From Hymenobacter cellulosilyticus (GTDB lineage: Bacteria > Bacteroidota > Bacteroidia > Cytophagales > Hymenobacteraceae), in the NCBI RefSeq assembly GCF_022919215.1, contig NZ_CP095046.1:3276501-3340500 (forward strand): 64,000 nucleotides of DNA. Direction: 5' to 3'. Positions 1 through 64,000 of the stretch are shown here, in pieces (the stretch's first letter is position 1; each line of letters starts with the position of its first letter). Made by a program: the position numbers and the translations under genes. Below the pieces are notes generated by a model. The model was not told the origin of the DNA and did not search any database. It was given only the letters and a program-made list of their open reading frames with translations.

Positions 1-227
1 TGGAAACGGCCCGCTCCCTCGAAACCGAGAAGAAGCTGGAGCGCCAGGCGAAGCTGCTCAACAAGGCCAAGCTGACGGCCAAAGAGCGGCAGGAACTCGA
101 CGCACTAACGCTCGAATTGGAAGGCCAACCTATGGGTAGCACCGGGGCCGAAAAAGAAGAGGCCGAGCTACTCCGCCAGATAGCCGAGCGCCTCGGCACA
201 AACCTTCCTAAGCCGGCCGCCGAGTAA
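1..227 (+). CDS. C-terminal end of a probable ATPase of an ATPase-HNH defence pair (partial)
   Basis: Only the last 74 codons are present, read from base 3 to the TAA at 225-227. The visible part is charged and helical: a Glu/Lys/Arg-rich stretch, then LLNKAKLT, an acidic helix, and a final helix ending LLRQIAERLG. No Walker motif or other domain is in view. The stop overlaps the next start by one base (taATGa), so the two genes are translationally coupled. The partner is an HNH protein of the PtuB/TIGR02646 type, and such proteins are normally encoded directly after an SMC/RecF-like ATPase (PtuA in Septu). The ATPase identity is inferred from this context and from the look of the tail; it could be another partner type. 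Confidence 0.6.
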   Translation, partial: ETARSLETEKKLERQAKLLNKAKLTAKERQELDALTLELEGQPMGSTGAEKEEAELLRQIAERLGTNLPKPAAE

Positions 228-1051
228 TGATTCGGGTAAAGAAAACTCGCCGGGTACCCGCCGCGCTACAAACCGCCGACGTAACGGCAGCCCTCCATGC
301 GCTGGAAGCCGGTTACGACGCGGCCCCCGCTGCCTGCCGGGCACCGCGCAACCAGTTGCTGCATGTGCCGGCCACGCTCTACAATATACCTGCCATCAAG
401 GCCCGGCTCATTGCTGACCAGAAAGAGAAGTGCTGCTATTGCGAAGGTAAGCTGCTGCACATCGGCTACGGGGACGTAGAGCACTACCGGCCGAAGAACG
501 GCTTTAAGCAAAGCCCAACCACCAAGCTCGAAAAGCCGGGATACTACTGGCTGGCCTATCAGTGGACCAATCTGCTCTTTACCTGTAAGCGCTGTAACGG
601 CGGCCACAAGCGCAACTATTTCCCGTTGGCGAATCATCCGGCCGGCCGGGCTTATTGCCACCACGACGACCTAGGGCAGGAGCAACCCTTGCTACTCCAT
701 CCAGTACTTGATAATCCGGCAGACCACATCAGGTTCCGGCGAGCCGTGGCCGTTGGCAAAACCGCACGGGGCCGGGCCACTATTACTATCTGCGGTCTGA
801 ACCGCAAGCATACGCTAGAGCGCCGCCGAACCCACTTGGCGCACATGGAAAGTCACGATTTGATGGCCGATAAAGACATTACCACCATGTCAGCTACGGA
901 CTTAGCCCGGGAGATAGCCAAGTGCGGAACTGCGCAGGCATTGGTACGCCGTATCCTACAAGCAAGAGCCATTCGAGACCAAGCCGCCCTCGACTCAGCC
1001 GAGTATGCCGGCATGGTGCGGGCCAACTTCCCCTTGTTACCGCAGCGTTAA
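227..1051 (+). CDS. HNH endonuclease, PtuB/TIGR02646-like (Septu-type effector)
   Basis: A 274-residue protein with a clear HNH zinc-finger nuclease core: KCCYCE (Cys69, Cys72), DVEHYRPK (His86, the likely metal-activating His), WTNLLFTCKRCN (Cys120, Cys123, Asn124) and a following K..YFPL. The order CxxC - DVEHYRPK - YYWLAYxWxNLL - CxxCN is the signature of the TIGR02646 family, which includes PtuB of the Septu anti-phage system and the HNH protein of some retron systems. The C-terminal third is helical and has no recognised motif. It overlaps the upstream partial gene by 1 bp. It probably cuts nucleic acid when released or activated by its ATPase partner; that role is inferred from family. 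The downstream gene is an ordinary permease, so the module ends here. Confidence 0.82.
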   Translation: MIRVKKTRRVPAALQTADVTAALHALEAGYDAAPAACRAPRNQLLHVPATLYNIPAIKARLIADQKEKCCYCEGKLLHIGYGDVEHYRPKNGFKQSPTTKLEKPGYYWLAYQWTNLLFTCKRCNGGHKRNYFPLANHPAGRAYCHHDDLGQEQPLLLHPVLDNPADHIRFRRAVAVGKTARGRATITICGLNRKHTLERRRTHLAHMESHDLMADKDITTMSATDLAREIAKCGTAQALVRRILQARAIRDQAALDSAEYAGMVRANFPLLPQR

Positions 1052-1127
1052 AGAAGCAAGCTCGGCAACGGCAACCCGGAATTCCCGTTATCTTGCCCAG
1101 CACCACACTGCCAACCTTTCAGCCCTC

Positions 1128-2564
1128 ATGACCACCGCCTCTACCGCTCCGGCCGCCGCGCCCGATGCTTCTTTTTCGGATATTCCCAAGGACGACAAGC
1201 GCATCACCCGCGGCTGGACCTTCTACGACTGGGCCAACTCGGTGTACCCGCTGGTGATTACCAGCTCCATCTTTCCCATTTACTGGGGCGCGATGGTTAA
1301 GCAGGTGACCGGTACCGACAGCGGCAAAAGCCCCGTCGACTTCCTGGGTTTCCAGGTGCCGGGCTCGTCACTGCTGACCTACGCCATATCGGCCGCCTTC
1401 CTGCTTATTGCCCTCATTAGCCCGTTTCTGACGTCCTTGGCCGACTTCTCAGGCCGCAAGAAGCTGTTTATGCAGATCTTCTGCTACCTGGGCGCGGCTT
1501 CCTGCACGGCCTTGTTCTTCTTCACCCCCGACACGTTTACGGCCAGCACCTTCGTCTTCATCTCAGCCACCATTGGCTTCTCGGGCTCCATCGTGTTCTA
1601 CAACTCCTACCTGCCCCTGATTGCCTCCGAGGAGAAGTACGATTCGCTCTCGGCCCGCGGCTTTTCCATGGGTTACATCGGCTCGGTATTGCTGCTTGTT
1701 ATCTGCCTGGGTTTGATTATGGGCCACGACAAGCTGGGGCTGGAAGAAGGCTTTGCCACCCGCCTGGCCTTCCTGCTGACCGGTATCTGGTGGGCTGGGT
1801 TCGCCCAGATTCCCTTCTTCACCCTGCCCGCCGACCCGGGGCGCCCCGCCGGCGCCGCCGATGATTCGGGCTGGCTGCTCAACGGCTTTCGGGAGCTGGG
1901 CAAGGTGTGGGACCAACTCAAGCACTTACCCAACCTGAAGCGCTTCCTGCTGGCTTATTTCACTTATAACATGGGCGTGCAGACGGTGATGTACGTGGCC
2001 ACCATCTTCGGCGACGAAGAACTCAAGCTCGAAAGCTCGGCCCTGATTCTGACTATTCTCTTGCTGCAATTAGTGGGTATTCTGGGTGCTTACCTCTTCG
2101 CCAAACTCTCGGAGCGAATCGGCAACACCCGGGCCCTGAGCTGGTCGGTGTTTATCTGGATGCTGATCTGCGTGGCCGGTTACTACGTGCAGGCCGGCTG
2201 GAGCTTCTACGCCCTGGCCTCGGTTATCGGCCTCACCATGGGTGCCATCCAGAGCCTCTCGCGCAGTACTTATTCTAAGATTATCCCCGAAAACACCCCC
2301 AACACAGCCGCCTTCTTCAGCTTCTTCGACGTGACCGAGAAGCTCAGCATCGTTATCGGCACGGCCGTCTTCGGCATCATTGCCCAGATTACGGGCTCCA
2401 TGCGCAACAGCATTCTGTCCCTCATCGTGTTCTTCGTGCTGGGCCTCGTGTTTCTGCTGACCCTGCGCGGCCGCAAGCTCCGCGACGAGCCGGCCGGCTC
2501 GGCCGCTGCCGTGGGTCCGCCCCCGGCTACGCCTAACGTAGACATGCCCGCCTCGGTGAAGTAG
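1128..2564 (+). CDS. MFS transporter, UMF1 family
   Basis: A 478-residue integral membrane protein with about 12 hydrophobic segments. The N-terminal GWTFYDWANSVYPLVIT stretch, just before the first membrane helix, is typical of the UMF1/Atg22-like branch of the major facilitator superfamily. Substrate is unknown; bacterial members are annotated only as permeases. The start at 1128 was chosen because upstream in-frame sequence is not membrane-like and overlaps the HNH gene in another frame; MTTASTAPAA then leads directly into the conserved N-terminus. The C-terminal 25 residues are low-complexity Ala/Pro. A terminator hairpin follows 20 bp after the stop, so it is a single-gene unit. Confidence 0.85.
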   Translation: MTTASTAPAAAPDASFSDIPKDDKRITRGWTFYDWANSVYPLVITSSIFPIYWGAMVKQVTGTDSGKSPVDFLGFQVPGSSLLTYAISAAFLLIALISPFLTSLADFSGRKKLFMQIFCYLGAASCTALFFFTPDTFTASTFVFISATIGFSGSIVFYNSYLPLIASEEKYDSLSARGFSMGYIGSVLLLVICLGLIMGHDKLGLEEGFATRLAFLLTGIWWAGFAQIPFFTLPADPGRPAGAADDSGWLLNGFRELGKVWDQLKHLPNLKRFLLAYFTYNMGVQTVMYVATIFGDEELKLESSALILTILLLQLVGILGAYLFAKLSERIGNTRALSWSVFIWMLICVAGYYVQAGWSFYALASVIGLTMGAIQSLSRSTYSKIIPENTPNTAAFFSFFDVTEKLSIVIGTAVFGIIAQITGSMRNSILSLIVFFVLGLVFLLTLRGRKLRDEPAGSAAAVGPPPATPNVDMPASVK

Positions 2565-2585
2565 CCGGACGTGATTTTAAGTACT

Positions 2586-2612
2586 AAGCCCCGCCAGTTG
2601 GTGGGGCTTTTT
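2586..2612 (+). terminator. Rho-independent terminator after the UMF1 permease
   Basis: AAGCCCCGCC and GGTGGGGCTT form a 10-bp stem with an AGTT loop followed by a run of five T. Confidence 0.85.
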
Positions 2613-2698
2613 CGTGAGTAGGGCAGCCCGGCAAAAGCCATTTGCCCGGATTCCGCTTACTTCGTGCCGGTTTAAAGGCTCACCTATCCCACACTTTT

Positions 2699-3241
2699 AT
2701 GTCGTCGACTACCTCCACCCAACCGTCCCTACAAACTGCTCTGAGCGAAGAGCTCAAGCGTGAACTGATGCTTACCCGCCGGCTCCTGGAGCGGGTGCCC
2801 ACCGAGCAGTTTGGCTGGCAGCCCCACCCCAAGTCGATGAAACTGGGTACGCTGGCGTCGCACATGGCTACTCTGGTCGGCTTTCTGCAAATGTCGCTGC
2901 AAGGCCCGGAAACCGACCTGGCTACCATCACGCCGTTGCCCTCGCCCGCAGATACCGACGAAATGCTGCGCCGCTTCGACCTCAATGCCGAAAACCTGCA
3001 CAAGGCCCTGGGCGACGTGGACGACGCCACTTTCCACGAAATATGGACCATGCGCCGGGGCGAGCAGGTCTTTATGCAGCTGCCCCGCGCTGCCGTAGCT
3101 CGCACCCTGGTCCTGAACCACCTGATTCACCACCGCGGTCAACTCAGCGTGTACCTGCGCCTGCTCGACATCCCCGTGCCCGCCATCTACGGCGGCTCCG
3201 CCGACGAAGGCCCAGTAGTAGCTCCCAACGTGAAAAGCTAA
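2699..3241 (+). CDS. DinB family protein
   Basis: A 180-residue four-helix-bundle protein of the DinB/YfiT superfamily. Likely metal ligands are visible: His55 in LASHMATL and His141/His145 in NHLIHHRGQLSVYLR, the usual HxxxHRGQ-type motif. Bacterial members include thiol-dependent S-transferases (for example bacillithiol transferases) and many uncharacterised stress-linked proteins; the exact reaction cannot be assigned. The ATG at 2699 is preferred over an earlier in-frame ATG because residues from MSSTTSTQ onward fit the family N-terminus. A second, unrelated DinB protein lies at 57775-58218. Confidence 0.85.
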   Translation: MSSTTSTQPSLQTALSEELKRELMLTRRLLERVPTEQFGWQPHPKSMKLGTLASHMATLVGFLQMSLQGPETDLATITPLPSPADTDEMLRRFDLNAENLHKALGDVDDATFHEIWTMRRGEQVFMQLPRAAVARTLVLNHLIHHRGQLSVYLRLLDIPVPAIYGGSADEGPVVAPNVKS

Positions 3242-3284
3242 GGCACGAATGTGGTTGAATGCGCGGAGAGCCCGCCATTTTAGC

Positions 3285-3322
3285 AAAAAGCCCTTTCTCG
3301 TTGCGACGGGAAAGGGCTTTTC
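3285..3322. terminator. Bidirectional terminator between DinB gene and L7/L12-like gene
   Basis: A 12-bp stem AAAAGCCCTTTC / GAAAGGGCTTTT flanked by T-rich sequence on both strands, between convergent genes. Confidence 0.85.
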
Positions 3323-3335
3323 GTATGGTGTAAGT

Positions 3336-3554
3336 TCAGGCTAAATAGCCAGTAGCACCTAGCCGCTGGGCCTGCCAAAGCAGCTCGGTAGCCGCCGTAA
3401 TGGAAGACACTTCGACTCGTAAAGACGCCCCGGCGTAGAGCTGGTCGGCGGCTTCCTTGGCTTCCTTTAGCCCGTAGCCTGCCGTCATCAGGAGCCTGGT
3501 AAAGGCCACGAACTGAAAACCATCCTCCCAGCCGGTGAAGTGAACCGGCACCAC
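3336..3554 (-). CDS. Small protein resembling the ribosomal L7/L12 C-terminal domain
   Basis: A 72-residue protein starting at GTG, two bases after the stop of the upstream amidohydrolase, which suggests translational coupling. The segment FTRLLMTAGYGLKEAKEAAD followed by an alternating strand and ELLWQAQRLGATGYL matches the layout of the L7/L12 C-terminal domain (IRxxTGLGLKEAKxLVD, then a helix ending LGA). It lacks the L7/L12 N-terminal dimerisation domain, so it is not the ribosomal stalk protein itself. Function is unknown. Fold resemblance is my reading of the sequence; the short length limits certainty. It ends at the bidirectional terminator at 3285-3322. Confidence 0.6.
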   Translation of the reverse strand: MVPVHFTGWEDGFQFVAFTRLLMTAGYGLKEAKEAADQLYAGASLRVEVSSITAATELLWQAQRLGATGYLA

Positions 3555-3556
3555 GG

Positions 3557-5209
3557 CTACTTGCGCTTGTAGACTTGCTCGCCTCCAATCCAGGTTTGCT
3601 GCACCTGGGCGCCGCGCAGCTCGGCGGCGGGAGCCTGGAGCAGGTCCTTGTTCAGCACCACGAAGTCGGCGGCCATGCCGGGCTTGATGCTGCCTTTCTG
3701 CCGGTCCTCGAAGGCGGCGTGGGCGGCCCAGGTGGTCATGCCGCGCAGGGCGTCGGGTCGACTCAGGGCGTTTTCCATCTGGAAGCCGCCGCTGGGGTAG
3801 TTCTTGGCATCCTGCCGGGCCACGGCCGAGTGAAAGCCAAACAGCGGGTTAATATCCTCCACCGGAAAGTCGGAGCCAATGGCCACCTGTCCGTACTGCT
3901 TGCGCAACTCCTCGTAGGCGTAGGCCGTTTTCAGGCGTTCCTGGCCTAGCCGTTCGCCCGCCCAGTACATATCCGAGGTAGCGTGCGTGGGCTGCACCGA
4001 GGGCACAATGCCGAACTGCCCGAACTTGGGCATGTCGGCCGGGGTAATAACCTGGGCGTGCTCAATGCGCCAGCGCCGGTCTTTCTGGCCTTTCAAGGCT
4101 TCCCCGTAAATGTTGAGAATAATCCGGTTGGCCGAATCGCCGATGGCGTGGGTGTTCATCTGGAACTTGCTGGCGGCAATGTCCTTAGCCAGCTGCCGAT
4201 ATTCTTTCTCGGTAGAGAGCAGAAAGCCGGTTTCCTTGGGCTTGTCGTGGTAGGGCTCCACGAGGCAGGCCCCGCGGGAACCCAGGGCCCCGTCGGCATA
4301 CACCTTAAAGGAAGTTACCGTGAGCCGGTCCTGGAATACGGGGCCGTTCTTGAAGTAGAACTCCTTGTTGGCCGCCGTGGGGTTGAGCATGGCGTAGAGG
4401 CGCAGCTTAAGCTTGTTCTGCTTTTGCAGGGCTTCCATCTGGTCGATGTTGGCCTTGTCGAGGCCCGCGTCGGCGAGGCTGGTCAGGCCCACGGCCAGGC
4501 ACAGCTGCTGGGCTTGCAGCAGCAGGGCATTGGCTTCGGCAGGCGTAGGTTCGGGTATCTTCACCGACACCAAATCCACGGCGTTGTCTACCAGCAGACC
4601 CGTCAGCTTACCTTGCGCGTCCCGCGTAATAGTACCGCCGCTGATGGGCGTGCTTGTCGTTACCCCGGCCAGGTCTAGGGCTTTCTGATTGACCAGCGCG
4701 GCGTGCCCATCCACCCGAATAATGAATACCGGCACGTCAGGAAAGCGCTTATCCAGCTCTGCTTTGGTGGGAAACTGCTTGTCGGCCCAGTCGTTCTGGT
4801 CCCAGCCGCGGCCCGTGAGCCAGGCGGCCTGTGGGTACTGCTGCCGGTGCTGCTGCAGCTTCTGTAGCACGGCGTCCCAGGAGGTCGTCCCCACCAAGTC
4901 GGCGTCGCGCAACCCCAGGGCGTAGCGGTAGAAGTGGCAGTGAGCGTCGTAGAAGCCCGGGTATACGAACTGGCCCTGGGCATCTACTTCCTGCTTGGCC
5001 TGGTATTGCTGGCGCAGCGCATCGGCCGTGCCGACGGCCACAAACTTTCCATCCAGCACGGCGAAGGCCTGGGCCTGCGAGAAAGTAGAATCTACGGTAT
5101 AGACCGTGGCATTGTAGACCAGCAGGTCGGCGGGCTGCCGGGAAGAAGAGGAGCAGGCCGCAACGGCCAGCAGGGGCAGCAGGGAAAGGGAGCGAAGAAG
5201 TGAGGTCAT
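3557..5209 (-). CDS. Lipoprotein amidohydrolase, YtcJ/Amidohydro_3 family
   Basis: A 550-residue predicted metal-dependent hydrolase. The N-terminus has a lipoprotein signal (LLPLLAVAAC, acylated Cys19), so it is probably membrane-anchored in the envelope. The first metal motif is FYDAHCHFY (His90, His92); further conserved pieces are a DGHAALVN region, NTHAIGD, RIEHAQV and IGSDFPVEDINPLFGFHSAV. This order is that of YtcJ-like members of the amidohydrolase superfamily, related to N-substituted formamide deformylases; substrate is unknown. The start was set at 5209 because MTSLLRSLSLLPLL begins the signal peptide. A short-leader promoter motif lies at 5214-5221. Confidence 0.85.
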   Translation of the reverse strand: MTSLLRSLSLLPLLAVAACSSSSRQPADLLVYNATVYTVDSTFSQAQAFAVLDGKFVAVGTADALRQQYQAKQEVDAQGQFVYPGFYDAHCHFYRYALGLRDADLVGTTSWDAVLQKLQQHRQQYPQAAWLTGRGWDQNDWADKQFPTKAELDKRFPDVPVFIIRVDGHAALVNQKALDLAGVTTSTPISGGTITRDAQGKLTGLLVDNAVDLVSVKIPEPTPAEANALLLQAQQLCLAVGLTSLADAGLDKANIDQMEALQKQNKLKLRLYAMLNPTAANKEFYFKNGPVFQDRLTVTSFKVYADGALGSRGACLVEPYHDKPKETGFLLSTEKEYRQLAKDIAASKFQMNTHAIGDSANRIILNIYGEALKGQKDRRWRIEHAQVITPADMPKFGQFGIVPSVQPTHATSDMYWAGERLGQERLKTAYAYEELRKQYGQVAIGSDFPVEDINPLFGFHSAVARQDAKNYPSGGFQMENALSRPDALRGMTTWAAHAAFEDRQKGSIKPGMAADFVVLNKDLLQAPAAELRGAQVQQTWIGGEQVYKRK

Positions 5210-5213
5210 GCGG

Positions 5214-5221
5214 CGAAGGTA
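5214..5221 (-). promoter_or_regulatory. Probable -7 element for the amidohydrolase gene
   Basis: On the minus strand TACCTTCG, a one-base variant of the Bacteroidota -7 consensus TAnnTTTG, lies 4 bp before the ATG. The transcript would have almost no leader. No convincing -33 TTG was found. Confidence 0.45.
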
Positions 5222-5250
5222 CGCACTAGGCGTCTCTTCCCGCGGCCGGT

Positions 5251-5682
5251 TTAACGGGGCACGGTTTCCATGAGCTGGCACTGCTGCAGCCACTCCAGGG
5301 CCGGCTCAGTCTCCGTAAACCGCTCGTTGCGGTAGGGCCGGTTGTCATAGTAGGTTGCGTCAGGAACGCGGCCATCCGACAGGTCGCCGGCCAGGTGGTG
5401 GGGCAGCATCAGAAAGGCCAGGTAGGTAGTGCGCTTCAGGCGCGGGTGCACCAGGGGCAAAAACTCATTCAGGGTCCAGAGAATGTCGGCCGAGTCGATG
5501 CCGGCGCGGCGGCGCACATCCAGCAGCCAGAACCGGCACTGCTGCTCTTCGGCCGCATCCAGCAGAGCGTGGTAACCGCGGTGCAGCTCGAAGGGCATCA
5601 CCCCGCGCAGCCACTTTGCCACGAGCACCTGCCGGTCCGAGTCGTAGGTTATTTCCAGATAAGGGGTAGAAAATAAGTTCAT
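5251..5682 (-). CDS. Hypothetical protein, possibly STAS/SpoIIAA-like
   Basis: A 143-residue soluble protein without signal peptide. It opens with a short beta hairpin (YLEITYDSDRQVLVAKWLRG), then a helix (GYHALLDAAEEQQ), a strand (FWLLDVRRRAGI) and further alternating elements. This alternation, with a D-V-R-R turn after the second strand, resembles the STAS/SpoIIAA fold found in many Cytophagales proteins, but there is no clear phosphorylatable Ser motif. I cannot assign a function. It lies 41 bp upstream of the amidohydrolase on the same strand; the promoter-like element between them suggests separate transcription. Confidence 0.65.
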   Translation of the reverse strand: MNLFSTPYLEITYDSDRQVLVAKWLRGVMPFELHRGYHALLDAAEEQQCRFWLLDVRRRAGIDSADILWTLNEFLPLVHPRLKRTTYLAFLMLPHHLAGDLSDGRVPDATYYDNRPYRNERFTETEPALEWLQQCQLMETVPR

Positions 5683-5741
5683 AATCGGGATGAGTTTGTG
5701 TGGGGGGCAGGGGTAAGGAGCGGATTTGAAGCCGCAGATTA

Positions 5742-5782
5742 CAAAAAATCCCCGGCACCGCGCCTACGGTACCAGGGATTTC
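5742..5782 (-). terminator. Terminator after AMP nucleosidase gene
   Basis: On the minus strand a 12-bp imperfect stem (two mismatches; arms at 5767-5778 and 5749-5760) is followed by six T (plus-strand A run 5743-5748). It sits 40 bp past the stop at 5821. Confidence 0.7.
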
Positions 5783-5820
5783 TATGGCCTTAGGCCAAGA
5801 TAGAAAATAGAGTATTTCTA

Positions 5821-6594
5821 CTACTCAAAGCGCATGTGCTTTACCGATTCGCCCGAATTCTGCAGCTCAATCAGCGAGTCAATGCCGATTTGCAGGTGGG
5901 AGGTTACGTAGTCGGAGGTTACCTTTTTGTCACTTTCCGAAGTTTTCACGCCCTCAGGCGTCATTGGGTTGTCGCTCACCAGCAGCAGGGCGCCGTGGGG
6001 AATTTCGTTGACAAAGCCCACGGTGAAGATGGTGGCCGTTTCCATGTCCACGGCCATGGCCCGGATCTGGCGCAGGTAGTCCTTGAAATTCTCGTCGTGC
6101 TCCCACACGCGGCGGTTGGTGGTGTACACCGTACCGGTCCAGTAGTCCTTCTCGTGCTTCTTGATCATGCTGCTCACGGCCCGCTGCAGGCGGAAGGAGG
6201 GTAGGGCCGGAATCTCGGCCGGCAGGTAGTCATCCGAAGTACCTTCCCCGCGAATAGCGGCGATGGGCAGGATGAGGTCACCGAGCTTGGTCTTGTTTTT
6301 CAAACCGCCGCATTTGCCCAGAAACAGCGCCGCCTTGGGCTTGATGGCACCCAGCAAATCCATCACCGTAGCGGCCATGGGGGAGCCCATGCCGAAGTTG
6401 ATGATGGTAATGTTGTTGGCCGTAGCCGTTTGCATGGGTTTGTCGATACCCCGGATTTCGACGCCGAACTGCTCGGCGAACATGGTGACGTAGTTAATGA
6501 AGTTGGTCAGCAGGATGTACTGGCCAAACTCGTTCAGGGGCACGCCAGTGTAGCGGGGCAGCCAGTTCTCGACAATGTCGGCTTTGGTTTTCAT
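5821..6594 (-). CDS. amn: AMP nucleosidase, short form
   Basis: A 257-residue protein of the nucleoside phosphorylase superfamily. It hydrolyses AMP to adenine and ribose 5-phosphate in the cytosol. Supporting pieces: INFGMGSPMAATVMDLLGAI (phosphate/ribose-binding glycine turn), FLGKCGGLKNKTKLGDLILP, and RAMAVDMETATIFTVGF, the MET motif that contacts the ribose. Bacteroidota carry this short form, lacking the large N-terminal domain of the E. coli enzyme (about 480 residues), so the length is normal here. The start at 6594 follows directly after a palindromic repeat region (6597-6690) that separates it from the divergent gene at 6781. Confidence 0.88.
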   Translation of the reverse strand: MKTKADIVENWLPRYTGVPLNEFGQYILLTNFINYVTMFAEQFGVEIRGIDKPMQTATANNITIINFGMGSPMAATVMDLLGAIKPKAALFLGKCGGLKNKTKLGDLILPIAAIRGEGTSDDYLPAEIPALPSFRLQRAVSSMIKKHEKDYWTGTVYTTNRRVWEHDENFKDYLRQIRAMAVDMETATIFTVGFVNEIPHGALLLVSDNPMTPEGVKTSESDKKVTSDYVTSHLQIGIDSLIELQNSGESVKHMRFE

Positions 6595-6596
6595 AC

Positions 6597-6690
6597 GGTG
6601 AAATAGTAAAGTGGGAGAGAGGGTGAGTTGTCGTTTGGAATGCGTGGATGGAATAGGAAACTCACAATTTCGCTATTTCACCACCTCACC
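6597..6690. repeat. Imperfect palindrome with GGTGA-rich arms, related to the rnpB insert
   Basis: Left arm 6597-6629 and right arm 6659-6690 are imperfect inverted repeats built of GGTGA/GTGAAAT/GTGAGTT units. The reverse complement of the right arm matches 28 of 32 bases of the arm at 19088-19119 inside the RNase P RNA gene, counted by eye. It fills the space between amn and the divergent gene. Confidence 0.7.
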
Positions 6691-6766
6691 TTCCGGGTAC
6701 AAAAAAACCGTCGAACAACTGTACGACGGTACCCGGATGAAAAGCTGTAGCAGAGGCTCCGGGCCG

Positions 6767-6774
6767 TACCTTTG
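6767..6774 (+). promoter_or_regulatory. TAnnTTTG -7 element for the PD-(D/E)XK gene
   Basis: TACCTTTG matches the Bacteroidota -7 consensus exactly and lies 6 bp before the ATG at 6781, implying a leaderless or near-leaderless transcript. Confidence 0.6.
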
Positions 6775-6780
6775 TAGGTG

Positions 6781-7266
6781 ATGCAAGAACTGAATCTGCC
6801 GCCTTTCGAGTACAAAGTTACCCAATCCGGCGAAAATTTGCTAATCTGGGATATGCTGCGCCGCAAACAAGTGGTGCTGACGCCCGAAGAATGGGTGCGC
6901 CAGCACGTGGTGCACTATCTGATTGACCACCTGGGGTATCCCAAAAGCCTGCTTAGCCTGGAGCGGGGCCACGCCTACAATAAGCGCCAGAAACGCACCG
7001 ACCTCTGCGCCTTCGACGCCAGCGGCAAGCCCCTGCTGCTGGTGGAGTGCAAGGCCTCTTCGGTGCCCTTAACTAGCGCGGTAGCCATGCAGATTGGTAC
7101 TTACAACCAGACCATCGGCGCCCCGCTGCTGCTCGTGACCAATGGCGTGCAGCACTTCTGCTGGCGGGTGCACTCCCTGAACCGTACCAACCAGGCCCTG
7201 TCGTTTATCCCGACCTATGCCGAGGCCCTGGAACTGCTGGCCCTAGCTCACCCCGACGCCCCATGA
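6781..7266 (+). CDS. Lone type I restriction HsdR N-terminal-like PD-(D/E)XK protein
   Basis: A 161-residue protein made only of the HSDR_N (PF13588-like) nuclease fold. The core is RTDLCAFDASGKPLLLVECK: Asp in RTD and the ExK of VECK form a PD-(D/E)XK-type metal site, followed by the helix QIGTYNQTIGAPLLLVTNGV. There is no helicase/translocase part and no hsdM or hsdS nearby, so it is not a working type I restriction system; such single-domain proteins are common in Bacteroidota and their role is not established. The ATG at 6781 is preferred to the GTG at 6778. It overlaps the next gene by 4 bp (ATGA), indicating a two-gene operon. Confidence 0.8.
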   Translation: MQELNLPPFEYKVTQSGENLLIWDMLRRKQVVLTPEEWVRQHVVHYLIDHLGYPKSLLSLERGHAYNKRQKRTDLCAFDASGKPLLLVECKASSVPLTSAVAMQIGTYNQTIGAPLLLVTNGVQHFCWRVHSLNRTNQALSFIPTYAEALELLALAHPDAP

Positions 7267-7865
7267 GACTGGGCACGAGCCAACTCCGTACCGGGCTGGG
7301 TATAGCCTTGTTGCTGAGCCTATCAGTTAGCTGCCGCTCGCGCCCGGAGGCGATTTACCTGACCTCATTTGGCAAGCTGCCCGCCGGTCAGGTAAGCATG
7401 GTGCGGGAAGCGGTGCAGCAGTTTTACGGCCGCCGGGTGCACCTGCTGCCGACCCAGCACCATACGGCCGCCACCATCTGTCCGGTGCGCCACCGCCACC
7501 GGGCCGCCGCGGTGCTGGAGCAGCTCCTGCCCCTGCTACCCGACAGCACTAACGGCAAAATCCTGGCCCTGACGACCAAAGACGTGGAAATAGAAGACGG
7601 CAAACGCCGGCCGCACTGGGGCGTAATGGGCTTGGCCAATTACGCCGGGGGCCAGGCCTGCATCGTATCCTCTTTTCGGCTCGGGGGCCGGATCGACCGG
7701 CTGCGCAAAGTTAGTTTGCACGAAGTGGGACACTTGCTGAGCTTGCCCCACTGCCAGTCGGGTACGGCTACTTGTTTTATGCAGGACGCCCGCGGCCGGG
7801 CTGCCACCATTGACCGCACGCGGGAGCAGCTCTGTCCCGAATGTCAGGCGCGGCTGGCCTGGTAA
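7263..7865 (+). CDS. Archaemetzincin-like zinc peptidase, predicted lipoprotein
   Basis: A 200-residue protein with a lipoprotein-type signal (LLLSLSVSC). The zinc site is SLHEVGHLLSLPHCQSG, followed by ATCFMQDA and CPECQARL, which matches the archaemetzincin pattern HExxHxxGxxHC...CxM...CxxC. One deviation: the Gly after the second His is Ser here (HEVGHLLSLPH). The four Cys of the extra zinc site are present. Archaemetzincins are predicted metallopeptidases of unclear substrate. The gene overlaps the PD-(D/E)XK gene by 4 bp and its stop abuts, with no gap, the stop of the convergent sulfatase gene. Confidence 0.8.
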   Translation: MRLGTSQLRTGLGIALLLSLSVSCRSRPEAIYLTSFGKLPAGQVSMVREAVQQFYGRRVHLLPTQHHTAATICPVRHRHRAAAVLEQLLPLLPDSTNGKILALTTKDVEIEDGKRRPHWGVMGLANYAGGQACIVSSFRLGGRIDRLRKVSLHEVGHLLSLPHCQSGTATCFMQDARGRAATIDRTREQLCPECQARLAW

Positions 7866-9782
7866 TCAGGGCTTATACAGGGAGTTGTCGAGCAGGCCGT
7901 TGGTGAAGAGCTGCAGGCAGGCTTTGAGCTCATCGCCGTACTGCTTGAGCTTCTGCGGGTCCGGGTTCCTGATGGGTTCGGCGGGCATGCTGTGAGTCTG
8001 GTAGGGGTAGAGCCGCACTTGGTTGGTCGCCGTCAGCTCGGTCACGTAGTCGCGGTGCACCAGAAAGTGAGAATTGTCGCGCAGGAAAATGGCCCGGCCG
8101 CTGGTGCGGTTGTCAAACACCGAGTAGCCGAACGGCAGCAGCTGCTGGTCGGCCGCAATGCCCAGATAGTCAATGACGGTGGGCGTCACGTCGGCCTGCT
8201 GGGTGATGCGGTGCACGTCGGCGGCGGGCAGGGGGCCTCCCGGGCGGTAGAGCAGCAGCGGCGTTTTGAACGAGCCCAGCACGTTCTGGTACTCCGGGCG
8301 CAGGGTTTGGGAGGTGTGGTCGGCCAGCAGGATAAAGAGCGTGCGGTTAAACCAGGGCTGCTTGCTGGCTTCCTTGAAAAACTGACGCAGGGCAAAATCG
8401 GTGTAGCCGATAGAGGCGTGAATCGGCAGCTCGCCGGGCGCGAATTTGCCCTTGTACTTGGCCGGCACCGGGAAGGGCTCGTGGGAAGTCAGGGTAAACA
8501 CCGTGGACAGAAACGGCTCCTTTTGCTTTCCCAGCTCCCGGGCAAAGTATTGCAGGTAGGGCTCATCGAAGATGCCCCAGTGCCCGTCGTAGTCGGAACT
8601 TTTAGCGCCGCCGGGGTACTCGTTCAGCCCGTAGTAGCGCTGCATGCCGGCAATGCCGCTGAAGGTGTTGAAGCCCATCGTGCCGTTTTCGGCCCCGTGA
8701 AACACGGAGGTCGAGTAGCCGTGGCGGCCCAACAGTTCGCCCAGACCGTGCAGCTCGTCGGTCTGGAAGTTGGAGGTGATAAACGGACTGTCCATCAAAC
8801 CTGGCAAGCCCGCCAGTACGGCCGGCAACGACTCGATGGAGCGGCGGCCGTTGGCGTAATGGTCCCGGAAAAACAGGCCCTGGGTGGCCAGCGAGTCGAA
8901 AAACGGGGTATAGCCCTTACCGCCGTTTTCGATGCCGTTGTACTCCGAGGCAAAGCTTTCGATAAGCAGAATCACCACATTGTCGCGTGGGGCACCGGGG
9001 CGGGGCAGGGGCTTGTGCACAGCCAGGGCCTGCTGCAAAGCGGCCGGCGTAGCAAAGTACTTGCGCCGCTCCACGGGCTCATAGCCGAAGCTTTTCTGGA
9101 AAGTAAAGGTGCTGTTCAGCGTGACATGGCCCAGAATCGGGGGCGTGGTCTGCATGAAGGCGTGGCCGGTGCGCAAGGGCTTGAGCTGCAGGCCGCCCCG
9201 GATGCCTAGTACGGTAAAGGCCGCCAGCGCTACTACCTCCAGCGCCACGCGGCCAAAGCGGCGAATGGTGCGCGGCTCCCGGGCGTAATACTCGGCATCC
9301 CGGGCTGTGGGCAGGGGGTAGAAGTACCAGAGCAGCCCAAATAGCACGCAAAAGGGAATCAGCAGAAACCAGTAGTGGCCCACCAGCTGCCCCGCTTGCC
9401 GCTGAATGTCGCCGGTAATGGTAAACAACTCGTTGCTGGTGCGTCGGCCAATAAACTTAAAGTAAATCGTGTCAATCAGATTTACGGCCAGCCCCAACGC
9501 GTTCAGCACCAGGTACACGCCGCGCAGCGCCCGTTGCCAGCTCCGGCCAAAGCCAGGAACCAACGACAGCAGCAGAAAGGGAATGTTCAGCAGCAGAATG
9601 GCCGAAATATCAAACCGGAAGCCGTGCCAGAACGCCCACAAAACCTGCTCGGTACCGGCCTCCTGAAAAGCCGCCCGGTTGGCCCAATAGAAACCCAGGC
9701 GTAAAAACACGTAGGCGCCCATGAGCAGCAGCAGACGGCGCAGCATCAAACGCAACAGCGGGGAAATCATGCGGGCAGTCAA
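7866..9782 (-). CDS. LtaS-like membrane sulfatase (phosphoglycerol transferase family)
   Basis: A 638-residue protein with about five N-terminal membrane helices (residues 1-200) and a large extracytoplasmic alkaline-phosphatase/sulfatase domain. Visible metal-site pieces: NVVILLIESFASEYNG (Glu), GRRSIESLPAVLAG (the Ser/Thr nucleophile region), VFHGAENGTMGF and LFILLADHTSQTL (Asp-His). This is the LtaS/OpgB layout. In a Gram-negative it would more likely transfer phosphoglycerol or phosphoethanolamine to a periplasmic glycan or lipid than make lipoteichoic acid; substrate unknown. It lies 4 bp after a SUKH-like gene on the same strand and is probably co-transcribed with it. Confidence 0.85.
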   Translation of the reverse strand: MTARMISPLLRLMLRRLLLLMGAYVFLRLGFYWANRAAFQEAGTEQVLWAFWHGFRFDISAILLLNIPFLLLSLVPGFGRSWQRALRGVYLVLNALGLAVNLIDTIYFKFIGRRTSNELFTITGDIQRQAGQLVGHYWFLLIPFCVLFGLLWYFYPLPTARDAEYYAREPRTIRRFGRVALEVVALAAFTVLGIRGGLQLKPLRTGHAFMQTTPPILGHVTLNSTFTFQKSFGYEPVERRKYFATPAALQQALAVHKPLPRPGAPRDNVVILLIESFASEYNGIENGGKGYTPFFDSLATQGLFFRDHYANGRRSIESLPAVLAGLPGLMDSPFITSNFQTDELHGLGELLGRHGYSTSVFHGAENGTMGFNTFSGIAGMQRYYGLNEYPGGAKSSDYDGHWGIFDEPYLQYFARELGKQKEPFLSTVFTLTSHEPFPVPAKYKGKFAPGELPIHASIGYTDFALRQFFKEASKQPWFNRTLFILLADHTSQTLRPEYQNVLGSFKTPLLLYRPGGPLPAADVHRITQQADVTPTVIDYLGIAADQQLLPFGYSVFDNRTSGRAIFLRDNSHFLVHRDYVTELTATNQVRLYPYQTHSMPAEPIRNPDPQKLKQYGDELKACLQLFTNGLLDNSLYKP

Positions 9783-9786
9783 CGGG

Positions 9787-10389
9787 TTAGTCCTGGCTCG
9801 GCTTGAGGTGAATGCGCTGCCCGCTGGGCAGGTCTTTAATCTGGCGGTAAAAATCGGCCAGCCAGGCCAGCCGTTCGCCCACGGGCTGGGGCTTCAGGCG
9901 CGACTTATTCTCAGCCGAAGCAATGCACACGGGTGGGTACAGGCTCAGCAATTGGCCCGGCTCCAGCTTGCCGCCCCGCTGCTGGAATCCCCGCAAGGGC
10001 TCCATGCCCAGGGCATCGAGCGGAAATTTCTCAATGCCGAACAGGAAGTGCTTGAAGTCGACTTCCAGATCGGCAATTTCTCCGGTTTCGGTGTCCAGAA
10101 ACAGCACCGCGTCGCCGCGCAAGAGAAACTGGTTGCCGACGCAGTCCTGGGCGAAGGGAATATCGGTTTCCTGCACCGTGTCGTAGGTGCGCCAGAAAGC
10201 CGTTTCACTTTGCCAGGCCGTGTGCAGCGCGTGCCAGGCCGGCTCCTGCACACAGCCCCGGATGTGGAGCCCGCCGAAGTAAGCCACCACGCCGTTCTGC
10301 TCGCGCAGAAAAGCCTGCAGGTAAGAGGGGAGGCGGGCAAAGCTCACGAGGTCGGTCAGCTCGCCGCCGGTATACAAAATTCCTTTCAT
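9787..10389 (-). CDS. SMI1/KNR4 (SUKH)-like protein
   Basis: A 200-residue soluble protein. The opening LPSYLQAFLREQNGVVAYFG, a tryptophan-rich middle (PAWHALHTAWQSETAFW) and DAVLFLDTETGEIADLEVDF match the general SMI1/KNR4 (SUKH) pattern, in which a helix and an NG turn precede a mixed beta sheet. SUKH proteins often act as immunity proteins against nuclease toxins, but many are housekeeping adaptors. No toxin gene is adjacent; the next gene is the LtaS-like sulfatase 4 bp downstream, so an immunity role is not supported by context. Confidence 0.65.
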   Translation of the reverse strand: MKGILYTGGELTDLVSFARLPSYLQAFLREQNGVVAYFGGLHIRGCVQEPAWHALHTAWQSETAFWRTYDTVQETDIPFAQDCVGNQFLLRGDAVLFLDTETGEIADLEVDFKHFLFGIEKFPLDALGMEPLRGFQQRGGKLEPGQLLSLYPPVCIASAENKSRLKPQPVGERLAWLADFYRQIKDLPSGQRIHLKPSQD

Positions 10390-10400
10390 GGAGTACTTTA

Positions 10401-10441
10401 CAAAAAAGCCTTCCCGACGAGTTCGTCAGGAAGGCTTTTTT
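10401..10441. terminator. Terminator after ald
   Basis: A 19-bp stem with one mismatch pair (AAAAAAGCCTTCC arm, arms 10402-10420 and 10423-10441), T-rich on both strands. It ends ald transcription and lies just ahead of the SUKH-like gene. Confidence 0.85.
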
Positions 10442-10456
10442 CAATTACAAATGAGC

Positions 10457-11584
10457 TTAGGCAGTGGCACCTTCCAGCACGGTATCCACGCTTACCAGCG
10501 GCAGATTCCAGGCTTCGGCTACACCGGGGTACACTACTTCACCGTGTACCACGTTCAGGCCCAGGCGCAGCGAGGCGTCGCGGCGGCAAGCTTCCTGCCA
10601 GCCCAGGTTGGCCAGCTTCACGGCGTAGGGCAGCGTAGCGTTGGTCAGAGCCAGGGTCGAGGTGTAGGGCACCGCGCCGGGCATGTTGGCCACGCAGTAG
10701 TGCACGATGTCGTCGATGATGAAGGTCGGGTTTTCGTGGGTTGTAGGCACGCAGGTCTCGATGCAGCCACCCTGGTCCACGGCCACGTCCACGAGCACCG
10801 TGCCGGGGCGCATGGTCTTGAGCATTTCGCGAGTAATCAGGTGGGGAGCCTTGGCACCGGGAATCAGCACGGCACCTACCACGAGGTCAGCCGTTTTGAT
10901 GGCTTCGCGGATGTTATACTCGTTCGAGTACTGCGTTACCACGTTCTTGGGCATGAAATCGTCGAGCTCCCGCAGACGGTTCAGGCTGATGTCCATGATG
11001 GTCACCTGGGCACCGAGGCCGGCGGCTACTTTAGCAGCCTGCGTTCCTACGATACCACCACCGAGCACCAGCACGTGAGCAGGCTTTACGCCGGGTACGC
11101 CGCCGAGCAGAATGCCGCGGCCTTTCAGGGGCTTCTCCAGATACTTGGCACCTTCCTGGGGCGCCATGCGGCCGGCTACTTCGCTCATCGGGATGAGCAA
11201 GGGCAGGGCGCGCGAGGGCAGCTCTACGGTTTCGTAGGCCAGGCACACGGCTTTGCGCTCAATCATGGCGTGGGTCAGCTCCTCGCCCGAGGCAAAGTGG
11301 AAGTAGGTGAACAGCAGCTGGCCTTCCTTAATCAGGTTGTACTCCTCTTTGATCGGCTCTTTTACCTTCACAATCATCTCGGCCTTCTCGTAGACGGCCG
11401 CAATGGTGGGCAGGATGGTGGCGCCAGCCAGCTCGTACTCAGCGTCCTGAAAACCGCTGCCTTCGCCGGCCGTAGCCTGCACATACACGTCGTGGCCGTG
11501 CTTGCGGAATTCGGCAACGCCAGCTGGGGTGAGGCCGACACGGTTTTCGTTGTTTTTGATTTCTTTCGGTACGCCGATGATCAT
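10457..11584 (-). CDS. ald: Alanine dehydrogenase
   Basis: A 375-residue NAD-dependent enzyme that interconverts L-alanine and pyruvate plus ammonia. The start [20 protein letters not shown] is the strongly conserved N-terminus, so 11584 was chosen over an upstream in-frame ATG. Further signature parts: [13 protein letters not shown] (substrate Lys region), LFTYFHFAS (active His), [28 protein letters not shown] (Rossmann fold GGGxxG) and [13 protein letters not shown] (catalytic Asp). The length equals the usual 370-375. An exact -7 promoter motif lies 52 bp upstream. Confidence 0.95.
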
Positions 11585-11635
11585 GGCAGGAGCTAAAGAG
11601 TGGGTGGTGGGAGAAATACTGTCTGAAAACGGCCG

Positions 11636-11643
11636 CAAAGATA
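11636..11643 (-). promoter_or_regulatory. TAnnTTTG -7 element for ald
   Basis: Minus-strand TATCTTTG, an exact match to the Bacteroidota consensus, about 52 bp before the ald start. Confidence 0.6.
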
Positions 11644-11738
11644 CAAAAGAAGCCGGCTTCGTGGGTGTAAAATGCGGCTATTGACAAGGAAGGTTCCTTT
11701 CGGTTGCATTAAGCCTAACGAGGGAGTTATTACCTGCT

Positions 11739-11783
11739 TGTCATTCTGCACGGCGCGAAAGAGCTTCTTGCTTTAAGTGAGCG
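11739..11783. repeat. Degenerate half-copy of the tgtcat-type intergenic repeat
   Basis: A GTCATTCTGC...GCGAAAGAGCTTCTTGC stretch looks like one decayed arm of the palindromes at 26261-26370 and 27308-27413. The rest of this 250-bp gap holds the ald promoter and a terminator. Confidence 0.4.
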
Positions 11784-11798
11784 GGTTGCCTCAGTGCG

Positions 11799-11836
11799 AA
11801 AAAGCCCTTTGTCACCGGAGCAGCAAAGGGCTTTTT
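11799..11836. terminator. Terminator after the DUF1573 gene
   Basis: A perfect 13-bp stem AAAAAGCCCTTTG / CAAAGGGCTTTTT with T runs on both strands. Confidence 0.85.
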
Positions 11837-11893
11837 AAACTACAGTTCCTAGAGCAGGAGGGTCTTTAACTCAGCTCAGGAGCACAGTGCGGG

Positions 11894-12676
11894 TTACTTG
11901 AACGGAACGGCCACGCCGCTTTCCTTCACCATGCTGGCCGCGTTCAGGTCGCGCACCACGTTGGCTTTGAGCGTGAGCTTGGTGTCGCCGTGCAGGTCGT
12001 TCGAGCCGATGGTTACCACGTCGCTCATGCTGCCCACGGTGCGCTGGGCGTAAATCAGCTCCACCGAGGCACTTTGGCCGGGCTTAATGGGAGCCGGCGT
12101 GGCCTTGTAGCCCACGCAGTTGCACGACGAAGTCAGGGTGCCGAGCTGCAAATCCTGCTTGCCGGTGTTCTTCACCGTAAACTTGGCCACCGGCTGTTGC
12201 CCGGCTTCAATCTTGCCGAAGTCGTGGGCGGCGCGGTCCAGCACCAGGCGGGGCGACTGGGCCAGCTGGGCCGGCGTCAGGGTGGCCTTCACCTGGTCTT
12301 TGTTCAGCACGTTGCCCTTGATGCTGAGCACCGTGCTGGGCGTGGCGGCATTGCTGGTCACGGTCACGGTTTTGTTGAAGATACCGGGCCGGCCGGCGCT
12401 GCTGTACATAGCCTTGATAATGCCGCTCTTGCCGGGCAGTACCGGCGTCTTGGTCCAGTCGGGGGTGGTGCAGCCGCAGCTGGCCTGCACGTTGGCAATG
12501 ATAATGGGCTGGTTGCCGGTATTCTTGAACTTGAACTCGTGGGTGGCCATGGTGCCCTCGGCCACGTTACCGAAGTCGTGGGCTTCTTTCTCGAACGTCA
12601 TCACGCCCTGGGCGCGGGCCCCGAAGCTAGCAACACCCAGCACCAGGGCCAGAAATAAGGAGGCGAAGTTTTTCAT
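11894..12676 (-). CDS. Secreted DUF1573 protein with two repeats
   Basis: A 260-residue exported protein with a signal peptide (MKNFASLFLALVLGVASFGARA). It has two immunoglobulin-like DUF1573 repeats, each starting HDFG (FEKEAHDFGNVAEGT and DRAAHDFGKIEAG) and carrying a Cys-x-Cys turn (ASCGCTTP and SSCNCVGY). The family is widespread in Bacteroidota periplasm and outer membrane; its role is not established. The start was set at 12676 since the signal peptide begins there. It is divergent from the E1 gene, with separate -7 motifs at 12738-12745 and 12813-12820. Confidence 0.85.
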   Translation of the reverse strand: MKNFASLFLALVLGVASFGARAQGVMTFEKEAHDFGNVAEGTMATHEFKFKNTGNQPIIIANVQASCGCTTPDWTKTPVLPGKSGIIKAMYSSAGRPGIFNKTVTVTSNAATPSTVLSIKGNVLNKDQVKATLTPAQLAQSPRLVLDRAAHDFGKIEAGQQPVAKFTVKNTGKQDLQLGTLTSSCNCVGYKATPAPIKPGQSASVELIYAQRTVGSMSDVVTIGSNDLHGDTKLTLKANVVRDLNAASMVKESGVAVPFK

Positions 12677-12737
12677 AAAGCGGAAGGGTAAGATATAGTC
12701 CAGGTCAAAACGCGCCGCCACCGGGACGGCTATAACC

Positions 12738-12745
12738 CAAAGATA
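12738..12745 (-). promoter_or_regulatory. TAnnTTTG -7 element for the DUF1573 gene
   Basis: Minus-strand TATCTTTG, 61 bp before the start at 12676. Confidence 0.55.
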
Positions 12746-12812
12746 GACAAAAACGCGCCTGATTCGTAGGCCTGCCAGAAAGCCGCTTCGTGAAAGCTCA
12801 CGCCCAAATCCG

Positions 12813-12820
12813 TACTTTTG
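12813..12820 (+). promoter_or_regulatory. TAnnTTTG -7 element for the fused E1 gene
   Basis: TACTTTTG, 73 bp before the ATG at 12894; back to back with the DUF1573 promoter. Confidence 0.55.
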
Positions 12821-12893
12821 TGCGCCCGCTCCGGCTGGCATCCGTTCCCACCCCGATTTTTTGCCCTCAAATTCCCGCCTACTTCCTTTCGAT

Positions 12894-15308
12894 ATGCCCA
12901 CTGCTGAACCACTCGTAGCGGCCGCTGCCGCCCTAAGCAAAGAAGAATTGCTCCGCGACTACCGGCTGGGCTGGGAAAGCCGGCAGGCCTCCCTGGCCGG
13001 TAGGAAGGAGGTATTCATGGGCAAAGCCAAATTCGGCATCTTCGGCGACGGCAAAGAGCTGCCCCAGCTGGCCATGGCCCGCGCCTTTCAGCCCGGCGAC
13101 TTCCGCTCCGGCTACTACCGTGACCAGACTTTTATGCTGGCCGCCGGCGAGCTGAGCCTGCAGGAGTACTTTGCCCAGCTCTACGCCACCCCCGACGTGG
13201 AGGCCGAGCCCGCCACCGCCGGCCGCGCCATGAACGGTCACTTCGCCACCCGCCTGCTCGACGAAGACGGTAACTTCAAAAACCTGGCGGAGCTCAAAAA
13301 CTCCTCGGCCGATATTTCGCCCACTGCCGGCCAGATGCCCCGCCTCGTGGGTTTGGCTTACGCCTCCAAGCTGTACCGCCAAAACCCCGAGCTGCACGAT
13401 TTGACGCAGTTTTCGGTCAACGGCAACGAGGTAGCCTTCGGCACCATCGGCAACGCCAGCACCTCGGAAGGCATGTTCTTCGAGGCCATCAACGCCGCCG
13501 GTGTGCTCCAGATTCCGATGCTGATTTCAGTGTGGGACGACCACTACGGCATTTCGGTGCCCGCCGAGTACCAGACCACTAAGCAGAGCATCAGCGAGAT
13601 TCTGGCCGGCTTCCAGCGCAACGCGCCCGGGGAGCAAGGCTTCGAAATTTTCGTGGTCAAAGGCTGGGACTATCCGGCCCTGGTCGATACCTACCTGCGG
13701 GCCGCCGAGGTGTGCCGCCGCGAGCATGTGCCCGTGCTGATTCACGTGACGGAAGTAACCCAGCCCCAGGGCCACTCCACTTCCGGCTCGCACGAGCGCT
13801 ACAAGAGCAAGGAGCGCCTCTCCTGGGAGGAAGAGCATGACTGCCTGCGCAAAATGCGCGAGTGGATGCTCAGCGAAGGCCATGCCACGGCCGAAGAGCT
13901 CGACCAGATTGAGTCGGAGGCCAAAGACGTGGTCAAAAAGGCCCGCGTGGCCGCCTGGGATTCCTTTTTCAACCCCATCAAGCAGGAACGCGACGAAGCC
14001 GTAGCGTTGCTCGAGAAGCTGGTGGCCGAAACCGGGGAGGAAAACCGCCTTCACGAGATGGTGGAGCAGCTGCGCCATAACCCGACGCCTATTCGCGCCG
14101 ACATCGTGCGCACCATCAAGCGGGCTTTGCGCCTGGTGCGCGACACTCGCAGCGGTGCCCGCCGCAGCCTGCAGAACCACCTGGAGCAGGCCCTGGCTGA
14201 AAACGCCGACCGCTACAACTCCTACCTCTACAGCCAGAGCGAGCAGGCGGCCTTGAACATTGAAGTCGTGCCCGCCAAGTTTGCCCACGACGCGCCCCAG
14301 GTAGACGCCCGGGAAGTGCTGCAGGCTTGCTTCGAGGCCAACTTCCGCCGCGACCCGACCATTTTCGCCATCGGGGAGGACGTGGGTAAAATCGGGGACG
14401 TGAATCAGGCTTTTGCCGGCTTGCAGGACAAGTTCGGGGAGCTGCGCGTGACTGACACCGGCATCAGGGAGTGCACCATCGTGGGGCAGGGCATTGGCGC
14501 GGCTTTACGCGGCCTGCGGCCCATTACCGAAATTCAGTACCTGGATTATCTGCTATACGCCATTCAGATTCTGAGCGACGACGTGGCCTGCCTGCAGTAC
14601 CGCACCAAGGGCGGGCAGAAAGCCCCACTGATTGTGCGCACCCGCGGCCACCGGCTCGAGGGCGTGTGGCACTCCGGTTCTCCCATCGGCATGATTCTGA
14701 GCAGTATTCGGGGTATGCACGTGCTGGTACCGCGCGACATGACCCAGGCAGCAGGTTTCTATAACACCCTGCTGCGCTCCGACGAGCCGGCACTAGTCAT
14801 TGAGTGCCTGAACGGCTACCGCCTCAAGGAGCGGATTCCCCAGAACGTGGGCGAGTTCACGGTGCCCTTGGGCGTGCCCGAAGTATTGCAGCAAGGCACT
14901 GACATTACCATCGTGACCTACGGCTCGATGTGCCGCATTGTGCAGGACGCAGCCAAGCAGCTGGCTGAGGTGGGTATTTCGGTGGAAATCATCGACGTGC
15001 AAACACTGCTGCCCTTCGACATCGACCACGTCATTGCCGACAGCCTGCAGAAAACGAACCGGGTACTGTTTGCCGACGAAGACGTGCCCGGCGGCGGTAC
15101 GGCCTACATGATGCAGCACGTGCTGGACGAGCAGCAAGCCTACCGCTTCCTCGACTCCCAGCCCCGCTGCCTGGCGGCCCAGGCTCACCGCCCGCCCTAC
15201 GGCTCCGACGGCGACTATTTCTCCAAGCCCAACGCCGAGGATGTATTCGACGCCGTGTATGAGCTTATGCACGAGGCCGAGCCCCAGCGTTTCCCGGCCA
15301 TCTACTAG
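12894..15308 (+). CDS. Fused alpha/beta 2-oxoacid dehydrogenase E1 component
   Basis: An 804-residue thiamine-diphosphate enzyme that decarboxylates a 2-oxo acid and passes the acyl group to a lipoyl E2. The N-terminal half (to about residue 430) is the E1-alpha type, with GNASTSEGMFFEAINAAGV and WDDHYGISVP forming the ThDP site; the C-terminal half is E1-beta type (IFAIGEDVGKIGDVNQ, LRVTDTGIRECTIVG, DEDVPGGGTAYM). Such fused E1s are usual in Bacteroidota and most resemble branched-chain or pyruvate dehydrogenases; the substrate is not decided by sequence. The first ThDP motif reads GNA where most relatives have GDA. No E2 or E3 gene is adjacent. The start at 12894 follows the promoter at 12813. 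Confidence 0.88.
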   Translation: MPTAEPLVAAAAALSKEELLRDYRLGWESRQASLAGRKEVFMGKAKFGIFGDGKELPQLAMARAFQPGDFRSGYYRDQTFMLAAGELSLQEYFAQLYATPDVEAEPATAGRAMNGHFATRLLDEDGNFKNLAELKNSSADISPTAGQMPRLVGLAYASKLYRQNPELHDLTQFSVNGNEVAFGTIGNASTSEGMFFEAINAAGVLQIPMLISVWDDHYGISVPAEYQTTKQSISEILAGFQRNAPGEQGFEIFVVKGWDYPALVDTYLRAAEVCRREHVPVLIHVTEVTQPQGHSTSGSHERYKSKERLSWEEEHDCLRKMREWMLSEGHATAEELDQIESEAKDVVKKARVAAWDSFFNPIKQERDEAVALLEKLVAETGEENRLHEMVEQLRHNPTPIRADIVRTIKRALRLVRDTRSGARRSLQNHLEQALAENADRYNSYLYSQSEQAALNIEVVPAKFAHDAPQVDAREVLQACFEANFRRDPTIFAIGEDVGKIGDVNQAFAGLQDKFGELRVTDTGIRECTIVGQGIGAALRGLRPITEIQYLDYLLYAIQILSDDVACLQYRTKGGQKAPLIVRTRGHRLEGVWHSGSPIGMILSSIRGMHVLVPRDMTQAAGFYNTLLRSDEPALVIECLNGYRLKERIPQNVGEFTVPLGVPEVLQQGTDITIVTYGSMCRIVQDAAKQLAEVGISVEIIDVQTLLPFDIDHVIADSLQKTNRVLFADEDVPGGGTAYMMQHVLDEQQAYRFLDSQPRCLAAQAHRPPYGSDGDYFSKPNAEDVFDAVYELMHEAEPQRFPAIY

Positions 15309-15313
15309 TATCT

Positions 15314-15366
15314 ACAAACCGAAAGGCCGGCCGGATGCTGAGCGTCCGGCCGGCCTTTCGGTTTGT
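15314..15366. terminator. Strong bidirectional hairpin terminator
   Basis: A perfect 22-bp inverted repeat (arms 15314-15335 and 15345-15366) with a 9-base loop between the E1 gene and the convergent lipoprotein gene. There is no long T run. Confidence 0.75.
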
Positions 15367-15383
15367 ACGAAGGTCGTCCTTGA

Positions 15384-15958
15384 TTAACGGGGCTGAACCA
15401 CGTAGCTGGAAGTGGTAATCCGGTTGCTCTCGTTCAGGGCGCGGTCCATGATGCTCACGTCGAAGCGGACTTCGTCGCCGGGGCGGAAAGGGCTGCCCAA
15501 ATAAAATGGCAGGGTGAGGGTAAGGCTGCCCTTGAGGGGGCCGGGCTTAGCTTCAGCACTGAACAGCTTGGGGAAACGGCTGTTGTAGCCCTGCGGACTA
15601 CTTGGCACCACGGGTACGAATTCACCACCGGTAGTGCTGTTGCGCTTGTAGGCCGTGATGAAGTAGTTGTCGGTGGTGCGGTTGTAATTGCCGTTGGCAT
15701 CGGCGGGGTTGTAGGGAGCGTCCTTTTCCTCCGGGCTCAGGCCCAGGTCACCGTCGCCATCGGTAAAGTCAATGGTGATGCGCACCGTGTCGACGGGAGT
15801 TTGTCCGCCCCGAAATTGAAACGTTCGGCGCGTACTTCCTTGAAGTCGATGTGGGGCGTGGTCGGATAGTCCGGGGCCTCCAGGCAGGAAGTCAGTAAGC
15901 CGGCGGTGCCCGCCACTGCGGCGGCAGCGCCAATTTTCAGCGTACGAAACATGGTCAT
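15384..15958 (-). CDS. Hypothetical lipoprotein, frame broken by one missing base
   Basis: The first part encodes a lipoprotein signal (MTMFRTLKIGAAAAVAG ... LLTSC, then LEAPDYPTTPHIDF). The frame is lost at the C run 15808-15811; adding one C joins it to QTPVDTVRITIDFTDGDGDLG and the rest, giving 191 residues. The TDGDGDLG stretch looks like an Asp-rich calcium-binding loop, common in Cytophagales surface lipoproteins; the C-terminal half is a beta-sandwich-like sequence ending SYVVQPR. Function unknown. The break matches the genome-wide pattern of G/C-run deletions in this window, so I expect the real gene to be intact. Confidence 0.7.
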
Positions 15959-16073
15959 AGAAAGCAGCAATAGAGGTAGAAACGCGGGGCCGCACCCAGG
16001 GCTGGAAGGTACAACTTCTCAACGAAGTGCCGCCGGGTTTGTTATACTAATTCGCTAACCACGCCGCCCCCTA

Positions 16074-17081
16074 ATGAGTTTCCGCGACGAATTTCTCCTG
16101 AGCCTACCTTCCATCACGGCCGCCACTTTTGAAGCGGCTGCCCTCCGCCTGTTTCGCTACCAGGCACGGCATTGCCCGCCCTACCAGCAGTGGCTGCAGT
16201 ACCTGGGCCGGCCACCAGAGGGAGTGCAACAGCTAACTGATATTCCTTTCCTGCCCATTGAGTTCTTCAAAACCCACGAGGTGCGCACCGAGCCGGCCCA
16301 CTGGGAGCCCCAGGAAGTATTCCTGAGCAGCGGCACTACCCTGCAGCAGCGCAGCCGCCACCTCGTGCGCGACCCGCAGCTGTACCGCCGCAACGCGGCC
16401 CGCATCTTTGAGCAGGCCTACGGGAGCCCGCTCAGCAGCTGGACGTTTCTGGCCCTGCTGCCGTCTTACTTGGAGCAAGGCCAGTCGTCGTTGGTGACCA
16501 TGGTGGATTATTTCGCCCAGGAATCCGGCCAGACGCAGCCCGCTTTTTTCCTGCACGACCACGCTGCGCTGCTACAGGCGCTGGCAGAGGCCAAACAAGA
16601 CCCCACGCGCCGCGTCATGCTTATCGGCGTTTCGTACGCCCTGCTGGATTTGGTGGCCGAGTACGGGGCCGCGCCCGAACTGCAGGGCCTGACGGTGCTC
16701 GAAACCGGGGGCATGAAGGGCCGGCGGCGGGAGATGATTCGGGAGGAGCTGCACGCCGAACTGCAGCAGGCCTTCGGGCCAGCCGGTATTCACTCCGAAT
16801 ACGGCATGACCGAGCTGCTGTCCCAGGCCTACAGCCTCGGCGACGGCCGTTTCCATTGCCCCGCGCCGTTGCGCGTGCTACTGCGCGACCCTGCCGACCC
16901 GTTCTCGGTATCCACTACCCGGCCCGACGGGGCCATCAACGTCATCGACTTGGCCAACATCGATTCCTGCGCCTTTATCGAAACCAAGGACCTGGCCCGC
17001 CAACACCCCGACGGCTCGTTCGAAGTGCTGGGCCGCATGGATAATTCCGATGTGCGCGGCTGTAATCAAATGGCTGGGTAG
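16074..17081 (+). CDS. LuxE-type acyl-protein synthetase-like adenylating enzyme
   Basis: A 335-residue protein of the ANL (acyl-activating) superfamily, LuxE branch. Visible parts: EVFLSSGTTLQQRSRHLV (the SSGTT phosphate loop), TVLETGGMKGRRREMIREEL, GIHSEYGMTELLSQAYS (the YGMTE motif of adenylating enzymes) and a short C-terminal lid GRMDNSDVRGCN. It should activate a carboxylic acid with ATP. No luciferase or reductase genes are nearby, so this is not a lux operon; in Bacteroidota such genes are usually annotated as acyl transferases of unknown substrate. Confidence 0.8.
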   Translation: MSFRDEFLLSLPSITAATFEAAALRLFRYQARHCPPYQQWLQYLGRPPEGVQQLTDIPFLPIEFFKTHEVRTEPAHWEPQEVFLSSGTTLQQRSRHLVRDPQLYRRNAARIFEQAYGSPLSSWTFLALLPSYLEQGQSSLVTMVDYFAQESGQTQPAFFLHDHAALLQALAEAKQDPTRRVMLIGVSYALLDLVAEYGAAPELQGLTVLETGGMKGRRREMIREELHAELQQAFGPAGIHSEYGMTELLSQAYSLGDGRFHCPAPLRVLLRDPADPFSVSTTRPDGAINVIDLANIDSCAFIETKDLARQHPDGSFEVLGRMDNSDVRGCNQMAG

Positions 17082-17091
17082 ATTTTTTGGC

Positions 17092-17150
17092 TATCATCCT
17101 GAGCGCATCGAAGTGGAGCGAAGGACCTTCCTCACCTAAGTGACAAGCCT
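17092..17150. repeat. Half-copy of the tgtcatcctgagc repeat family
   Basis: TATCATCCTGAGC and GCGAAGGACCTTC match one arm of the palindromes at 26261-26370 and 27308-27413; the opposite arm is missing. Confidence 0.5.
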
Positions 17151-17161
17151 TGGTAAATGTG

Positions 17162-17198
17162 AAAAGCCCTTTCCCGTGCGAAACGGGAAAGGGCTTTC
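17162..17198. terminator. Bidirectional terminator between luxE-like and regulator genes
   Basis: A perfect 14-bp stem AAAGCCCTTTCCCG / CGGGAAAGGGCTTT, loop of seven bases. Confidence 0.8.
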
Positions 17199-17233
17199 TG
17201 GTTAAAGGACGTTGGTCACTTCGCAGAGGACGG

Positions 17234-17259
17234 ATTGCCACGGCCTTCGGCCTCGCAAT
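17234..17259. repeat. Small palindrome next to the regulator stop
   Basis: ATTGC-GGCC ... GGCC-GCAAT inverted repeat followed by ATGACA, resembling a common bacterial REP-like unit. Confidence 0.4.
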
Positions 17260-17269
17260 GACAAACTTC

Positions 17270-18427
17270 TTACTTCCCGGCAAAGGCCCGGGCGTCGGCT
17301 TCGGTGATGGTGTCGTCGCTCATGATGATGAGGCGCTCCACCACGTTGCGCAGCTCGCGGATGTTGCCGCGCCAGTCGAGGCCCTTGAGGTAGTCGAGGG
17401 CGGCCTGATCGATTTTCTTGGGCTTGTCGCCGTAGTCGCGGGCAATGTCTTGCAGGAAGCGCTGCACCAGGTCGGTAATATCGTCGCGCCGGTCGTTGAG
17501 GGCCGGCACCTTGATCAGAATAACCGAGAGGCGGTGGTAAAGGTCTTCCCGGAAGTTGCGGTCGGCAATTTCCTGCTGCAGGTCCTTGTTGGTAGCCGCA
17601 ATAACGCGCACGTTCACCGAAATTTCCTTTTCGCCGCCCACGCGGGTAATCTTGTTTTCCTGCAGGGCGCGCAGCACCTTGGCCTGGGCCGAGAGGCTCA
17701 TGTCGCCGATTTCGTCCAGGAAAAGCGTGCCCCCGTCGGCCTGCTCAAACTTGCCGATGCGCTGCTTCACAGCCGACGTGAACGAGCCTTTCTCGTGGCC
17801 AAATAGTTCGGACTCAATCAGCTCGGAGGGAATGGCGGCGCAGTTGACCTCAATCAGGGGACCGTTGGCGCGGTTGCTGAGCTCGTGCAGATTGCGGGCT
17901 ACCATTTCCTTACCCGCCCCGTTGGGCCCCGTAATCAGCACGCGGGCGTCGGTGGGGGCTACTTTGGCAATCTGCTTGCGCACGGCTTCGAGCTCGGCCG
18001 AGGAGCCAATCATCTCGGAGCTCTTGGCAATCTTCTTCTTGAGCGTCTTAGTTTCGGTGACCAGCTTGGTGCGGTCCAGGGCGTTGCGCACGGTCACGAG
18101 CAGGCGGTTCAGATCCGGTGGCTTCTGGATGAAGTCGAACGCGCCCTTTTTGGTGGCATCTACGGCCGTATCGATGTTGCCGTGGGCCGAGACCATGATA
18201 AAAGCGGCATCCGGAGAGGCAATCTGGGCCCGCTCCAGCACCTCGATGCCGTCCATCTTGGGCATCTTGATGTCGCAGAGCACCACGTCGTACTTGTTTT
18301 TAATCAGCATATCGAGGCCGGAAGGGCCGTCCTCGGCCTGGTCGACGGTGTAGCTCTCGTACTCCAGAATCTCCTTGAGAGTATTCCGGATGGCTTTTTC
18401 GTCGTCAATAATCAGGATTCTGGGCAT
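17270..18427 (-). CDS. NtrC-like response regulator lacking a DNA-binding domain
   Basis: A 385-residue protein. Residues 1-120 are a receiver domain (ILIIDDE, phosphoacceptor Asp52 in VVLCDIKMPKMDG, Lys in FIQKPPD). Residues about 145-375 are an AAA+ sigma-54 activator domain with Walker A GPNGAGKE, Walker B GGTLFLDEIGDMS, and RNIRELRNVVERLII. Two oddities: the loop that contacts sigma-54 reads GSFTSA rather than GAFTGA, and the protein stops right after the AAA+ domain, with no Fis-type helix-turn-helix. It therefore may act from solution or have a different target. The start at 18427 begins with the conserved MPRILIIDDE. A histidine kinase partner is not adjacent. Confidence 0.88.
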   Translation of the reverse strand: MPRILIIDDEKAIRNTLKEILEYESYTVDQAEDGPSGLDMLIKNKYDVVLCDIKMPKMDGIEVLERAQIASPDAAFIMVSAHGNIDTAVDATKKGAFDFIQKPPDLNRLLVTVRNALDRTKLVTETKTLKKKIAKSSEMIGSSAELEAVRKQIAKVAPTDARVLITGPNGAGKEMVARNLHELSNRANGPLIEVNCAAIPSELIESELFGHEKGSFTSAVKQRIGKFEQADGGTLFLDEIGDMSLSAQAKVLRALQENKITRVGGEKEISVNVRVIAATNKDLQQEIADRNFREDLYHRLSVILIKVPALNDRRDDITDLVQRFLQDIARDYGDKPKKIDQAALDYLKGLDWRGNIRELRNVVERLIIMSDDTITEADARAFAGK

Positions 18428-18451
18428 ACGGTTGGGGGAGGTGTAGGGGAG

Positions 18452-18459
18452 CGAATGTA
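18452..18459 (-). promoter_or_regulatory. Probable -7 element for the NtrC-like gene
   Basis: Minus-strand TACATTCG, a one-base variant of TAnnTTTG, 24 bp before the start. Confidence 0.4.
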
Positions 18460-18559
18460 ACGAAAAGAGTGAGCCGTGCAGTGCATGCCTACGCGAAAAA
18501 CGGTGTGAGTAGCCCATAAGGCATCCAAAGCCCTTGTGTGCCGCAAGTGCAGGCAGGCC

Positions 18560-18740
18560 TCGGCGTTAGAAAGTGCAGTTGCCGCAAATCAGTTGGAACA
18601 ACTTTCCCTGGAAAGTGCCCTGCCACAAATGCGTTTGCCCTACTTCGCCGGGAAGTTGCTCGTACGCAAATAGGTAGGAGCAACTTCCCGGCGGGAGTGT
18701 ATCACCACGCTTGGGGAGGGCCAACTTCCACCAGTTGGCG
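18560..18740. repeat. Tandem degenerate hairpins in the gap between regulator and rnpB
   Basis: This roughly 370-bp gap (18428-18795) has no credible gene. It holds a perfect 15-bp stem (GCCGGGAAGTTGCTC at 18647-18661 with 18678-18692), a related degenerate copy just upstream (about 18565-18620, with AGTTGC, CGCAAAT and CAACTTTCC), and a 6-bp hairpin GCCAAC/GTTGGC at 18720-18739. The two larger units share AGTTGC-CGCAAAT-CAACTT in the same order. Confidence 0.6.
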
Positions 18741-18795
18741 AGCTTATTACAAGACGGTGAAAGGACTTCCGCACGAGCCGCGGCTTCACCCACGC

Positions 18796-18832
18796 AAAAC
18801 GGCCGCCGCACCCGAAGCTGCGGCGGCCGTTT
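18796..18832 (-). terminator. Terminator of the RNase P RNA gene
   Basis: On the minus strand AAACGGCCGCCGCA and TGCGGCGGCCGTTTT form a 14-bp perfect stem ending in four T, 5 bp beyond the inferred RNA 3' end. Confidence 0.85.
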
Positions 18833-18837
18833 GTAGA

Positions 18838-19330
18838 GCCGGTGATGAGTCTGTAAGCCGGGTTTTGTCCGCCCCTGCAAGCAGAAGCGGCCCCACCATT
18901 TATCTAGGCCAGTCCTCGCGGAAAGGCTCCATCAACCTACCCGCTGGCGCCGGACGAGCCGCCCGGTGCAGGCCCCGAAAGGCTTGCGTACCAGCTTATT
19001 TGGTCTTTCAACCCCTGAGGTTTACCCAGCCGGCATGGTTGCCCAGCCGCTGGTGCGCTCTTACCGCACCTTTTCACCCTTACCAAAGGTGAGATGGTGA
19101 AATTGTGAAATGGTGAGTTTGAGGTTCTGCTTGCGCAGTTTGAACAATAACTCACTAGTTCACCAACTCACCACTTCACCGCTTGGCGGTAATTTTCTGT
19201 GGCACTGGCTGTCCTGGTTCACTTTACGCTTGCCAGTCCTTCCCGTTAGGAAGCAGGGTGCTCTGCGTTGCCCGGACTTTCCTCGTCGCCGGAGTTGCCT
19301 CCCTTGCCGCGGTGGGGCGACCCATCACTG
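18838..19330 (-). ncRNA. rnpB: RNase P RNA (type A) with a greatly enlarged P12
   Basis: This is the catalytic RNA that matures tRNA 5' ends. Read on the minus strand it has the universal 5' core GAGGAAAGTCCGGGCAACGC, then GCCACAGAAAATTACCGCC, GGTAAGGGTGAAAAGGTGCG, GTAAGAGCGCACC, GGCCTAGATAAATGG and the 3' core ACCCGGCTTACAGAC. The ends pair as P1 (GTGATGGG with CTCATCAC). Ends are estimated: 5' from the promoter at 19335, 3' from P1 and the terminator. At about 493 nt it is longer than the usual 350-400, because about 93 nt of palindrome (19088-19180) replaces the P12 hairpin. Core elements on both sides are intact, so the RNA should work. Confidence 0.93.
19088..19180. repeat. Palindromic insert inside the P12 region of rnpB
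   Basis: Arms 19088-19119 and 19149-19180 (32 nt each) are imperfect inverted repeats made of GGTGA/GTGAAAT/GTGAGTT units, with a loop that contains its own small hairpin (CTGCTTGCGCAG). One arm matches 28 of 32 bases of the intergenic palindrome arm at 6659-6690. Confidence 0.75.
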
Positions 19331-19334
19331 CGGG

Positions 19335-19342
19335 CAAAGGTA
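19335..19342 (-). promoter_or_regulatory. rnpB: TAnnTTTG -7 element for rnpB
   Basis: Minus-strand TACCTTTG, an exact consensus match placed 5-6 bp before the inferred RNA start; a weak TTAGG-like -33 element lies 19 bp further upstream. Confidence 0.7.
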
Positions 19343-19846
19343 GGGCTTCCCGGGCTGGCAGCCTAACGCCGGAGTCGAGAAGTGCCGCGGCCCGGACCCG
19401 AATTGGCGCTATCAGGCCTTTCGGGCGCTGGGTAGCGCTGCCTGGGTCGTACTTCCCGCGCTTCTGTGAGCAGTAATGCAGCCGATAAAGAGTGAGATAA
19501 TCAGTAGGACTAAACGATGGTGTCATAGTATCCAGAGGGAGGCTTTAAGGTATTGAAATATATAACTAAACCTATTGACATAATTATATACAAACTCATT
19601 GTGCCTTGCCTTTATAACAGATATACAGTGGTTTTGCTGATAGATGTATCTACTTATGTGGTGGATTGTTGATAAGTTTTCAATGGATAAGGGAATCCTT
19701 TGTGACAAAAGCAGGTTCGGCCCGTACAACCTGCCAATCGGTAGCAGTCGGCGGGAATATAACTTCCTTGGGTTCTGGATTTTGAATTCGACTTTCGGCT
19801 GCTGCGGCTTTACTTTCTTTTCTTTCCCACCTTTACCCCCAGTAGA
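19343..19846. other. Non-coding gap upstream of the subtilase gene
   Basis: About 500 bp. The first 150 bp are GC-rich and hold the rnpB upstream region; 19500-19720 is clearly AT-rich compared with the rest of the window. I see no convincing gene; a 113-codon minus-strand frame here has composition unlike a protein. The AT-rich part may be the regulatory region of the subtilase gene. Confidence 0.5.
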
Positions 19847-21073
19847 ATGCAGAAGAAACGACACAATGCCCGCTTTGCTTGGTTATTGAGTGCTTCGGCA
19901 ATTGCGGCCAGCACGATGTTTACCGCTTGCTCGGAAGAGAATGTGCAGCCAAACGACCCGGGGGTAACCCAGAGTAGCAACGACGCCAAATCGGACGAAG
20001 GCGCCATTCCCGGCCAGTATATCGTGGTTCTGAAGGAAGGCGTGGTGGAAACCGGTGCCGGCGAGTCGTACTCGGAAAAAGTAAAGAAAGTAAAAGAAGT
20101 AGGGCAGGGCATTCTTAAGTCGCGTGGAGCCCGCGCCGAGGCCCTGGGCCATGCCTACGGCCACGCCCTGAAAGGCTTTTCGGCCGCCCTGTCGGCCGCC
20201 GAAGCCAATGAGCTGCGGGCCGATGCCCGGGTAGCTTATGTAGAGCAGGACCGGATTATTTCCCTAGGTAAGCCCACTGCCGGCGGCGGAACCACCCCGG
20301 CGGCCCAAACCACGCCCTACGGCATTACCCGCGTGGGCTCGGCCGACGGCACCGGCCGCACGGCCTGGATTATCGACTCGGGAATCGACCTGACGCACCC
20401 TGACCTGAACGTGGACGCTGGCCGCAGCCGGTCGTTCCTGACCAGCGGCGCCAATTATGCGTCGCCTAACGACGGCAACGGCCACGGCACCCACGTAGCG
20501 GGCACTATTGCGGCCAAGAACAACACCATCGGGGTCGTAGGCGTGGCCGCCAACGCGACGGTAGTAGCGGTGCGCGTGCTGGACTCCCGCGGCAGCGGCT
20601 CCAATTCCGGTGTTATTGCCGGCGTCGACTACGTAGGTGCCAACGGCAAAGCCGGCGACGTGGCCAATATGAGCCTGGGCGGTGGTGTGTCGCAGGCCCT
20701 GGATGACGCCGTGCTGCGGGCCTCGGCCGGCGGCGTGCTCTTCGCCCTGGCCGCCGGCAACTCGTCAGCTGACGCTAATACGTCCTCGCCGGCCCGGGTG
20801 AATGGGGCCAACATCTACACTATTTCGGCCATGAACAGTACCGATACCTGGGCTTCGTTCTCCAACTTCGGCAACCCGCCCATCGACTTCTGCATGCCCG
20901 GGGTAAACATCCAGTCGACCTGGCTGAGCGGGAGCTACAACACCATCAGCGGCACCTCCATGGCGGCTCCTCACATGGCTGGTGTGCTGCTACTGAAGGG
21001 TAAAGCCTTTACGACCAGCGGCACCGTGAAAAACGACCCCGACGGCTCGGCTGACCCTATTGCTCACCTGTAG
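19847..21073 (+). CDS. S8 subtilisin/proteinase K-like protease, predicted lipoprotein
   Basis: A 408-residue secreted serine protease. N-terminus: lipoprotein-type signal ending STMFTAC; residues about 50-135 are an I9 inhibitor propeptide ([10 protein letters not shown] ... [14 protein letters not shown]); the rest is a proteinase K-type catalytic domain with the triad Asp ([14 protein letters not shown]), His ([11 protein letters not shown]) and Ser ([12 protein letters not shown]). The oxyanion Asn is in [11 protein letters not shown]. It ends soon after the catalytic Ser helix and has no T9SS tail, so anchoring through the lipid is likely. It is a single-gene unit ended by a strong terminator. 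Confidence 0.9.
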
Positions 21074-21093
21074 GCGGTACGCTACAAAGATTT

Positions 21094-21130
21094 AAAAAAG
21101 GCCCGCCGGTTATCCGGCGGGCCTTTTTTT
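21094..21130 (+). terminator. Terminator after the subtilase gene
   Basis: GGCCCGCCGG / CCGGCGGGCC stem extended by A6/T7, ttat loop. The A/T-rich flanks let it also serve the convergent gene ending at 21145. Confidence 0.9.
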
Positions 21131-21144
21131 GGTTGCTATATAAC

Positions 21145-21945
21145 TCAATGCTGCACCAACAAACGGGTGGTCTGGGGCGTGGTACCCGTGATGCGCACGG
21201 CATAGGTACCAGCCGGCAAGTCTTGCACGGGAAGAGCTGTGCTGGCCGTTAGCGTCTCAATTGTTTGCACAAGCTGGCCGGCTGCATTGTAGAGCCGCAC
21301 GGTGCGGGGCACTGCCGAGGCGAAGCGCAACGTGGTAGTGGTGGAGGCAGGGTTGGGGTAGAGGTGCGGGCGGTCCGGGTCGGGGGTGGCCGCGGCTACT
21401 CGGGCAGCCGGGGCGGCGGACTGGGCGGGAGCCAGGCGGTAGCTGGGGAGGCTGTCTAGCTGGGCAAGGTAGAAGGAACGCAGCCGCCGGGCATCGAAGC
21501 GCAGGCAGATACTGTCGTTGCTGAGGCTGCGGTAGCGCACCAGCTCCCGGAAGTTACCGCGCTGCACCAGCGTGGAGAGGTCCAGCATTTGCTCGTAGCC
21601 GGTAGCCAAGCCCTGAACCTGCCCGCCCCGGATGCGCAAGGCGTGTACCCAGCAGCCCGATTCCCAGTCTTCGACGGCGTAGTATAGGCCTCGCCGGAAA
21701 AAAATACGGGCTTCGAGTATCATCGCGCTGTCCTGGGCCCTGGTAACCAGGGTAGTGCCGCTGGCCGCGTCGAAATGCAGCCGTAGCTGCAGGGTGTCGG
21801 TGGGGCCCAGCAGCGTGACTGCGGGGCCTAGCTGCCGGGCCAGATTTACCGGTCGGGTTACGGCAAACGAGTCGAAGCTTACGGCCGGGTTGTCGCAGCT
21901 AGTGAGCAGCAGGCCAAGGGCAAGGTAGCAGAGCAGGCAACGCAT
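21145..21945 (-). CDS. Lipoprotein with type IX secretion C-terminal sorting domain
   Basis: A 266-residue protein with a lipoprotein signal (MRCLLCYLALGLLLTSC) and a T9SS type A sorting tail starting HLYPNPASTTTTLRF and ending TTRLLVQH. The central 150 residues carry no domain I recognise. A T9SS tail together with a lipoprotein Cys is unusual, since T9SS cargo normally carry a cleavable signal peptide; the Cys may instead be part of an ordinary signal. The start at 21945 begins the signal; an upstream in-frame ATG would add 14 non-hydrophobic residues. Confidence 0.75.
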   Translation of the reverse strand: MRCLLCYLALGLLLTSCDNPAVSFDSFAVTRPVNLARQLGPAVTLLGPTDTLQLRLHFDAASGTTLVTRAQDSAMILEARIFFRRGLYYAVEDWESGCWVHALRIRGGQVQGLATGYEQMLDLSTLVQRGNFRELVRYRSLSNDSICLRFDARRLRSFYLAQLDSLPSYRLAPAQSAAPAARVAAATPDPDRPHLYPNPASTTTTLRFASAVPRTVRLYNAAGQLVQTIETLTASTALPVQDLPAGTYAVRITGTTPQTTRLLVQH

Positions 21946-22021
21946 AGCGGCTGGGAAGTTGGGAGTGCACTGGTTTATGCGGGGCAAGGATGGAATGTAA
22001 CCCAGCTAGAGCCGCTGCCAG

Positions 22022-22723
22022 CTAGCGGGGCAACTTTCGGTCCGGTAGCCTGACAACCGGGTTTGGTAATGCTTTTACTAGCGAGTCATTTGCCGCAGTT
22101 ACCAGCTTTATCAGCTCAAATACCGGCTGATAAAGCTCCAGAACACGGTTGATGAGAGCATACTGCGCGTCATACCGGATATCCGTATCGAGCCGCAGGG
22201 AGCCAACCACCGGGTTATCGATATGGGCGCGGTAGTGCTGGTCTAGCGCGTGGCAGAGTTTGGAAAGAGCCCCTGACTCCCGGACCTGGGTGTAAATAGA
22301 GCTAATAAGCCGTTTTATTTCCTCGAAATCGGGGAGGTGAGAGTAGACGGCTACGGTGTCCTGGGCTTTATCCAGTAATTGAACCATCCGGAAGGGAATC
22401 AGCCAGGCGTTGCGGACGACGCCCATGCAGTAGCCCGTAATATTTTGCTTGTCACTCCAGGTTTTGTTTTCCTGGGTCGAGAGCTCAAATAGCCGGGCTG
22501 CTAAGCCAATAACATGGTTTCCGTAGTGGACTATCGCTCGTAAGGAGCTTACACAGATTATGGCCTCAAGTAAGGGACTGTCTTCGTCGGCAGTCTGGTT
22601 CAGCAGCTCTTTCTTTTGCTGGGAAAGCCGTTTGTACCAGTCTCCTAATTCCTGCCAAGCCTGGTTTAGTCTGGCCGACTCCCCGGCATCAGACCGCATC
22701 GTATAGTCTACTTCGCCTCCCAC
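22022..22723 (-). CDS. Hypothetical alpha-helical protein
   Basis: A 233-residue protein that looks entirely helical, with no signal peptide or membrane segment. Recognisable pieces are only generic: a KRLSQQKKELLNQ helix near the start and a C-terminal LYQPVFELIKLVTAANDSL helix. No domain is recognised. Start could be 22723 or the second Met at 22699. Its neighbour at 22886 is another orphan on the same strand, 160 bp upstream. Codon use looks less GC-biased than in neighbouring genes, by eye, which would fit an accessory gene. Confidence 0.6.
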   Translation of the reverse strand: MGGEVDYTMRSDAGESARLNQAWQELGDWYKRLSQQKKELLNQTADEDSPLLEAIICVSSLRAIVHYGNHVIGLAARLFELSTQENKTWSDKQNITGYCMGVVRNAWLIPFRMVQLLDKAQDTVAVYSHLPDFEEIKRLISSIYTQVRESGALSKLCHALDQHYRAHIDNPVVGSLRLDTDIRYDAQYALINRVLELYQPVFELIKLVTAANDSLVKALPNPVVRLPDRKLPR

Positions 22724-22885
22724 GCGTTGTAATCACGAGTTATTGTCAGAGAAATTTACTTGGGAAGACCCACACGTTGTGAGTCTGGCCACGTTAGAGC
22801 GGCCTTGTAATGCAGGCAGGTGGAGGGCTTTCTGCCGCTAAGTCACAGGTGGAACCTGGCAGATGCTCTACACTAGAGCTAGAAG

Positions 22886-23257
22886 CTACTCATTGCAGAT
22901 AAAGACATGAGTAATAGCTTGGCCATTTGGCTTGGTGATAACAAACGATGGAGAGGAAGCACGTTTGCTTACCCTAGCACCGATTGGGACGCTATTCCAA
23001 AATTCTTCTTCAGTACCCCGTTTTTCAACCAAGTAGGTAAGAGAGTCACCTTGAGCAATTAGGTCAATGTAAAAGCTGCTGTGGCTTAGTGCAGGCTTAC
23101 GCTTGGCTACTACTATTCCATCAAAATTAAGCCGCAACTGATCCGCTAAGATGGATTTGCAAGAGGGGGTATGGAATGCTGAATAGAGTATGTAGGTCGC
23201 AAACACTGCAAAACCCAGAGCCCAGATTCGTTTCATCCAGATGAAGAACAGCTCCAT
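22886..23257 (-). CDS. Hypothetical small membrane-anchored protein
   Basis: A 123-residue protein with one N-terminal membrane segment (IWALGFAVFATYILYSAF) and a soluble, probably beta-rich remainder containing SHSSFYIDLIAQGDSLTYLV and a final ITKPNGQAITHVFICNE. The layout resembles small Bacteroidota proteins of unknown function. The start may be 23257 or Met8 at 23236. It ends 162 bp before the helical hypothetical gene and begins 24 bp after the M1 peptidase stop, on the same strand. Confidence 0.6.
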   Translation of the reverse strand: MELFFIWMKRIWALGFAVFATYILYSAFHTPSCKSILADQLRLNFDGIVVAKRKPALSHSSFYIDLIAQGDSLTYLVEKRGTEEEFWNSVPIGARVSKRASSPSFVITKPNGQAITHVFICNE

Positions 23258-23281
23258 TCGCCTAGAAAATAAGGCTTTTGA

Positions 23282-25146
23282 TTACTTCGCCTCCCACACG
23301 TTGTTCGCCTTGCTGTTATCCGGGGTGTAGGTGCTGCCCAGCACCACTTTCTTCACGGCCTTTTTACCGTCCAGGGGCACGGTCACGGTTTTGCTGCCGT
23401 CCTGCCACACGGCAATGGTGCGGTGCAGCTTCTGGGTCGTGTTGTCGGCGAAGGTCACGGTCAGGTCCACGGGCATGGGCTTGCTGCCTTTGGCCTCCAC
23501 CACGATGCTTTCCTTGCTCACGCTTTGCAGGGCCTGGTCGGGGTAGCCACCATCAAAAAACCAGCGCTGCCAGAACCAGTTCAGGTTTTGACCCGCACCC
23601 TCGTTCATGGAGTTGAAGAAGTCGTAGGGCATCGGGTGCTTGCCGTTCCAGTTGCGGATGTAGGTGTGCAGGGCCTTGGTAAAGAGCTCCTCGCCCAACA
23701 GGTCGCGCACGTAGTAGTAGCCCAGGGCCGGCTTGGGGTAGGAGTTCAGGAAGAAGGGCGTGCCGTTTTGCTGGGTGCTGAGCGTGATGATGGGCAGGTC
23801 GTTTTCCGAGTCGGCGGCGCGGGCGTAGGGCTCCACGCCGTACTCATCCACCAGCTTGGGGTCGATGATGTTGCTGATAATCCACTCGCCGATGGTGGCC
23901 CAGCCCTCGTCCATCCAGCCGTACTTGGTTTCGTTGGTGCCCATGTAGAAGGGGAACATGGTGTGGAATATCTCGTGGTCGGTGAGGGTAATGGCATCCT
24001 CGCGGGTTTCCACCGGGTTGTCGTTCACCATCATGGGGTACTCCATCTGGTCGAGGCCGTCGAAGATGGTTTCGTGGGCGTAGGGGAAGGGCCACTTGGG
24101 GAAGGTGTAGCTCATGGCCTCCACCGTGCGGCGGGCAAACCCGATGACTTCGTGGTAGTCCTTGTGCTTGGTGTTATACACGGCATCCACGCGGGTGCGG
24201 CGCTTGGTGGCCGGGTCCACCACCAGGCTGGTCGATTGCCACACGTAGTGGTCGGCGGTGGCAAACACGAAGTCCGTCACGTTGCGGGCCTCAAACCGCC
24301 AGGTGTTCTGGGCGTTGGCGGCGGTGATATCCTGGCGCTTCAGGTCGGTGTCGTCGATGATGTGGACCACAGCGTCGTTTTTTTCGGCATCGGCTAGGCG
24401 GCGGGCGTACTTTTTGGTAAGCACCTGGTCGGCGTTTTTCAGGTCGCCGGTGGCCCACACCACGAAGTTGCGGGGCACGGTAATGGCGGCTTTGAAGTTG
24501 CAGAAGTCGTTGTAGAACTCCTGGCTGCCGTTGTAAGCAAAGCGGTTCCAGCCGTCGATGTCATCATACACCGTGATGCGGGGAAAGAAATAGGCCACAA
24601 AGTCGGCGCCGGGCTCAATTTCGCCGGTGCGCATGTGGGAGCCTTTATTGAGCGTGTAGGAATAGGTAATAGCCACCTTCGCTGTTTGACCCTTGCCCAG
24701 GGCTTTGATAGGCACGGGCATGTTGGTGGCATCGATGCGCAGCTTTTTCACGTCGAATACTTGCCCGTTGATGCTCAGAGCCGAAATTTTCACTCCGTCG
24801 TGAATGTCCTCGGGCTTAAAGGTGCTGGAGCGGGGGCACCCTTCTGGTAGAGGTTGGGGTAGAGCTTAAACCAGAGGTGCTGCAGCGAATCGGGGCTGTT
24901 GTTGACGTAGCTGATAGTGACCGTGCCGGCCACCAGGCGGGTTTTGGGGTCGAAGCTGACGTTGATATCGTAGTCGGCCGTGTTCTGCCAGTACTTGGGG
25001 CCGGGCTGCCCGTTCTGGGCCCGGGTGCCCTGGGCGTAGGTTTTCTGCAGACTCAGGGGCACGGGCAGGGTGGTTTGGGCCGCGGCCAGGGTGGTGGAGA
25101 GCAACAGGGCGGCCGCAGCCAGGAGGCGGGGAAAAGTCAGGGGCAT
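23282..25146 (-). CDS. M1 family metallopeptidase (frame broken by one missing base)
   Basis: A secreted gluzincin aminopeptidase; 621 residues after repair. Signal peptide MPLTFPRLLAAAALLLSTTLAAAQ; an N-terminal beta domain (GTVTISYVNNSPDSLQHLWFKLYPN); zinc motif DHEIFHTMFPFYMG ... KYGWMDEG, which is HExxH-18-E. The usual GxMEN exopeptidase motif appears as LDQMEYPMM, as in many Bacteroidota members. The frame is lost at the G run 24832-24836; one extra G gives a continuous KGAPRSSTFKPEDIHDGV. I take this as a sequence error. It likely degrades peptides in the periplasm. Confidence 0.85.
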
Positions 25147-25325
25147 ACAGAAGCAATAGGTTACCGCAAAGTAACGAGGTTCGGGCGGGGGCTGCGTGAA
25201 GGGAAGATGAGGCCGTGCTTTTCCGCCTCGTTGCGGGCAGCTGAACGGTGGTACGCGGGGGTAAAGCCTTACTGGTGGCTGGGAGGACAGCGGCTTGCAG
25301 AAAGCTGACGACTAGAAGCCAGGTA

Positions 25326-26240
25326 TTAGGCCGTCACCAGGTTTTCGGCCCGTAGTTCCTTTTCCCCGCTCCAGCGGTAGGCCACCAACTGGCCACCCCG
25401 GGCCACGCTGTAATCGAGGCAAACGGCGTGGGGCCGCAGAATCTGGGGCGTACCGCGCAGCCAGTAGTGCCCGAAAAAGACCGGCGTTTCCTCGGCGTAG
25501 TGGTAGGCATCGGGCAGGGCCGCGTGGTCGACGGGGTGGGAGTCGAGGGCCGGAATGCTTTCCATATAGTAGTCACTGTAAGTGCAGCCCTGGGGGTTGC
25601 ACCACCAGCGTACCCGCATCTTGGTACGCTCATTTCGATCTTTGTCGTAAAAGCTCAAGCCCGGAGGCAGGGTTATTTCCTTGCCTTTGAGTGTCTCTTC
25701 AATGGCGTGGTACTCGGGCGTGCTCCGGTCGGTGGCGCGCAGTAGCACCGCGTCGGTCAGGCAATTGTTGACCAGCACAGAGCGCAGAAAGTCGATGTGG
25801 CGCGGGTCCCAGCAGGCGTGCACCACGCGCAGCTGGCCCAGGTCCAGAAACAGGGGCAGGGTCTTAAACCACTGAATGTAGTCGTGCCACTCTTGGTAAA
25901 GCTCCCGGCCGTTGAATTCCTCGATGGTACGCAGGTGCTGCAGAATGTTGCGCGGCATGTGGGGCCGCAGGTGGCCGCCCTGCGGGTGCTGTTCATAGAA
26001 GCAGATGGCGTTGTACTCGTGGTTGCCCATCACGGCCAGGGCCGCGCCGCCATCCACCATGGCCCGCACAATCTGCAGGGTTTCCCGGATGTTGGGGCCG
26101 CGGTCCACAAAGTCGCCCACGAAGATTACCTGGCGGCTGGGGTGGCGGTACACGCCGTTTTGCAGGGTATAATCAAGCTTAATGAGTAGCTGGCGCAGCT
26201 CGGCGGCGTGGCCGTGAATATCACCGATGAGGTCGTACAT
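25326..26240 (-). CDS. Metallophosphoesterase, PrpE/Ser-Thr phosphatase-like
   Basis: A 304-residue calcineurin-like phosphoesterase. The N-terminus carries the full metal-site set: LIGDIHGHAAEL, VGDFVDRGPNIRETL and VMGNHEYNAICF, and C-terminal FFGHYWLRG supplies the last His. This is the layout of diadenosine tetraphosphatase PrpE/ApaH-like and bacterial Ser/Thr phosphatases; the substrate is undecided. The start at MYDLIGDIHG is the family start. A palindromic repeat (26261-26370) separates it from the next gene upstream on the same strand. Confidence 0.88.
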   Translation of the reverse strand: MYDLIGDIHGHAAELRQLLIKLDYTLQNGVYRHPSRQVIFVGDFVDRGPNIRETLQIVRAMVDGGAALAVMGNHEYNAICFYEQHPQGGHLRPHMPRNILQHLRTIEEFNGRELYQEWHDYIQWFKTLPLFLDLGQLRVVHACWDPRHIDFLRSVLVNNCLTDAVLLRATDRSTPEYHAIEETLKGKEITLPPGLSFYDKDRNERTKMRVRWWCNPQGCTYSDYYMESIPALDSHPVDHAALPDAYHYAEETPVFFGHYWLRGTPQILRPHAVCLDYSVARGGQLVAYRWSGEKELRAENLVTA

Positions 26241-26260
26241 AGGATAACAAGCGAGTAAAA

Positions 26261-26370
26261 TCGTCTGTCATCCTGAGCCTATTGAAGGACCTTATGGGAT
26301 ACGAACGACAAGCGTAATAACGACTCGTGCCAGCGTGATAAGGTCCTTCGCTAAGCTCAGGATGACAGAC
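26261..26370. repeat. Palindromic repeat element, copy 1
   Basis: About 105 bp. Ends CTGTCATCCTGAGC and GCTCAGGATGACAG are exact reverse complements; inside them are GAAGGACCTTAT and ATAAGGTCCTTCGC. The centre has ACGACTCGT, shared with copy 2. It lies between the phosphoesterase start and the alpha/beta hydrolase stop. Confidence 0.85.
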
Positions 26371-26396
26371 AAAAAACGGATCAAAAAAGAAGAAAG

Positions 26397-27280
26397 CTAC
26401 AACTCGCTGCGGACCTGCTCCAGAATCTGGCGCCAGTACTTGAGAAACAGCATGTGGCCCTCGTCGGGGAGCATGCGCAAAGTGGCGTGGGGCAGGCGGG
26501 AAGCCAGGTAGTAAATGGGGTCGGGGTGCCAGATAAAGTCGGCAGTGCCGTGCCAAAGGGTGGTAGGAGCCTGAATGGCGGTCAAAGCAAACTTTGGGCG
26601 GCGGCACAACGCTTGCCCGTCGTAGTACACGCCCTGGCCCTGGTGGGTGAAGCCATGTTGGGCCGCGTCGCGCAGCACAATGCGCGAAACGGGGTTGCCG
26701 GCTTCCTCCTGCTCAGCGGGCCCGAGCATATTCATAAACCGGTCAATCATCCGGTCGGGCTCCCGGGTCCACTGCTGACTCAGGCGGCGAAAAACCGGTT
26801 TGGCCAGGCCGGCCGCGTAGTCGTTGAGAAACTTGATTGTTTTCCAGCGGGGCGGCAGGGCGCGGTAGGTTTCGGGCTCCCCCAGGGCAGGCAGGTGTTG
26901 AGCAAATGCAAAGCGGCCACGCGCCCGGGAAACAGCGCCGCCTGAGCCTGGGCATAAAGTCCGCCCGCCGACCAGCCCAGCAGCGTGAGCGGGCCGGTAA
27001 TCTGCAAGGCGTCGAGGGCAAAAACGGTGTCCTCGGCAAACGACTCCAGCGTCATAGCCGGGTGCACGTCCGAGCGGCCGGAGCCGGGCCGGTTGGGCGC
27101 CACAATCTGCAGCCCGAGCTGGGCTAGCAACTCGGCATTGGGCGGAATGCTCAGGCCCGAGGATGCGTAGCCGTGGTGAAACAGCACCGCCGGGTGGGCC
27201 GGGTCGCCGTACCGGATTACCTCCAACTGGCGCTGGTCGGGCAGCGTGACGAGCACAGGCTGGGCAAAATCGGTGGACAT
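26397..27280 (-). CDS. Alpha/beta hydrolase (frame broken by one missing base)
   Basis: 294 residues after repair. The N-terminal part has the oxyanion region LFHHGYASSG, RPGSGRSD and the nucleophile elbow LLGWSAGGLYAQ (Ser); the C-terminal part has WHGTADFIWHP (catalytic Asp) and DEGHMLFL (His). The frame breaks at the C run 26879-26883 (plus strand); one more base joins LPWG to EPETYRALPPRW and on to the second half. Substrate unknown; typical of small-ester or proline-iminopeptidase-like hydrolases. The gene is framed by two nearly identical palindromes at 26261-26370 and 27308-27413. Start set at MSTDFAQPVLV. Confidence 0.82.
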
Positions 27281-27307
27281 AGGCGTCGAATGAGGCTTAA
27301 AAAAGTC

Positions 27308-27413
27308 TGTCATCCTGAGCCTTAGCGAAGGACCTTATCTGGTAAGAGCGAAAATCGTTGTTACGACTCGTCCTTTGGTGATAAGGTCCTTCGCAGGCTC
27401 AGGATGACAGACG
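27308..27413. repeat. Palindromic repeat element, copy 2
   Basis: Same ends as copy 1 (CTGTCATCCTGAGCC / GGCTCAGGATGACAG), with GCGAAGGACCTTAT and ATAAGGTCCTTCGC arms and the shared TTACGACTCGT centre. It lies upstream of the alpha/beta hydrolase gene. Confidence 0.85.
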
Positions 27414-27440
27414 AAGGAAAGACAAAAGCAGAGGAAAAAC

Positions 27441-28555
27441 CTACTTCAGGCGGACCAGGGTAGCGCCGTAGCCGAACTTCTCTTTTTGGGAGTCTTCGAA
27501 GAACTTGATGTCCTTGTTGCGGCTCAGTAGCTTGTGCAGCTCCTTGCGCAGGGTGCCGTTGCCGGAGCCGTGGATGTAGATGATTTCGTGCATGTTGGTA
27601 GCCAGGGCCCGGCTCAGCGTGTCCTCGAAGGCTTCGAGCTGCAGCTTCAGAATGGCCGTGTTGCTGAGCGCAGGCTCGGCTTTAGCGGCGGTGGGGTCCA
27701 GGGCTTCCAGGTGCAAGTCAACCTCGTGGGGCGGCGCTACCAGGGCCTTGGCTGGCTCGGGAGCGGGAGCTACGGCGGCGGGCTTGGCCGGGGCGTTGCC
27801 GCTGAGTTGCTGCTGCAAGGTTTCGGCCAGCTTCTCGGGCGCTACGGCCACCGGTACCGGGGCTTTTCGTCGAGCTGAAACAGGTAGGCTTCGCGCTGCA
27901 ACACGGGCACGTTGGCCTGCCGGCTGGTGTAGAAGCTGTTGGCCTTAAACTGCACGCGCTTGGTGAGCAGCTCGTAGGCCGTGGTGTCGTTCAGTAGGTG
28001 GGGCAGCAGCTGAATCACCGGAGCCGGCCATTTGTCGAAATCCTTAAGGTGCCAGTGGCCCAGGGGCACACTCACCGACTTGGCCTTGAGCTTGTCGGCA
28101 TACAGGGCGCGGTACTTGCCGGCCGTTTCCTCGCCGTAGGTGAAGAGCACGTCGCGCTCGGTGTGGTTGATGATGTGAAGGGCCAGCAGCTCGGGCGACT
28201 GGTGAGTCAGAGCCAAATACAAGCCCTTCTGCACGGGGGCAGCTTTCGGGGCTGGCGGTGCATCGGGGCCCTCCGATTTTTTGGCTGCCGGCTGAGTGGC
28301 CACGCCAGCCGCTTTGGCGGCTTTGGAAGCCTGCACGGCACCGTTGGCGGCCATCTTTTTCTCGGCGGCGGCGGCGCTGGCGCTCAGGCCAAAGGTTTTG
28401 GTTTCTTCGGCGGCTACCACCACTACTTCGCGGCGCAGCACAGGAATAGTAAAGTCGTTGTCGATGGCGACTTCCACCAGCTCACTGTCGAGCAGGCGGG
28501 TGATGATGCCTTCTTCGCGGCCGGTTAGTAAACGGACCCGGTCTCCTACGTTCAT
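27441..28555 (-). CDS. DUF2027 and Smr-domain protein (frame broken by one missing base)
   Basis: 371 residues after repair. The N-terminus MNVGDRVRLLTGREEGIITRLLD is a KOW/Tudor-like beta unit; the middle (YLALTHQSPELLALHIINHT ... LPHLLNDTTAYELLTKRVQF) is the DUF2027 region; the C-terminus is an Smr domain (PHEVDLHLEAL ... EIIYIHGSGNGTLRKELHKL) with the HGxGxGxLR motif of MutS2-type nucleases. The reading frame is lost near 27859-27862; one added base gives a continuous EKxPVPVAVAPEKLAETL. Role unknown, perhaps nucleic-acid binding or cleavage. Strongly conserved layout in Bacteroidota. Confidence 0.85.
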
Positions 28556-28585
28556 ATCGGAAAGGTTAGTTGCTGGATGGGTGGG

Positions 28586-28629
28586 GTGGCTGAAGATCGG
28601 GAGCAGGGCGCTTCCGACTCTTCAGCCAC
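28586..28629. repeat. Hairpin in the Smr-DUF2279 intergenic region
   Basis: Perfect 11-bp stem GTGGCTGAAGA / TCTTCAGCCAC with a second partial stem inside (TCGG...CCGA). No T run; could act as RNA stabiliser or terminator for the gene ending at 28738. Confidence 0.5.
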
Positions 28630-28737
28630 TCTATAGGGCAGGGGCGCAAGGTACGCACAATTGCCCCGGTTGCCTTTTACGACCTTTCTGGGCGCGCAGG
28701 GCAATTCAGACAACAATCCTTAGCCGGCAAGCATTCC

Positions 28738-29703
28738 TTAAAAATAAAGTCCGTGCAGCACCAGGCCGTGGCGGGAGTTGTATTCCAGGGCCGGGGCAGG
28801 CAAATGGAAGATACTGGCCACGTAAAACACGCGCTTGAGCAGCTTGCTGCGGGTGGGGATGCGGCGCAGGTTCACATCCAGGCTGAGGTAGTACTGCCGG
28901 TAGGGGTACAGGCCCAGAGCCGCGTTGGCGTCGGGGTCGTTGTAGACCATTTCCTGGGCCCCGTAGCCCACGGCGGGCTGCAGCCACTTGGGCCATTTGC
29001 TTTCGGGCCGGAGCCAGGCGGCTAGGTCGGTGCAGAGCCAGTAGGTTTGGCCGTTGTAGTCCTTCAGGTGCTGCTCGGCCAAGGACTTGCCCAGCACGTT
29101 GGGCCGTAGCCGGGCGTAGGAAGTGGTGTGAAACGAGTATTTGGGCATAATCCGCACTTCGTTCCAGGCCAGCTGCTGTCCGATTAAAGCCGCCGAGCCC
29201 AGGAAGTTGGCCGCCAAATCGGTGGCGGAGGCACCGTAGGCCGGGTCGCGCCCGTCGAGCACCTCGATGGGGCTTTGCAGCAGAAACCCCACGAAGCCCC
29301 CGTACCAGGTGGCCGTGCGGTCGGGCACCCGGGCCCAGCGCAGCATGTCCACGGCGCCCCGGCTTTCGTGAAACGCGCCCCAGAAGTGCCCGGCCTTGTC
29401 CATCTGCCGCCACTCGGGCAGGTCATTAAACCAGTGAAAGCTGCTGCGCGGTCCGGTGTACCAGCCCTGGTCGAGTAGGTAGAGCAGGCCGGTGTAGCTT
29501 ACCACCAACCCGCCAGCCAGCACGGGCAGGCGGTGGGAGCGGGGCGCGGCCGAAGCGGCAGAGTCGGGAGGTGGGGCCGTGGGCAGGCTCGTGGGCGGCG
29601 CCGGCTGCTGGGCCTGGGCCGGCAGGATTGCAGCCAGCACCAGACCCGGCACCAGCAGGGCCCGGGCGCAACAGGAGGCCAGCAGACGGGAAATTTTGCT
29701 CAT
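28738..29703 (-). CDS. DUF2279 family envelope protein
   Basis: A 321-residue protein with a signal peptide (ALLVPGLVLAAILPAQAQ), a Pro/Ala-rich linker, one hydrophobic segment (LPVLAGGLVVSYTGLLYLL) and the DUF2279 core WRQMDKAGHFWGAFHESRG ... WYGGFVGFLLQSPIEVLDG. The DKxxH pattern near a membrane segment is the family hallmark (YfiM-like). Function is not known. The C-terminal 100 residues (YYLSLDVNLRRIPTRSKLLKRV) look like beta strands of an outer-membrane-associated protein. Confidence 0.8.
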   Translation of the reverse strand: MSKISRLLASCCARALLVPGLVLAAILPAQAQQPAPPTSLPTAPPPDSAASAAPRSHRLPVLAGGLVVSYTGLLYLLDQGWYTGPRSSFHWFNDLPEWRQMDKAGHFWGAFHESRGAVDMLRWARVPDRTATWYGGFVGFLLQSPIEVLDGRDPAYGASATDLAANFLGSAALIGQQLAWNEVRIMPKYSFHTTSYARLRPNVLGKSLAEQHLKDYNGQTYWLCTDLAAWLRPESKWPKWLQPAVGYGAQEMVYNDPDANAALGLYPYRQYYLSLDVNLRRIPTRSKLLKRVFYVASIFHLPAPALEYNSRHGLVLHGLYF

Positions 29704-29891
29704 TCAGAAAGGAACCGGTGAGCTGCCTAAGCAGCGCGGCAAAGCTACGAACAAAAGCCGCCGCGGGCCGGCCCAGCCCGGGGGTGAGTATAATTATACG
29801 CAGGCTTTGACTACGGTTTCTGGCTGTTTAACTTGCGTAATATTTTCACCTTTTGTCCACTCGAAATCTTCCACCAATTCCCACAGTTTCA

Positions 29892-32711
29892 ATGAAAAAA
29901 CTTCGACTATTGCTGGGGCTGCTTTTGCTCCTGACCGGCGGAATGACGGCGACTCAGGCCCAAGTCGTGACCACCCAGCCGACTTTCGTGCGCGACAATG
30001 AGCCAGTAACGCTCACCTTCGACGCCACCCAGGGCAACGGCGCTCTGGCCGGCTTCACGGGTCCGGTCTATATCTGGACCGGCGTGATTACCGATAAGAG
30101 CACTTCCAACTCGGACTGGAAGTACGTGAAGAGCCCTTCGTTTGGCACGCCCGACCCGGCCGCCCAGCTCACGCGCAGCACCACCAATCCGAACCTGTAC
30201 AGCATCACCTTCACGCCCCGTACGTTCTACGGCGTGCCCGCCACCGACCAGATTCTGAAGCTGGCCATGATTTTCAAGAACGGCCCGGGTACGATTGTGG
30301 GCCGGGGTACCGGCGGCGACATTTTCGTGGACGTAACCCAGGGCTCGGCCCTGTCGGTGCGCCTGACCTCACCCGTAGAGCCCGGCGGCGGCAACCCGCT
30401 GTTCGTGGCCGCCAACGCGGCCCTGAGCGTGAGCGGCACGGCTTCGGCCTCGGCCAACCTGGCCTTGTACCTGAACAAGACCCTGATAACCCAGCAAAGC
30501 AACACGACCACGCTCACCGGCTCGGTAACGCCCACGCAGGCTGGCCGCAACGTGATTCGCCTGACGGCCACCAGCGGCAGCACCACGGTTTCTGACTCCG
30601 TAGTAGTTATCATCCGGCCCACGGTAGCGGTAGCAGCTTTGCCCGCCGGCGCCAAGGACGGCATTACCTACCTCAACGGCGGCACTTCGGTTATTCTGAA
30701 GCTGACGGCCCCGAACAAGCAGTTTGCCTACGTGTTGGGTGAGTTCAACAACTTTCAGCCCACGGAAGCCGGCTACATGAACAAGACCCCCGACGGCAAC
30801 AGCTGGTGGATTCAGATCAACGGTCTGACGCCGGGCCAGGAGTATGCTTACCAGTACCTGGTAGACGGCAACCTGCGCGTGGCCGACCCTTACTCGGAAA
30901 AGGTGCTGGACCCCAGCAACGACCGGTTTATTCCCGCCGTTACTTACCCCAACCTGAAAGCCTACCCTACGGCCCTGACCACCGGCATCGTGTCGGTACT
31001 GCAAACCAACCAGGCCGCTTACCAGTGGCAAACTACCACCTTCGCCCGTCCGGCCCGCACCGATATGGTGGTGTATGAGCTGCACCTGCGCGACTTCCTG
31101 GCCCGCCACGACTACCAGACCCTGCGCGACACGCTCAACTACCTGCAGCGCCTGGGCGTGAATACCATCGAGCTGATGCCCATCAACGAGTTTGAGGGCA
31201 ACGAAAGCTGGGGCTATAACCCTTCGTTCTACTTCGCGCCCGACAAGTACTACGGCCCGAAAAACGAGCTGAAGCGCCTCGTCGACGAGTGCCACCGCCG
31301 CGGTATTGCCGTGGTACTGGATATGGTGCTGAACCATTCCTTCGGCCAGTCGCCGATGGTGCAGCTCTACTTCCAGAACGACAAGCCCGCCGCCAACAGC
31401 CCTTGGTTTAACGCCGATGCTACCCACCCCTTCAACGTGGGCTACGACTTCAACCACGAAAGCCCCTTCACCAAGTACTTCTCGAAGCGCGTGATGGAGT
31501 TCTGGCTGCAGGAGTACAAGGTGGACGGTTACCGCTTCGACCTGAGCAAGGGCTTTACCCAGCGTACTAATACCGACGTGGGTGCCTGGGGCAACTACGA
31601 CCAGTCGCGCATCGACATCTGGAAGGATTACTACGACTTCATGAAGACCGTGGACCCGAACGTGTACTGTATCCTGGAGCACTTCGCTGACAATTCTGAG
31701 GAGAAGGTGCTGGCCGACTACGGCATGATGCTGTGGGGCAACATGAGCCATGCCTACAACGAAGCCACGATGGGCTACGTGGCTACCTCCGACTTCAGCG
31801 GCGTTTACCACGGGGCCCGTAACTGGAACAGCCCGAACCTGGTTAGCTACATGGAAAGCCACGATGAGGAGCGCCTCATGTTCAAGAACCTGACCTACGG
31901 CAACCAGGCCAACCCTGCCCACAACGTGCGCGACCTGAACACGGCCCTGGCCCGCAACGAGGCTGCTGCCGCCTTCTTCTTTACCGTACCCGGCCCCAAG
32001 ATGATCTGGCAGTTTGGCGAAGTAGGCTACGACGTGAGCATCGACGAAAACGGCCGCGTGGGCAACAAGCCGATTCGCTGGGAGTACTACCAGAACGCCA
32101 ACCGCCGCAAGCTCTACAACACCTACCGGGAGCTGATTGCCCTGAAGAAAACCCAGCCGGTATTCAAAACGGGCACCTACACCCAGAAGCTGAACGGCGC
32201 TACCAAGTCGATTCACCTCACCGATGCCAACCTGCAGGTAACCGTGCTCGGCAACTTCGACGTGACAGCCCAGCCCATCAACCCCGAGTTCCAGCGCACC
32301 GGCAAGTGGTACAACTACCTGAGCGGCGACTCCATCACGGTTTCGAGCACCACGGCGCCCCTTACGCTGCAGCCCGGCCAGTACGCGGTGTATACCTCGC
32401 GCTTGCTCAAAAAATCCGCGGTGCTCAGCAACAAAGCCCGCACCACGGAGGCCCTGCGCCTGACGGCTGCTCCCAACCCCACGAGCAGCACGGCTCAGAT
32501 CCGCTACGAGCTGACCACGCCCGCCACCGTGACCGTAACGGTGCAGAACCTGCTGGGCGCTACCCTGCGCACGGTTAGCTCGGGTGCCAAGCAGTCGGCC
32601 GGCGCCTACCAGCTCAGCCTGCCCGTGCAGGATTTGGCCAACGGCATCTATCTGATTCGCCTGAACACCGGCGCCCTTACCCAGACTACGCGTTTGGTAG
32701 TGCAGCACTAA
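29892..32711 (+). CDS. Secreted GH13 alpha-amylase family enzyme with T9SS tail
   Basis: A 939-residue starch-active glycoside hydrolase. Order: signal peptide (MKKLRLLLGLLLLLTGG); N-terminal beta domains to about residue 250; a CBM48-like module (FAYVLGEFNNFQPTEAGYMN); GH13 barrel from about residue 390 with region I VVLDMVLNHSFGQ, nucleophile Asp550 in GYRFDLSKGF, acid/base Glu596 in YCILEHFADN, and SYMESHDEER; then a C-terminal beta domain and a T9SS type A sorting tail (LTAAPNPTSSTAQIRYEL ... TTRLVVQH). It is exported to the surface or medium and should cut alpha-1,4-glucans. The start at 29892 begins the signal peptide. It works with the SusCDE genes 4-10 kb away. Confidence 0.93.
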   Translation: MKKLRLLLGLLLLLTGGMTATQAQVVTTQPTFVRDNEPVTLTFDATQGNGALAGFTGPVYIWTGVITDKSTSNSDWKYVKSPSFGTPDPAAQLTRSTTNPNLYSITFTPRTFYGVPATDQILKLAMIFKNGPGTIVGRGTGGDIFVDVTQGSALSVRLTSPVEPGGGNPLFVAANAALSVSGTASASANLALYLNKTLITQQSNTTTLTGSVTPTQAGRNVIRLTATSGSTTVSDSVVVIIRPTVAVAALPAGAKDGITYLNGGTSVILKLTAPNKQFAYVLGEFNNFQPTEAGYMNKTPDGNSWWIQINGLTPGQEYAYQYLVDGNLRVADPYSEKVLDPSNDRFIPAVTYPNLKAYPTALTTGIVSVLQTNQAAYQWQTTTFARPARTDMVVYELHLRDFLARHDYQTLRDTLNYLQRLGVNTIELMPINEFEGNESWGYNPSFYFAPDKYYGPKNELKRLVDECHRRGIAVVLDMVLNHSFGQSPMVQLYFQNDKPAANSPWFNADATHPFNVGYDFNHESPFTKYFSKRVMEFWLQEYKVDGYRFDLSKGFTQRTNTDVGAWGNYDQSRIDIWKDYYDFMKTVDPNVYCILEHFADNSEEKVLADYGMMLWGNMSHAYNEATMGYVATSDFSGVYHGARNWNSPNLVSYMESHDEERLMFKNLTYGNQANPAHNVRDLNTALARNEAAAAFFFTVPGPKMIWQFGEVGYDVSIDENGRVGNKPIRWEYYQNANRRKLYNTYRELIALKKTQPVFKTGTYTQKLNGATKSIHLTDANLQVTVLGNFDVTAQPINPEFQRTGKWYNYLSGDSITVSSTTAPLTLQPGQYAVYTSRLLKKSAVLSNKARTTEALRLTAAPNPTSSTAQIRYELTTPATVTVTVQNLLGATLRTVSSGAKQSAGAYQLSLPVQDLANGIYLIRLNTGALTQTTRLVVQH

Positions 32712-32756
32712 GGGTAGAGCTTAGAAGCTAGAACTCAGACCAAGTTCTGAAAAAAG

Positions 32757-32792
32757 AAAAGAGGCCAATTCCGCAAGGAATTGGCCTCTTTT
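32757..32792. terminator. Terminator after the amylase gene
   Basis: Perfect 16-bp stem with a GCAA tetraloop (arms 32757-32772 and 32777-32792), A4/T4 ends so it can work on both strands. Confidence 0.9.
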
Positions 32793-32843
32793 GGTAACTC
32801 AGCCTATCAACCTCTCATGTACTTCTGAGTTATGAGTTCTGAG

Positions 32844-33689
32844 CTAGGCTTCCTGCTCGTGGTAGCTCACCAGATCATCGATGGGGGAGCGGATGATTTT
32901 GCCGACTTCCATGCCGTGGCTGCGGGCCACCTGAAACAGGGCGTCGCGGAAGTTATAGGCCACCGAACCCACGCAGTTGAAGGTGTAGTCCTGGAAGTTG
33001 GGATAGTGCAGCACGATGTTCTCAAAGAACGTCTCGAAGCCCTGGAGTACGATTTCGCGGCAGTAGCTGATGTTGTTGTGGTCGTAGGCAAACTTGCCGA
33101 AGCTGGCCAAAAACCGGTTGGGCAGGGGCTGGTTGTAAAGCCGGTCCAGAATATCCTCGCGGGTGAGCTTGTACTCCTCGCGGAAGATGTCCTGCAGGCC
33201 GTCGGGTAGCAGGCCGCGCAGGTAGTCGCGCATCAGGCGCTTGCCGATAAAAGAGCCCGAGCCCTCGTCGCCGAGGAAGTAGCCCAGCGAATCGACGTTG
33301 TAGGTAATTTTCTCACCGTCGTAGAGGCAGGAGTTGGTGCCGGTGCCCAGGATGGCGGCAAAGCCGGGCTTGCGGCCCAGCAGGGCGCGGGCGGCGGCCA
33401 GCAGGTCGTGGTCTACCGTAACGTTGGCATTAGGGAAGGTCTGCCGCATGGCCTGGGCAATAACGTCGGCTTTCTTCGGAGACGAAACGCCAGCGCCGTA
33501 GTAGTGCACTTCACGCACCGTTTCGCGGGCCAGGGTCTCGGGCAGGTTTTTGTCGAGCGAGGCGGCAATGGCGGGCGTTTGAATGAAGTCGGGGTTATAC
33601 CCTTCAGTGTTGAAGTACACCCGGTTGCCAGTCTCGTCGAGCTGACACCAGCTGCTCTTGGTCGAGCCGCCGTCGGCAATGAGAATCAT
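32844..33689 (-). CDS. BadF/BadG-type sugar kinase (N-acetylglucosamine kinase-like)
   Basis: A 281-residue ASKHA-fold ATPase. Phosphate-1 loop: MILIADGGSTKSSWCQLD; phosphate-2: AAILGTGTNSCLYDGEK; connecting motif: SLGYFLGDEGSGSFIGKRLM. This matches the BadF/BadG/BcrA/BcrD family, whose stand-alone members in Bacteroidota are mostly N-acetylglucosamine kinases. Cytosolic phosphorylation of an amino sugar is the likely role; this is a family inference. The start at 33689 matches the conserved first strand; an upstream in-frame ATG adds residues unlike the family. Confidence 0.82.
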   Translation of the reverse strand: MILIADGGSTKSSWCQLDETGNRVYFNTEGYNPDFIQTPAIAASLDKNLPETLARETVREVHYYGAGVSSPKKADVIAQAMRQTFPNANVTVDHDLLAAARALLGRKPGFAAILGTGTNSCLYDGEKITYNVDSLGYFLGDEGSGSFIGKRLMRDYLRGLLPDGLQDIFREEYKLTREDILDRLYNQPLPNRFLASFGKFAYDHNNISYCREIVLQGFETFFENIVLHYPNFQDYTFNCVGSVAYNFRDALFQVARSHGMEVGKIIRSPIDDLVSYHEQEA

Positions 33690-34156
33690 ACGGTAGAAGT
33701 AATGGTAGTGAAGAAAGACCCTGAATCCGGGCGTCGCTTCAATGCCGGGCCAAGAGGTTCCGGCCCGAAGATGCACGCCCCGATTTCAGTCAACAGCCGC
33801 CCCATGGTCCAGACCACGCGCAAGCTATTCGGTTGCGAAGCTAGCAGGTTCGCCGAAACGTACGGCAGTGCCAGGACACATTCTCATCATACTAATGAGG
33901 CTGAAGGCTGCAGATTTGGGTGCCGGAGGCTGCTAAAACGTCTTTTTTCGCCCAAAACGCGGCTTTTTAGGCTGCGCCTTCACCCAGTAGTAAGCAGTAA
34001 CTCACGCCGGGTTTATTTTATAAGTTGCGTAGTAAATTTGCTTGTGCAGCCATTTTCGGGACTGTTTGCTCAAAAGGAACCCCGCTGCGCTGCTGCCCGA
34101 TTTGGGGCCCGCCGCAGCCGGGAAGTCTGCTGACTTTGTAGAATGTTATAGGCAAA
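33690..34156. other. Gap without a credible gene
   Basis: About 470 bp. Reading frames here have no recognisable protein features. A TAAATTTG sequence at about 34030 fits the TAnnTTTG promoter pattern on the plus strand, but no gene follows before the terminator at 34157. A small RNA or decayed gene is possible; nothing supports either directly. Confidence 0.4.
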
Positions 34157-34189
34157 GAAAAAGGCCGCTGGAGTTCCAGCGGCCTTTTT
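34157..34189. terminator. Terminator after the SusE gene
   Basis: AAAAAGGCCGCTGG / CCAGCGGCCTTTTT, 14-bp stem with AGTT loop, T run on both strands. Confidence 0.88.
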
Positions 34190-34214
34190 CGGTAGAGCAG
34201 TAGCCTTGCGGATA

Positions 34215-34985
34215 CTAGTTCTTCTTCATGGTGTAAGTAGGCTTGGGCGTCGCGTTGTAGTCCAGCGTGATGGTGTAGTTGCCAGCTTCAGCCAGCTTGA
34301 TGTCAGCACCATCCTGCTTCAACGAACCATCCGGGCCATCGGCTCCTAGGTTGTTAGTCCACGCCTTGTTAGCACGGAACTTGAAAAAGTCGGCTTTCAT
34401 GTCTGTGGTCAGCGTCCAGACTTTCTTGTCGTAATCGTAGTTCATTACCACGTCGGTGTCCCAGCCTTTGCCAGCCGGGCCAATCAGACCCCACACCAGG
34501 GCCGGCAGCTCGCGCGACTCGTAGGGAGTACCCGACAAGGAAGCCAGGGCCGTGATATAGGCGGGCACGTTGGCGGCATAGGAAGACTTCAGGCGTACGT
34601 CAACCTGGGCCGGTTGGCCCACGGTAAAGCCCAGGTCTTTAAACAGGGCGTTTACTTCCGACACGGTGAAGGCCTTGCGCACGGCACCACTAACGTCAAC
34701 GTCCTTGGTGGTAGCGAAGTTGGTGCCTTTCTTGGCAAACTGCAGCGTGTAGGTCATCGTGGCCGGGTAGCCACCCTCGCTGAAGCTCAGCGTGATGGGC
34801 GTCCAGCTGTAGGTTACGGCCGTTTTGTCGGCATCTTCTTTCTGCAAAGCAACCGTCGTGGCCGAAGCCGTCAGGACAGGGGCAGAGCCGGGTTCTGCCG
34901 TCACCTTGACCTCGTCTTTCTCGCAGGAAGACATCAGGACCACGGCGGCGCACAGCCCGACGATACGGGTAAGCCAGTTTTTCAT
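34215..34985 (-). CDS. SusE-domain starch-binding lipoprotein
   Basis: A 256-residue surface lipoprotein: signal ending VVLMSSC, then the SusE N-terminal Ig-like domain (VLTASATTVALQKEDADKTAVTYSW ... YTLQFAKKGTNF) and a C-terminal carbohydrate-binding module (TDMKADFFKFRANKAWTNNLGAD ... GNYTITLDYNATPKPTYTM). It should help capture starch or maltooligosaccharide at the cell surface. It is the last gene of a susC-susD-susE operon, 76 bp after susD. Confidence 0.88.
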   Translation of the reverse strand: MKNWLTRIVGLCAAVVLMSSCEKDEVKVTAEPGSAPVLTASATTVALQKEDADKTAVTYSWTPITLSFSEGGYPATMTYTLQFAKKGTNFATTKDVDVSGAVRKAFTVSEVNALFKDLGFTVGQPAQVDVRLKSSYAANVPAYITALASLSGTPYESRELPALVWGLIGPAGKGWDTDVVMNYDYDKKVWTLTTDMKADFFKFRANKAWTNNLGADGPDGSLKQDGADIKLAEAGNYTITLDYNATPKPTYTMKKN

Positions 34986-35061
34986 GGGAATTTTATTGAG
35001 TTGAGTGATTCTAAAGCGGCGGGAACTCGCAGGAAGTTCCCGCCGCCGAAAAACGCTTGGG

Positions 35062-36675
35062 TTAGTAGCCCGTGTTCTGAGTCAGGTTGGGGTTAGCCAC
35101 CAGATCCGTCGACGGAATCGGGAATACGTTCAGGTTTTCGGACACGGCCCGGCCTTCCTTCACGCCACCTTTCCAGGGCCACAAATACGAGGCCGTGGTA
35201 AACTTCTTGAAGCGGATCAGGTCGGTCCGGCGGTGGCCTTCCCAGTGCAGCTCACGGCCCCGCTCATCGAGGATGAAGTCCAGGGTCAGCTGAGCATCGG
35301 AGATGGTGCCGCCCCCGTTGGCGAAGGCCCGGCTGCGGAGTGCATTAATGTAGGTCAGAGCCTGTGCGCGGCTGCCGCCCGTACCGCCACGCAGCACGGC
35401 TTCGGCGTACATCAGGTACGCGTCGGCCAGGCGGAACATGGGGAAGTCGGTGTCGGGGAATACCAGGTTTTTGCCCACGGTACCATCCGACTTAACGTTC
35501 TTGAATTTCACTACGCCCAGACCATCCTTGAACTCGGTCAGGTTGTTGATGTCCAGGTTCTGGCCCTTGGTGAAGAACCGGCCCCGGCGGTCAGCCGCGG
35601 TGTCGGGAAACAGGTTGAACAGCGCGCGCGTGGTACGCGTGCCACCCCAGCCCCCATCGACGCCGAATGCGGCGGCCGGCATGTCGCCACCCACGCTGGC
35701 GTGGATGATGAAGGTGGTACCACCGTAGCCTTTGGTGAAGTCACCATCGAAAGCTACCGGGAAGATCATCTCCGGCGAGGTGTTGTTGTCGGCCAGGAAG
35801 TTGCGGCCGTAAGCCGACGACTTCGCCGTAGCAGCGGTCTGCAGAGTGTAGCCGGCGCCAATAACCTTGCTGGCGTACGTAACCGCGTCGGTGTTGCGGG
35901 CAGTGCCCGTGTACACTTCGGCGTTCAGATACAGCTTGGCCAGCAGCATCCAGGCAGCCGCCTTGTCCACGCGGGCATACTCGTTCTGCCGGGCGTCTAC
36001 CAGTTCCGTCTCAATGGCCTTCAGCTCCGACTCTATGTAGTTGAAGAGTTCAGCACGGGAAATCTGGCGGGGCGTGAAGTTGCCGATCTGGTCGTTCTCG
36101 TCAGCAAATGGGGGCTTGCCGAACAGGTCCAGGGCGTGGTAGTAGCTCAGGGCCCGCAGGAAGCGAGCCTCGGCACGGTAGTTCTTGATGCTGGCCAGAT
36201 TAGCACCCGTGATATTGCGGCTGCTGAGCTTGTCATCCTTGGTTTCGCGGATGTACTCGTTGCAGGCAGTTATCTGATAGAAGATGCGGTTGTACATCGA
36301 CCGGATGAACGGGTTGTTAGCCGTCCAGTTCATCAGGTGGTAGTCCTGCAGGCCATCGTCGCCCCAGGCAATTACGGCCTCGTCGGTGGGCAGCTCCTGA
36401 ATCGACCAGTACTGGCGGATATAGTTGGAGAAGCCTTCATCTACGCCCGAAAGGTCAGGCTTGCCCGAAGGACCGGTCTGCCCGCTCAGCGCCAGGCCCG
36501 CGTAGAGCTTGGCCAGGATGGGCTTGTAGTTGGCCGGATCAGAATATACTACGTCGGAGGTAACTTCATTAAACGGGTCGCGGTCGAGGTCTCCTACGCA
36601 GGAAGTCGTCGCAGCGCCGAGTAGAGAGCTGGCAACCGCTAGGGTCGCAAAGCGTCTTACAAACGTCTTTTTCAT
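35062..36675 (-). CDS. RagB/SusD nutrient-binding outer-membrane lipoprotein
   Basis: A 537-residue protein with a lipoprotein signal (LLGAATTSC at residues 18-26) and typical SusD features: VGDLDRDPFNEVTSD at the start, an all-helical TPR scaffold (YRAEARFLRALSYYHALDLFGKPP is the family hallmark), and the C-terminal ILDERGRELHWEGHRRTDLIRF segment. It forms the lid of the SusC transporter and binds glycan. It lies 22 bp after susC and 76 bp before susE. Confidence 0.93.
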   Translation of the reverse strand: MKKTFVRRFATLAVASSLLGAATTSCVGDLDRDPFNEVTSDVVYSDPANYKPILAKLYAGLALSGQTGPSGKPDLSGVDEGFSNYIRQYWSIQELPTDEAVIAWGDDGLQDYHLMNWTANNPFIRSMYNRIFYQITACNEYIRETKDDKLSSRNITGANLASIKNYRAEARFLRALSYYHALDLFGKPPFADENDQIGNFTPRQISRAELFNYIESELKAIETELVDARQNEYARVDKAAAWMLLAKLYLNAEVYTGTARNTDAVTYASKVIGAGYTLQTAATAKSSAYGRNFLADNNTSPEMIFPVAFDGDFTKGYGGTTFIIHASVGGDMPAAAFGVDGGWGGTRTTRALFNLFPDTAADRRGRFFTKGQNLDINNLTEFKDGLGVVKFKNVKSDGTVGKNLVFPDTDFPMFRLADAYLMYAEAVLRGGTGGSRAQALTYINALRSRAFANGGGTISDAQLTLDFILDERGRELHWEGHRRTDLIRFKKFTTASYLWPWKGGVKEGRAVSENLNVFPIPSTDLVANPNLTQNTGY

Positions 36676-36698
36676 TTTTTGCAGTACGTACGTACGAT

Positions 36699-39669
36699 TT
36701 AGAAACCTAGATTGAGACCGAGCGTGAACGTGCGGGGACGGGGGTAGAAGTTGTTATCGATACCGTTCTGAATCTCCGGATCAAGACCCGAGTACTTCGT
36801 GATGGTAAAGATATTCTGTACTGCGGCCGTTACCCGGATGCTGGGCTTGCTGTCGGCGGCGCTGCGCAGGTTGTAGCCCAGCGTCACGTTGTCCATGCGC
36901 AGGAACGAAGCATTCTCGAGGTAGTAGTCGGAGAACAGCTGGTAAGTGCGGAAGTTGGAGTTGTTGAAGTCCGGCGTCAGGTTTTGCAGGAAGCCGTTGG
37001 TCGAGATGCCCGTCAGAGCAGCCTGCTGGGAGTTGATGTTGTTGTACACGTAGTTGCCCAGGTTGGCACGCAGCGTGAAGGCCAGGTCGAATTGCTTGTA
37101 GGTAGCGTTGGAGCCGAAGCCCAGCGTTACTTTCGGGGCGGGCGACTTGTAGCGGTACCGGTCGTCGATGGTGCTTTTGCCGTCGCCGTTCAGGTCCGCG
37201 TACAAGCCTTCGATTGGCCGGCCGTTGGCGTCATACACCTGCTTCTGCACGTAGAACGAGTTGGCCTGGTAGCCTACCGAGTTCACCTGGATGTTGTTGC
37301 CAACACCCCCGCCGATGCCACCCACGGCGTAGCCCTGGAAGGTGGGCAGGGTCTTGCCCAGATCCGTGATTTTGTTCTCGTTGTAGGTAGCGTTGAAGTT
37401 CAGGTTCAGGTTCAGGTCGTTGGTCCGAACCGGGTTGGTGTTCAGCGCGAATTCAATACCCTTGTTTTCGAGGCTGCCGATGTTGTAGGCAAACTCGTTG
37501 GTCAGGTTGGTCAGGGCAGCGGGAGCAATCCGGGCCAGCAGGTCGTCCGAGCGACGCAGGTACACGTCGATGGTACCACTGATGCGGTTGTCGAGGAAGC
37601 CGTAATCGATACCAGCGTTGTAGGTCGTGGTTTCTTCCCACTTCAGAGCCGTGTTGTAGCCCTCAGCCCGCAGCGTGTTCTGGAACGTGTTGCCGAACTG
37701 GTAGGAAGCCGAGTTTTCGCCGTAGGTGTAGCGGCCCAGGTAAGGGTAGTTACCTACGATGCCCTCAATGTCCTGCTGACCCGTGATGCCGTAGCCCACG
37801 CGCAGTTTCAGGTCGGAGAACAGGCTGGACGATTTCAGGAAGTCCTCTTCCTTGATACGCCAAGCTAAACCGATTGCGGGGAAGGTACCAAACTGCTGGC
37901 CGTCCATGAAGCGCGACGAGCCGTCGCGGCGAACCGTGGCCGTCAGCGAGTAGCGGTCCTTGAAGTTGTAGTTCAAGCGGCCGAAGAACGACACGAGCGT
38001 GTACTGAGTTTTGAAGGGGAAAGCCGGCCGGATAACGGTGCCATCGGCCGAAGCCTGGTACGAATCCAGGGGCTGGTCGCGGATAAAGTCCTGGTAGGAA
38101 TAGCCACCCAGTACGGTTACGCGGCTCTCACCAAACTGCTTGGCGTATTCCAGATAGAAGTCCAGCAGCTTGTTGTCCTTCTTCTGCGAGTAAATGTTGT
38201 TGGCGCCTTTGTTGGCGAATTCGATGGCGGCGAAGGCCGGTACGTTGGTCGAACCGTTGCTGCGCAGCATGTCGTAGCCCAGGTTCAGGTTGGCGCGCAG
38301 CTCGGGCAGGAAGTGGAATTTGTAGTCGAACTGGATGTTACCGATAGCCCGCTTGGCGGTGCTGCGGTCACGCTTCTGGTTCAGCTGAGCAATCGGGTTT
38401 TTGGTGCCGTTCGGGTTCAGGGTCTTGTCGCCGTTGAGCCACTCAAAGTAGCCACCGAAGCGGCTGTCGTCGCCGCTCGTAATCGATTGCGTAGGATCAA
38501 AACGAGCCGCGTTGCCGATGGCAGCCGCGTCGGCGAAGGTGTTATCTACCCAGCTGCCCTTGGCGTTGATGTCGATGCGCAGGTGGTTGTCGAGCAGGGT
38601 AGGGGTGAGGCTGATCGAGCCGGTGTTACGAACCAGCTTGTTGGTCAGCAGAATGCCTTCCTGCACCGTGTTGCCCACGGAAGCGCGGATCGGCAGCTTG
38701 CCCACCGAGCCAATCAGGCTCAGGTTGTTGTCGAAAGTCTTGGCCGTCTGGAAGATTTCTTCCTGCCAGTTGGTGTTGTTGGTGCCCAGCAGCGCCTTTT
38801 GGGAAGCGGTGCCGTAGGTGTTTACCACGTTGCGGAACTCATCAGCCGAGAGAACGTCAATCGTCTTGGTTTTCTTCGAGATAGAAGCTTGCGAGTTCAG
38901 CGTCACGCGGAGCTTCTCGCCCGACAGGCCCTTCTTGGTGGTAATCAGAATAACGCCGTTGGAAGCGCGCGAGCCGTAAATGGCTGTGGCCGAAGCGTCC
39001 TTCAGAACCGTAAAGGTCTCGATGTCATTGGGGTTAACCAGCGTGAGCGGGTTCGAAACACCTTTGTTCTCCGAGTTGTCAACCGGCACGCCGTCGATTA
39101 CGATCAGCGGGTCGTTGTTGGCGTTCAGCGAAGAGCCGCCACGGATGCGGATCTGGGAAGAAGCACCGGGAGCACCGCCGCCGGAGGTGATTTGCACGCC
39201 GGCTACCTTGCCCTGAATCAGCTGCTCGGGTTGGTTACCTGACCCTGCACGAACTGCTTTTCCGAGATGGTAGCAATGGAGCCCGTTACGTCCTGCCGAC
39301 GCTGGGTACCATAACCTACTACCACGGCCTCGCTCAGCAGGGTGGTGTTTTCAGCCAGCGCGATGTCGGGCAGCGCGGTAGTCTGGCCGGCCGTTACGGT
39401 TACGGGCTGGCGCTTGGCATTGTAACCCACGAACGAGGTTACCAGCGTTTGGGGGCCAGCCGGAACGTTCTGGATCAGGTACGTACCATCGGCGTTGGTG
39501 GAGCTACCCAGCGTGGTGCCTTCAATCAGCACGGTGGCACCAGGTACACCTTGGCTCTTTTCGTCCAAGACACGGCCACTCACGGCCCGTTTTGGGCGAA
39601 TGCGCTGGTGAAACCAGCACAAACGAACAGTAGCAGAAACAGTAGTTTCGCTAGGTAAGTGTGTTTCAT
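36699..39669 (-). CDS. SusC/RagA TonB-linked outer-membrane transporter (two missing bases)
   Basis: 990 residues after repair. Signal peptide [17 protein letters not shown]; a carboxypeptidase-regulatory-like domain ([20 protein letters not shown]); TonB box region ([20 protein letters not shown]); plug with [23 protein letters not shown]; and a 22-strand barrel ending [13 protein letters not shown]. It imports oligosaccharides across the outer membrane using TonB energy. The frame is broken twice, near 39583-39588 and at 39228-39230; adding one G/C base at each gives one continuous product. The first break hides the true start at 39669. It is the first gene of the susCDE operon. Confidence 0.9.
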
Positions 39670-40297
39670 TGATAATGGGTTAGGAGAGGGAATTTTTAAA
39701 CTGGCCAGGCCAGTGGCGGGCTAAGGCTGAGCAGGAAGAATCCAGAAAGAGCCCGTGTCGGGTGAACACGATTTCGTCTAGTTTTATCCCTGCACAACAT
39801 CACCTTTCTCGTTAAGAAACTACGCAAGATAAAGTTTTGAAATCCAGAAATACAAGGTGGGGTAACAATGCCGTAAAAATAGTTTTCAGCCTATTTTCAG
39901 TGCAAAGGTTTGCGCAAGCTAAAAAAGGCCATTAAACACTACTTTGCCTGCCTGCAAAAGCGGAAATAAGCCGTATCCTTTTTGCAAGGACCTTGTCAAA
40001 ACGAAAGGCAAAGTGAGTGCGCAGTCACCAACTGACGCTTTAAGGCAATCCATAGAGAAAAGTATAACCTTGAATTTGTGCAAAATTGTAACCGGGTTTA
40101 AGCCTTCAAAATCAGGGTATCACACCTGGTAAGAACGGGCTGCTCTTAAGGATGGGGGAATACAATTCGTTCCGAGTATTTTTTGCGTAGATAAATCACC
40201 TCTCTATTTGTAAGCAGGCTAGGCTTTTAGCAGTTTTGGAAGAGATTTTGACGAGTAGGCGCAGCACTGGAAGGAGGTAAATCCAGTACTTTAGGGC
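39670..40297. other. Divergent regulatory region of susC and the esterase gene
   Basis: About 630 bp, more AT-rich than the coding regions, without a credible gene. It must contain the promoters of both divergent glycan genes. A perfect 8-bp palindrome TTGCGCAA sits at 39910-39917, next to AACCTTTG read toward susC (near-match to the -7 consensus). No regulator gene (SusR, LacI or GntR type) lies beside it. Confidence 0.5.
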
Positions 40298-41716
40298 ATG
40301 AGATATTTCTTTGCTTTCTGGGTGCTGCTGGTTGCTGGCGCCGCCCAGGCCCAGGTTACCTTTAAGCTGACCAGCGTGCCAGCCAACACCCCGGCCAATG
40401 CCACCTTATATATGGCTGGCAGCTTCAATAGCTGGAACCCGGGCAGCGCGGCTCATGCCCTAACCAAAAACGCCGACGGCAGCTACCAGATAACCCTGCC
40501 GCAAACCACGGGCACCATCGAGTATAAGTTTACCCGTGGGGCGTGGTCGTCGGTGGAAACCAACGCGACCAACGGCGCGGTGCCCAACCGTAGCTACACC
40601 TTTAGCAGCGGCCCGGCCACCTTGACGCACACTGTGCTCAATTGGGAAGACCTGGCTGGGGGCAGCAGCTGCACCTCATCGGCGCTGGCGCCCAACGTGC
40701 GGGTAATGGCCACGGCCTTCCAGATTCCGCAGCTCGGGCGCACCCGCCGCGTGTGGCTGTACCTGCCCAACGATTACGCCAGCAACCCCACCAAGCGCTA
40801 CCCCGTGCTGTATATGCACGATGGGCAGAATGTGTTCGACAACTGCACCAGCTTCTCGGGCGAGTGGGGCGTGGATGAAACCCTGAGCCAGTTGCAGCAG
40901 CAGGGCCTGGACGCCACCGGCAGCATCGTAGTGGCTGTGGACAATGACGGCGGGCAGCGGCTGAATGAGTACTCGCCCTGGAATAACCCGCAGTACGGCG
41001 GCGGACAGGGCGACCAGTACGTGGATTTCCTGGTTCAGACTCTAAAGCCCTATATCGATTCCAACTACCGCACCCTCACGGGCCGGGAGTACACCAGCAT
41101 TGCCGGCTCCAGCATGGGCGGCCTGATTTCGGTGTACGCGGCCCTGAAGTACCCGGCGGTATACAGCAAGGTGGGCGTGTTCTCGCCGGCTTTCTGGTTT
41201 GCCGAGCAGCCCTTGTTTCAATACGTACAGCAGCACCCGGCCAACCCCGATACCCGCTTTTACTTTGTGAGCGGAACCCAGGAAAGCCAGACCATGGTGC
41301 CCCTGATGCAGCAGATGCGCGACGCCCTGCAGAGTGGAGGAGTACCGGCCGCTAACCTGAGCTACAACACCCGCGCCGATGGGCAACACGCCGAGTGGTT
41401 CTGGAAGCGCGAGTTTTCGGCCGCCTACCAGTGGCTAATGGTTCCGGCTACGGTTACTGCCGGTGGCCGTCAGCACCCGAAGATTTTGCTAGGAGCTTAT
41501 CCGAATCCGGTGAAGGACTGGCTACGCCTGAGCATATTGCCCGGTGTTGAATTGGTAGGAGTGGAAATGCGCGACCTAAATGGCCGGCTTGTTTTGCGCC
41601 AAAAGCTACGGCCTGTTGATTCACTGAACCTCGGTCGGCTTGCCAAAGGTGTATACACCTTGCGGGTGAAGGCCGGTCGGCACAATCTGGAGGAAATGAA
41701 AATCATCAAGGAGTAA
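40298..41716 (+). CDS. Secreted esterase with starch-binding domain and T9SS tail
   Basis: A 472-residue exported protein. Signal peptide MRYFFAFWVLLVAGAAQAQ; residues about 20-115 form a CBM20/CBM48-type starch-binding domain (YMAGSFNSWNPGSAAHALTK); residues about 130-390 are an esterase-D type alpha/beta hydrolase (RYPVLYMHDGQNVFD, nucleophile in SIAGSSMGGLISVYAALKYP, His in ADGQHAEWFW); the end is a T9SS sorting tail (LLGAYPNPVKDWLRLS). It likely removes ester groups from, or acts near, starch-like glycans. Its position facing susC supports a role in the same glycan system. Confidence 0.88.
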   Translation: MRYFFAFWVLLVAGAAQAQVTFKLTSVPANTPANATLYMAGSFNSWNPGSAAHALTKNADGSYQITLPQTTGTIEYKFTRGAWSSVETNATNGAVPNRSYTFSSGPATLTHTVLNWEDLAGGSSCTSSALAPNVRVMATAFQIPQLGRTRRVWLYLPNDYASNPTKRYPVLYMHDGQNVFDNCTSFSGEWGVDETLSQLQQQGLDATGSIVVAVDNDGGQRLNEYSPWNNPQYGGGQGDQYVDFLVQTLKPYIDSNYRTLTGREYTSIAGSSMGGLISVYAALKYPAVYSKVGVFSPAFWFAEQPLFQYVQQHPANPDTRFYFVSGTQESQTMVPLMQQMRDALQSGGVPAANLSYNTRADGQHAEWFWKREFSAAYQWLMVPATVTAGGRQHPKILLGAYPNPVKDWLRLSILPGVELVGVEMRDLNGRLVLRQKLRPVDSLNLGRLAKGVYTLRVKAGRHNLEEMKIIKE

Positions 41717-41794
41717 GGCCGCAGAGGGCTGCGAAGTTGGGAGGGAAATGGCCGGTGAGTTGCGAGTTTGGCAACGGGAAAACCAAAGTTTTGC

Positions 41795-41824
41795 TTGCGT
41801 AGCTAAAAACAGCCTCTATCTTTG
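41795..41824 (+). promoter_or_regulatory. trp operon promoter
   Basis: A -33 TTG at 41795-41797 and a -7 TATCTTTG at 41817-41824, separated by 19 bp: the full Bacteroidota consensus TTG-N19-TAnnTTTG. Confidence 0.8.
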
Positions 41825-41867
41825 CAGCATCAAAGTCGCTTTAACCGGCCTGACAACAGATTCACTA

Positions 41868-41945
41868 ATGACCTTTCACGTAACCCAGCAAGCATGGTGG
41901 TGGCCTCTCCGAAACTCCGGACGGGAAAACCTGTGCGTGCGGTAA
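41868..41945 (+). CDS. trpL: trp leader peptide
   Basis: A 25-residue reading frame, MTFHVTQQA then three consecutive Trp codons (41895-41903), then PLRNSGRENLCVR and stop. It starts about 38 bp after the predicted transcription start and precedes an intrinsic terminator and trpE. Three Trp codons in a row in a short leader upstream of trpE is the classic sensor for ribosome-mediated attenuation. Confidence 0.9.
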   Translation: MTFHVTQQAWWWPLRNSGRENLCVR

Positions 41946-42014
41946 GGTCGTAGTCAACTCAACCTCGCATCAAGCATATCAAAGGAAAGCCCGGCCACCC
42001 GCCGGGCTTTTTTT
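41917..42014 (+). promoter_or_regulatory. trp attenuator (antiterminator and terminator)
   Basis: Terminator: AAAGCCCGGC (41986-41995) with GCCGGGCTTT (42001-42010) and a T7 run to 42014. Antiterminator candidate: CCGG-A-CGGG (41917-41925) pairs over 8 bp, with one bulged A, with CCCGCCGG (41998-42005), which would break the terminator. A ribosome stalled on the Trp codons leaves 41917 free; one that reaches the stop at 41943 covers it. Confidence 0.8.
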
Positions 42015-42081
42015 ATTTCCGCCCGCGTCAGCCGCTTCTGTTTTACTTCTCAAACCCAGCCCGCCCGAGCGGGAACCGCTG

Positions 42082-43520
42082 ATGAACCCAGTACACCTCA
42101 AAACCCGCCACGTCCGCCTGCTCGCCGATACCGTGACGCCTGTGGGCCTGTATCTGCGCCTGCGCGACCAGTACACCAACTGCCTGCTGCTGGAAAGCTC
42201 CGACTACCACGGCCAGCAGAACGCCTTCAGCTACCTGGCCTTCGAGCCCTTGGCCCGCTTCGAGGTAAGCCGCGGCGAGCTGCGCCAGACCTTGGTCGAC
42301 GGCTCCGTAACAACCGAAACCCTGGCCCAGCCCCGCCTGGCGCTAACCCGCCTGCAGGAGTTTGCCGACTCGTTTCAGGCCGAGAAGTCGGAGTTCGACT
42401 TTATCACCGGCGGCCTGTTTGGCTATATCGGCTACGAGGGCGTGCAGTACTTCGAGGACCTGACGCTGAATGAGGAGAAAGTAGCGGCCGGCCAGATTCC
42501 GGATATCATCTACGGCACCTACCGCTACGTCATTGCCATCAACCACTTCCGCAACGAACTGTTCGTCTTCGAGCACACGCCTTCGGACGAGCCCACCGAC
42601 CACGACGGCCTGACGAAACTGGTCAACCTGATTCGCAACCCGAGCTTGCCGGAGTTTGGCTTCGGGCTGGTGGGCGAGGAGCAAACCAACCAGACCGACG
42701 AGGAATTCCTGACCCGCCTGGCGGCCGGGCAGCAGCACTGCCGCCGAGGCGACGTATTCCAAATTGTACTGTCGCGCCGCTTCCAGCAGGGTTTTGTGGG
42801 CGACGAGTTCAACGTGTACCGGGCCCTGCGCTCGGTGAATCCTTCGCCCTACCTGTTCTACTTCGACTACGGCAACTTCAAGATTTTTGGCTCCTCACCC
42901 GAAACCCAGTTGCTGATTAAAGGGCGGCAGGCCAGCCTGTTTCCTATTGCCGGTACCTTCCGCCGCACCGGCCACGATGCCCAGGACGCCGAGCTGGCCC
43001 AGCAGCTGGCCGCCGACCCCAAGGAAAACGCTGAGCACGTGATGCTGGTAGACCTGGCCCGCAACGACCTGGCCCGCCACGGCGACGAGGTGAAAGTCAA
43101 GGTGTTCCGCGAAATCCAGTTCTACTCCCACGTTATTCACCTCGTAAGTGAGGTCAACGCCACGCTGGCGCCCAACGCGGCTTCCCTGCAAGTCGTGGCC
43201 GATACCTTCCCGGCCGGTACGCTCTCCGGTGCCCCAAGCACCGGGCCATGCAGCTCATCGACCAGCTCGAACCCACCGGCCGCGGCTACTACGGCGGCTG
43301 CCTGGGCCACCTGGGCTTCAACGGCGACTTCAACCACGCCATCATGATTCGCTCTTTCCTGAGCACCGGCAACCAGCTTTACTACCAAGCCGGCGCCGGC
43401 GTAGTGGCTGCTTCCGACATCAACTCCGAGCTTAACGAAGTGCACCACAAGCTGGCTGCTTTGCGCAAAGCCCTGGAAGCCGCCGAAGCAGTAGGAGAGA
43501 AGCTCACGGCCACGGTTTAA
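42082..43520 (+). CDS. trpE: Anthranilate synthase component I (frame broken by one missing base)
   Basis: 479 residues after repair. Converts chorismate and ammonia to anthranilate with TrpG. Visible signature parts: FGLFGYIGYEGVQY-like GGLFGYIGYEG, QIVLSRRFQQGF, PSPYLFYFDYGNFKIFGSSPE, PIAGTFRRTGHDAQDAE and VDLARNDLARHGDEVKV, then GTLSGAPKHRAMQLIDQLEP. The frame is lost at the C run 43232-43235; adding one C restores GAPKHRAM and the C-terminal 90 residues. The second gene of the trp transcript after trpL; a 92-bp palindrome follows before trpG. Confidence 0.92.
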
Positions 43521-43537
43521 CTGAAAGATAAAAGAAC

Positions 43538-43629
43538 GTCATGTCGAACACAGTGAGATATCTCGCTCGCTTCGTTGAGTTAGTAATCAAACGTCAGCAC
43601 GCGAGATGTCTCACTGCGTTCGACATGAC
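43538..43629. repeat. Palindrome between trpE and trpG
   Basis: Outer arms GTCATGTCGAAC / GTTCGACATGAC and inner arms CAGTGAGATATCTCGC / GCGAGATGTCTCACTG form a long imperfect hairpin of about 92 nt in the transcript. It is a different family from the tgtcatcctgagc elements. Confidence 0.8.
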
Positions 43630-43647
43630 CCAAGAAAAACAATTGCC

Positions 43648-44223
43648 ATGAAAATCCTGGTCCTCGATAATTACGACTCCTTTACCTACAACCTCGTGCA
43701 GCTCTTGCGCGAGCTGGGCTACGGCGACAGCACCGACGTGGTGCGCAACGACAAAATCAATCTCGACGACATCGAGCAGTACGACGCCATCATGTTGTCG
43801 CCGGGGCCGGGCGTGCCATCAGAAGCCGGGCTGATGCCGGAGGTGATTCGGCGCTACGCGCCCACCAAGCGGATGCTGGGCGTGTGCCTGGGGCACCAGG
43901 GCATTGCCGAGTCGTTTGGCGGGGAGCTGTATAACCTGCCGGCCGTGCTCCATGGCATTGCCACCGACGCCGACATCGTGGCCGGCGAAGACCGGCTCTT
44001 CAACGGCCTGCCCGAGCGGTTCAAGGTGGGCCGCTACCACTCCTGGGTGGTGACGCCGGAAAACTTCCCCGCGGAGCTGGAAATTACCGCCCGCGACACC
44101 AGCGGGCAGATTCTGGCCTTCCGCCACCGGCAGTATGATGTGCGCGGGGTGCAGTTTCACCCCGAGTCCATCCTGACCGAGCACGGCCACCAGATGCTTA
44201 AAAATTGGCTCGAAGGCGAGTAG
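43648..44223 (+). CDS. trpG: Anthranilate synthase component II (glutamine amidotransferase)
   Basis: A 191-residue class I amidotransferase that supplies ammonia to TrpE. Catalytic Cys in MLGVCLGHQGIAESFGG, with His and Glu in VRGVQFHPESILTEHG; the start MKILVLDNYDSFTYNLVQLL is the family N-terminus, so 43648 is chosen over an upstream ATG inside the palindrome. Length is normal and the frame is intact. Confidence 0.95.
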   Translation: MKILVLDNYDSFTYNLVQLLRELGYGDSTDVVRNDKINLDDIEQYDAIMLSPGPGVPSEAGLMPEVIRRYAPTKRMLGVCLGHQGIAESFGGELYNLPAVLHGIATDADIVAGEDRLFNGLPERFKVGRYHSWVVTPENFPAELEITARDTSGQILAFRHRQYDVRGVQFHPESILTEHGHQMLKNWLEGE

Positions 44224-44279
44224 CCGAACAATAATTCCCTTCTTACAGGAAGGGAGGTTATCATCTCAAAACTTCTCCC

Positions 44280-45265
44280 TTGAAAAAGTTTCTTACCACC
44301 CTGTTTGAGCAGCAAACTCTGAGCCACGCCGAAGCCCACGAGGCGTTGTCGCAGCTGGGGCAGGGGGCGGCTAACCCGGCCGAAACCGCCGCCTTCATGA
44401 CCGTGTACCGCATGCGGCCCATTACGGTGCCCGAGCTGGCCGGCTTCCGCGACGCCCTGCTCGACCTCTGCCGCGACCCCCAGCTGGGCACCCGCGAGGT
44501 GCTCGACATTGTGGGCACCGGCGGCGACGGCAAAGACACGTTCAACATCTCCACCCTGGCCTGCTTTGTAGTGGCCGGGGCGGGCTACAAGGTGGCCAAG
44601 CACGGCAACATCGGCGTATCGAGCATCTGCGGCTCGTCCAACATCCTGGCCCACTTCGGCTACGACTTCGAGGCGACGTCCGACACGTTGCGGCGGCAGC
44701 TTGACGAGGCCAACATCTGCTTTCTGCACGCCCCGGCCTTTCACCCGGCCATGCGCCACGCCGGACCGGTGCGCCGGGAGCTGGGCGTACGCACCTTCTT
44801 CAACATCCTGGGCCCCTGGTAAATCCGGCCCGGCCCACGGCCCAGCTGGCGGGCGTTTTCAGCCTGGAGCTGCTGCGCCTCTACAACTACCTTTTTCAGC
44901 AATCCGGCACGAGCTACGCCGTGGTGCACGCTCTGGACGGCTACGACGAGCTGAGTTTGACCGGCTCGGCCAAGCTGAGCTCGGTGCGCGGGGAGCAGTT
45001 CGTCACGGCCGAAGACCTGGGCCTAACCACCTACGACCCGCGGGATTTGGCCGGCGGCAGCACGGTGGCCGAATCGGCGGCGCTGTTCCGCGGCATCCTC
45101 GACGGCCAGGCCACCGCCGCCCAGCGCGACGTAGTGACGGCCAACGCGGCCCTAGGCATCCAGTGCCTGCGCCCCGCGCTGAGCTTCGCCGAGGCCCTGG
45201 CCGAGGCCCGCGAGTCCCTGGACTCGGGCCGGGCCCGGCAGGCGTTTGCCAAGCTGCTGGGCTAA
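44280..45265 (+). CDS. trpD: Anthranilate phosphoribosyltransferase (frame broken by one missing base)
   Basis: 328 residues after repair; starts at TTG (MKKFLTTLFEQQTLSHAEAHEAL), as no ATG or GTG fits. It joins anthranilate to phosphoribosyl pyrophosphate. Signatures: VLDIVGTGGDGKDTFNISTLA (the GTGGD PRPP loop), KVAKHGNIGVSSICGSSNIL, and HPAMRHAGPVRRELGVRTFFNILGP. The frame is lost at the C run 44813-44816; one more C restores ILGPLVNPARPTAQLAGVFS and the remaining 150 residues. Fourth gene of the trp transcript. Confidence 0.92.
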
Positions 45266-45302
45266 GGCAGCTTGGCACACTTCTACTTTCGCAAGCAAAG
45301 AA

Positions 45303-45350
45303 TGTGACAACGTCTGTCACACTTTTTAGGAAAGAAATTAAAAGTGTGAC
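45303..45350. promoter_or_regulatory. Nested palindromes in the trpD-trpC gap
   Basis: TGTGACA-ACGTC-TGTCACA (45303-45321) overlaps a second inverted repeat GTCACACTTTT (45316-45326) / AAAAGTGTGAC (45340-45350). The shared GTGTGAC half-site appears three times. Could be an operator, an mRNA hairpin, or both. The gap between trpD and trpC is about 200 bp, much longer than the others in the operon. Confidence 0.5.
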
Positions 45351-45462
45351 GGAGACGGAACTTCACTAATAAGCGCTGGCCCGGTACCTTTTTCCTTTCT
45401 CAACGGTTCTACTTCCTCCTGCTTCAACTTTTGCCGCCTAAGCTTCGGCACCTCTTATACCT

Positions 45463-46295
45463 ATGAGTACTTCCCCACTACCGGTACCATTCTCGACAAA
45501 ATTGTGGCTCACAAGCGCCGTGAGGTGGCCGAGCGTCAGGATCTGGTGCCTGCCAAGCTGCTGGAACGCAGCTTGTACTTCCACAACCAGCCTTTGTCGT
45601 TGCGCAAGTATCTGCTGCGCGACGATTTGAGCGGCATCATCGCCGAGTTCAAGCGCAAGTCGCCAAGCAAGGGCTGGATCAACCAACACGCCCCGGTGGA
45701 GCGCACCACGTTGGGCTACATGCAGGCCGGGGCTTCGGCTTTGTCGGTGCTGACGGATGGGGAGTTTTTCGGCGGCAAGAACGAGGATCTGACCATTGCC
45801 CGGCGCTTTAACTACTGCCCGATTCTGCGCAAGGACTTCGTCGTTGACGAGTACCAGATTCTGGAAGCCAAGAGCATCGGTGCCGACGCCATCCTACTGA
45901 TTGCGGCCGTGCTAACGGCCGAGGAAGTATTGCGCTTCGGTCAGTTGGCCCGCAGCCTGGGTCTAGAAGTGCTGCTCGAAGTACACAACGCCGAAGAGTT
46001 GACCCGCACCCTGCACCCCGACGCGGTTAGCTTGGTGGGCGTCAACAACCGCAACCTGCACGACTTCTCGGTGAGCCTGGAAACCTCGAAAGAGCTGGCG
46101 GCGCAGATCCCTCAGGAATTTGTGAAGGTCACGGAAAGCGGGCTGACTTCGGCCGCCAATATTCTGGAGCTGCGCGAGGCCGGCTACCGGGGCTTCCTTA
46201 TCGGCGAAGCCTTTATGCGCAGCAGCCGCCCCGAAAAAGCCTGCTACAGCCTGGTGCAGGAACTCAACGCCACCGAGCCCATTACCTTGATTTAG
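45463..46295 (+). CDS. trpC: Indole-3-glycerol phosphate synthase (frame broken by one missing base)
   Basis: 277 residues after repair. Closes the indole ring in tryptophan synthesis. Signatures: IIAEFKRKSPSKGWI (catalytic Lys), ALSVLTDGEFFGG, ILRKDFVVDEYQI, VNNRNLHDFSVSL and TESGLTSAANI. The only ATG with a plausible N-terminus is at 45463 (MSTSP); the C run 45473-45476 must gain one C to join it to TTGTILDKIVAHKRREVAER. Fifth gene of the trp operon; trpF follows after 13 bp. Confidence 0.92.
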
Positions 46296-46308
46296 TCTGC
46301 TGCCGGTG

Positions 46309-46989
46309 ATGACCACGCCCACGTCCACATCTCCACTTGAAACTGCCGCTGCGCTGCGCATCAAAGTGTGCGGCATGCGGGAGGCGGCCAACGTGGCGGC
46401 CGTGGCGGCTTTGCAGCCCGACTTTCTGGGCTTCATCTTCTACCCTAAGTCGAAGCGCTACGTGGCCGAGGCCCTGGACGCGGAGCTACTCCGGCAACTG
46501 CCGGCCAGTTGCCGCAAGGTGGGCGTGTTCGTGGATGAAGCTCCGGCCGTGGTGCAGCAGCAAGTAGCCCGTTACAACTTGGATTTGGTACAGCTGCACG
46601 GCCACGAAACGCCCGCGCAATGTGCCGAATTGCAGGCCGCCGGCATTCCGGTTATCAAGGCTTTTGCCTTTGATGCCGACTTTGACTTTGAAACCCTGCG
46701 GCCCTACGCGCCCTATTGTGCCTACTTTCTCTTCGATACGAAAGGGGAGCAGCCGGGCGGCAACGGCACGACCTTCGACTGGAGTTTGCTGCAGCACTAC
46801 CCACTCGAGGTGCCTTATTTCCTGGCCGGTGGCCTCGACGAGCAGCACGCCGAAGCACTGGCAAAGCTGCACCTGCCCGGCCTCTACGCCGTGGATTTGA
46901 ATAGCCGCTTTGAAACCGAGCCCGGCCTGAAAGACGATGCCAAGCTGGCCCGCATGTTCAGAGGCCTGCGCCCGAATTTTACTCCTTAG
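46309..46989 (+). CDS. trpF: Phosphoribosylanthranilate isomerase
   Basis: A 226-residue beta/alpha-barrel isomerase. The catalytic Cys is in [15 protein letters not shown], the Asp in [28 protein letters not shown] and [14 protein letters not shown] give the phosphate-binding strands, and [15 protein letters not shown] is the C-terminal signature (usually VDVSSGVE). ATG at 46309 is preferred to the GTG at 46306. A 15-residue N-terminal extension precedes the first strand. Confidence 0.93.
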
Positions 46990-47029
46990 ACTCAACTGCA
47001 GTGTAACGCTGCGCAACCCTGCGACACCT

Positions 47030-48235
47030 GTGAGTACGACCACCACTTCCCAGTTTCAACCCAACGCCCGCGGCTACTACGGCCAGTTCGGCGGCGCTTT
47101 TATTCCCGAAATGCTCTACCCCAACGTGGAAGAGCTGCGGGAGCAATACCTGCAAATCATGGCCGACCCGGAGTTTCAGGCCGAGTACCAGCAGCTCCTG
47201 CGCGACTACGTGGGCCGGCCCACCCCGCTATTTGAGGCCAAGCGGCTGTCGGCCCGCTATAATACCCGCATCTACCTCAAGCGCGAAGACCTCTGCCACA
47301 CCGGCGCCCACAAGGTTAACAACACCGTGGGGCAGATTCTGCTGGCTAAGCGCCTGGGCAAGACCCGCATCATCGCCGAAACCGGCGCTGGGCAGCACGG
47401 CGTAGCCACGGCCACCGTCTGCGCGTTGATGGGCATGGAGTGCATTGTCTACATGGGCAAAACCGACACTGAGCGGCAGAAGCCCAACGTGGAGCGCATG
47501 CGCCTGCTCGGGGCCAAAGTGGTGGCCGTAACCAGCGGCAGCCAAACCCTGAAGGACGCTACCAATGAGGCCATCCGCGACTGGATCAGCAACCCCGTCG
47601 ACACGCACTACATCATCGGCTCAGTGGTCGGCCCGCACCCGTACCCCGACTTGGTAGCCCGGCTGCAGTCGGTTATCAGCGAGGAAATGCGCAAGCAGCT
47701 GCTGGAGAAAGTAGGCCGCGAGCTGCCCGACTACGTGGTGGCCTGCGTAGGCGGCGGCTCGAATGCGGCCGGCGCGTTTTACCACTTCCTGGATGAGCCT
47801 TCGGTGCAGCTGGTAGCCGTGGAAGCGGCCGGACACGGGATTCACTCGGGCCATTCGGCCGCTACCTCGGTGCTGGGCACGCCCGGTATCATTCACGGCT
47901 CCCGCACCCTGCTCATGCAGGACGAGCACGGGCAGATTACCGAGCCCTACTCCATTTCCGCCGGCCTCGACTACCCCGGTATCGGTCCGCTGCACGCCTA
48001 TCTGGGCGCTTCGGGCCGGGCCCGGTTTATCAGCATCGAGGATGAGGAAGCACTGACGGCCGTGGCCGAATGTAGCCGCCTCGAAGGCATCATTCCGGCC
48101 CTGGAGACGGCCCACGCCCTGGCCGCATTGGGCCAGCTCGGTGCCGGCCCCGACGACGTGGTGGTCATCAACCTTTCCGGCCGCGGCGACAAGGACCTGG
48201 AAACCTACATGAAGTACGCCGACAAGCTTAAGTAA
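47030..48235 (+). CDS. trpB: Tryptophan synthase beta chain
   Basis: A 401-residue PLP enzyme that makes tryptophan from indole and serine. Signatures: [22 protein letters not shown] at the start, [20 protein letters not shown] (the PLP Lys in HKVNN), [32 protein letters not shown] (phosphate loop) and [13 protein letters not shown]. The start is GTG at 47030, giving [18 protein letters not shown]; no ATG fits. The next gene begins 2 bp after the stop. Confidence 0.95.
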
Positions 48236-48237
48236 TC

Positions 48238-49019
48238 ATGCCCAACCGTATCCAAGAAGCCTTTGCCAAGAAAGGCCAGAACCTGCTCAACGTGTACTTC
48301 ACGGCCGGCTACCCCAAGCTGCACGACACTATTCCGCTCATCGAAGCCCTGACCGAAGCCGGTGCCGACCTCATCGAAATCGGCATGCCGTTTTCCGACC
48401 CGCTGGCCGATGGTCCGGTGATTCAGCAGAGCAGCACAGTGGCGCTGGCCAACGGCATGAACCTCTACGTGCTGTTTGAGCAGCTCCGGGACGTGCGCGC
48501 CAAGGTGCCCGACACCCCGCTGCTGCTCATGGGCTACCTCAACCCGATTATGCAGTTCGGCATGGAGAAATTCTGCCAGGCAGCGGCCGAGGCCGGTGTC
48601 GACGGCCTGATTCTGCCCGACCTGCCCTTGGCCGAGTACGAGGAAGAATATCAGAGCATTTTCAAAAAGTACGGTTTACAGCCCGTGTTTCTGATTACGC
48701 CCCAGACTGCGCCCGAGCGAATCAAACACATGGACACGCTCACCGACGCTTTCCTGTACCTGGTGTCGGGTCCCGGCACTACGGGTGGGGCCAACACCCA
48801 GGCCGAGGGCGTGCAGGAAGCCTACTTCGAGCGGATTGCCGGCATGAATCTGCGCAACCCCCGCCTCATCGGCTTTGGCATCGGCGACAAGGCCTCGTTC
48901 CAGCGGGCCGCTGGCCACGCCCACGGCGCCATCATCGGCTCGGCCTTTATCCGGGCCCTGGAAGATGCCCCGATGCCCCGGCTGCGGCTAAGCAGTTCGT
49001 TTCTTCCATTCTCCACTGA
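48238..49019 (+). CDS. trpA: Tryptophan synthase alpha chain (frame broken by one missing base)
   Basis: 260 residues after repair. Releases indole from indole-3-glycerol phosphate and channels it to TrpB. Signatures: VYFTAGYPKLHDTIPLIEAL, ADLIEIGMPFSDPLADGPVIQ (catalytic Glu), GVDGLILPDLPLAEYEEE (catalytic Asp), YLVSGPGTTGGANTQ and GFGIGDKASF. The frame shifts at the C run 48968-48971; adding one C gives APDAPAAAKQFVSSILH and a stop at 49017-49019, a normal TrpA length and ending. Without the repair the frame runs on into a repeat. Last trp gene. Confidence 0.92.
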
Positions 49020-49042
49020 TTCTCCCCATTCAAATATTCCGC

Positions 49043-49130
49043 CTGTCATCCTGAGCTTGCGAAGGACCTTCGGCTAGTAGGACCACTTGTTCTAGCTTAA
49101 TAAGGTTTATCGCTTTGCTCAGAATGACAG
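49043..49130. repeat. Degenerate palindromic repeat between trpA and aroF
   Basis: CTGTCATCCTGAGC ... GCTCAGAATGACAG ends and GCGAAGGACCTT / ATAAGGTTTATCGC arms match the elements around the alpha/beta hydrolase gene, with more mismatches in the right arm. Confidence 0.8.
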
Positions 49131-49153
49131 AATAAAAGTAGGGCAACCACCGC

Positions 49154-50167
49154 ATGATAATTCAACTCGAAAAGAACATTTCGGCCGAACAGAAAGCCGA
49201 CATTATTGCCCGCGTCAAGGACGCCAAGTTCAAGGTTACCGAAGTCGACACCCAGCGGGCCAGCTACTTAGTGGGCACTGGCAAGGCCGAAGTAGACCTA
49301 CGCACCCTGGGCCAGCTGCCCGGCATCCTGGACATTCACCGCGTGTCGGATGAGTACAAGCTGGTGAGCCGCAAGTGGCGGGTGCGTCCCACCGTGCTCG
49401 ACCTCGGCGACGGAGTACGCATCGGGGAGGGGAGCTTGAGCATTGCCGCCGGCCCCTGCAGCATCGAGAGTGAGGCCCAGATGGAGAAAATCATGCAGCA
49501 CCTCGTCGACAACGACGTGCGCCTGATGCGCGGGGGCGTGTTCAAGCCCCGCTCGTCGCCCTACTCGTTTCGTGGCCTGGGCATGGAAGGGCTCAAGCTG
49601 TTTCACCAGATGGCCCGGGCCCGCGGCATCAAAATCGTGACTGAGGTTATGCAGGTCTCGCAGGTCGAGGAAATGCACGACTATGTGGACGTGTTCCAGG
49701 TCGGGGCCCGCAACACCCAGAACTTCAACCTGCTCGACGCCCTGGGCGGAGTAGATAAGCCCGTGCTCATCAAGCGCGGCATTTCGGGCACCATCGAGGA
49801 GCTCTTGTCGTCGGCTGAGTACGTGTTTTCGGGCGGCAACGAAAAGCTGATTCTCTGCGAGCGGGGCATCCGGACCTTCGAAACGGCCTCGCGCAATACC
49901 CTGGATCTGAACGCTGTGCCGATTCTGAAGGAGAAAACCCACCTGCCCGTAGTAGTCGACCCCTCGCACGGTATCGGCATCCGCGACTATGTGCCTACTA
50001 TGGCTTTGGCCGGGGTAATGGCCGGCGCCGACGGCATTCTCTACGAAGCCCACGAGAAGCCCGAAGAAGCCGCTTCCGACGGAGCCCAGACCCTGAATTT
50101 TCAGGAGTCGGAGCGCCTGATCCGCAACCTGCGCAAAGTGTACGCCCTGCGCCAGGAGCTGGAGTAG
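49154..50167 (+). CDS. aroF: 3-deoxy-7-phosphoheptulonate (DAHP) synthase, AroF/AroA(beta) type
   Basis: A 337-residue enzyme that starts the shikimate pathway from phosphoenolpyruvate and erythrose 4-phosphate. It has the N-terminal ferredoxin-like domain of this type (MIIQLEKNISAEQKADII, about 75 residues) and the barrel signatures LSIAAGPCSIESEAQM, RGGVFKPRSSPYSFRGLG, VDVFQVGARNTQNF, LIKRGISGTIEELL and VVVDPSHGIGIRDYV. Directly downstream of trpA on the same strand, it supplies the precursor of chorismate, which TrpE uses; the palindrome at 49043 lies between. Confidence 0.94.
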   Translation: MIIQLEKNISAEQKADIIARVKDAKFKVTEVDTQRASYLVGTGKAEVDLRTLGQLPGILDIHRVSDEYKLVSRKWRVRPTVLDLGDGVRIGEGSLSIAAGPCSIESEAQMEKIMQHLVDNDVRLMRGGVFKPRSSPYSFRGLGMEGLKLFHQMARARGIKIVTEVMQVSQVEEMHDYVDVFQVGARNTQNFNLLDALGGVDKPVLIKRGISGTIEELLSSAEYVFSGGNEKLILCERGIRTFETASRNTLDLNAVPILKEKTHLPVVVDPSHGIGIRDYVPTMALAGVMAGADGILYEAHEKPEEAASDGAQTLNFQESERLIRNLRKVYALRQELE

Positions 50168-50217
50168 CCACCAGCTTTTCGGTGAGCAGTTCTTAGTTGT
50201 TGGTTTTTTAGTTGTTA

Positions 50218-50268
50218 GTTGAGCCAAATCCGGCTGCTACCCGCGGGTAGGGCCGGGTTTGGCTCAAC
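50218..50268. terminator. Hairpin after aroF
   Basis: GTTGAGCCAAATCCGGC / GCCGGGTTTGGCTCAAC form a 17-bp stem with one mismatch. No T run follows on the plus strand; it may end the operon or protect the mRNA. Just before it is a direct repeat TTAGTTGTT. Confidence 0.6.
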
Positions 50269-50285
50269 TACGTATCAGCCCGGCT

Positions 50286-51579
50286 ATGCCCTTCACCTTC
50301 AGCGTTTACAGCGGGTTGCTGCTGCCTTTCTTTGTGCAGGGCGCGGTGGTGAGTGGGTACTGCTGGGGCGCAGCCGGCACTTTGGCAGCGCGGCCGACGC
50401 CTGGCTGGCTTTGCTGCTGGTGCTGCACACGCTGCGCTTGGCCCAGTGGATGCTGGGCTTCGCGGGCTGGTACGACTCCCACGACGCCTTTTCGACGTTT
50501 ATGTTTTACTTCCCGTTCAGCAACTGGCTGGCGGTAGGGCCGGCGTTGTATTTCTACTTCCGCAGCCTGACCAACCAGGAGTTCCGGTTTGGGCGCCGGC
50601 ACTGGTGGCCCCTGACCCCGGCTCTGGCCTACCTGGCGTTCCGGCTCGGCGTGTTTATCTACGATATTGGTTGGTGGCACTGGCTGCAGGGCCAACGGTT
50701 GCCGGCTCACTTCGGCACCAAAGGGCCGCTGGCTCAGTACCTCAACGAGCTGCCGCTGAACTACTTTCTGGACACTGCTAGCTACTTGCTCATTGGCTTT
50801 TACGCCCTGCGCACTCTGCGCGAGTACCGCGCCTACGCTCGCTACCTTAACGACAACTTCTCCGATACCGACCAGATTCGGTTCCGCTGGCTGCGCAACG
50901 TGTTGGTAGCTGTGCTGGTTGGTACGGCCGTAACGCTGGTTTTTGGGTTGGTAAACAGCTTTGTGAGTCCGCTGAACTACTACGAAGAGTGGTACGATTA
51001 TCTGTTTACGGGCCTGCTGATTTATTACCTGAGCATTGCCGGTCTGCTTACCGGCCACCAGCTAGCTGGTCTGCGCTTTCAGCCGGCCACCGACAGCAAC
51101 TTGCCCCCAGCCCTGCACCCGAGCCGGAGCAGGGGAGTCATCTGGAACTGCCGTTGCCGAGCCACTCCACCCGACTTTCGCCGGCCACGGCGGCCGAAGT
51201 GAAAGCTGCGGAACCACTGCCCGCGCCGGCCATCGATGCGGAGTTGTCCCGCTGGACCATCCGCCTGCTGAGCCACATGCAAATTGCCCAGCCCTACCTG
51301 GCGCCCGAGCTGACTTTGGGAGAGCTGGCCGCTCAGTTGCGCACTAACACGTCTTGGTTGTCGCGGGTGATTAATGCAGGATGCGGCAAAAACTTCAATG
51401 ACTTTATCAACGAATACCGGGTGCAGGAAGCCGAAGCCCGGCTGCGCGACCCGCAGTTCCGGCACTACACCTTGCTGGCCGTGGCCCTGGAGGCTGGGTT
51501 CAACTCCAAGTCGACTTTCAACCGCGTCTTTAAAAAGTTGCGGGGTATTACGCCGGGAGAGGTAAATCGGTTGGAATAG
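50286..51579 (+). CDS. Membrane-bound AraC-type regulator (two missing bases)
   Basis: 431 residues after repair. The N-terminal part has about seven hydrophobic helices (MPFTFSVYSGLLLPFFVQG; WLALLLVLHTLRLAQWMLGFAGW; MFYFPFSNWLAVGPALYFYFRSLTN), as in 7TM-linked regulators of Bacteroidota. The C-terminal part is an AraC DNA-binding domain (LTLGELAAQLRTNTSWLSRVINAGCGKNFNDFINEYRVQEA ... VALEAGFNSKSTFNRVFKKL, split here in two helix-turn-helix units). The frame is lost at 50355-50357 and at 51104-51108; one G and one C restore it. It should sense an envelope or external signal and control unknown targets. Confidence 0.8.
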
Positions 51580-51692
51580 GGGCGTAGGGGTGCCAAACTA
51601 TGTATTGGGACGTCCCAGGCTGTAAATCGGGGCGAGTGGGGCTACTGAGGCAGGTTCCTTTGGGACATTGTTTCACCTCAATTCCCTCTGCC

Positions 51693-52082
51693 ATGCGTTT
51701 CCGATTTCTCCTGCGCTCTCTGTCTGTACTAAGTCTGTTCTTGCTTAGCAGGACCATGTCTTACTGCTGGGCTAGTCTCAACTCCGACCTGTTTATTCAG
51801 CCCGGCAAGCAGTTTGCTCTGGGTGGCGGGCAGCCCGGGGCCTTCCGCGTGGTGGCCCGCAACGTGGGCAAAGTGGCCGTCGAGTTCAAGGAGCGGCCCC
51901 GGGGCGGCGGTATCTTTGGCCGCGCCACCCTGCAGCCCGGCCAAGCCGCTACACTGCGCTACATGGCCGGGTCCACGGCGGTGCTGCTCAATGGCTCAGC
52001 GCAGACCACAGCCAACGTGAAGCTGCGCGTCACCGGCGACACGAACCTGCGCATGAACTACGAACCCAACGGCCAACAGTAA
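51693..52082 (+). CDS. Hypothetical exported protein
   Basis: A 129-residue protein with an N-terminal signal (FLLRSLSVLSLFLLS) and a beta-rich body: FIQPGKQFALGGGQPGAFRVVARN, GGGIFGRATLQPGQAATLRY and a C-terminal KLRVTGDTNLRMNYEPNG. The repeated strand pattern resembles a small beta-sandwich. No family recognised. The ATG at 51693 begins the signal. The next gene, also a secreted orphan, starts 6 bp after its stop, so they form a pair. Confidence 0.65.
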   Translation: MRFRFLLRSLSVLSLFLLSRTMSYCWASLNSDLFIQPGKQFALGGGQPGAFRVVARNVGKVAVEFKERPRGGGIFGRATLQPGQAATLRYMAGSTAVLLNGSAQTTANVKLRVTGDTNLRMNYEPNGQQ

Positions 52083-52088
52083 CCGCTC

Positions 52089-52697
52089 ATGTTTCGCGCT
52101 ATGAAAAAGTCATTGTTGGGTGCTGAATTCTGGCCTACTCCCGCCGTCACTATCCTGTTTCTGTCTGCCGCGTTACTGCTGGGGGCCTGCTTTCCTGCCT
52201 TGGCCCAGAGCGCTCCAGCGGGAGTAACCTTGCCGCAGCTGTACCCGCTGACTCAAGCCTGGCAGGGAAGCTTAACGTACCTGGATTACCGTTCCCAGAA
52301 GCTTGTCACGCTGCCAACCCACATGAACGGCCGGCAGCTAGCACCCCGGCAGCTGTTGCTTGACTTCTCGTACCGGGAACCCAACGGGCAGCAGGTAGCA
52401 GGCACCGACACGCTGGAGCTGTCGGCCGATGGGCAAACCATTAGTTGGGACGGAACAACGCTGCGGGTAACTCAAAATACTGCGCTATTCGCTGCCGGCG
52501 GGCAAAGCTGGCAGCTTGTGTTGGAAGGAGCAGGCCAGGACAACGGCAAAAATTGCCTGATTCGTAAAACGGTGGAGTATAACGCCAAGCAACTGATTGT
52601 CAGAAAAGAAGTTAAATATGCCCAGGAGCAAGCGTTTTTAACCAGGAATACCTACACCTTCCAAAAAAATTACCCTACCTCCCAGCAGCAACCATAA
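52089..52697 (+). CDS. Hypothetical exported protein
   Basis: A 202-residue protein with a long signal (ILFLSAALLLGACFPALAQ). The mature part is mostly beta: LPQLYPLTQAWQGSLTYLDYRS, an SADGQTISWDGTTL hairpin and KTVEYNAKQLIVRKEVKYAQ. It resembles small Bacteroidota secreted proteins of unknown function. Start is 52089 or the MKKSLL Met at 52101. The Cys at LLLGAC could be a lipid anchor, but the ALAQ cleavage motif after it argues for ordinary signal cleavage. Confidence 0.65.
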   Translation: MFRAMKKSLLGAEFWPTPAVTILFLSAALLLGACFPALAQSAPAGVTLPQLYPLTQAWQGSLTYLDYRSQKLVTLPTHMNGRQLAPRQLLLDFSYREPNGQQVAGTDTLELSADGQTISWDGTTLRVTQNTALFAAGGQSWQLVLEGAGQDNGKNCLIRKTVEYNAKQLIVRKEVKYAQEQAFLTRNTYTFQKNYPTSQQQP

Positions 52698-52885
52698 TTC
52701 TGCCAGCTGATGTCTTTTGCATTTGTATACCATTTCATATTGAGGGGTATTTCTCAGTAAATACGATAAAATACTAAAATATGCCCCTATTTATAAGGGG
52801 GTATTTGGTGTAATAGTGTTGTGTTATTTCATAGGGGCTTAGAAAAATATGGCTTCATGGTATACAACCTATTTTTATTCTTCTA
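52698..52885. other. AT-rich gap before the phenylalanine hydroxylase promoter
   Basis: About 190 bp, clearly AT-rich, with a small GCCCCTA/TAAGGGGG-type hairpin near 52783-52805. No gene is visible. Confidence 0.5.
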
Positions 52886-52893
52886 TATATTTG
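52886..52893 (+). promoter_or_regulatory. TAnnTTTG -7 element ahead of the phenylalanine hydroxylase leader
   Basis: TATATTTG matches the consensus and lies 8 bp before the ATG of a 28-codon frame (52902-52988) and 127 bp before the terminator hairpin at 53020. Confidence 0.55.
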
Positions 52894-52901
52894 CATTCAG
52901 T

Positions 52902-52988
52902 ATGATAAACCAAACCGCGAAATGCTTCTGCCTAAATATTCGTCCTGTGATGGACGGAGTCGGGCCATTTTGCCGGTACGGAAGCTAG
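52902..52988 (+). CDS. Possible 28-residue leader peptide
   Basis: A short frame MINQTAKCFCLNIRPVMDG, then VGPFCRYGS and stop. It starts just after the predicted transcription start and its codons run through the antiterminator arm at 52956-52966. It holds two Phe codons and one Tyr codon but no run of either. Coding status is uncertain. Confidence 0.35.
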   Translation: MINQTAKCFCLNIRPVMDGVGPFCRYGS

Positions 52989-53056
52989 AAGCTCATGCTA
53001 CTAACCCTCTGAAAACCACAAAGGCCCGACTCCTCCCAGGAATCGGGCCTTTTTTT
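52956..53056 (+). promoter_or_regulatory. Probable attenuator of the phenylalanine hydroxylase gene
   Basis: Arm A GGAGTCGGGCC (52956-52966) is a perfect 11-bp complement of arm B GGCCCGACTCC (53023-53033). Arm B also forms a terminator with TCGGGCC (53043-53049), stem AAAGGCCCGA / TCGGGCCTTT and a T7 run ending one base before the start codon at 53057. The two folds exclude each other, and a promoter motif lies upstream. Confidence 0.65.
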
Positions 53057-53800
53057 ATGCCTCTCGTCATGGTAACACAGCACTACGACCGGTACACCAC
53101 CCAGGACCATCTGGTTTGGAAGGTATTGTTTGACCGCCAGACGGCCTTGCTGCACAAACGCGCCGCCCAGGCTTTTGAGCAGGGCCTGAGCCAGTCGGGT
53201 TTGCACCGCAATGCCCTGCCGCGCTTCGAGGACGTGAGCAAGCGCCTGCAGAAAGCAACCGGCTGGCAGCTGGAGCCCGTGTCGGGTATGCTCGATGATG
53301 CTACCTTCTTCGGGTTGCTGGCCGAGCGTAAATTTCCGGCCACGGTCTGGATCCGGTCCATGGCGCAGTTCGACTTCGTGCAGGAGCCTGACCTGTTTCA
53401 CGGCGTATTCGGCCACGTGCCTCTGCTGATGGACCAGGCCTTTGCCGATTTTCTGCATTTCCTGGGCCGGGTGGCCGCTCAGCACCTGCACGATGCCGCA
53501 GCCTTGGCCCGTCTGGAACGCCTTTACGGCTTCACGGTGCAGTTTGGTCTGGTGCAGGAAGCCGGGGCCACCCGCATGTACGGCGCCGGCCTGCTGTCGT
53601 CGTCGGGCGAAATCCACCATTGCATTGCCGACGAGAGCACCCGCCGTCCTTTCGACTTGGCCACGGTACTGCACACGCCCTACAGCGAAGCCCAGCTTCA
53701 GGAGCACTACTTCGTGCTCAACGGCTGGGAGCAGCTTACCGAAAGCGTCGCCGAGCTGGCCGCTATTCTGTCGAGCGGCTGGGAGCTGCAGCCGGCGTAG
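53057..53800 (+). CDS. phhA: Phenylalanine 4-hydroxylase
   Basis: A 247-residue monomeric bacterial aromatic amino acid hydroxylase that turns phenylalanine into tyrosine using a pterin cofactor and iron. The iron site is PDLFHGVFGHVPLLMD (two His) with Glu in the later EAGATRMYGAGLLSSSGEI stretch; VWIRSMAQFDFVQEPD leads into it. It lacks the regulatory ACT domain of animal enzymes, as expected. The start is ATG 53057 or 53069 (MVTQHYDRY). It lies directly after the probable attenuator terminator, so transcription must pass that site. A pterin-recycling partner (PhhB) is not adjacent. Confidence 0.9.
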   Translation: MPLVMVTQHYDRYTTQDHLVWKVLFDRQTALLHKRAAQAFEQGLSQSGLHRNALPRFEDVSKRLQKATGWQLEPVSGMLDDATFFGLLAERKFPATVWIRSMAQFDFVQEPDLFHGVFGHVPLLMDQAFADFLHFLGRVAAQHLHDAAALARLERLYGFTVQFGLVQEAGATRMYGAGLLSSSGEIHHCIADESTRRPFDLATVLHTPYSEAQLQEHYFVLNGWEQLTESVAELAAILSSGWELQPA

Positions 53801-53822
53801 GGGCTTTTGAGTAGACCTGAGT

Positions 53823-53869
53823 CCAAAAAGAAACAGCCACTCCCGTCGGGAGTGGCTGTTTCTTTTTGG
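53823..53869. terminator. Bidirectional terminator
   Basis: A perfect 22-bp stem (arms 53823-53844 and 53848-53869) with a GTC loop between the convergent phhA and dienelactone hydrolase genes. Confidence 0.9.
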
Positions 53870-53887
53870 GCAGTTGTGCGCAGTTGG

Positions 53888-54769
53888 CTAGCCTTTCAGC
53901 TTGAGGTTCTTGCGCAGGTATTCCAGGGCTGCGGCATGGGCTTGGGCCGAAAATTCCTTGCTGTACTTTGGGTTAGAAGGGTTGGCAAAGGCGTGGTCGG
54001 CATCGTAGCTTTTGATAGTCACCTTTTTCTTGGCCGAAGCCATGTCCCGCTGAAACTGGGCAGCCACCTCGGGGCTGATCCACTTATCCTGGCTGGCAAA
54101 AATGGCCAGCACGTCGGTGTTCAGCGTTTTGAGCTTGGCCACATCCTTTTCGGGCATGCCATAGTACATCACGCACCCCACGGCCTTGGGGCCGGCCAGC
54201 AGGGCCGTCTGCAACGACCAGCCGCCGCCGAAGCACCACCCGATGGACGACACCTTGGCATTGGGGCCAGCGTGCAGCAAGGCACCCTTAATAATAGCCT
54301 GTGCCCGTTCGGTTTTCACAGCCTGCATCAGCTTACCAGCTTCCTCGGCGGTGGTCGCCACCTGCCCGTCGTAGAGGTCCAGGGCAATGACGTTGACGCC
54401 TTTCAGCTCGTTGGCAAGCGTGGCAGCTTCCTTTTTGATATAGTCATTGAGGCCCCACCACTCGTGAATCACGAACAGGTACTTGTCGGAGCGCACGTTG
54501 CTCTTGATTTCGAAAGCCTTGGCAGTCTGACCGTCGGTGGTTTTAAACTCAATCATTTCGCCCTGGCCCTCATAGGTATAAGGCAGAGGCGCATCGTGGC
54601 CACCGGAGAAGTCTTCGTTGGTGGCCAGCATGGCAAAGGCTTCCGTGGCGTTGGCGCTTGTTGCAGGCCGGGAGCAGCAGGCCAACTTGGCCGGGCTGGT
54701 GCCGACTTGTGCCGAGGCTACGGATACCACGCTGAGGAAGGCAGCGTACAGGGTCCAGAATTTTTTCAT
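53888..54769 (-). CDS. Secreted dienelactone hydrolase family protein
   Basis: A 293-residue exported alpha/beta hydrolase. Signal peptide MKKFWTLYAAFLSVVSVASA; a short Cys-containing linker; then the dienelactone hydrolase fold with nucleophile Cys in SIGWCFGGGWSLQ, Asp in FASQDKWISPE, and His in SYDADHAFANPSN. LFVIHEWWGLNDYIKKEA is the family oxyanion region. Despite the name, most such proteins are not linked to chlorocatechol breakdown; substrate unknown. The start at 54769 begins the signal peptide. Confidence 0.88.
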   Translation of the reverse strand: MKKFWTLYAAFLSVVSVASAQVGTSPAKLACCSRPATSANATEAFAMLATNEDFSGGHDAPLPYTYEGQGEMIEFKTTDGQTAKAFEIKSNVRSDKYLFVIHEWWGLNDYIKKEAATLANELKGVNVIALDLYDGQVATTAEEAGKLMQAVKTERAQAIIKGALLHAGPNAKVSSIGWCFGGGWSLQTALLAGPKAVGCVMYYGMPEKDVAKLKTLNTDVLAIFASQDKWISPEVAAQFQRDMASAKKKVTIKSYDADHAFANPSNPKYSKEFSAQAHAAALEYLRKNLKLKG

Positions 54770-54976
54770 GGAAACAGAACGGTGGAGTAAGTGTGGGAAG
54801 AATGCTACAAAAGTGGCTTTCTGACCAGAGAAGGCCATAAATGTGCAAGGGACGCTAAGAACTGCTCAGCTTTAAAATAGTTTTGGTTGCCTTAATGCCC
54901 ATATACAAAACGGCTTAACCCGGGGACCTTGCCCGCCAGGTTAGGCCGTATGATAACTCAGCAAGCCCGTTTGCTC

Positions 54977-55476
54977 TTACTTAGCGGGAACAAATTCCAG
55001 ACGGGCTTGGATAAGCTTTTCCAGGTCGGCGTGGCGCACGCGGGCGTAAAAGTGTTCCAGGGATACGGACCGGTCAAAAAAGTACAGCGACACATCCGAG
55101 GCCGCGGCCTCATTCCCCAGTACCCCGATTACGTCACGCGCTGGCAGCAGGAGTACGCCGCCGTCCTGCAGCTTGCCGTTCGCATCCTGCTCCAAAACCA
55201 GCCCGTGAATCTGCCGGGCCCGGGGCAGGGCAGAGGGGACAGGAGCTGATTTTTATTGTCATAGGCCGGAATAGCGCCTCGTTCCAGGCGGACAATCAGG
55301 GAGTCGCTCCAGGCCGGCTGCCAAGCCTTGCTGCCCTTGAAGTTTAGCGTTTTCTCGCCTTCCCTCAGCGTGTAGGTTACCTGGACTTTCGTTTGGATTC
55401 CCTGCGAAATAGGCGTTGTATAAGCCGCCAGCAGGGTGGCCGCTCCGAAGAAGGCGAGAAAACGTGAAAAAAGCAT
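54977..55476 (-). CDS. Hypothetical exported protein (frame broken by one missing base)
   Basis: 166 residues after repair. Signal-like start MLFSRFLAFFGAATLLAAY; the body is beta-rich (TKVQVTYTLREGEKTLNFKG, SDSLIVRLERGAIPAYDNK, DVSLYFFDRSVSLEHFYA). The frame is lost around 55222-55225 (plus-strand G run); one more base joins the first part to QIHGLVLEQDANGKLQDGG and the last 72 residues ending LEFVPAK. No family recognised. The break is like the other G/C-run deletions, so the gene is probably intact in the organism. Confidence 0.6.
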
Positions 55477-55698
55477 GTCGTGGAGCTCGGTACTGGTTTG
55501 TCGGATTGGCGGTGAGTTGATTAGGCTGACAGATGCCCTATTTATCAAAGCTGCGGTGCGGGAGTTAGTGCCGCTCAGTACTACAAATAGCGGGAAAAAT
55601 GTGGGCAATACCATACCTATTTGTGGGTATTTCGGTGCGGCAGGAGTAGACCTTCAGACGGCGGTAGCTGCTTATCATTAGGTCGGCTACTCACGGCA

Positions 55699-55728
55699 CA
55701 AAAAAGCCCGACCTATCGGGTCGGGCTT
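55699..55728 (-). terminator. Terminator after the AarF kinase gene
   Basis: AAGCCCGACC / GGTCGGGCTT stem with a short loop; six T on the minus strand (plus-strand A run). Confidence 0.8.
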
Positions 55729-55761
55729 CAGAGTACTGTTCAAGCACTTGTTTGCTAGGGC

Positions 55762-57123
55762 TTAGTCTAAGTCTGTAGCACCGGTGTTCACCGAGGCCCG
55801 CAGTTCGGTGAGCAAAGCGTACAGGCCCACGTACGTGCGGTTTAGGTAGATAAAATGCTCGGAGCCACGTGGTTCGCGCTGCTGCCGAAGCTCGGGCTGC
55901 TGCATCAGCTCGTCGCCGAGTTGGTAGAGCGCCGCCATGTAAGCCGGGTCGCCAAAGTCGAAGCGGGCCTGGCGGAAAGGCCGACCTACAAGCTCCAGAG
56001 AGGCCTGCATGGTTTGCAGGTAAAAGGCGCGCATGGCCGGGGCGTCGGCGGGCCGCAGCACGCCGGCCTGGGTCAGCAAGTCCGCCAGGCGGGCTTCATT
56101 GGCCAGGGTTTCGGGGGTGAGCAGAGCCGTGAACAGGGCGTAGACATCGGCCGGAATTTCCTTGACGCAGCCAAAATCCAGCACGCCCACCGTGCCGCCA
56201 TGGTCGGCCCGCAGCAGGAAGTTGCCCGGGTGCGGATCAGCGTGTACTCGGTGCAGGGTATGAAGCTGAAAGGCGTAGAAGTCCCACAATGCTTGGCCCA
56301 GTTGGTTGCGCACATCCTGGCTGGAGTCGGTAGCCAAAAACTCCCGCAGGTGCTGCCCGGCCAGCCAGTCCATAGTCAGGACCCGGTTGGTGGAAAGCTC
56401 GGGGTAGTAGCGCGGAAACTCCAGATTCGGCAAAGCAGCGCACTGAGCGGCTATTTCAGTGCCGCGCTGCAGTTCCAGGGCGTAGTTGGTTTCCTCCAGC
56501 AGGCGGGTTTCCACTTCCTCCAGGTAGGGCCGCACCTGGGTTTCATCAAGGCCCAATACCCGGAGCGCAATGGGTTTCACCAGCCGGATATCCGAGCGGA
56601 TACTGTCGGCCACGCCAGGGTACTGCACCTTCACGGCCAAGGTCCGGTCATCCTTGCGGGCCCGGTGTACCTGTCCGATGCTGGCGGCTTGCCGGGCGTT
56701 GATGTCAAACTCGTCGAATACCTCGAACGGGGAGCGGCCGAAAGCATCCCGCAGCACCTTGGTCACCAGCGGGCCCGACAGCGGCGGACTCTGGTATTGA
56801 GCCTGGGCAAACAGGTCGGAATACGCCGTAGGAAGCATGTTTTTTTCCATGGCCAGCATCTGAGCCACTTTCAGCACCGAGCCTTTCATCTCGCTCAAAG
56901 CGCCGTACAGCTCGGCAGCGTTGGCCGCGTGCAGGTCGGCGGCTTCACTCGTGACGCCGGCGGCGCGCTTGGCGTAGTGCTTCACGTAGTTAGCTCCGAC
57001 TTTCAGGCCGGTTTTGGCAAAGCGGGCCGCCCGGGCCACCTTGGTAGTAGGCAGGGAAGCCAGCTGCCGGGAATCGGCCAGCTCCGGGGCCGCCGATTCG
57101 GGCGTATTCAGGTCGTCACTCAT
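55762..57123 (-). CDS. ABC1/AarF (UbiB-type) atypical kinase
   Basis: A 453-residue protein kinase-like ATPase. Family marks: the KxGQ-type segment MKGSVLKVAQMLAMEKNMLP, a QAASIGQVHRARKDDRTLAVKVQYPGV region (ATP-binding Ala loop and Lys), RVHADPHPGNFLL (catalytic loop) and VGVLDFGCVKEIP (metal-binding DFG). Relatives support quinone or lipid handling. The KxGQ motif is altered (KVAQ). It follows a TetR-like gene with a 1-bp overlap of stop and start, so the two form an operon. Confidence 0.88.
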   Translation of the reverse strand: MSDDLNTPESAAPELADSRQLASLPTTKVARAARFAKTGLKVGANYVKHYAKRAAGVTSEAADLHAANAAELYGALSEMKGSVLKVAQMLAMEKNMLPTAYSDLFAQAQYQSPPLSGPLVTKVLRDAFGRSPFEVFDEFDINARQAASIGQVHRARKDDRTLAVKVQYPGVADSIRSDIRLVKPIALRVLGLDETQVRPYLEEVETRLLEETNYALELQRGTEIAAQCAALPNLEFPRYYPELSTNRVLTMDWLAGQHLREFLATDSSQDVRNQLGQALWDFYAFQLHTLHRVHADPHPGNFLLRADHGGTVGVLDFGCVKEIPADVYALFTALLTPETLANEARLADLLTQAGVLRPADAPAMRAFYLQTMQASLELVGRPFRQARFDFGDPAYMAALYQLGDELMQQPELRQQREPRGSEHFIYLNRTYVGLYALLTELRASVNTGATDLD

Positions 57124-57755
57124 TAGCGGCGGTTTACCAGAAAGCGGGCCAGGTCCAGGGCCGAGTCCAGGGTGTTGCGGCCTACCAGGTCGAAGCTCAG
57201 CGTTACGGCCTTTTCAATGGCGGCGTCGGTGCGCTCAAAGTTGAGGGAGTCGTCTTTGGCGAAGAAACCCAGCACAAACAGAGCCTGCTGCCAAAACAAC
57301 CGGGGATAAGACTCCTGCAACAGGGGCCGCACGGCCACTTCCTCGGTGCGCTTGCCCTCCTGCAGAATGTCCTGCACAAACTGCTCGAAGTCCTGGCGGA
57401 AATCGTCGAGCACCCGTGGGGTAAGGCCGGGCATGCGGTGCAGGGAGCGGCGCAGCGAGTTCAGCGCGTAGCTGCGGTTCTGTTTGAGCAGCTCCAGCAA
57501 GGTGTAATAGAAGCCCAGGAGCTTTTCGCGGGCTCCGTACTGCTCCCACACCGGCTCGGTGGCGGCGCGCTGCCGGGCCTGCCGGGCAAAGTCAGCCCAG
57601 ATTTCCCGGTCGATGGCATCGAAGTTGGCGTAGTACTGGTAGAATTCCGCCTCCGGAATGTTGAGCTTGCTGGTGAGCTTGTATACCGACGCGGGTGGGG
57701 TGCCCTTGCGCAGCACGTAGTCGAGGTAAGCCTGTTTGATACGGTCCTTGTCCAT
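57123..57755 (-). CDS. TetR-like regulator
   Basis: A 210-residue protein. The first 50 residues (MDKDRIKQAYLDYVLRKGTPPASVYKLTSKLNIPEAEFYQYYANFDAIDREIW, here in pieces) look like a TetR helix-turn-helix, with FYQYYANFDAI replacing the usual YYHFxxKEEL turn; the remainder is an all-helical ligand domain. The gene precedes and overlaps the AarF kinase gene by 1 bp, so it may be a dedicated regulator or a partner in the same lipid-linked process. Start set at 57755, just before the DNA-binding domain. Confidence 0.75.
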   Translation of the reverse strand: MDKDRIKQAYLDYVLRKGTPPASVYKLTSKLNIPEAEFYQYYANFDAIDREIWADFARQARQRAATEPVWEQYGAREKLLGFYYTLLELLKQNRSYALNSLRRSLHRMPGLTPRVLDDFRQDFEQFVQDILQEGKRTEEVAVRPLLQESYPRLFWQQALFVLGFFAKDDSLNFERTDAAIEKAVTLSFDLVGRNTLDSALDLARFLVNRR

Positions 57756-57774
57756 AGGAATTCGGAATGCTTGG

Positions 57775-58218
57775 CTATACGGAGCCGGTTTGGTAAAGCT
57801 GACCCACATGATGATCCAGATGCGTCAGGTAGTCTTTAATTACTAAACCCAGGGAAACGAACTCTGGTTTATCCCGGCCCCAGTTTATTAAGGCCGAAAG
57901 CTGGTCGGCGGGCACCCGCGCTGCCAACCGGGCAAAGTGCCGGTTCAGCAGCACCCACAACTGCAGTAGCTCATCCGAAGGATAGGACTGGTAATCAGCA
58001 GCCTGCACCCAGATATTCTGCTCATACACGATGTGTGCCCCTGGCTGGTACTGTCCCACAACAACACGGCGGATATTGGTCTGAGCTGAATCAATCAGGT
58101 GGCCCAGAATTTCCTTTTTGCTCCACTTCTCGGGTACCGGCCGCTGCTGCAGCTGCTCTTCGGAAAGGCTGCGCCAGAAAGTACTCACCTCGACAATGCG
58201 TTGCTCTATAGGGCTCAT
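57775..58218 (-). CDS. DinB family protein
   Basis: A 147-residue DinB-fold protein. Metal ligands are probably His in LGHLIDSAQTN and the two His of YLTHLDHHVGQLYQTG; WSKKEILGHLID is the usual first-helix signature. It ends 19 bp before the TetR-like gene on the same strand. It resembles the damage-inducible or thiol-transferase branch; no substrate can be assigned. The photolyase gene upstream suggests a stress context but not a shared pathway. Confidence 0.85.
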   Translation of the reverse strand: MSPIEQRIVEVSTFWRSLSEEQLQQRPVPEKWSKKEILGHLIDSAQTNIRRVVVGQYQPGAHIVYEQNIWVQAADYQSYPSDELLQLWVLLNRHFARLAARVPADQLSALINWGRDKPEFVSLGLVIKDYLTHLDHHVGQLYQTGSV

Positions 58219-58269
58219 TTAGGAGCGGGACTTTGGCTAAACAGTGGTAGGACCCCGGCAGGCGCTACG

Positions 58270-59604
58270 CTAGCCGGCGCCCTGATAAGAGGCCCGAAAG
58301 GTAGCAATGGCCCGTTCCCGGGCAAACTTATGGTCGACAATGGGCTTTGGGTACTCGCAGGTGCCAAACTCGGGAATCCACTGCCAGACGTAGGCAAAGC
58401 TGGCATCATACTGCTCCTGCTGGCTCTGGGGGCTGTAGACTCTGAACCAGGGCGCGGCCACGGCCCCGGTGCCGGCCATCCACTGCCAGTTGCCCACGTT
58501 CTGGGCCATGTCGTAGTCGAGCAGCTTGTCGGCAAAATACCGGTCACCCCAGCGCCAGTCGATGAGCAGGTGTTTGACCAGGAAGCCGGCCGCGGCAATC
58601 CGGGCCCGGTTGGGCATGTAGCCGGTCTGGTTGAGCTCCCGCATGCCGGCGTCTACCAAGGGGTAGCCCGTGCGGCCCTCGCACCAGGCCTGAAATTCCG
58701 CCTCATTGTTGCGGTAGGGCACCTGGCGCAGGCGCGGGTCGTAGCTTTCGGTGGCCGTGAAGGGATAATGCCAGAGCAGCATCATAAAAAAGTCGCGCCA
58801 GATCAGCTCATTCAACAGCTTGGGGTTTAGCTCCCGGGCCTGCCGCATCAGCTCCCGCACGCTTAGCGTCCCGAACCGCAGGTGCACCGAGCGGCGGGTA
58901 CTGCTGTTCACCAAGCCCGGTTTGTCGCGGGTCTGGTGGTAGTTGCGCACCAGCTCCTCGGCCGGCAGCTCAGCGGCCGGTATCAGCTGCTCGTACCGGA
59001 CAAAGCTCATCTGCTCCAGCGTCGGGCGCGGTGTGGCGTCGGTCAGCTCAGCCAGATTGGCGCTAGTAAACAGCTCCCGGGAAGGGTAGGGGGCCAGGTG
59101 CTCGTCGCGCAAGGCCGCCAGCCAGGCTTTGCTGTAAGCCCCGAATACCTTGGGCGGGGTTCCAGATTTGCTCAGGATTTCGTTTTTGGCGAAGATAACC
59201 TGGTCCTTATACGCCTTGAAGTCGGCACCCACGGCCCGAAGCTGTTCGGCTATGGAGCTGTCCCTCACGGTGGCGTAGGGCTCGTAGTCTTCGTTGGTGT
59301 ACACGGCCGCTACCTCGTACTGCTGTGTGAGTTGAGCAAAAACCTCCGTCGGCTTGCCATAAAACGCCAGAAACGTGCCGCCGGCCTGCTCCGTTTGCCG
59401 GGCCAGCCGCTCAACCTCGTCGTAGATGTAGGTGACGCGGGCGTCGCGGCGGCTGGGCAGCAGATCCAGGATTTCCCGGTCGTAGATAAACAGCGGTACC
59501 ACGGGGTAGCCGCTTTGCAGGGCCGCCGCCAGGCCTGCATTGTCGTGCTGCCGTAAGTCGCGCCGGTGCCAGAATAGAACGATTCTTTCCATCTTCTCAC
59601 TCAT
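58270..59604 (-). CDS. phrB: Deoxyribodipyrimidine photolyase
   Basis: A 444-residue FAD enzyme that repairs UV-induced pyrimidine dimers with light. N-terminal antenna domain: IVLFWHRRDLRQHDNAGLAAAL. C-terminal FAD domain: STRRSVHLRFGTLSVRELM, ELIWRDFFMMLLWHYPF, GRTGYPLVDAGMRELNQTGYMPNRARIAAAGFLVK and NVGNWQWMAGTGAVAAPWFRVYSP. These are the class I CPD photolyase motifs; a cryptochrome role cannot be excluded by sequence alone. Start MSEKMERIV at 59604 or the second Met. Confidence 0.92.
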   Translation of the reverse strand: MSEKMERIVLFWHRRDLRQHDNAGLAAALQSGYPVVPLFIYDREILDLLPSRRDARVTYIYDEVERLARQTEQAGGTFLAFYGKPTEVFAQLTQQYEVAAVYTNEDYEPYATVRDSSIAEQLRAVGADFKAYKDQVIFAKNEILSKSGTPPKVFGAYSKAWLAALRDEHLAPYPSRELFTSANLAELTDATPRPTLEQMSFVRYEQLIPAAELPAEELVRNYHQTRDKPGLVNSSTRRSVHLRFGTLSVRELMRQARELNPKLLNELIWRDFFMMLLWHYPFTATESYDPRLRQVPYRNNEAEFQAWCEGRTGYPLVDAGMRELNQTGYMPNRARIAAAGFLVKHLLIDWRWGDRYFADKLLDYDMAQNVGNWQWMAGTGAVAAPWFRVYSPQSQQEQYDASFAYVWQWIPEFGTCEYPKPIVDHKFARERAIATFRASYQGAG

Positions 59605-59620
59605 AAAGTACCAGCTTACT

Positions 59621-60331
59621 TTAGCTTACCCATTCCCCATCCACGGGCATTACCTGCCCGGTGATAAAGCTGCTGTGGTCGGAGAGCAGGAATGAAGCCA
59701 TGTAGGCCAGATCCTCAGGCTCCCCCACGCGCTGCAAGGGGTGGCGCTTGGCCCCAGCTTCCGCTTTTTCGGGAGTGTTGAGCAAGGCAGCGGCCAGGGG
59801 CGTATTGGTCAGGGAAGGGGCAATGGCGTTGATGCGCACGTTGCTGGCGGCGTACTCAGCGGCCAGGGCCCGGGTCAGGCCTTCCACGGCGGCTTTGGCC
59901 GTGGCAATGCTGGTATGGAAGCTCATGCCGGTGGTAGCGGCCACGGTACTGAAGAGCACCACCGAGGCGCCTTCGGCCTTTTTGAGCCGCTTCATCGTGG
60001 CCTGTAACACCTGCACCGCGCCCAGTACATTCAGCTCGAAGTCGGAGCGGAAGTCCTCCAGTGGAATTCGCTCAAACGGCCGCAGCTTGATGCTGCCAGG
60101 GCAATAGACTACGCCGTGCAAGGTTTCGGGCAATTGGGCCAGGAGTTCTGCGGGCAGCGGCTGGGTAGCATCGGCTTCGAAGTGGGTGGTACCCAGCTCG
60201 GCTAGTTCCGGCGAGAGGTGGCGGGAAATGGTAAAAAGCTTGGCTTCAAGCTTATGCAGAAGCTGCGCCGTAGCTAGGCCAATACCAGATGAAGCGCCAA
60301 CGAGCAGGATATTCTTCGCAGAAAAGTTCAT
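59621..60331 (-). CDS. SDR-family oxidoreductase lacking the catalytic Tyr
   Basis: A 236-residue Rossmann-fold protein. The nucleotide site NILLVGASSGIGLATAQLL and the CPGSIKLRPF and TVAATTGM segments are present. In the active-site helix the usual YxxxK reads SIATAKAAVEGL, so the Tyr is replaced by Ile while Lys is kept. NAIAPSLTNTPLA and FLLSDHSSFITGQVMPVDGEWVS are typical of classical SDRs. It may be inactive as a dehydrogenase, or use another residue. The start at 60331 begins the first strand. It lies 16 bp after the photolyase gene, same strand. Confidence 0.85.
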   Translation of the reverse strand: MNFSAKNILLVGASSGIGLATAQLLHKLEAKLFTISRHLSPELAELGTTHFEADATQPLPAELLAQLPETLHGVVYCPGSIKLRPFERIPLEDFRSDFELNVLGAVQVLQATMKRLKKAEGASVVLFSTVAATTGMSFHTSIATAKAAVEGLTRALAAEYAASNVRINAIAPSLTNTPLAAALLNTPEKAEAGAKRHPLQRVGEPEDLAYMASFLLSDHSSFITGQVMPVDGEWVS

Positions 60332-60541
60332 AGGTGGGGAATTGTCGAGGTAGTGCTTTGACAACTGACCTAGCTGCCCAAGGTTTATATATTGTAGCCT
60401 TAATGCGTAGAATAACGAATGTTTGTTTGCGAATTACAGCATTTAGCTAAAATTCGCTGCAGAATTCTGGGTTTAGTCTGCCTTTTTCCTAGCTTTCCGT
60501 TCTGAACGCTCTTTCCACGCCAAACACGTCTACCGTAGTCT

Positions 60542-63500
60542 ATGAACATCCGCAAATTGCTGGTCGCCAACCGCGGCGAAATTGCCATCCGAGTGTTACG
60601 GGCCGCCACTGAGCTGGGCATTCCCACCGTGGCTATCTACACCTACGAGGACCGCTACTCGCTGCACCGCTACAAAGCCGATGAAGCCTACCAGATTGGC
60701 CGCGACGATGACCCGCTAAAGCCCTACCTCGATATTGAGGGTATTCTGCGGGTGGCCAAAGACAACGGCGTGGATGCTATTCATCCTGGCTACGGCTTTC
60801 TGTCGGAAAACGCGACGCTGGCCCGGCGCTGCGGGGAGGAAGGCATCATTTTCGTCGGTCCGCGCCCGGAAGTTATGGAAGCCCTCGGCGACAAAGTAGC
60901 CGCCAAGCGCGTGGCTGTGCAGTGCCAGGTACCCATTATCGAAAGCAGCGTCGAAGACCTCAACGACTTCGAAACGGCCCAGCGCGAAGCCCACCGCATC
61001 GGCTACCCGGTGATGCTCAAGGCGGCCAGCGGCGGGGGCGGCCGGGGTATGCGCGTCATCCGCGACGACGAGCAGCTGGAGCGCGGCTTCTTCGAGGCTC
61101 GCAACGAGGCCCTGAAAGCCTTCGGCGACGACACCGTGTTTTTGGAGAAGTTTGTCGAGAACCCCAAGCACATCGAGGTGCAGCTCGTGGCCGACACCCA
61201 CGGCAACATCGTGCACCTCTACGAGCGTGACTGCTCGGTGCAGCGCCGCTACCAGAAAGTGGTGGAAGTAGCGCCCTCGCTCAACCTGCCCGACCATATG
61301 CGCCACCTCTTATATGAGTACGCGCTGCGCCTGGGCCGGGCCGTGAACTACAACAACGTGGGTACTGTCGAATTCCTGGTCAACCCGGAAATGGACCGGA
61401 TTTACTTTATTGAGGTAAACCCCCGCATTCAGGTCGAGCACACGGTAACGGAAATGATTACCGGCATCGACCTGATCAAAACCCAGATCTACATTGCCGA
61501 CGGCGCTCGGCTTTCAGACCCCGAAATCGGGCTGGAAGTGGGCGGGCGGCCGATGAAGAACGGCTACGCCATTCAGTGCCGCATCACCACTGAAGACCCC
61601 GAAAACGACTTCAAGCCTGACTACGGCACCATTGTGGCCTACCGCTCGGCAGGCGGCTTCGGCATCCGCCTCGACCAGGGCTCTGTGTACCAGGGCGCCA
61701 AGATTTCCCCGTTTTTCGATTCGCTGCTGGTAAAAGTGTCGGCCCACGCGCCCACGCTGGAAGGCGCCGCCTCCAAAATGGCCCGCACCCTGGACGAGTT
61801 CCGCATCCGCGGGGTGCGCACCAACATCCAGTTTCTGCAGAACATCATTGCCAACCCCACCTTCGTGAGCGGGCAGGCCAACGTGGACTTTATCAAGGAC
61901 CACGCGGAGCTCTTCAAGTTCAAGCCCCGGCAGGACCGCGGCACCAAAATTCTGGGCTTCGTCGGCGACATCATCGTCAACGGCAACCCCGACGTTAAGG
62001 GCCTCATCGACCCAAAAAAGGAGCTGCGCAAGCCCATTCTGCCCAAGTTTGATATGGACGCTCCCTACCAGCCCGGCACCAAAGACAAGCTCACCGAGCT
62101 GGGCCCGAAGGCTTTGCCAAGTGGCTGCGCGAAGACCCGCTGGTGCACTACACCGACACCACCTTCCGCGACGCCCACCAAAGTCTGCTGGCCACCCGCA
62201 TGCGCACCTTCGACATGCTCAAGGTAGCGGAGCGCTACGCCAAAATGCACCCCCAGACCTTCTCGATGGAAGTCTGGGGCGGGGCTACCTTCGACGTGGC
62301 GTTGCGCTTTCTGCACGAAGACCCCTGGGAGCGGCTGGCCAAAATCCGGGAAGCCGTGCCCAACATTCTGCTCCAGATGCTGATCAGGGGGCCAACGGGG
62401 TGGGCTACAAGGCCTATCCGGACAACCTGACCGAGCGGTTTGTGCAGCAGGCCTGGGAAACCGGCGTCGACGTGTTCCGCATCTTCGACTCGCTGAACTG
62501 GATGCCGGGCATGGAGTCCTGCATCAACTTCGTGCGCAAAAGAACCAAGGGCCTGGCAGAAGCCGCCATCTGCTACACCGGCGACATTCTGGACCCCAAG
62601 CGCAACCAGAAATACTCCCTGGACTACTACCTGCGCCTGGCCAAGCAAATCGAGGACGCCGGCGCCCATATCCTCTGCATTAAGGACATGGCTGGTCTGC
62701 TCAAGCCTTACGCTGCCACCGAGCTGATTACGGCCCTGCGCGACACGGTCAAGATTCCGATTCACCTGCATACCCACGATACTTCGTCGCTGCAGCCCGC
62801 TACCTACCTCAAGGCCGTGGAAGCCGGCGTCGACGTTATCGACGTGGCCATGGGCTCCTTGTCGGGCCTGACTTCCCAGCCCAACTTCAACTCGGTGGTG
62901 GAAATGTTCCGCGGCACGCCCCGGCACCGGGAGTTCGACCAGGACAGCCTCAACGATTTTTCCAACTACTGGGAAACCGTGCGCGAGTACTACTATCCGT
63001 TCGAGTCGGGCCTGAAAGCCGGCACCTCGGAGGTATTCCAGCACGAAATTCCCGGCGGGCAATATTCCAACCTGCGCCCCCAGGCCGCAGCCCTGGGCCT
63101 CGGCGACAAGTTCGAGCAAGTGAAAAAGACCTTTGCCGAGGTCAACGAGCTGTTCGGCGACATCGTGAAGGTGACGCCCTCCTCAAAGGTCGTCGGCGAC
63201 ATGGCCTTATTTATGGTCTCCAATAACCTGACTACGGCGGATGTCATGGAAAAAGGCCACTCGCTGAGCTTCCCCGAGTCGGTGCAAAGCTTGTTCCGCG
63301 GCGACATCGGGCAACCCGAAGGCGGCTGGCCCCAGGAACTGCAAAAGCTGATACTCAAGGACGAAAAGCCCTTCACCGACCGGCCCAACGAGCACCTCAA
63401 GCCCATTGACTTCAAGAAAGAGTGGAAGAAGTTTGAGGATAAGTTCGGCGAAGGCGGCAAGTTCACCGACCTGCTCAGCTACCTGCTGTATCCCAAGGTA

Positions 63501-63988
63501 TTCGAACAGTACTGGGCCCATTTCCAGCAGTACGGTGACGTGTCGCTGGTGCCCACGCGGGTGTTTTTCTACGGCCTCAAGCCCGGCGAGGAAACCATCA
63601 TCGACATTGCCCGCGGCAAGTCGGTAATCGTAAAACTGCGCTCCGTGGGCGAGGTCAACGACGACGGCTGCCGCACGGTGTTCTTCTCCTTCAACGGGCA
63701 GACCCGCAACCTGGAAGTGCGTGACAAATCGGTGGAAGTCAAAACGGTGCGCAATCAAAAAATCGATAAGGGCAACCCGCGGCAGGTGGGCGCCCCACTC
63801 CAAGGCATGCTGTCCAAAGTGCTGGTCGAAAGCGGGCAGCAGGTGAAGCGCAACACCCCACTCTTCATCATCGAGGCCATGAAGATGGAAACCACCATCA
63901 CCGCCCCGACGACACCACCGTGCAGGGCGTGCAGCTCCCGGAGGGCACGCTGGTCAACGCCGACGATTTGGTGCTGACGCTGGCTTAA
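60542..63988 (+). CDS. pyc: Pyruvate carboxylase (three missing bases)
   Basis: 1149 residues after repair, the usual length. It makes oxaloacetate from pyruvate and bicarbonate. Order: biotin carboxylase ([48 protein letters not shown]), carboxyltransferase barrel ([50 protein letters not shown]) and a C-terminal biotinyl domain with the AMKMET attachment Lys. The frame breaks at 62104-62106, 62387-62391 and 63904-63907; adding one base at each gives one product ending LTLA. It is the anaplerotic entry to the citric acid cycle. Confidence 0.93.
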
Positions 63989-64000
63989 CAGGGCTTTTGA

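Follow-up and report, generated by a model that had tools for sequence, protein, structure and literature searches.

A long palindrome in the P12 helix of a Hymenobacter RNase P RNA and its relatives in intergenic DNA

The RNase P RNA gene (rnpB) of Hymenobacter cellulosilyticus raises the question of how an essential ribozyme came to carry a long palindrome in one of its helices, and whether this palindrome belongs to a spreading repeat. The gene lies in a stretch of 64,000 nucleotides, the whole of which was analysed and is called the window below. As predicted from the sequence, rnpB is complete on the minus strand: cmscan aligned all 367 positions (1-367) of the RNaseP_bact_a model (RF00010) with a score of 239.7 bits against a gathering score of 100, a full-length covariance match that places the RNA in class A. 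In this alignment the extra sequence of the gene forms one large insertion in P12, which is a terminal stem of the specificity domain and sometimes dispensable in cyanobacteria (available sections of PMC2858038, the latter citing Vioque 1997, Nucleic Acids Res 25:3471). The position of the distal P12 stem and loop, between the conserved ACCGCC and GGTAAGGGTGAAA, is taken by an imperfect hairpin of 100 nt, which in the predicted fold extends the P12 stem from its GCC/GGT base. Within it, the 93-nt palindrome with 32-nt arms that had been proposed at 19088-19180 was recovered (Table 1). Folding of the RNA from 19080 to 19190 gave -45.9 kcal/mol (z -6.48), a value as good as this being reached by none of 200 dinucleotide shuffles, and Tandem Repeats Finder reported periods of 8 and 16 in the arms.

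Table 1. Features of the rnpB locus, the related intergenic site and rnpB-adjacent Y1_Tnp genes (window positions, except in the last row)
Feature	Position	Strand	Remark
rnpB, class A RNase P RNA	18838..19328	minus	RF00010 full-length model match, 239.7 bits
Long form of P12 (100-nt palindrome flanked by ACCGCC and GGTAAGG)	19085..19184	minus	folds onto GCC/GGT base of P12, 3/3 closing pairs
5' arm in RNA, four 8-nt units of GGTGARNT type	19149..19180	minus	
3' arm in RNA	19088..19119	minus	25/32 complementary to 5' arm
Loop region with inner hairpin around GCGCAAGC	19120..19148	minus	similar inner parts in dispersed copies
Intergenic relative, same 8-nt-unit palindrome as P12	6597..6690	plus	immediately precedes the start codon of the minus-strand gene at 5821-6594
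Phosphorylase-superfamily (PNP) gene, PF01048	5821..6594	minus	used to locate the control intergenic site in relatives
Y1_Tnp near rnpB	G016:C35:29996-30340; G088:C71:75019-75363; G019:C18:51585-51929; G045:C1:1282472-1282816		also at L054 and L058

Relatives of the palindrome were found at many other places in the host genome. A BLAST search with the 93-nt stretch against the 6.09 Mb genome, in which 40 of 110 candidate places were scored, gave at least 56 match rows at E ≤ 0.001. These correspond to at least 41 distinct places, P12 being one of them and the others numbering 40; match rows outnumber places because the palindrome often matches on both strands. Among the dispersed places that were read, 18 were full-length and 9 were partly matched. 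The full-length copies, units of roughly 85-110 nt, run from tandem 8-nt units through a usually GTTC...GAAC-like inner part of variable length and then through the units back. One relative lies within the window, upstream of the PNP gene, whose protein has its nearest named records in Hymenobacter species (the best three being 100% identical). The match of 28 of 32 bases that had been counted by eye between an arm of the P12 palindrome and this intergenic palindrome is exact (reverse complement of 19088-19119 versus 6659-6690).

To see P12 in a wider context, rnpB was collected from 101 same-genus genomes. All of them yielded the gene (99 with a score over the cut-off), and the P12 of 100 was read, the exception being G058, which gave a fragment match only. 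P12 length was bimodal among these 100 loci: 49 had 6-26 nt and 51 had 64-104 nt, and lengths of 27-63 nt did not occur among them. The short forms comprise two types: (i) a CGCAAG-like tip of 6-10 nt (12 loci) and (ii) a TACG-like tip of 20-26 nt (37 loci). The long forms were, by eye, members of many unrelated families, including those with GGTGAAAT, GAGTTAA, AGCTGTT, TTTAACA, GGGTAGGA, and GGGTCTTGG units. Of 63 loci from other genera of the family, 30 were long, a figure that is no frequency because the second batch of 35 loci had been selected mainly by length. Among the 30 top-scoring loci in a search of the order, 29 were readable and two were long, both from one other family. An extension shared by all relatives and without other genomic copies, which the original prediction had set down as the mark of ordinary helix growth, was thus not what we observed: 49 of the 100 same-genus loci have no extension, and the host genome holds the palindrome's relatives at 40 other places.

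The long inserts of the genus and family set (86 in total), which were used for the fold, period, and stop tests, have a common architecture. Fold z was below -3 in 85 of them (50 single-base shuffles each), and all three closing P12 pairs were kept in the minimum-energy fold of 84. The best arm period was 7 or 8 nt in 80 inserts (7 in 41 and 8 in 39, compared with 10 and 8 for shuffled sequences). The ACCGCC that precedes the insert did not vary among the 168 loci read. All six frames contained stops in 56 of the 86 inserts versus a fraction of 0.34 of shuffled sequences, a moderate effect; such stops would hinder life inside genes. A short-form tip at the start of the insert, or TACGT inside it, was found in none of the 86, and the native short tip seems to have been replaced, not kept, in the long forms.

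The string CGCAAG occurred in the inner hairpin of nine long inserts (L001, L069, L092, L095, L107, L111, L118, L213, and L214), where it is not clearly the old tip because a dispersed copy (L006) has a similar string. These nine P12 elements come from scattered species and have a compact inner hairpin, while most full dispersed host copies have longer loops. The compact hairpin may represent a P12-resident sublineage or a trace of the CGCAAG short tip of another clade.

Arms made of tandem 7- or 8-nt units are also what growth of the helix in place would produce, with slippage multiplying the units and template switching at the hairpin copying them to the other arm. The likeness to intergenic repeats would then reflect a shared mechanism and not a shared origin. 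Consistent with this, the inserts of a few near pairs agree at the outer foot but not further in: foot identity was at least 0.56 in 5 of 18 near pairs with unrelated inner parts, e.g. L080/L083 and L110/L111. However, near pairs overall shared the foot no more than far pairs did (0.39 versus 0.37, p 0.39), and rewriting in place with a conserved foot was rejected as a general process, being seen in single cases only. Growth in place is further at odds with the lack of 27-63 nt forms among the 100 genus loci, although a single P12 of 49 nt was found in another genus (L182), and with the inner GTTC...GAAC part that the dispersed copies of the host share besides the units. We regard it as quite improbable.

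If the inserts derive from dispersed palindromes, the repeats of a genome should be reflected in its P12. Six P12 inserts were used as queries over 31 genomes, with up to 29 candidate places scored per genome and an E cut-off of 1e-5 in one search and 1e-7 in the others. The counts are match rows and not copies, as the palindrome often gives two, and among the matches listed the removal of P12 rows may be incomplete. Each of the six inserts had at least one dispersed match in its own genome. With the listed P12 rows removed, the own genome ranked 2, 3, 2, 1, 2, and 1 of 31 in match rows when ties were resolved favourably; for G073 the rank depends on one match row, and for G093 on a tie. With ties averaged, the mean normalised rank of the own genome was 0.965, which was reached by none of 20,000 random assignments. 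Match rows elsewhere were present in 8 of the 10 other genomes with the same P12 family versus 32 of the 110 remaining ones (Mann-Whitney p 2.6e-4), two of the ten same-family genomes having no match outside P12. The GGGTAGG family gave only 0-2 match rows in any genome among the matches listed. A graded test of insert similarity against match rows, with self excluded, showed a weak relation (mean Spearman 0.107, a value reached by 213 of 2000 permutations), and the same repeat family is often present in genomes that have a different family or a short tip in P12 (e.g. G008).

P12 turns over faster than the rnpB core. In 28 same-genus pairs with a core identity of at least 97%, agreement in long or short state was 0.50, no better than in distant pairs; the pairs used for turnover include five genus loci that were fetched for looking long (L213-L217). 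Two loci with 98.75% identical cores (L052 and L058) carry unrelated P12 palindromes (SW z 0.6), and in another pair with cores of the same identity (L125 and L216, the latter one of the five fetched loci) one P12 is long and the other short. This variability bears on the possibility that the extension is kept for a function such as stabilising the RNA, docking a protein, or regulating RNase P. The retention of the closing pairs in 84 of 86 inserts and the presence of the extension in about half of the same-genus species would agree with a function, yet the other 49 of 100 species do without it, and its sequence, length, and even presence vary between near-identical cores. Moreover, a palindrome inserted whole would look alike without selection. 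We consider maintenance by function very unlikely.

On the rnpB core tree, long or short state required 31 changes compared with a shuffled mean of 33.4 (120 of 500 shuffles were as low). This number is not an event count, because the core tree is weak (24 of 96 inner branches starred) and recombination would inflate counts; starred branches alone force at least 15 changes. States scattered like shuffled labels could also arise if whole rnpB alleles or long stretches were exchanged by homologous recombination, long and short forms being old alleles that move sideways. The J11/12 link, i.e. the 2-3 nt between CCACAGAAA and ACCGCC (AT, ATA, ATT, ACT, or AGT in L030-L127), adds to this. Among pairs with a core identity of at least 96%, which are not independent of each other, the link differed in 20 of 26 different-state pairs but in 5 of 34 pairs of the same state; an exchanged tract that reaches beyond P12 could give this pattern. 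A link that varies with state at 6-7 positions upstream of the insert speaks against a clean insertion and points to compensation or to a longer exchanged tract. On the other hand, 11 different-state pairs showed no core difference within 20 nt of the junction except in the link, although the high conservation of these flanks makes this a weak test. Exchange of alleles is also difficult to reconcile with the association between P12 families and the dispersed repeats of their own hosts, and with the unrelated inserts in the 98.75% identical cores of L052 and L058. We regard it as an unlikely explanation.

What we consider probable is that P12 is a tolerant slot in which the short tip was repeatedly swapped for the dispersed palindromes of the same genome. 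In the RNase P RNA of Hymenobacter, this slot would be the distal half of P12, and the palindromes replacing the native tip would come from repeats dispersed in intergenic DNA, mostly hairpins of 65-105 nt with a 7- or 8-nt unit repeated in tandem along each arm. The donor would presumably be one of these dispersed palindromes, copied as DNA. Since the whole palindrome would enter, it would add to P12 a stacked, independently folding rod of about 20-40 bp, with the remaining RNA still recognisable, and the swap may be nearly neutral for ribozyme function. The original prediction of a spreading repeat in a tolerant part of the ribozyme agrees with the dispersed relatives in the host and with the lineage-variable presence, but the single entry that it implied gives way to recurrent occupation by unrelated families.

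Two other sites served as controls. No P12-like insertion was found in tmRNA, for which 98 over-cut-off matches in 101 genomes were all 369-375 nt long; intolerance elsewhere might explain why RNase P RNA, and not tmRNA, carries an insert. The intergenic site upstream of the PNP gene, in contrast, showed the same kind of palindrome replacement as P12. This site was chosen for being occupied in the window, and 38 of 80 loci were used (the window and 37 relatives, with L276 dropped). Many of these regions had no strong hairpin and others were filled by palindromes of different families. Fold z was below -2.5 in 15 of the 38 regions; by eye, those of L257, L265, and L272 are not of the 7/8-nt kind. 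The cutting of regions failed in at least one case, L245, which appeared occupied by eye but had a z of 0.3, and the window's own eroded copy reached a z of -1.2 only. Special targeting of P12 is not supported, as the PNP upstream site is often occupied too. Because this site behaves like P12, the process looks general for tolerant non-coding sites; the P12 case is remarkable because the site lies inside an essential ribozyme.

The machinery behind such swaps was sought in the neighbourhood of rnpB and at the ends of the dispersed copies. In several genomes with a long P12, a Y1_Tnp (IS200/RAYT-like) gene that shares its strand with rnpB is located 0.2-3 kb upstream (Table 1), which would fit palindromes that are classical REPs moved by RAYT, with this gene as the engine in some species. 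However, no match to the Y1 transposase (PF01797) was detected in the host genome (G000, assembly 95.48% complete), nor in two further genomes among the 11 searched. Among loci with at least 2.5 kb of sequence upstream, and counting fragments, a Y1 match near rnpB was present at 3 of the 40 with a long P12 and 2 of the 28 with a short one, where the assignment to P12 state may confuse loci with identical P12 strings. A RAYT adjacent to rnpB was rejected as the driver, being equally rare with long and short P12, and the gene looks like an old neighbour that was lost in most genomes. REP tags near a foot were rare as well, with GTAG in 2 of 16 copies and CGTC in none. Movement as classical REPs appears extremely unlikely.

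Target site duplications were sought in the full-length copies other than L011 and L021 (16 of 18), the same set as for the tags, with ends uncertain by a few nt. Matches of at least 4 nt flanked a fraction of 0.125 of these copies, compared with 0.1375 for mismatched flanks. A DDE-type MITE, for which target site duplications would be expected, does not fit this result. We infer that the repeat may move as a mobile element, neither a transposase nor a target duplication having been found for it.

The nearest precedent would seem to be the STRR (short tandemly repeated repetitive) sequences, which reportedly occur in the RNase P RNA of heterocyst-forming cyanobacteria. They are said to be heptamers that lengthen P12, to be unrelated between close strains, and to be dispensable for activity in vitro. 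The inserts described here share with them the short tandem units inside the P12 segment (period 7 or 8 in 80 of 86) and, as these features are described, unrelated inserts in close species (L052/L058); for dispensability, the 49 of 100 same-genus species that lack the extension are an indirect indication. They differ in belonging to another phylum, in having both 7- and 8-nt units, and in occupying 51 of 100 same-genus species. In the present case the units form complete palindromes, which are also dispersed as such in intergenic DNA. New with respect to STRR would be the second phylum, the palindromic form, the tie to dispersed palindromes, and the very high turnover.

Other repeats show partial likeness. 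Rickettsia palindromic elements (RPE) are short palindromes that insert into functional genes, where they are tolerated, and are known for in-frame insertions in proteins; in contrast, 56 of the 86 P12 inserts have stops in every one of the six frames. The RPE of R. conorii is mentioned in the available part of PMC3733652. According to the same part of that paper, REP elements associated with RAYT transposases are likewise short dispersed palindromes in many copies, but measure 20-40 bp, compared with 65-105 nt and arms of 7/8-nt units here. The present repeats further lack a regular GTAG or CGTC tag and a Y1 match in the host genome. TAACTGA heptamer direct repeats have been described from Beggiatoaceae, cyanobacteria, and five Bacteroidetes (PMC4679880, available sections). 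They resemble the present repeats as intergenic 7-nt tandem units of sporadic occurrence, often located just upstream of a start codon, but are described in those sections as direct arrays of one fixed unit, unlike the P12 palindromes. The term RNase P is absent from that paper. No report of such P12 repeats in Hymenobacter or Bacteroidetes was found in the open literature, a scope outside which most subscription papers fall, and repeats in P12 are not treated in the available sections of PMC8172020, PMC4748335, PMC7191817, PMC4264200, and PMC2662882.

Fast-turning, selfish-looking repeats in an essential ribozyme, present in half of the sampled species of the genus, amount to a natural mutational scan of P12. 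Conversely, P12 provides a single-copy, alignable site for measuring the turnover of intergenic palindromes, which is otherwise hard to trace, and it can point to the repeat family that a genome carries. Near-identical species can hold unrelated hairpins in rnpB, and both the length of the gene and the sequence of its P12 serve poorly as phylogenetic markers in this family. Should the parallel with cyanobacteria prove correct, P12 would have been colonised in two phyla independently of each other. A wider and rather doubtful proposal, which we put forward tentatively, is that P12 acts as a convergent docking slot for species-specific palindromes of 7/8-nt units in at least two phyla. The palindromes would be exchanged hairpin for hairpin at the DNA level without a dedicated transposase, and the slots (P12 and fixed intergenic sites, e.g. 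upstream of the PNP gene) would persist while the families carried by a genome overwrite the palindrome in them.

The window contains further inverted repeats. About 150 nt downstream of rnpB, at 18646-18693, lies a 20-nt inverted repeat with an 8-nt spacer and 95% complementarity. Two long inverted repeats of GTCATCCTGAGC / GTCATGTCGAAC type, with arms of 33-34 nt, are located at 26263-26370 and 43538-43629. They differ in kind from the P12 palindromes, and similar, larger ones occur at the phosphorylase site of L265 and L272.
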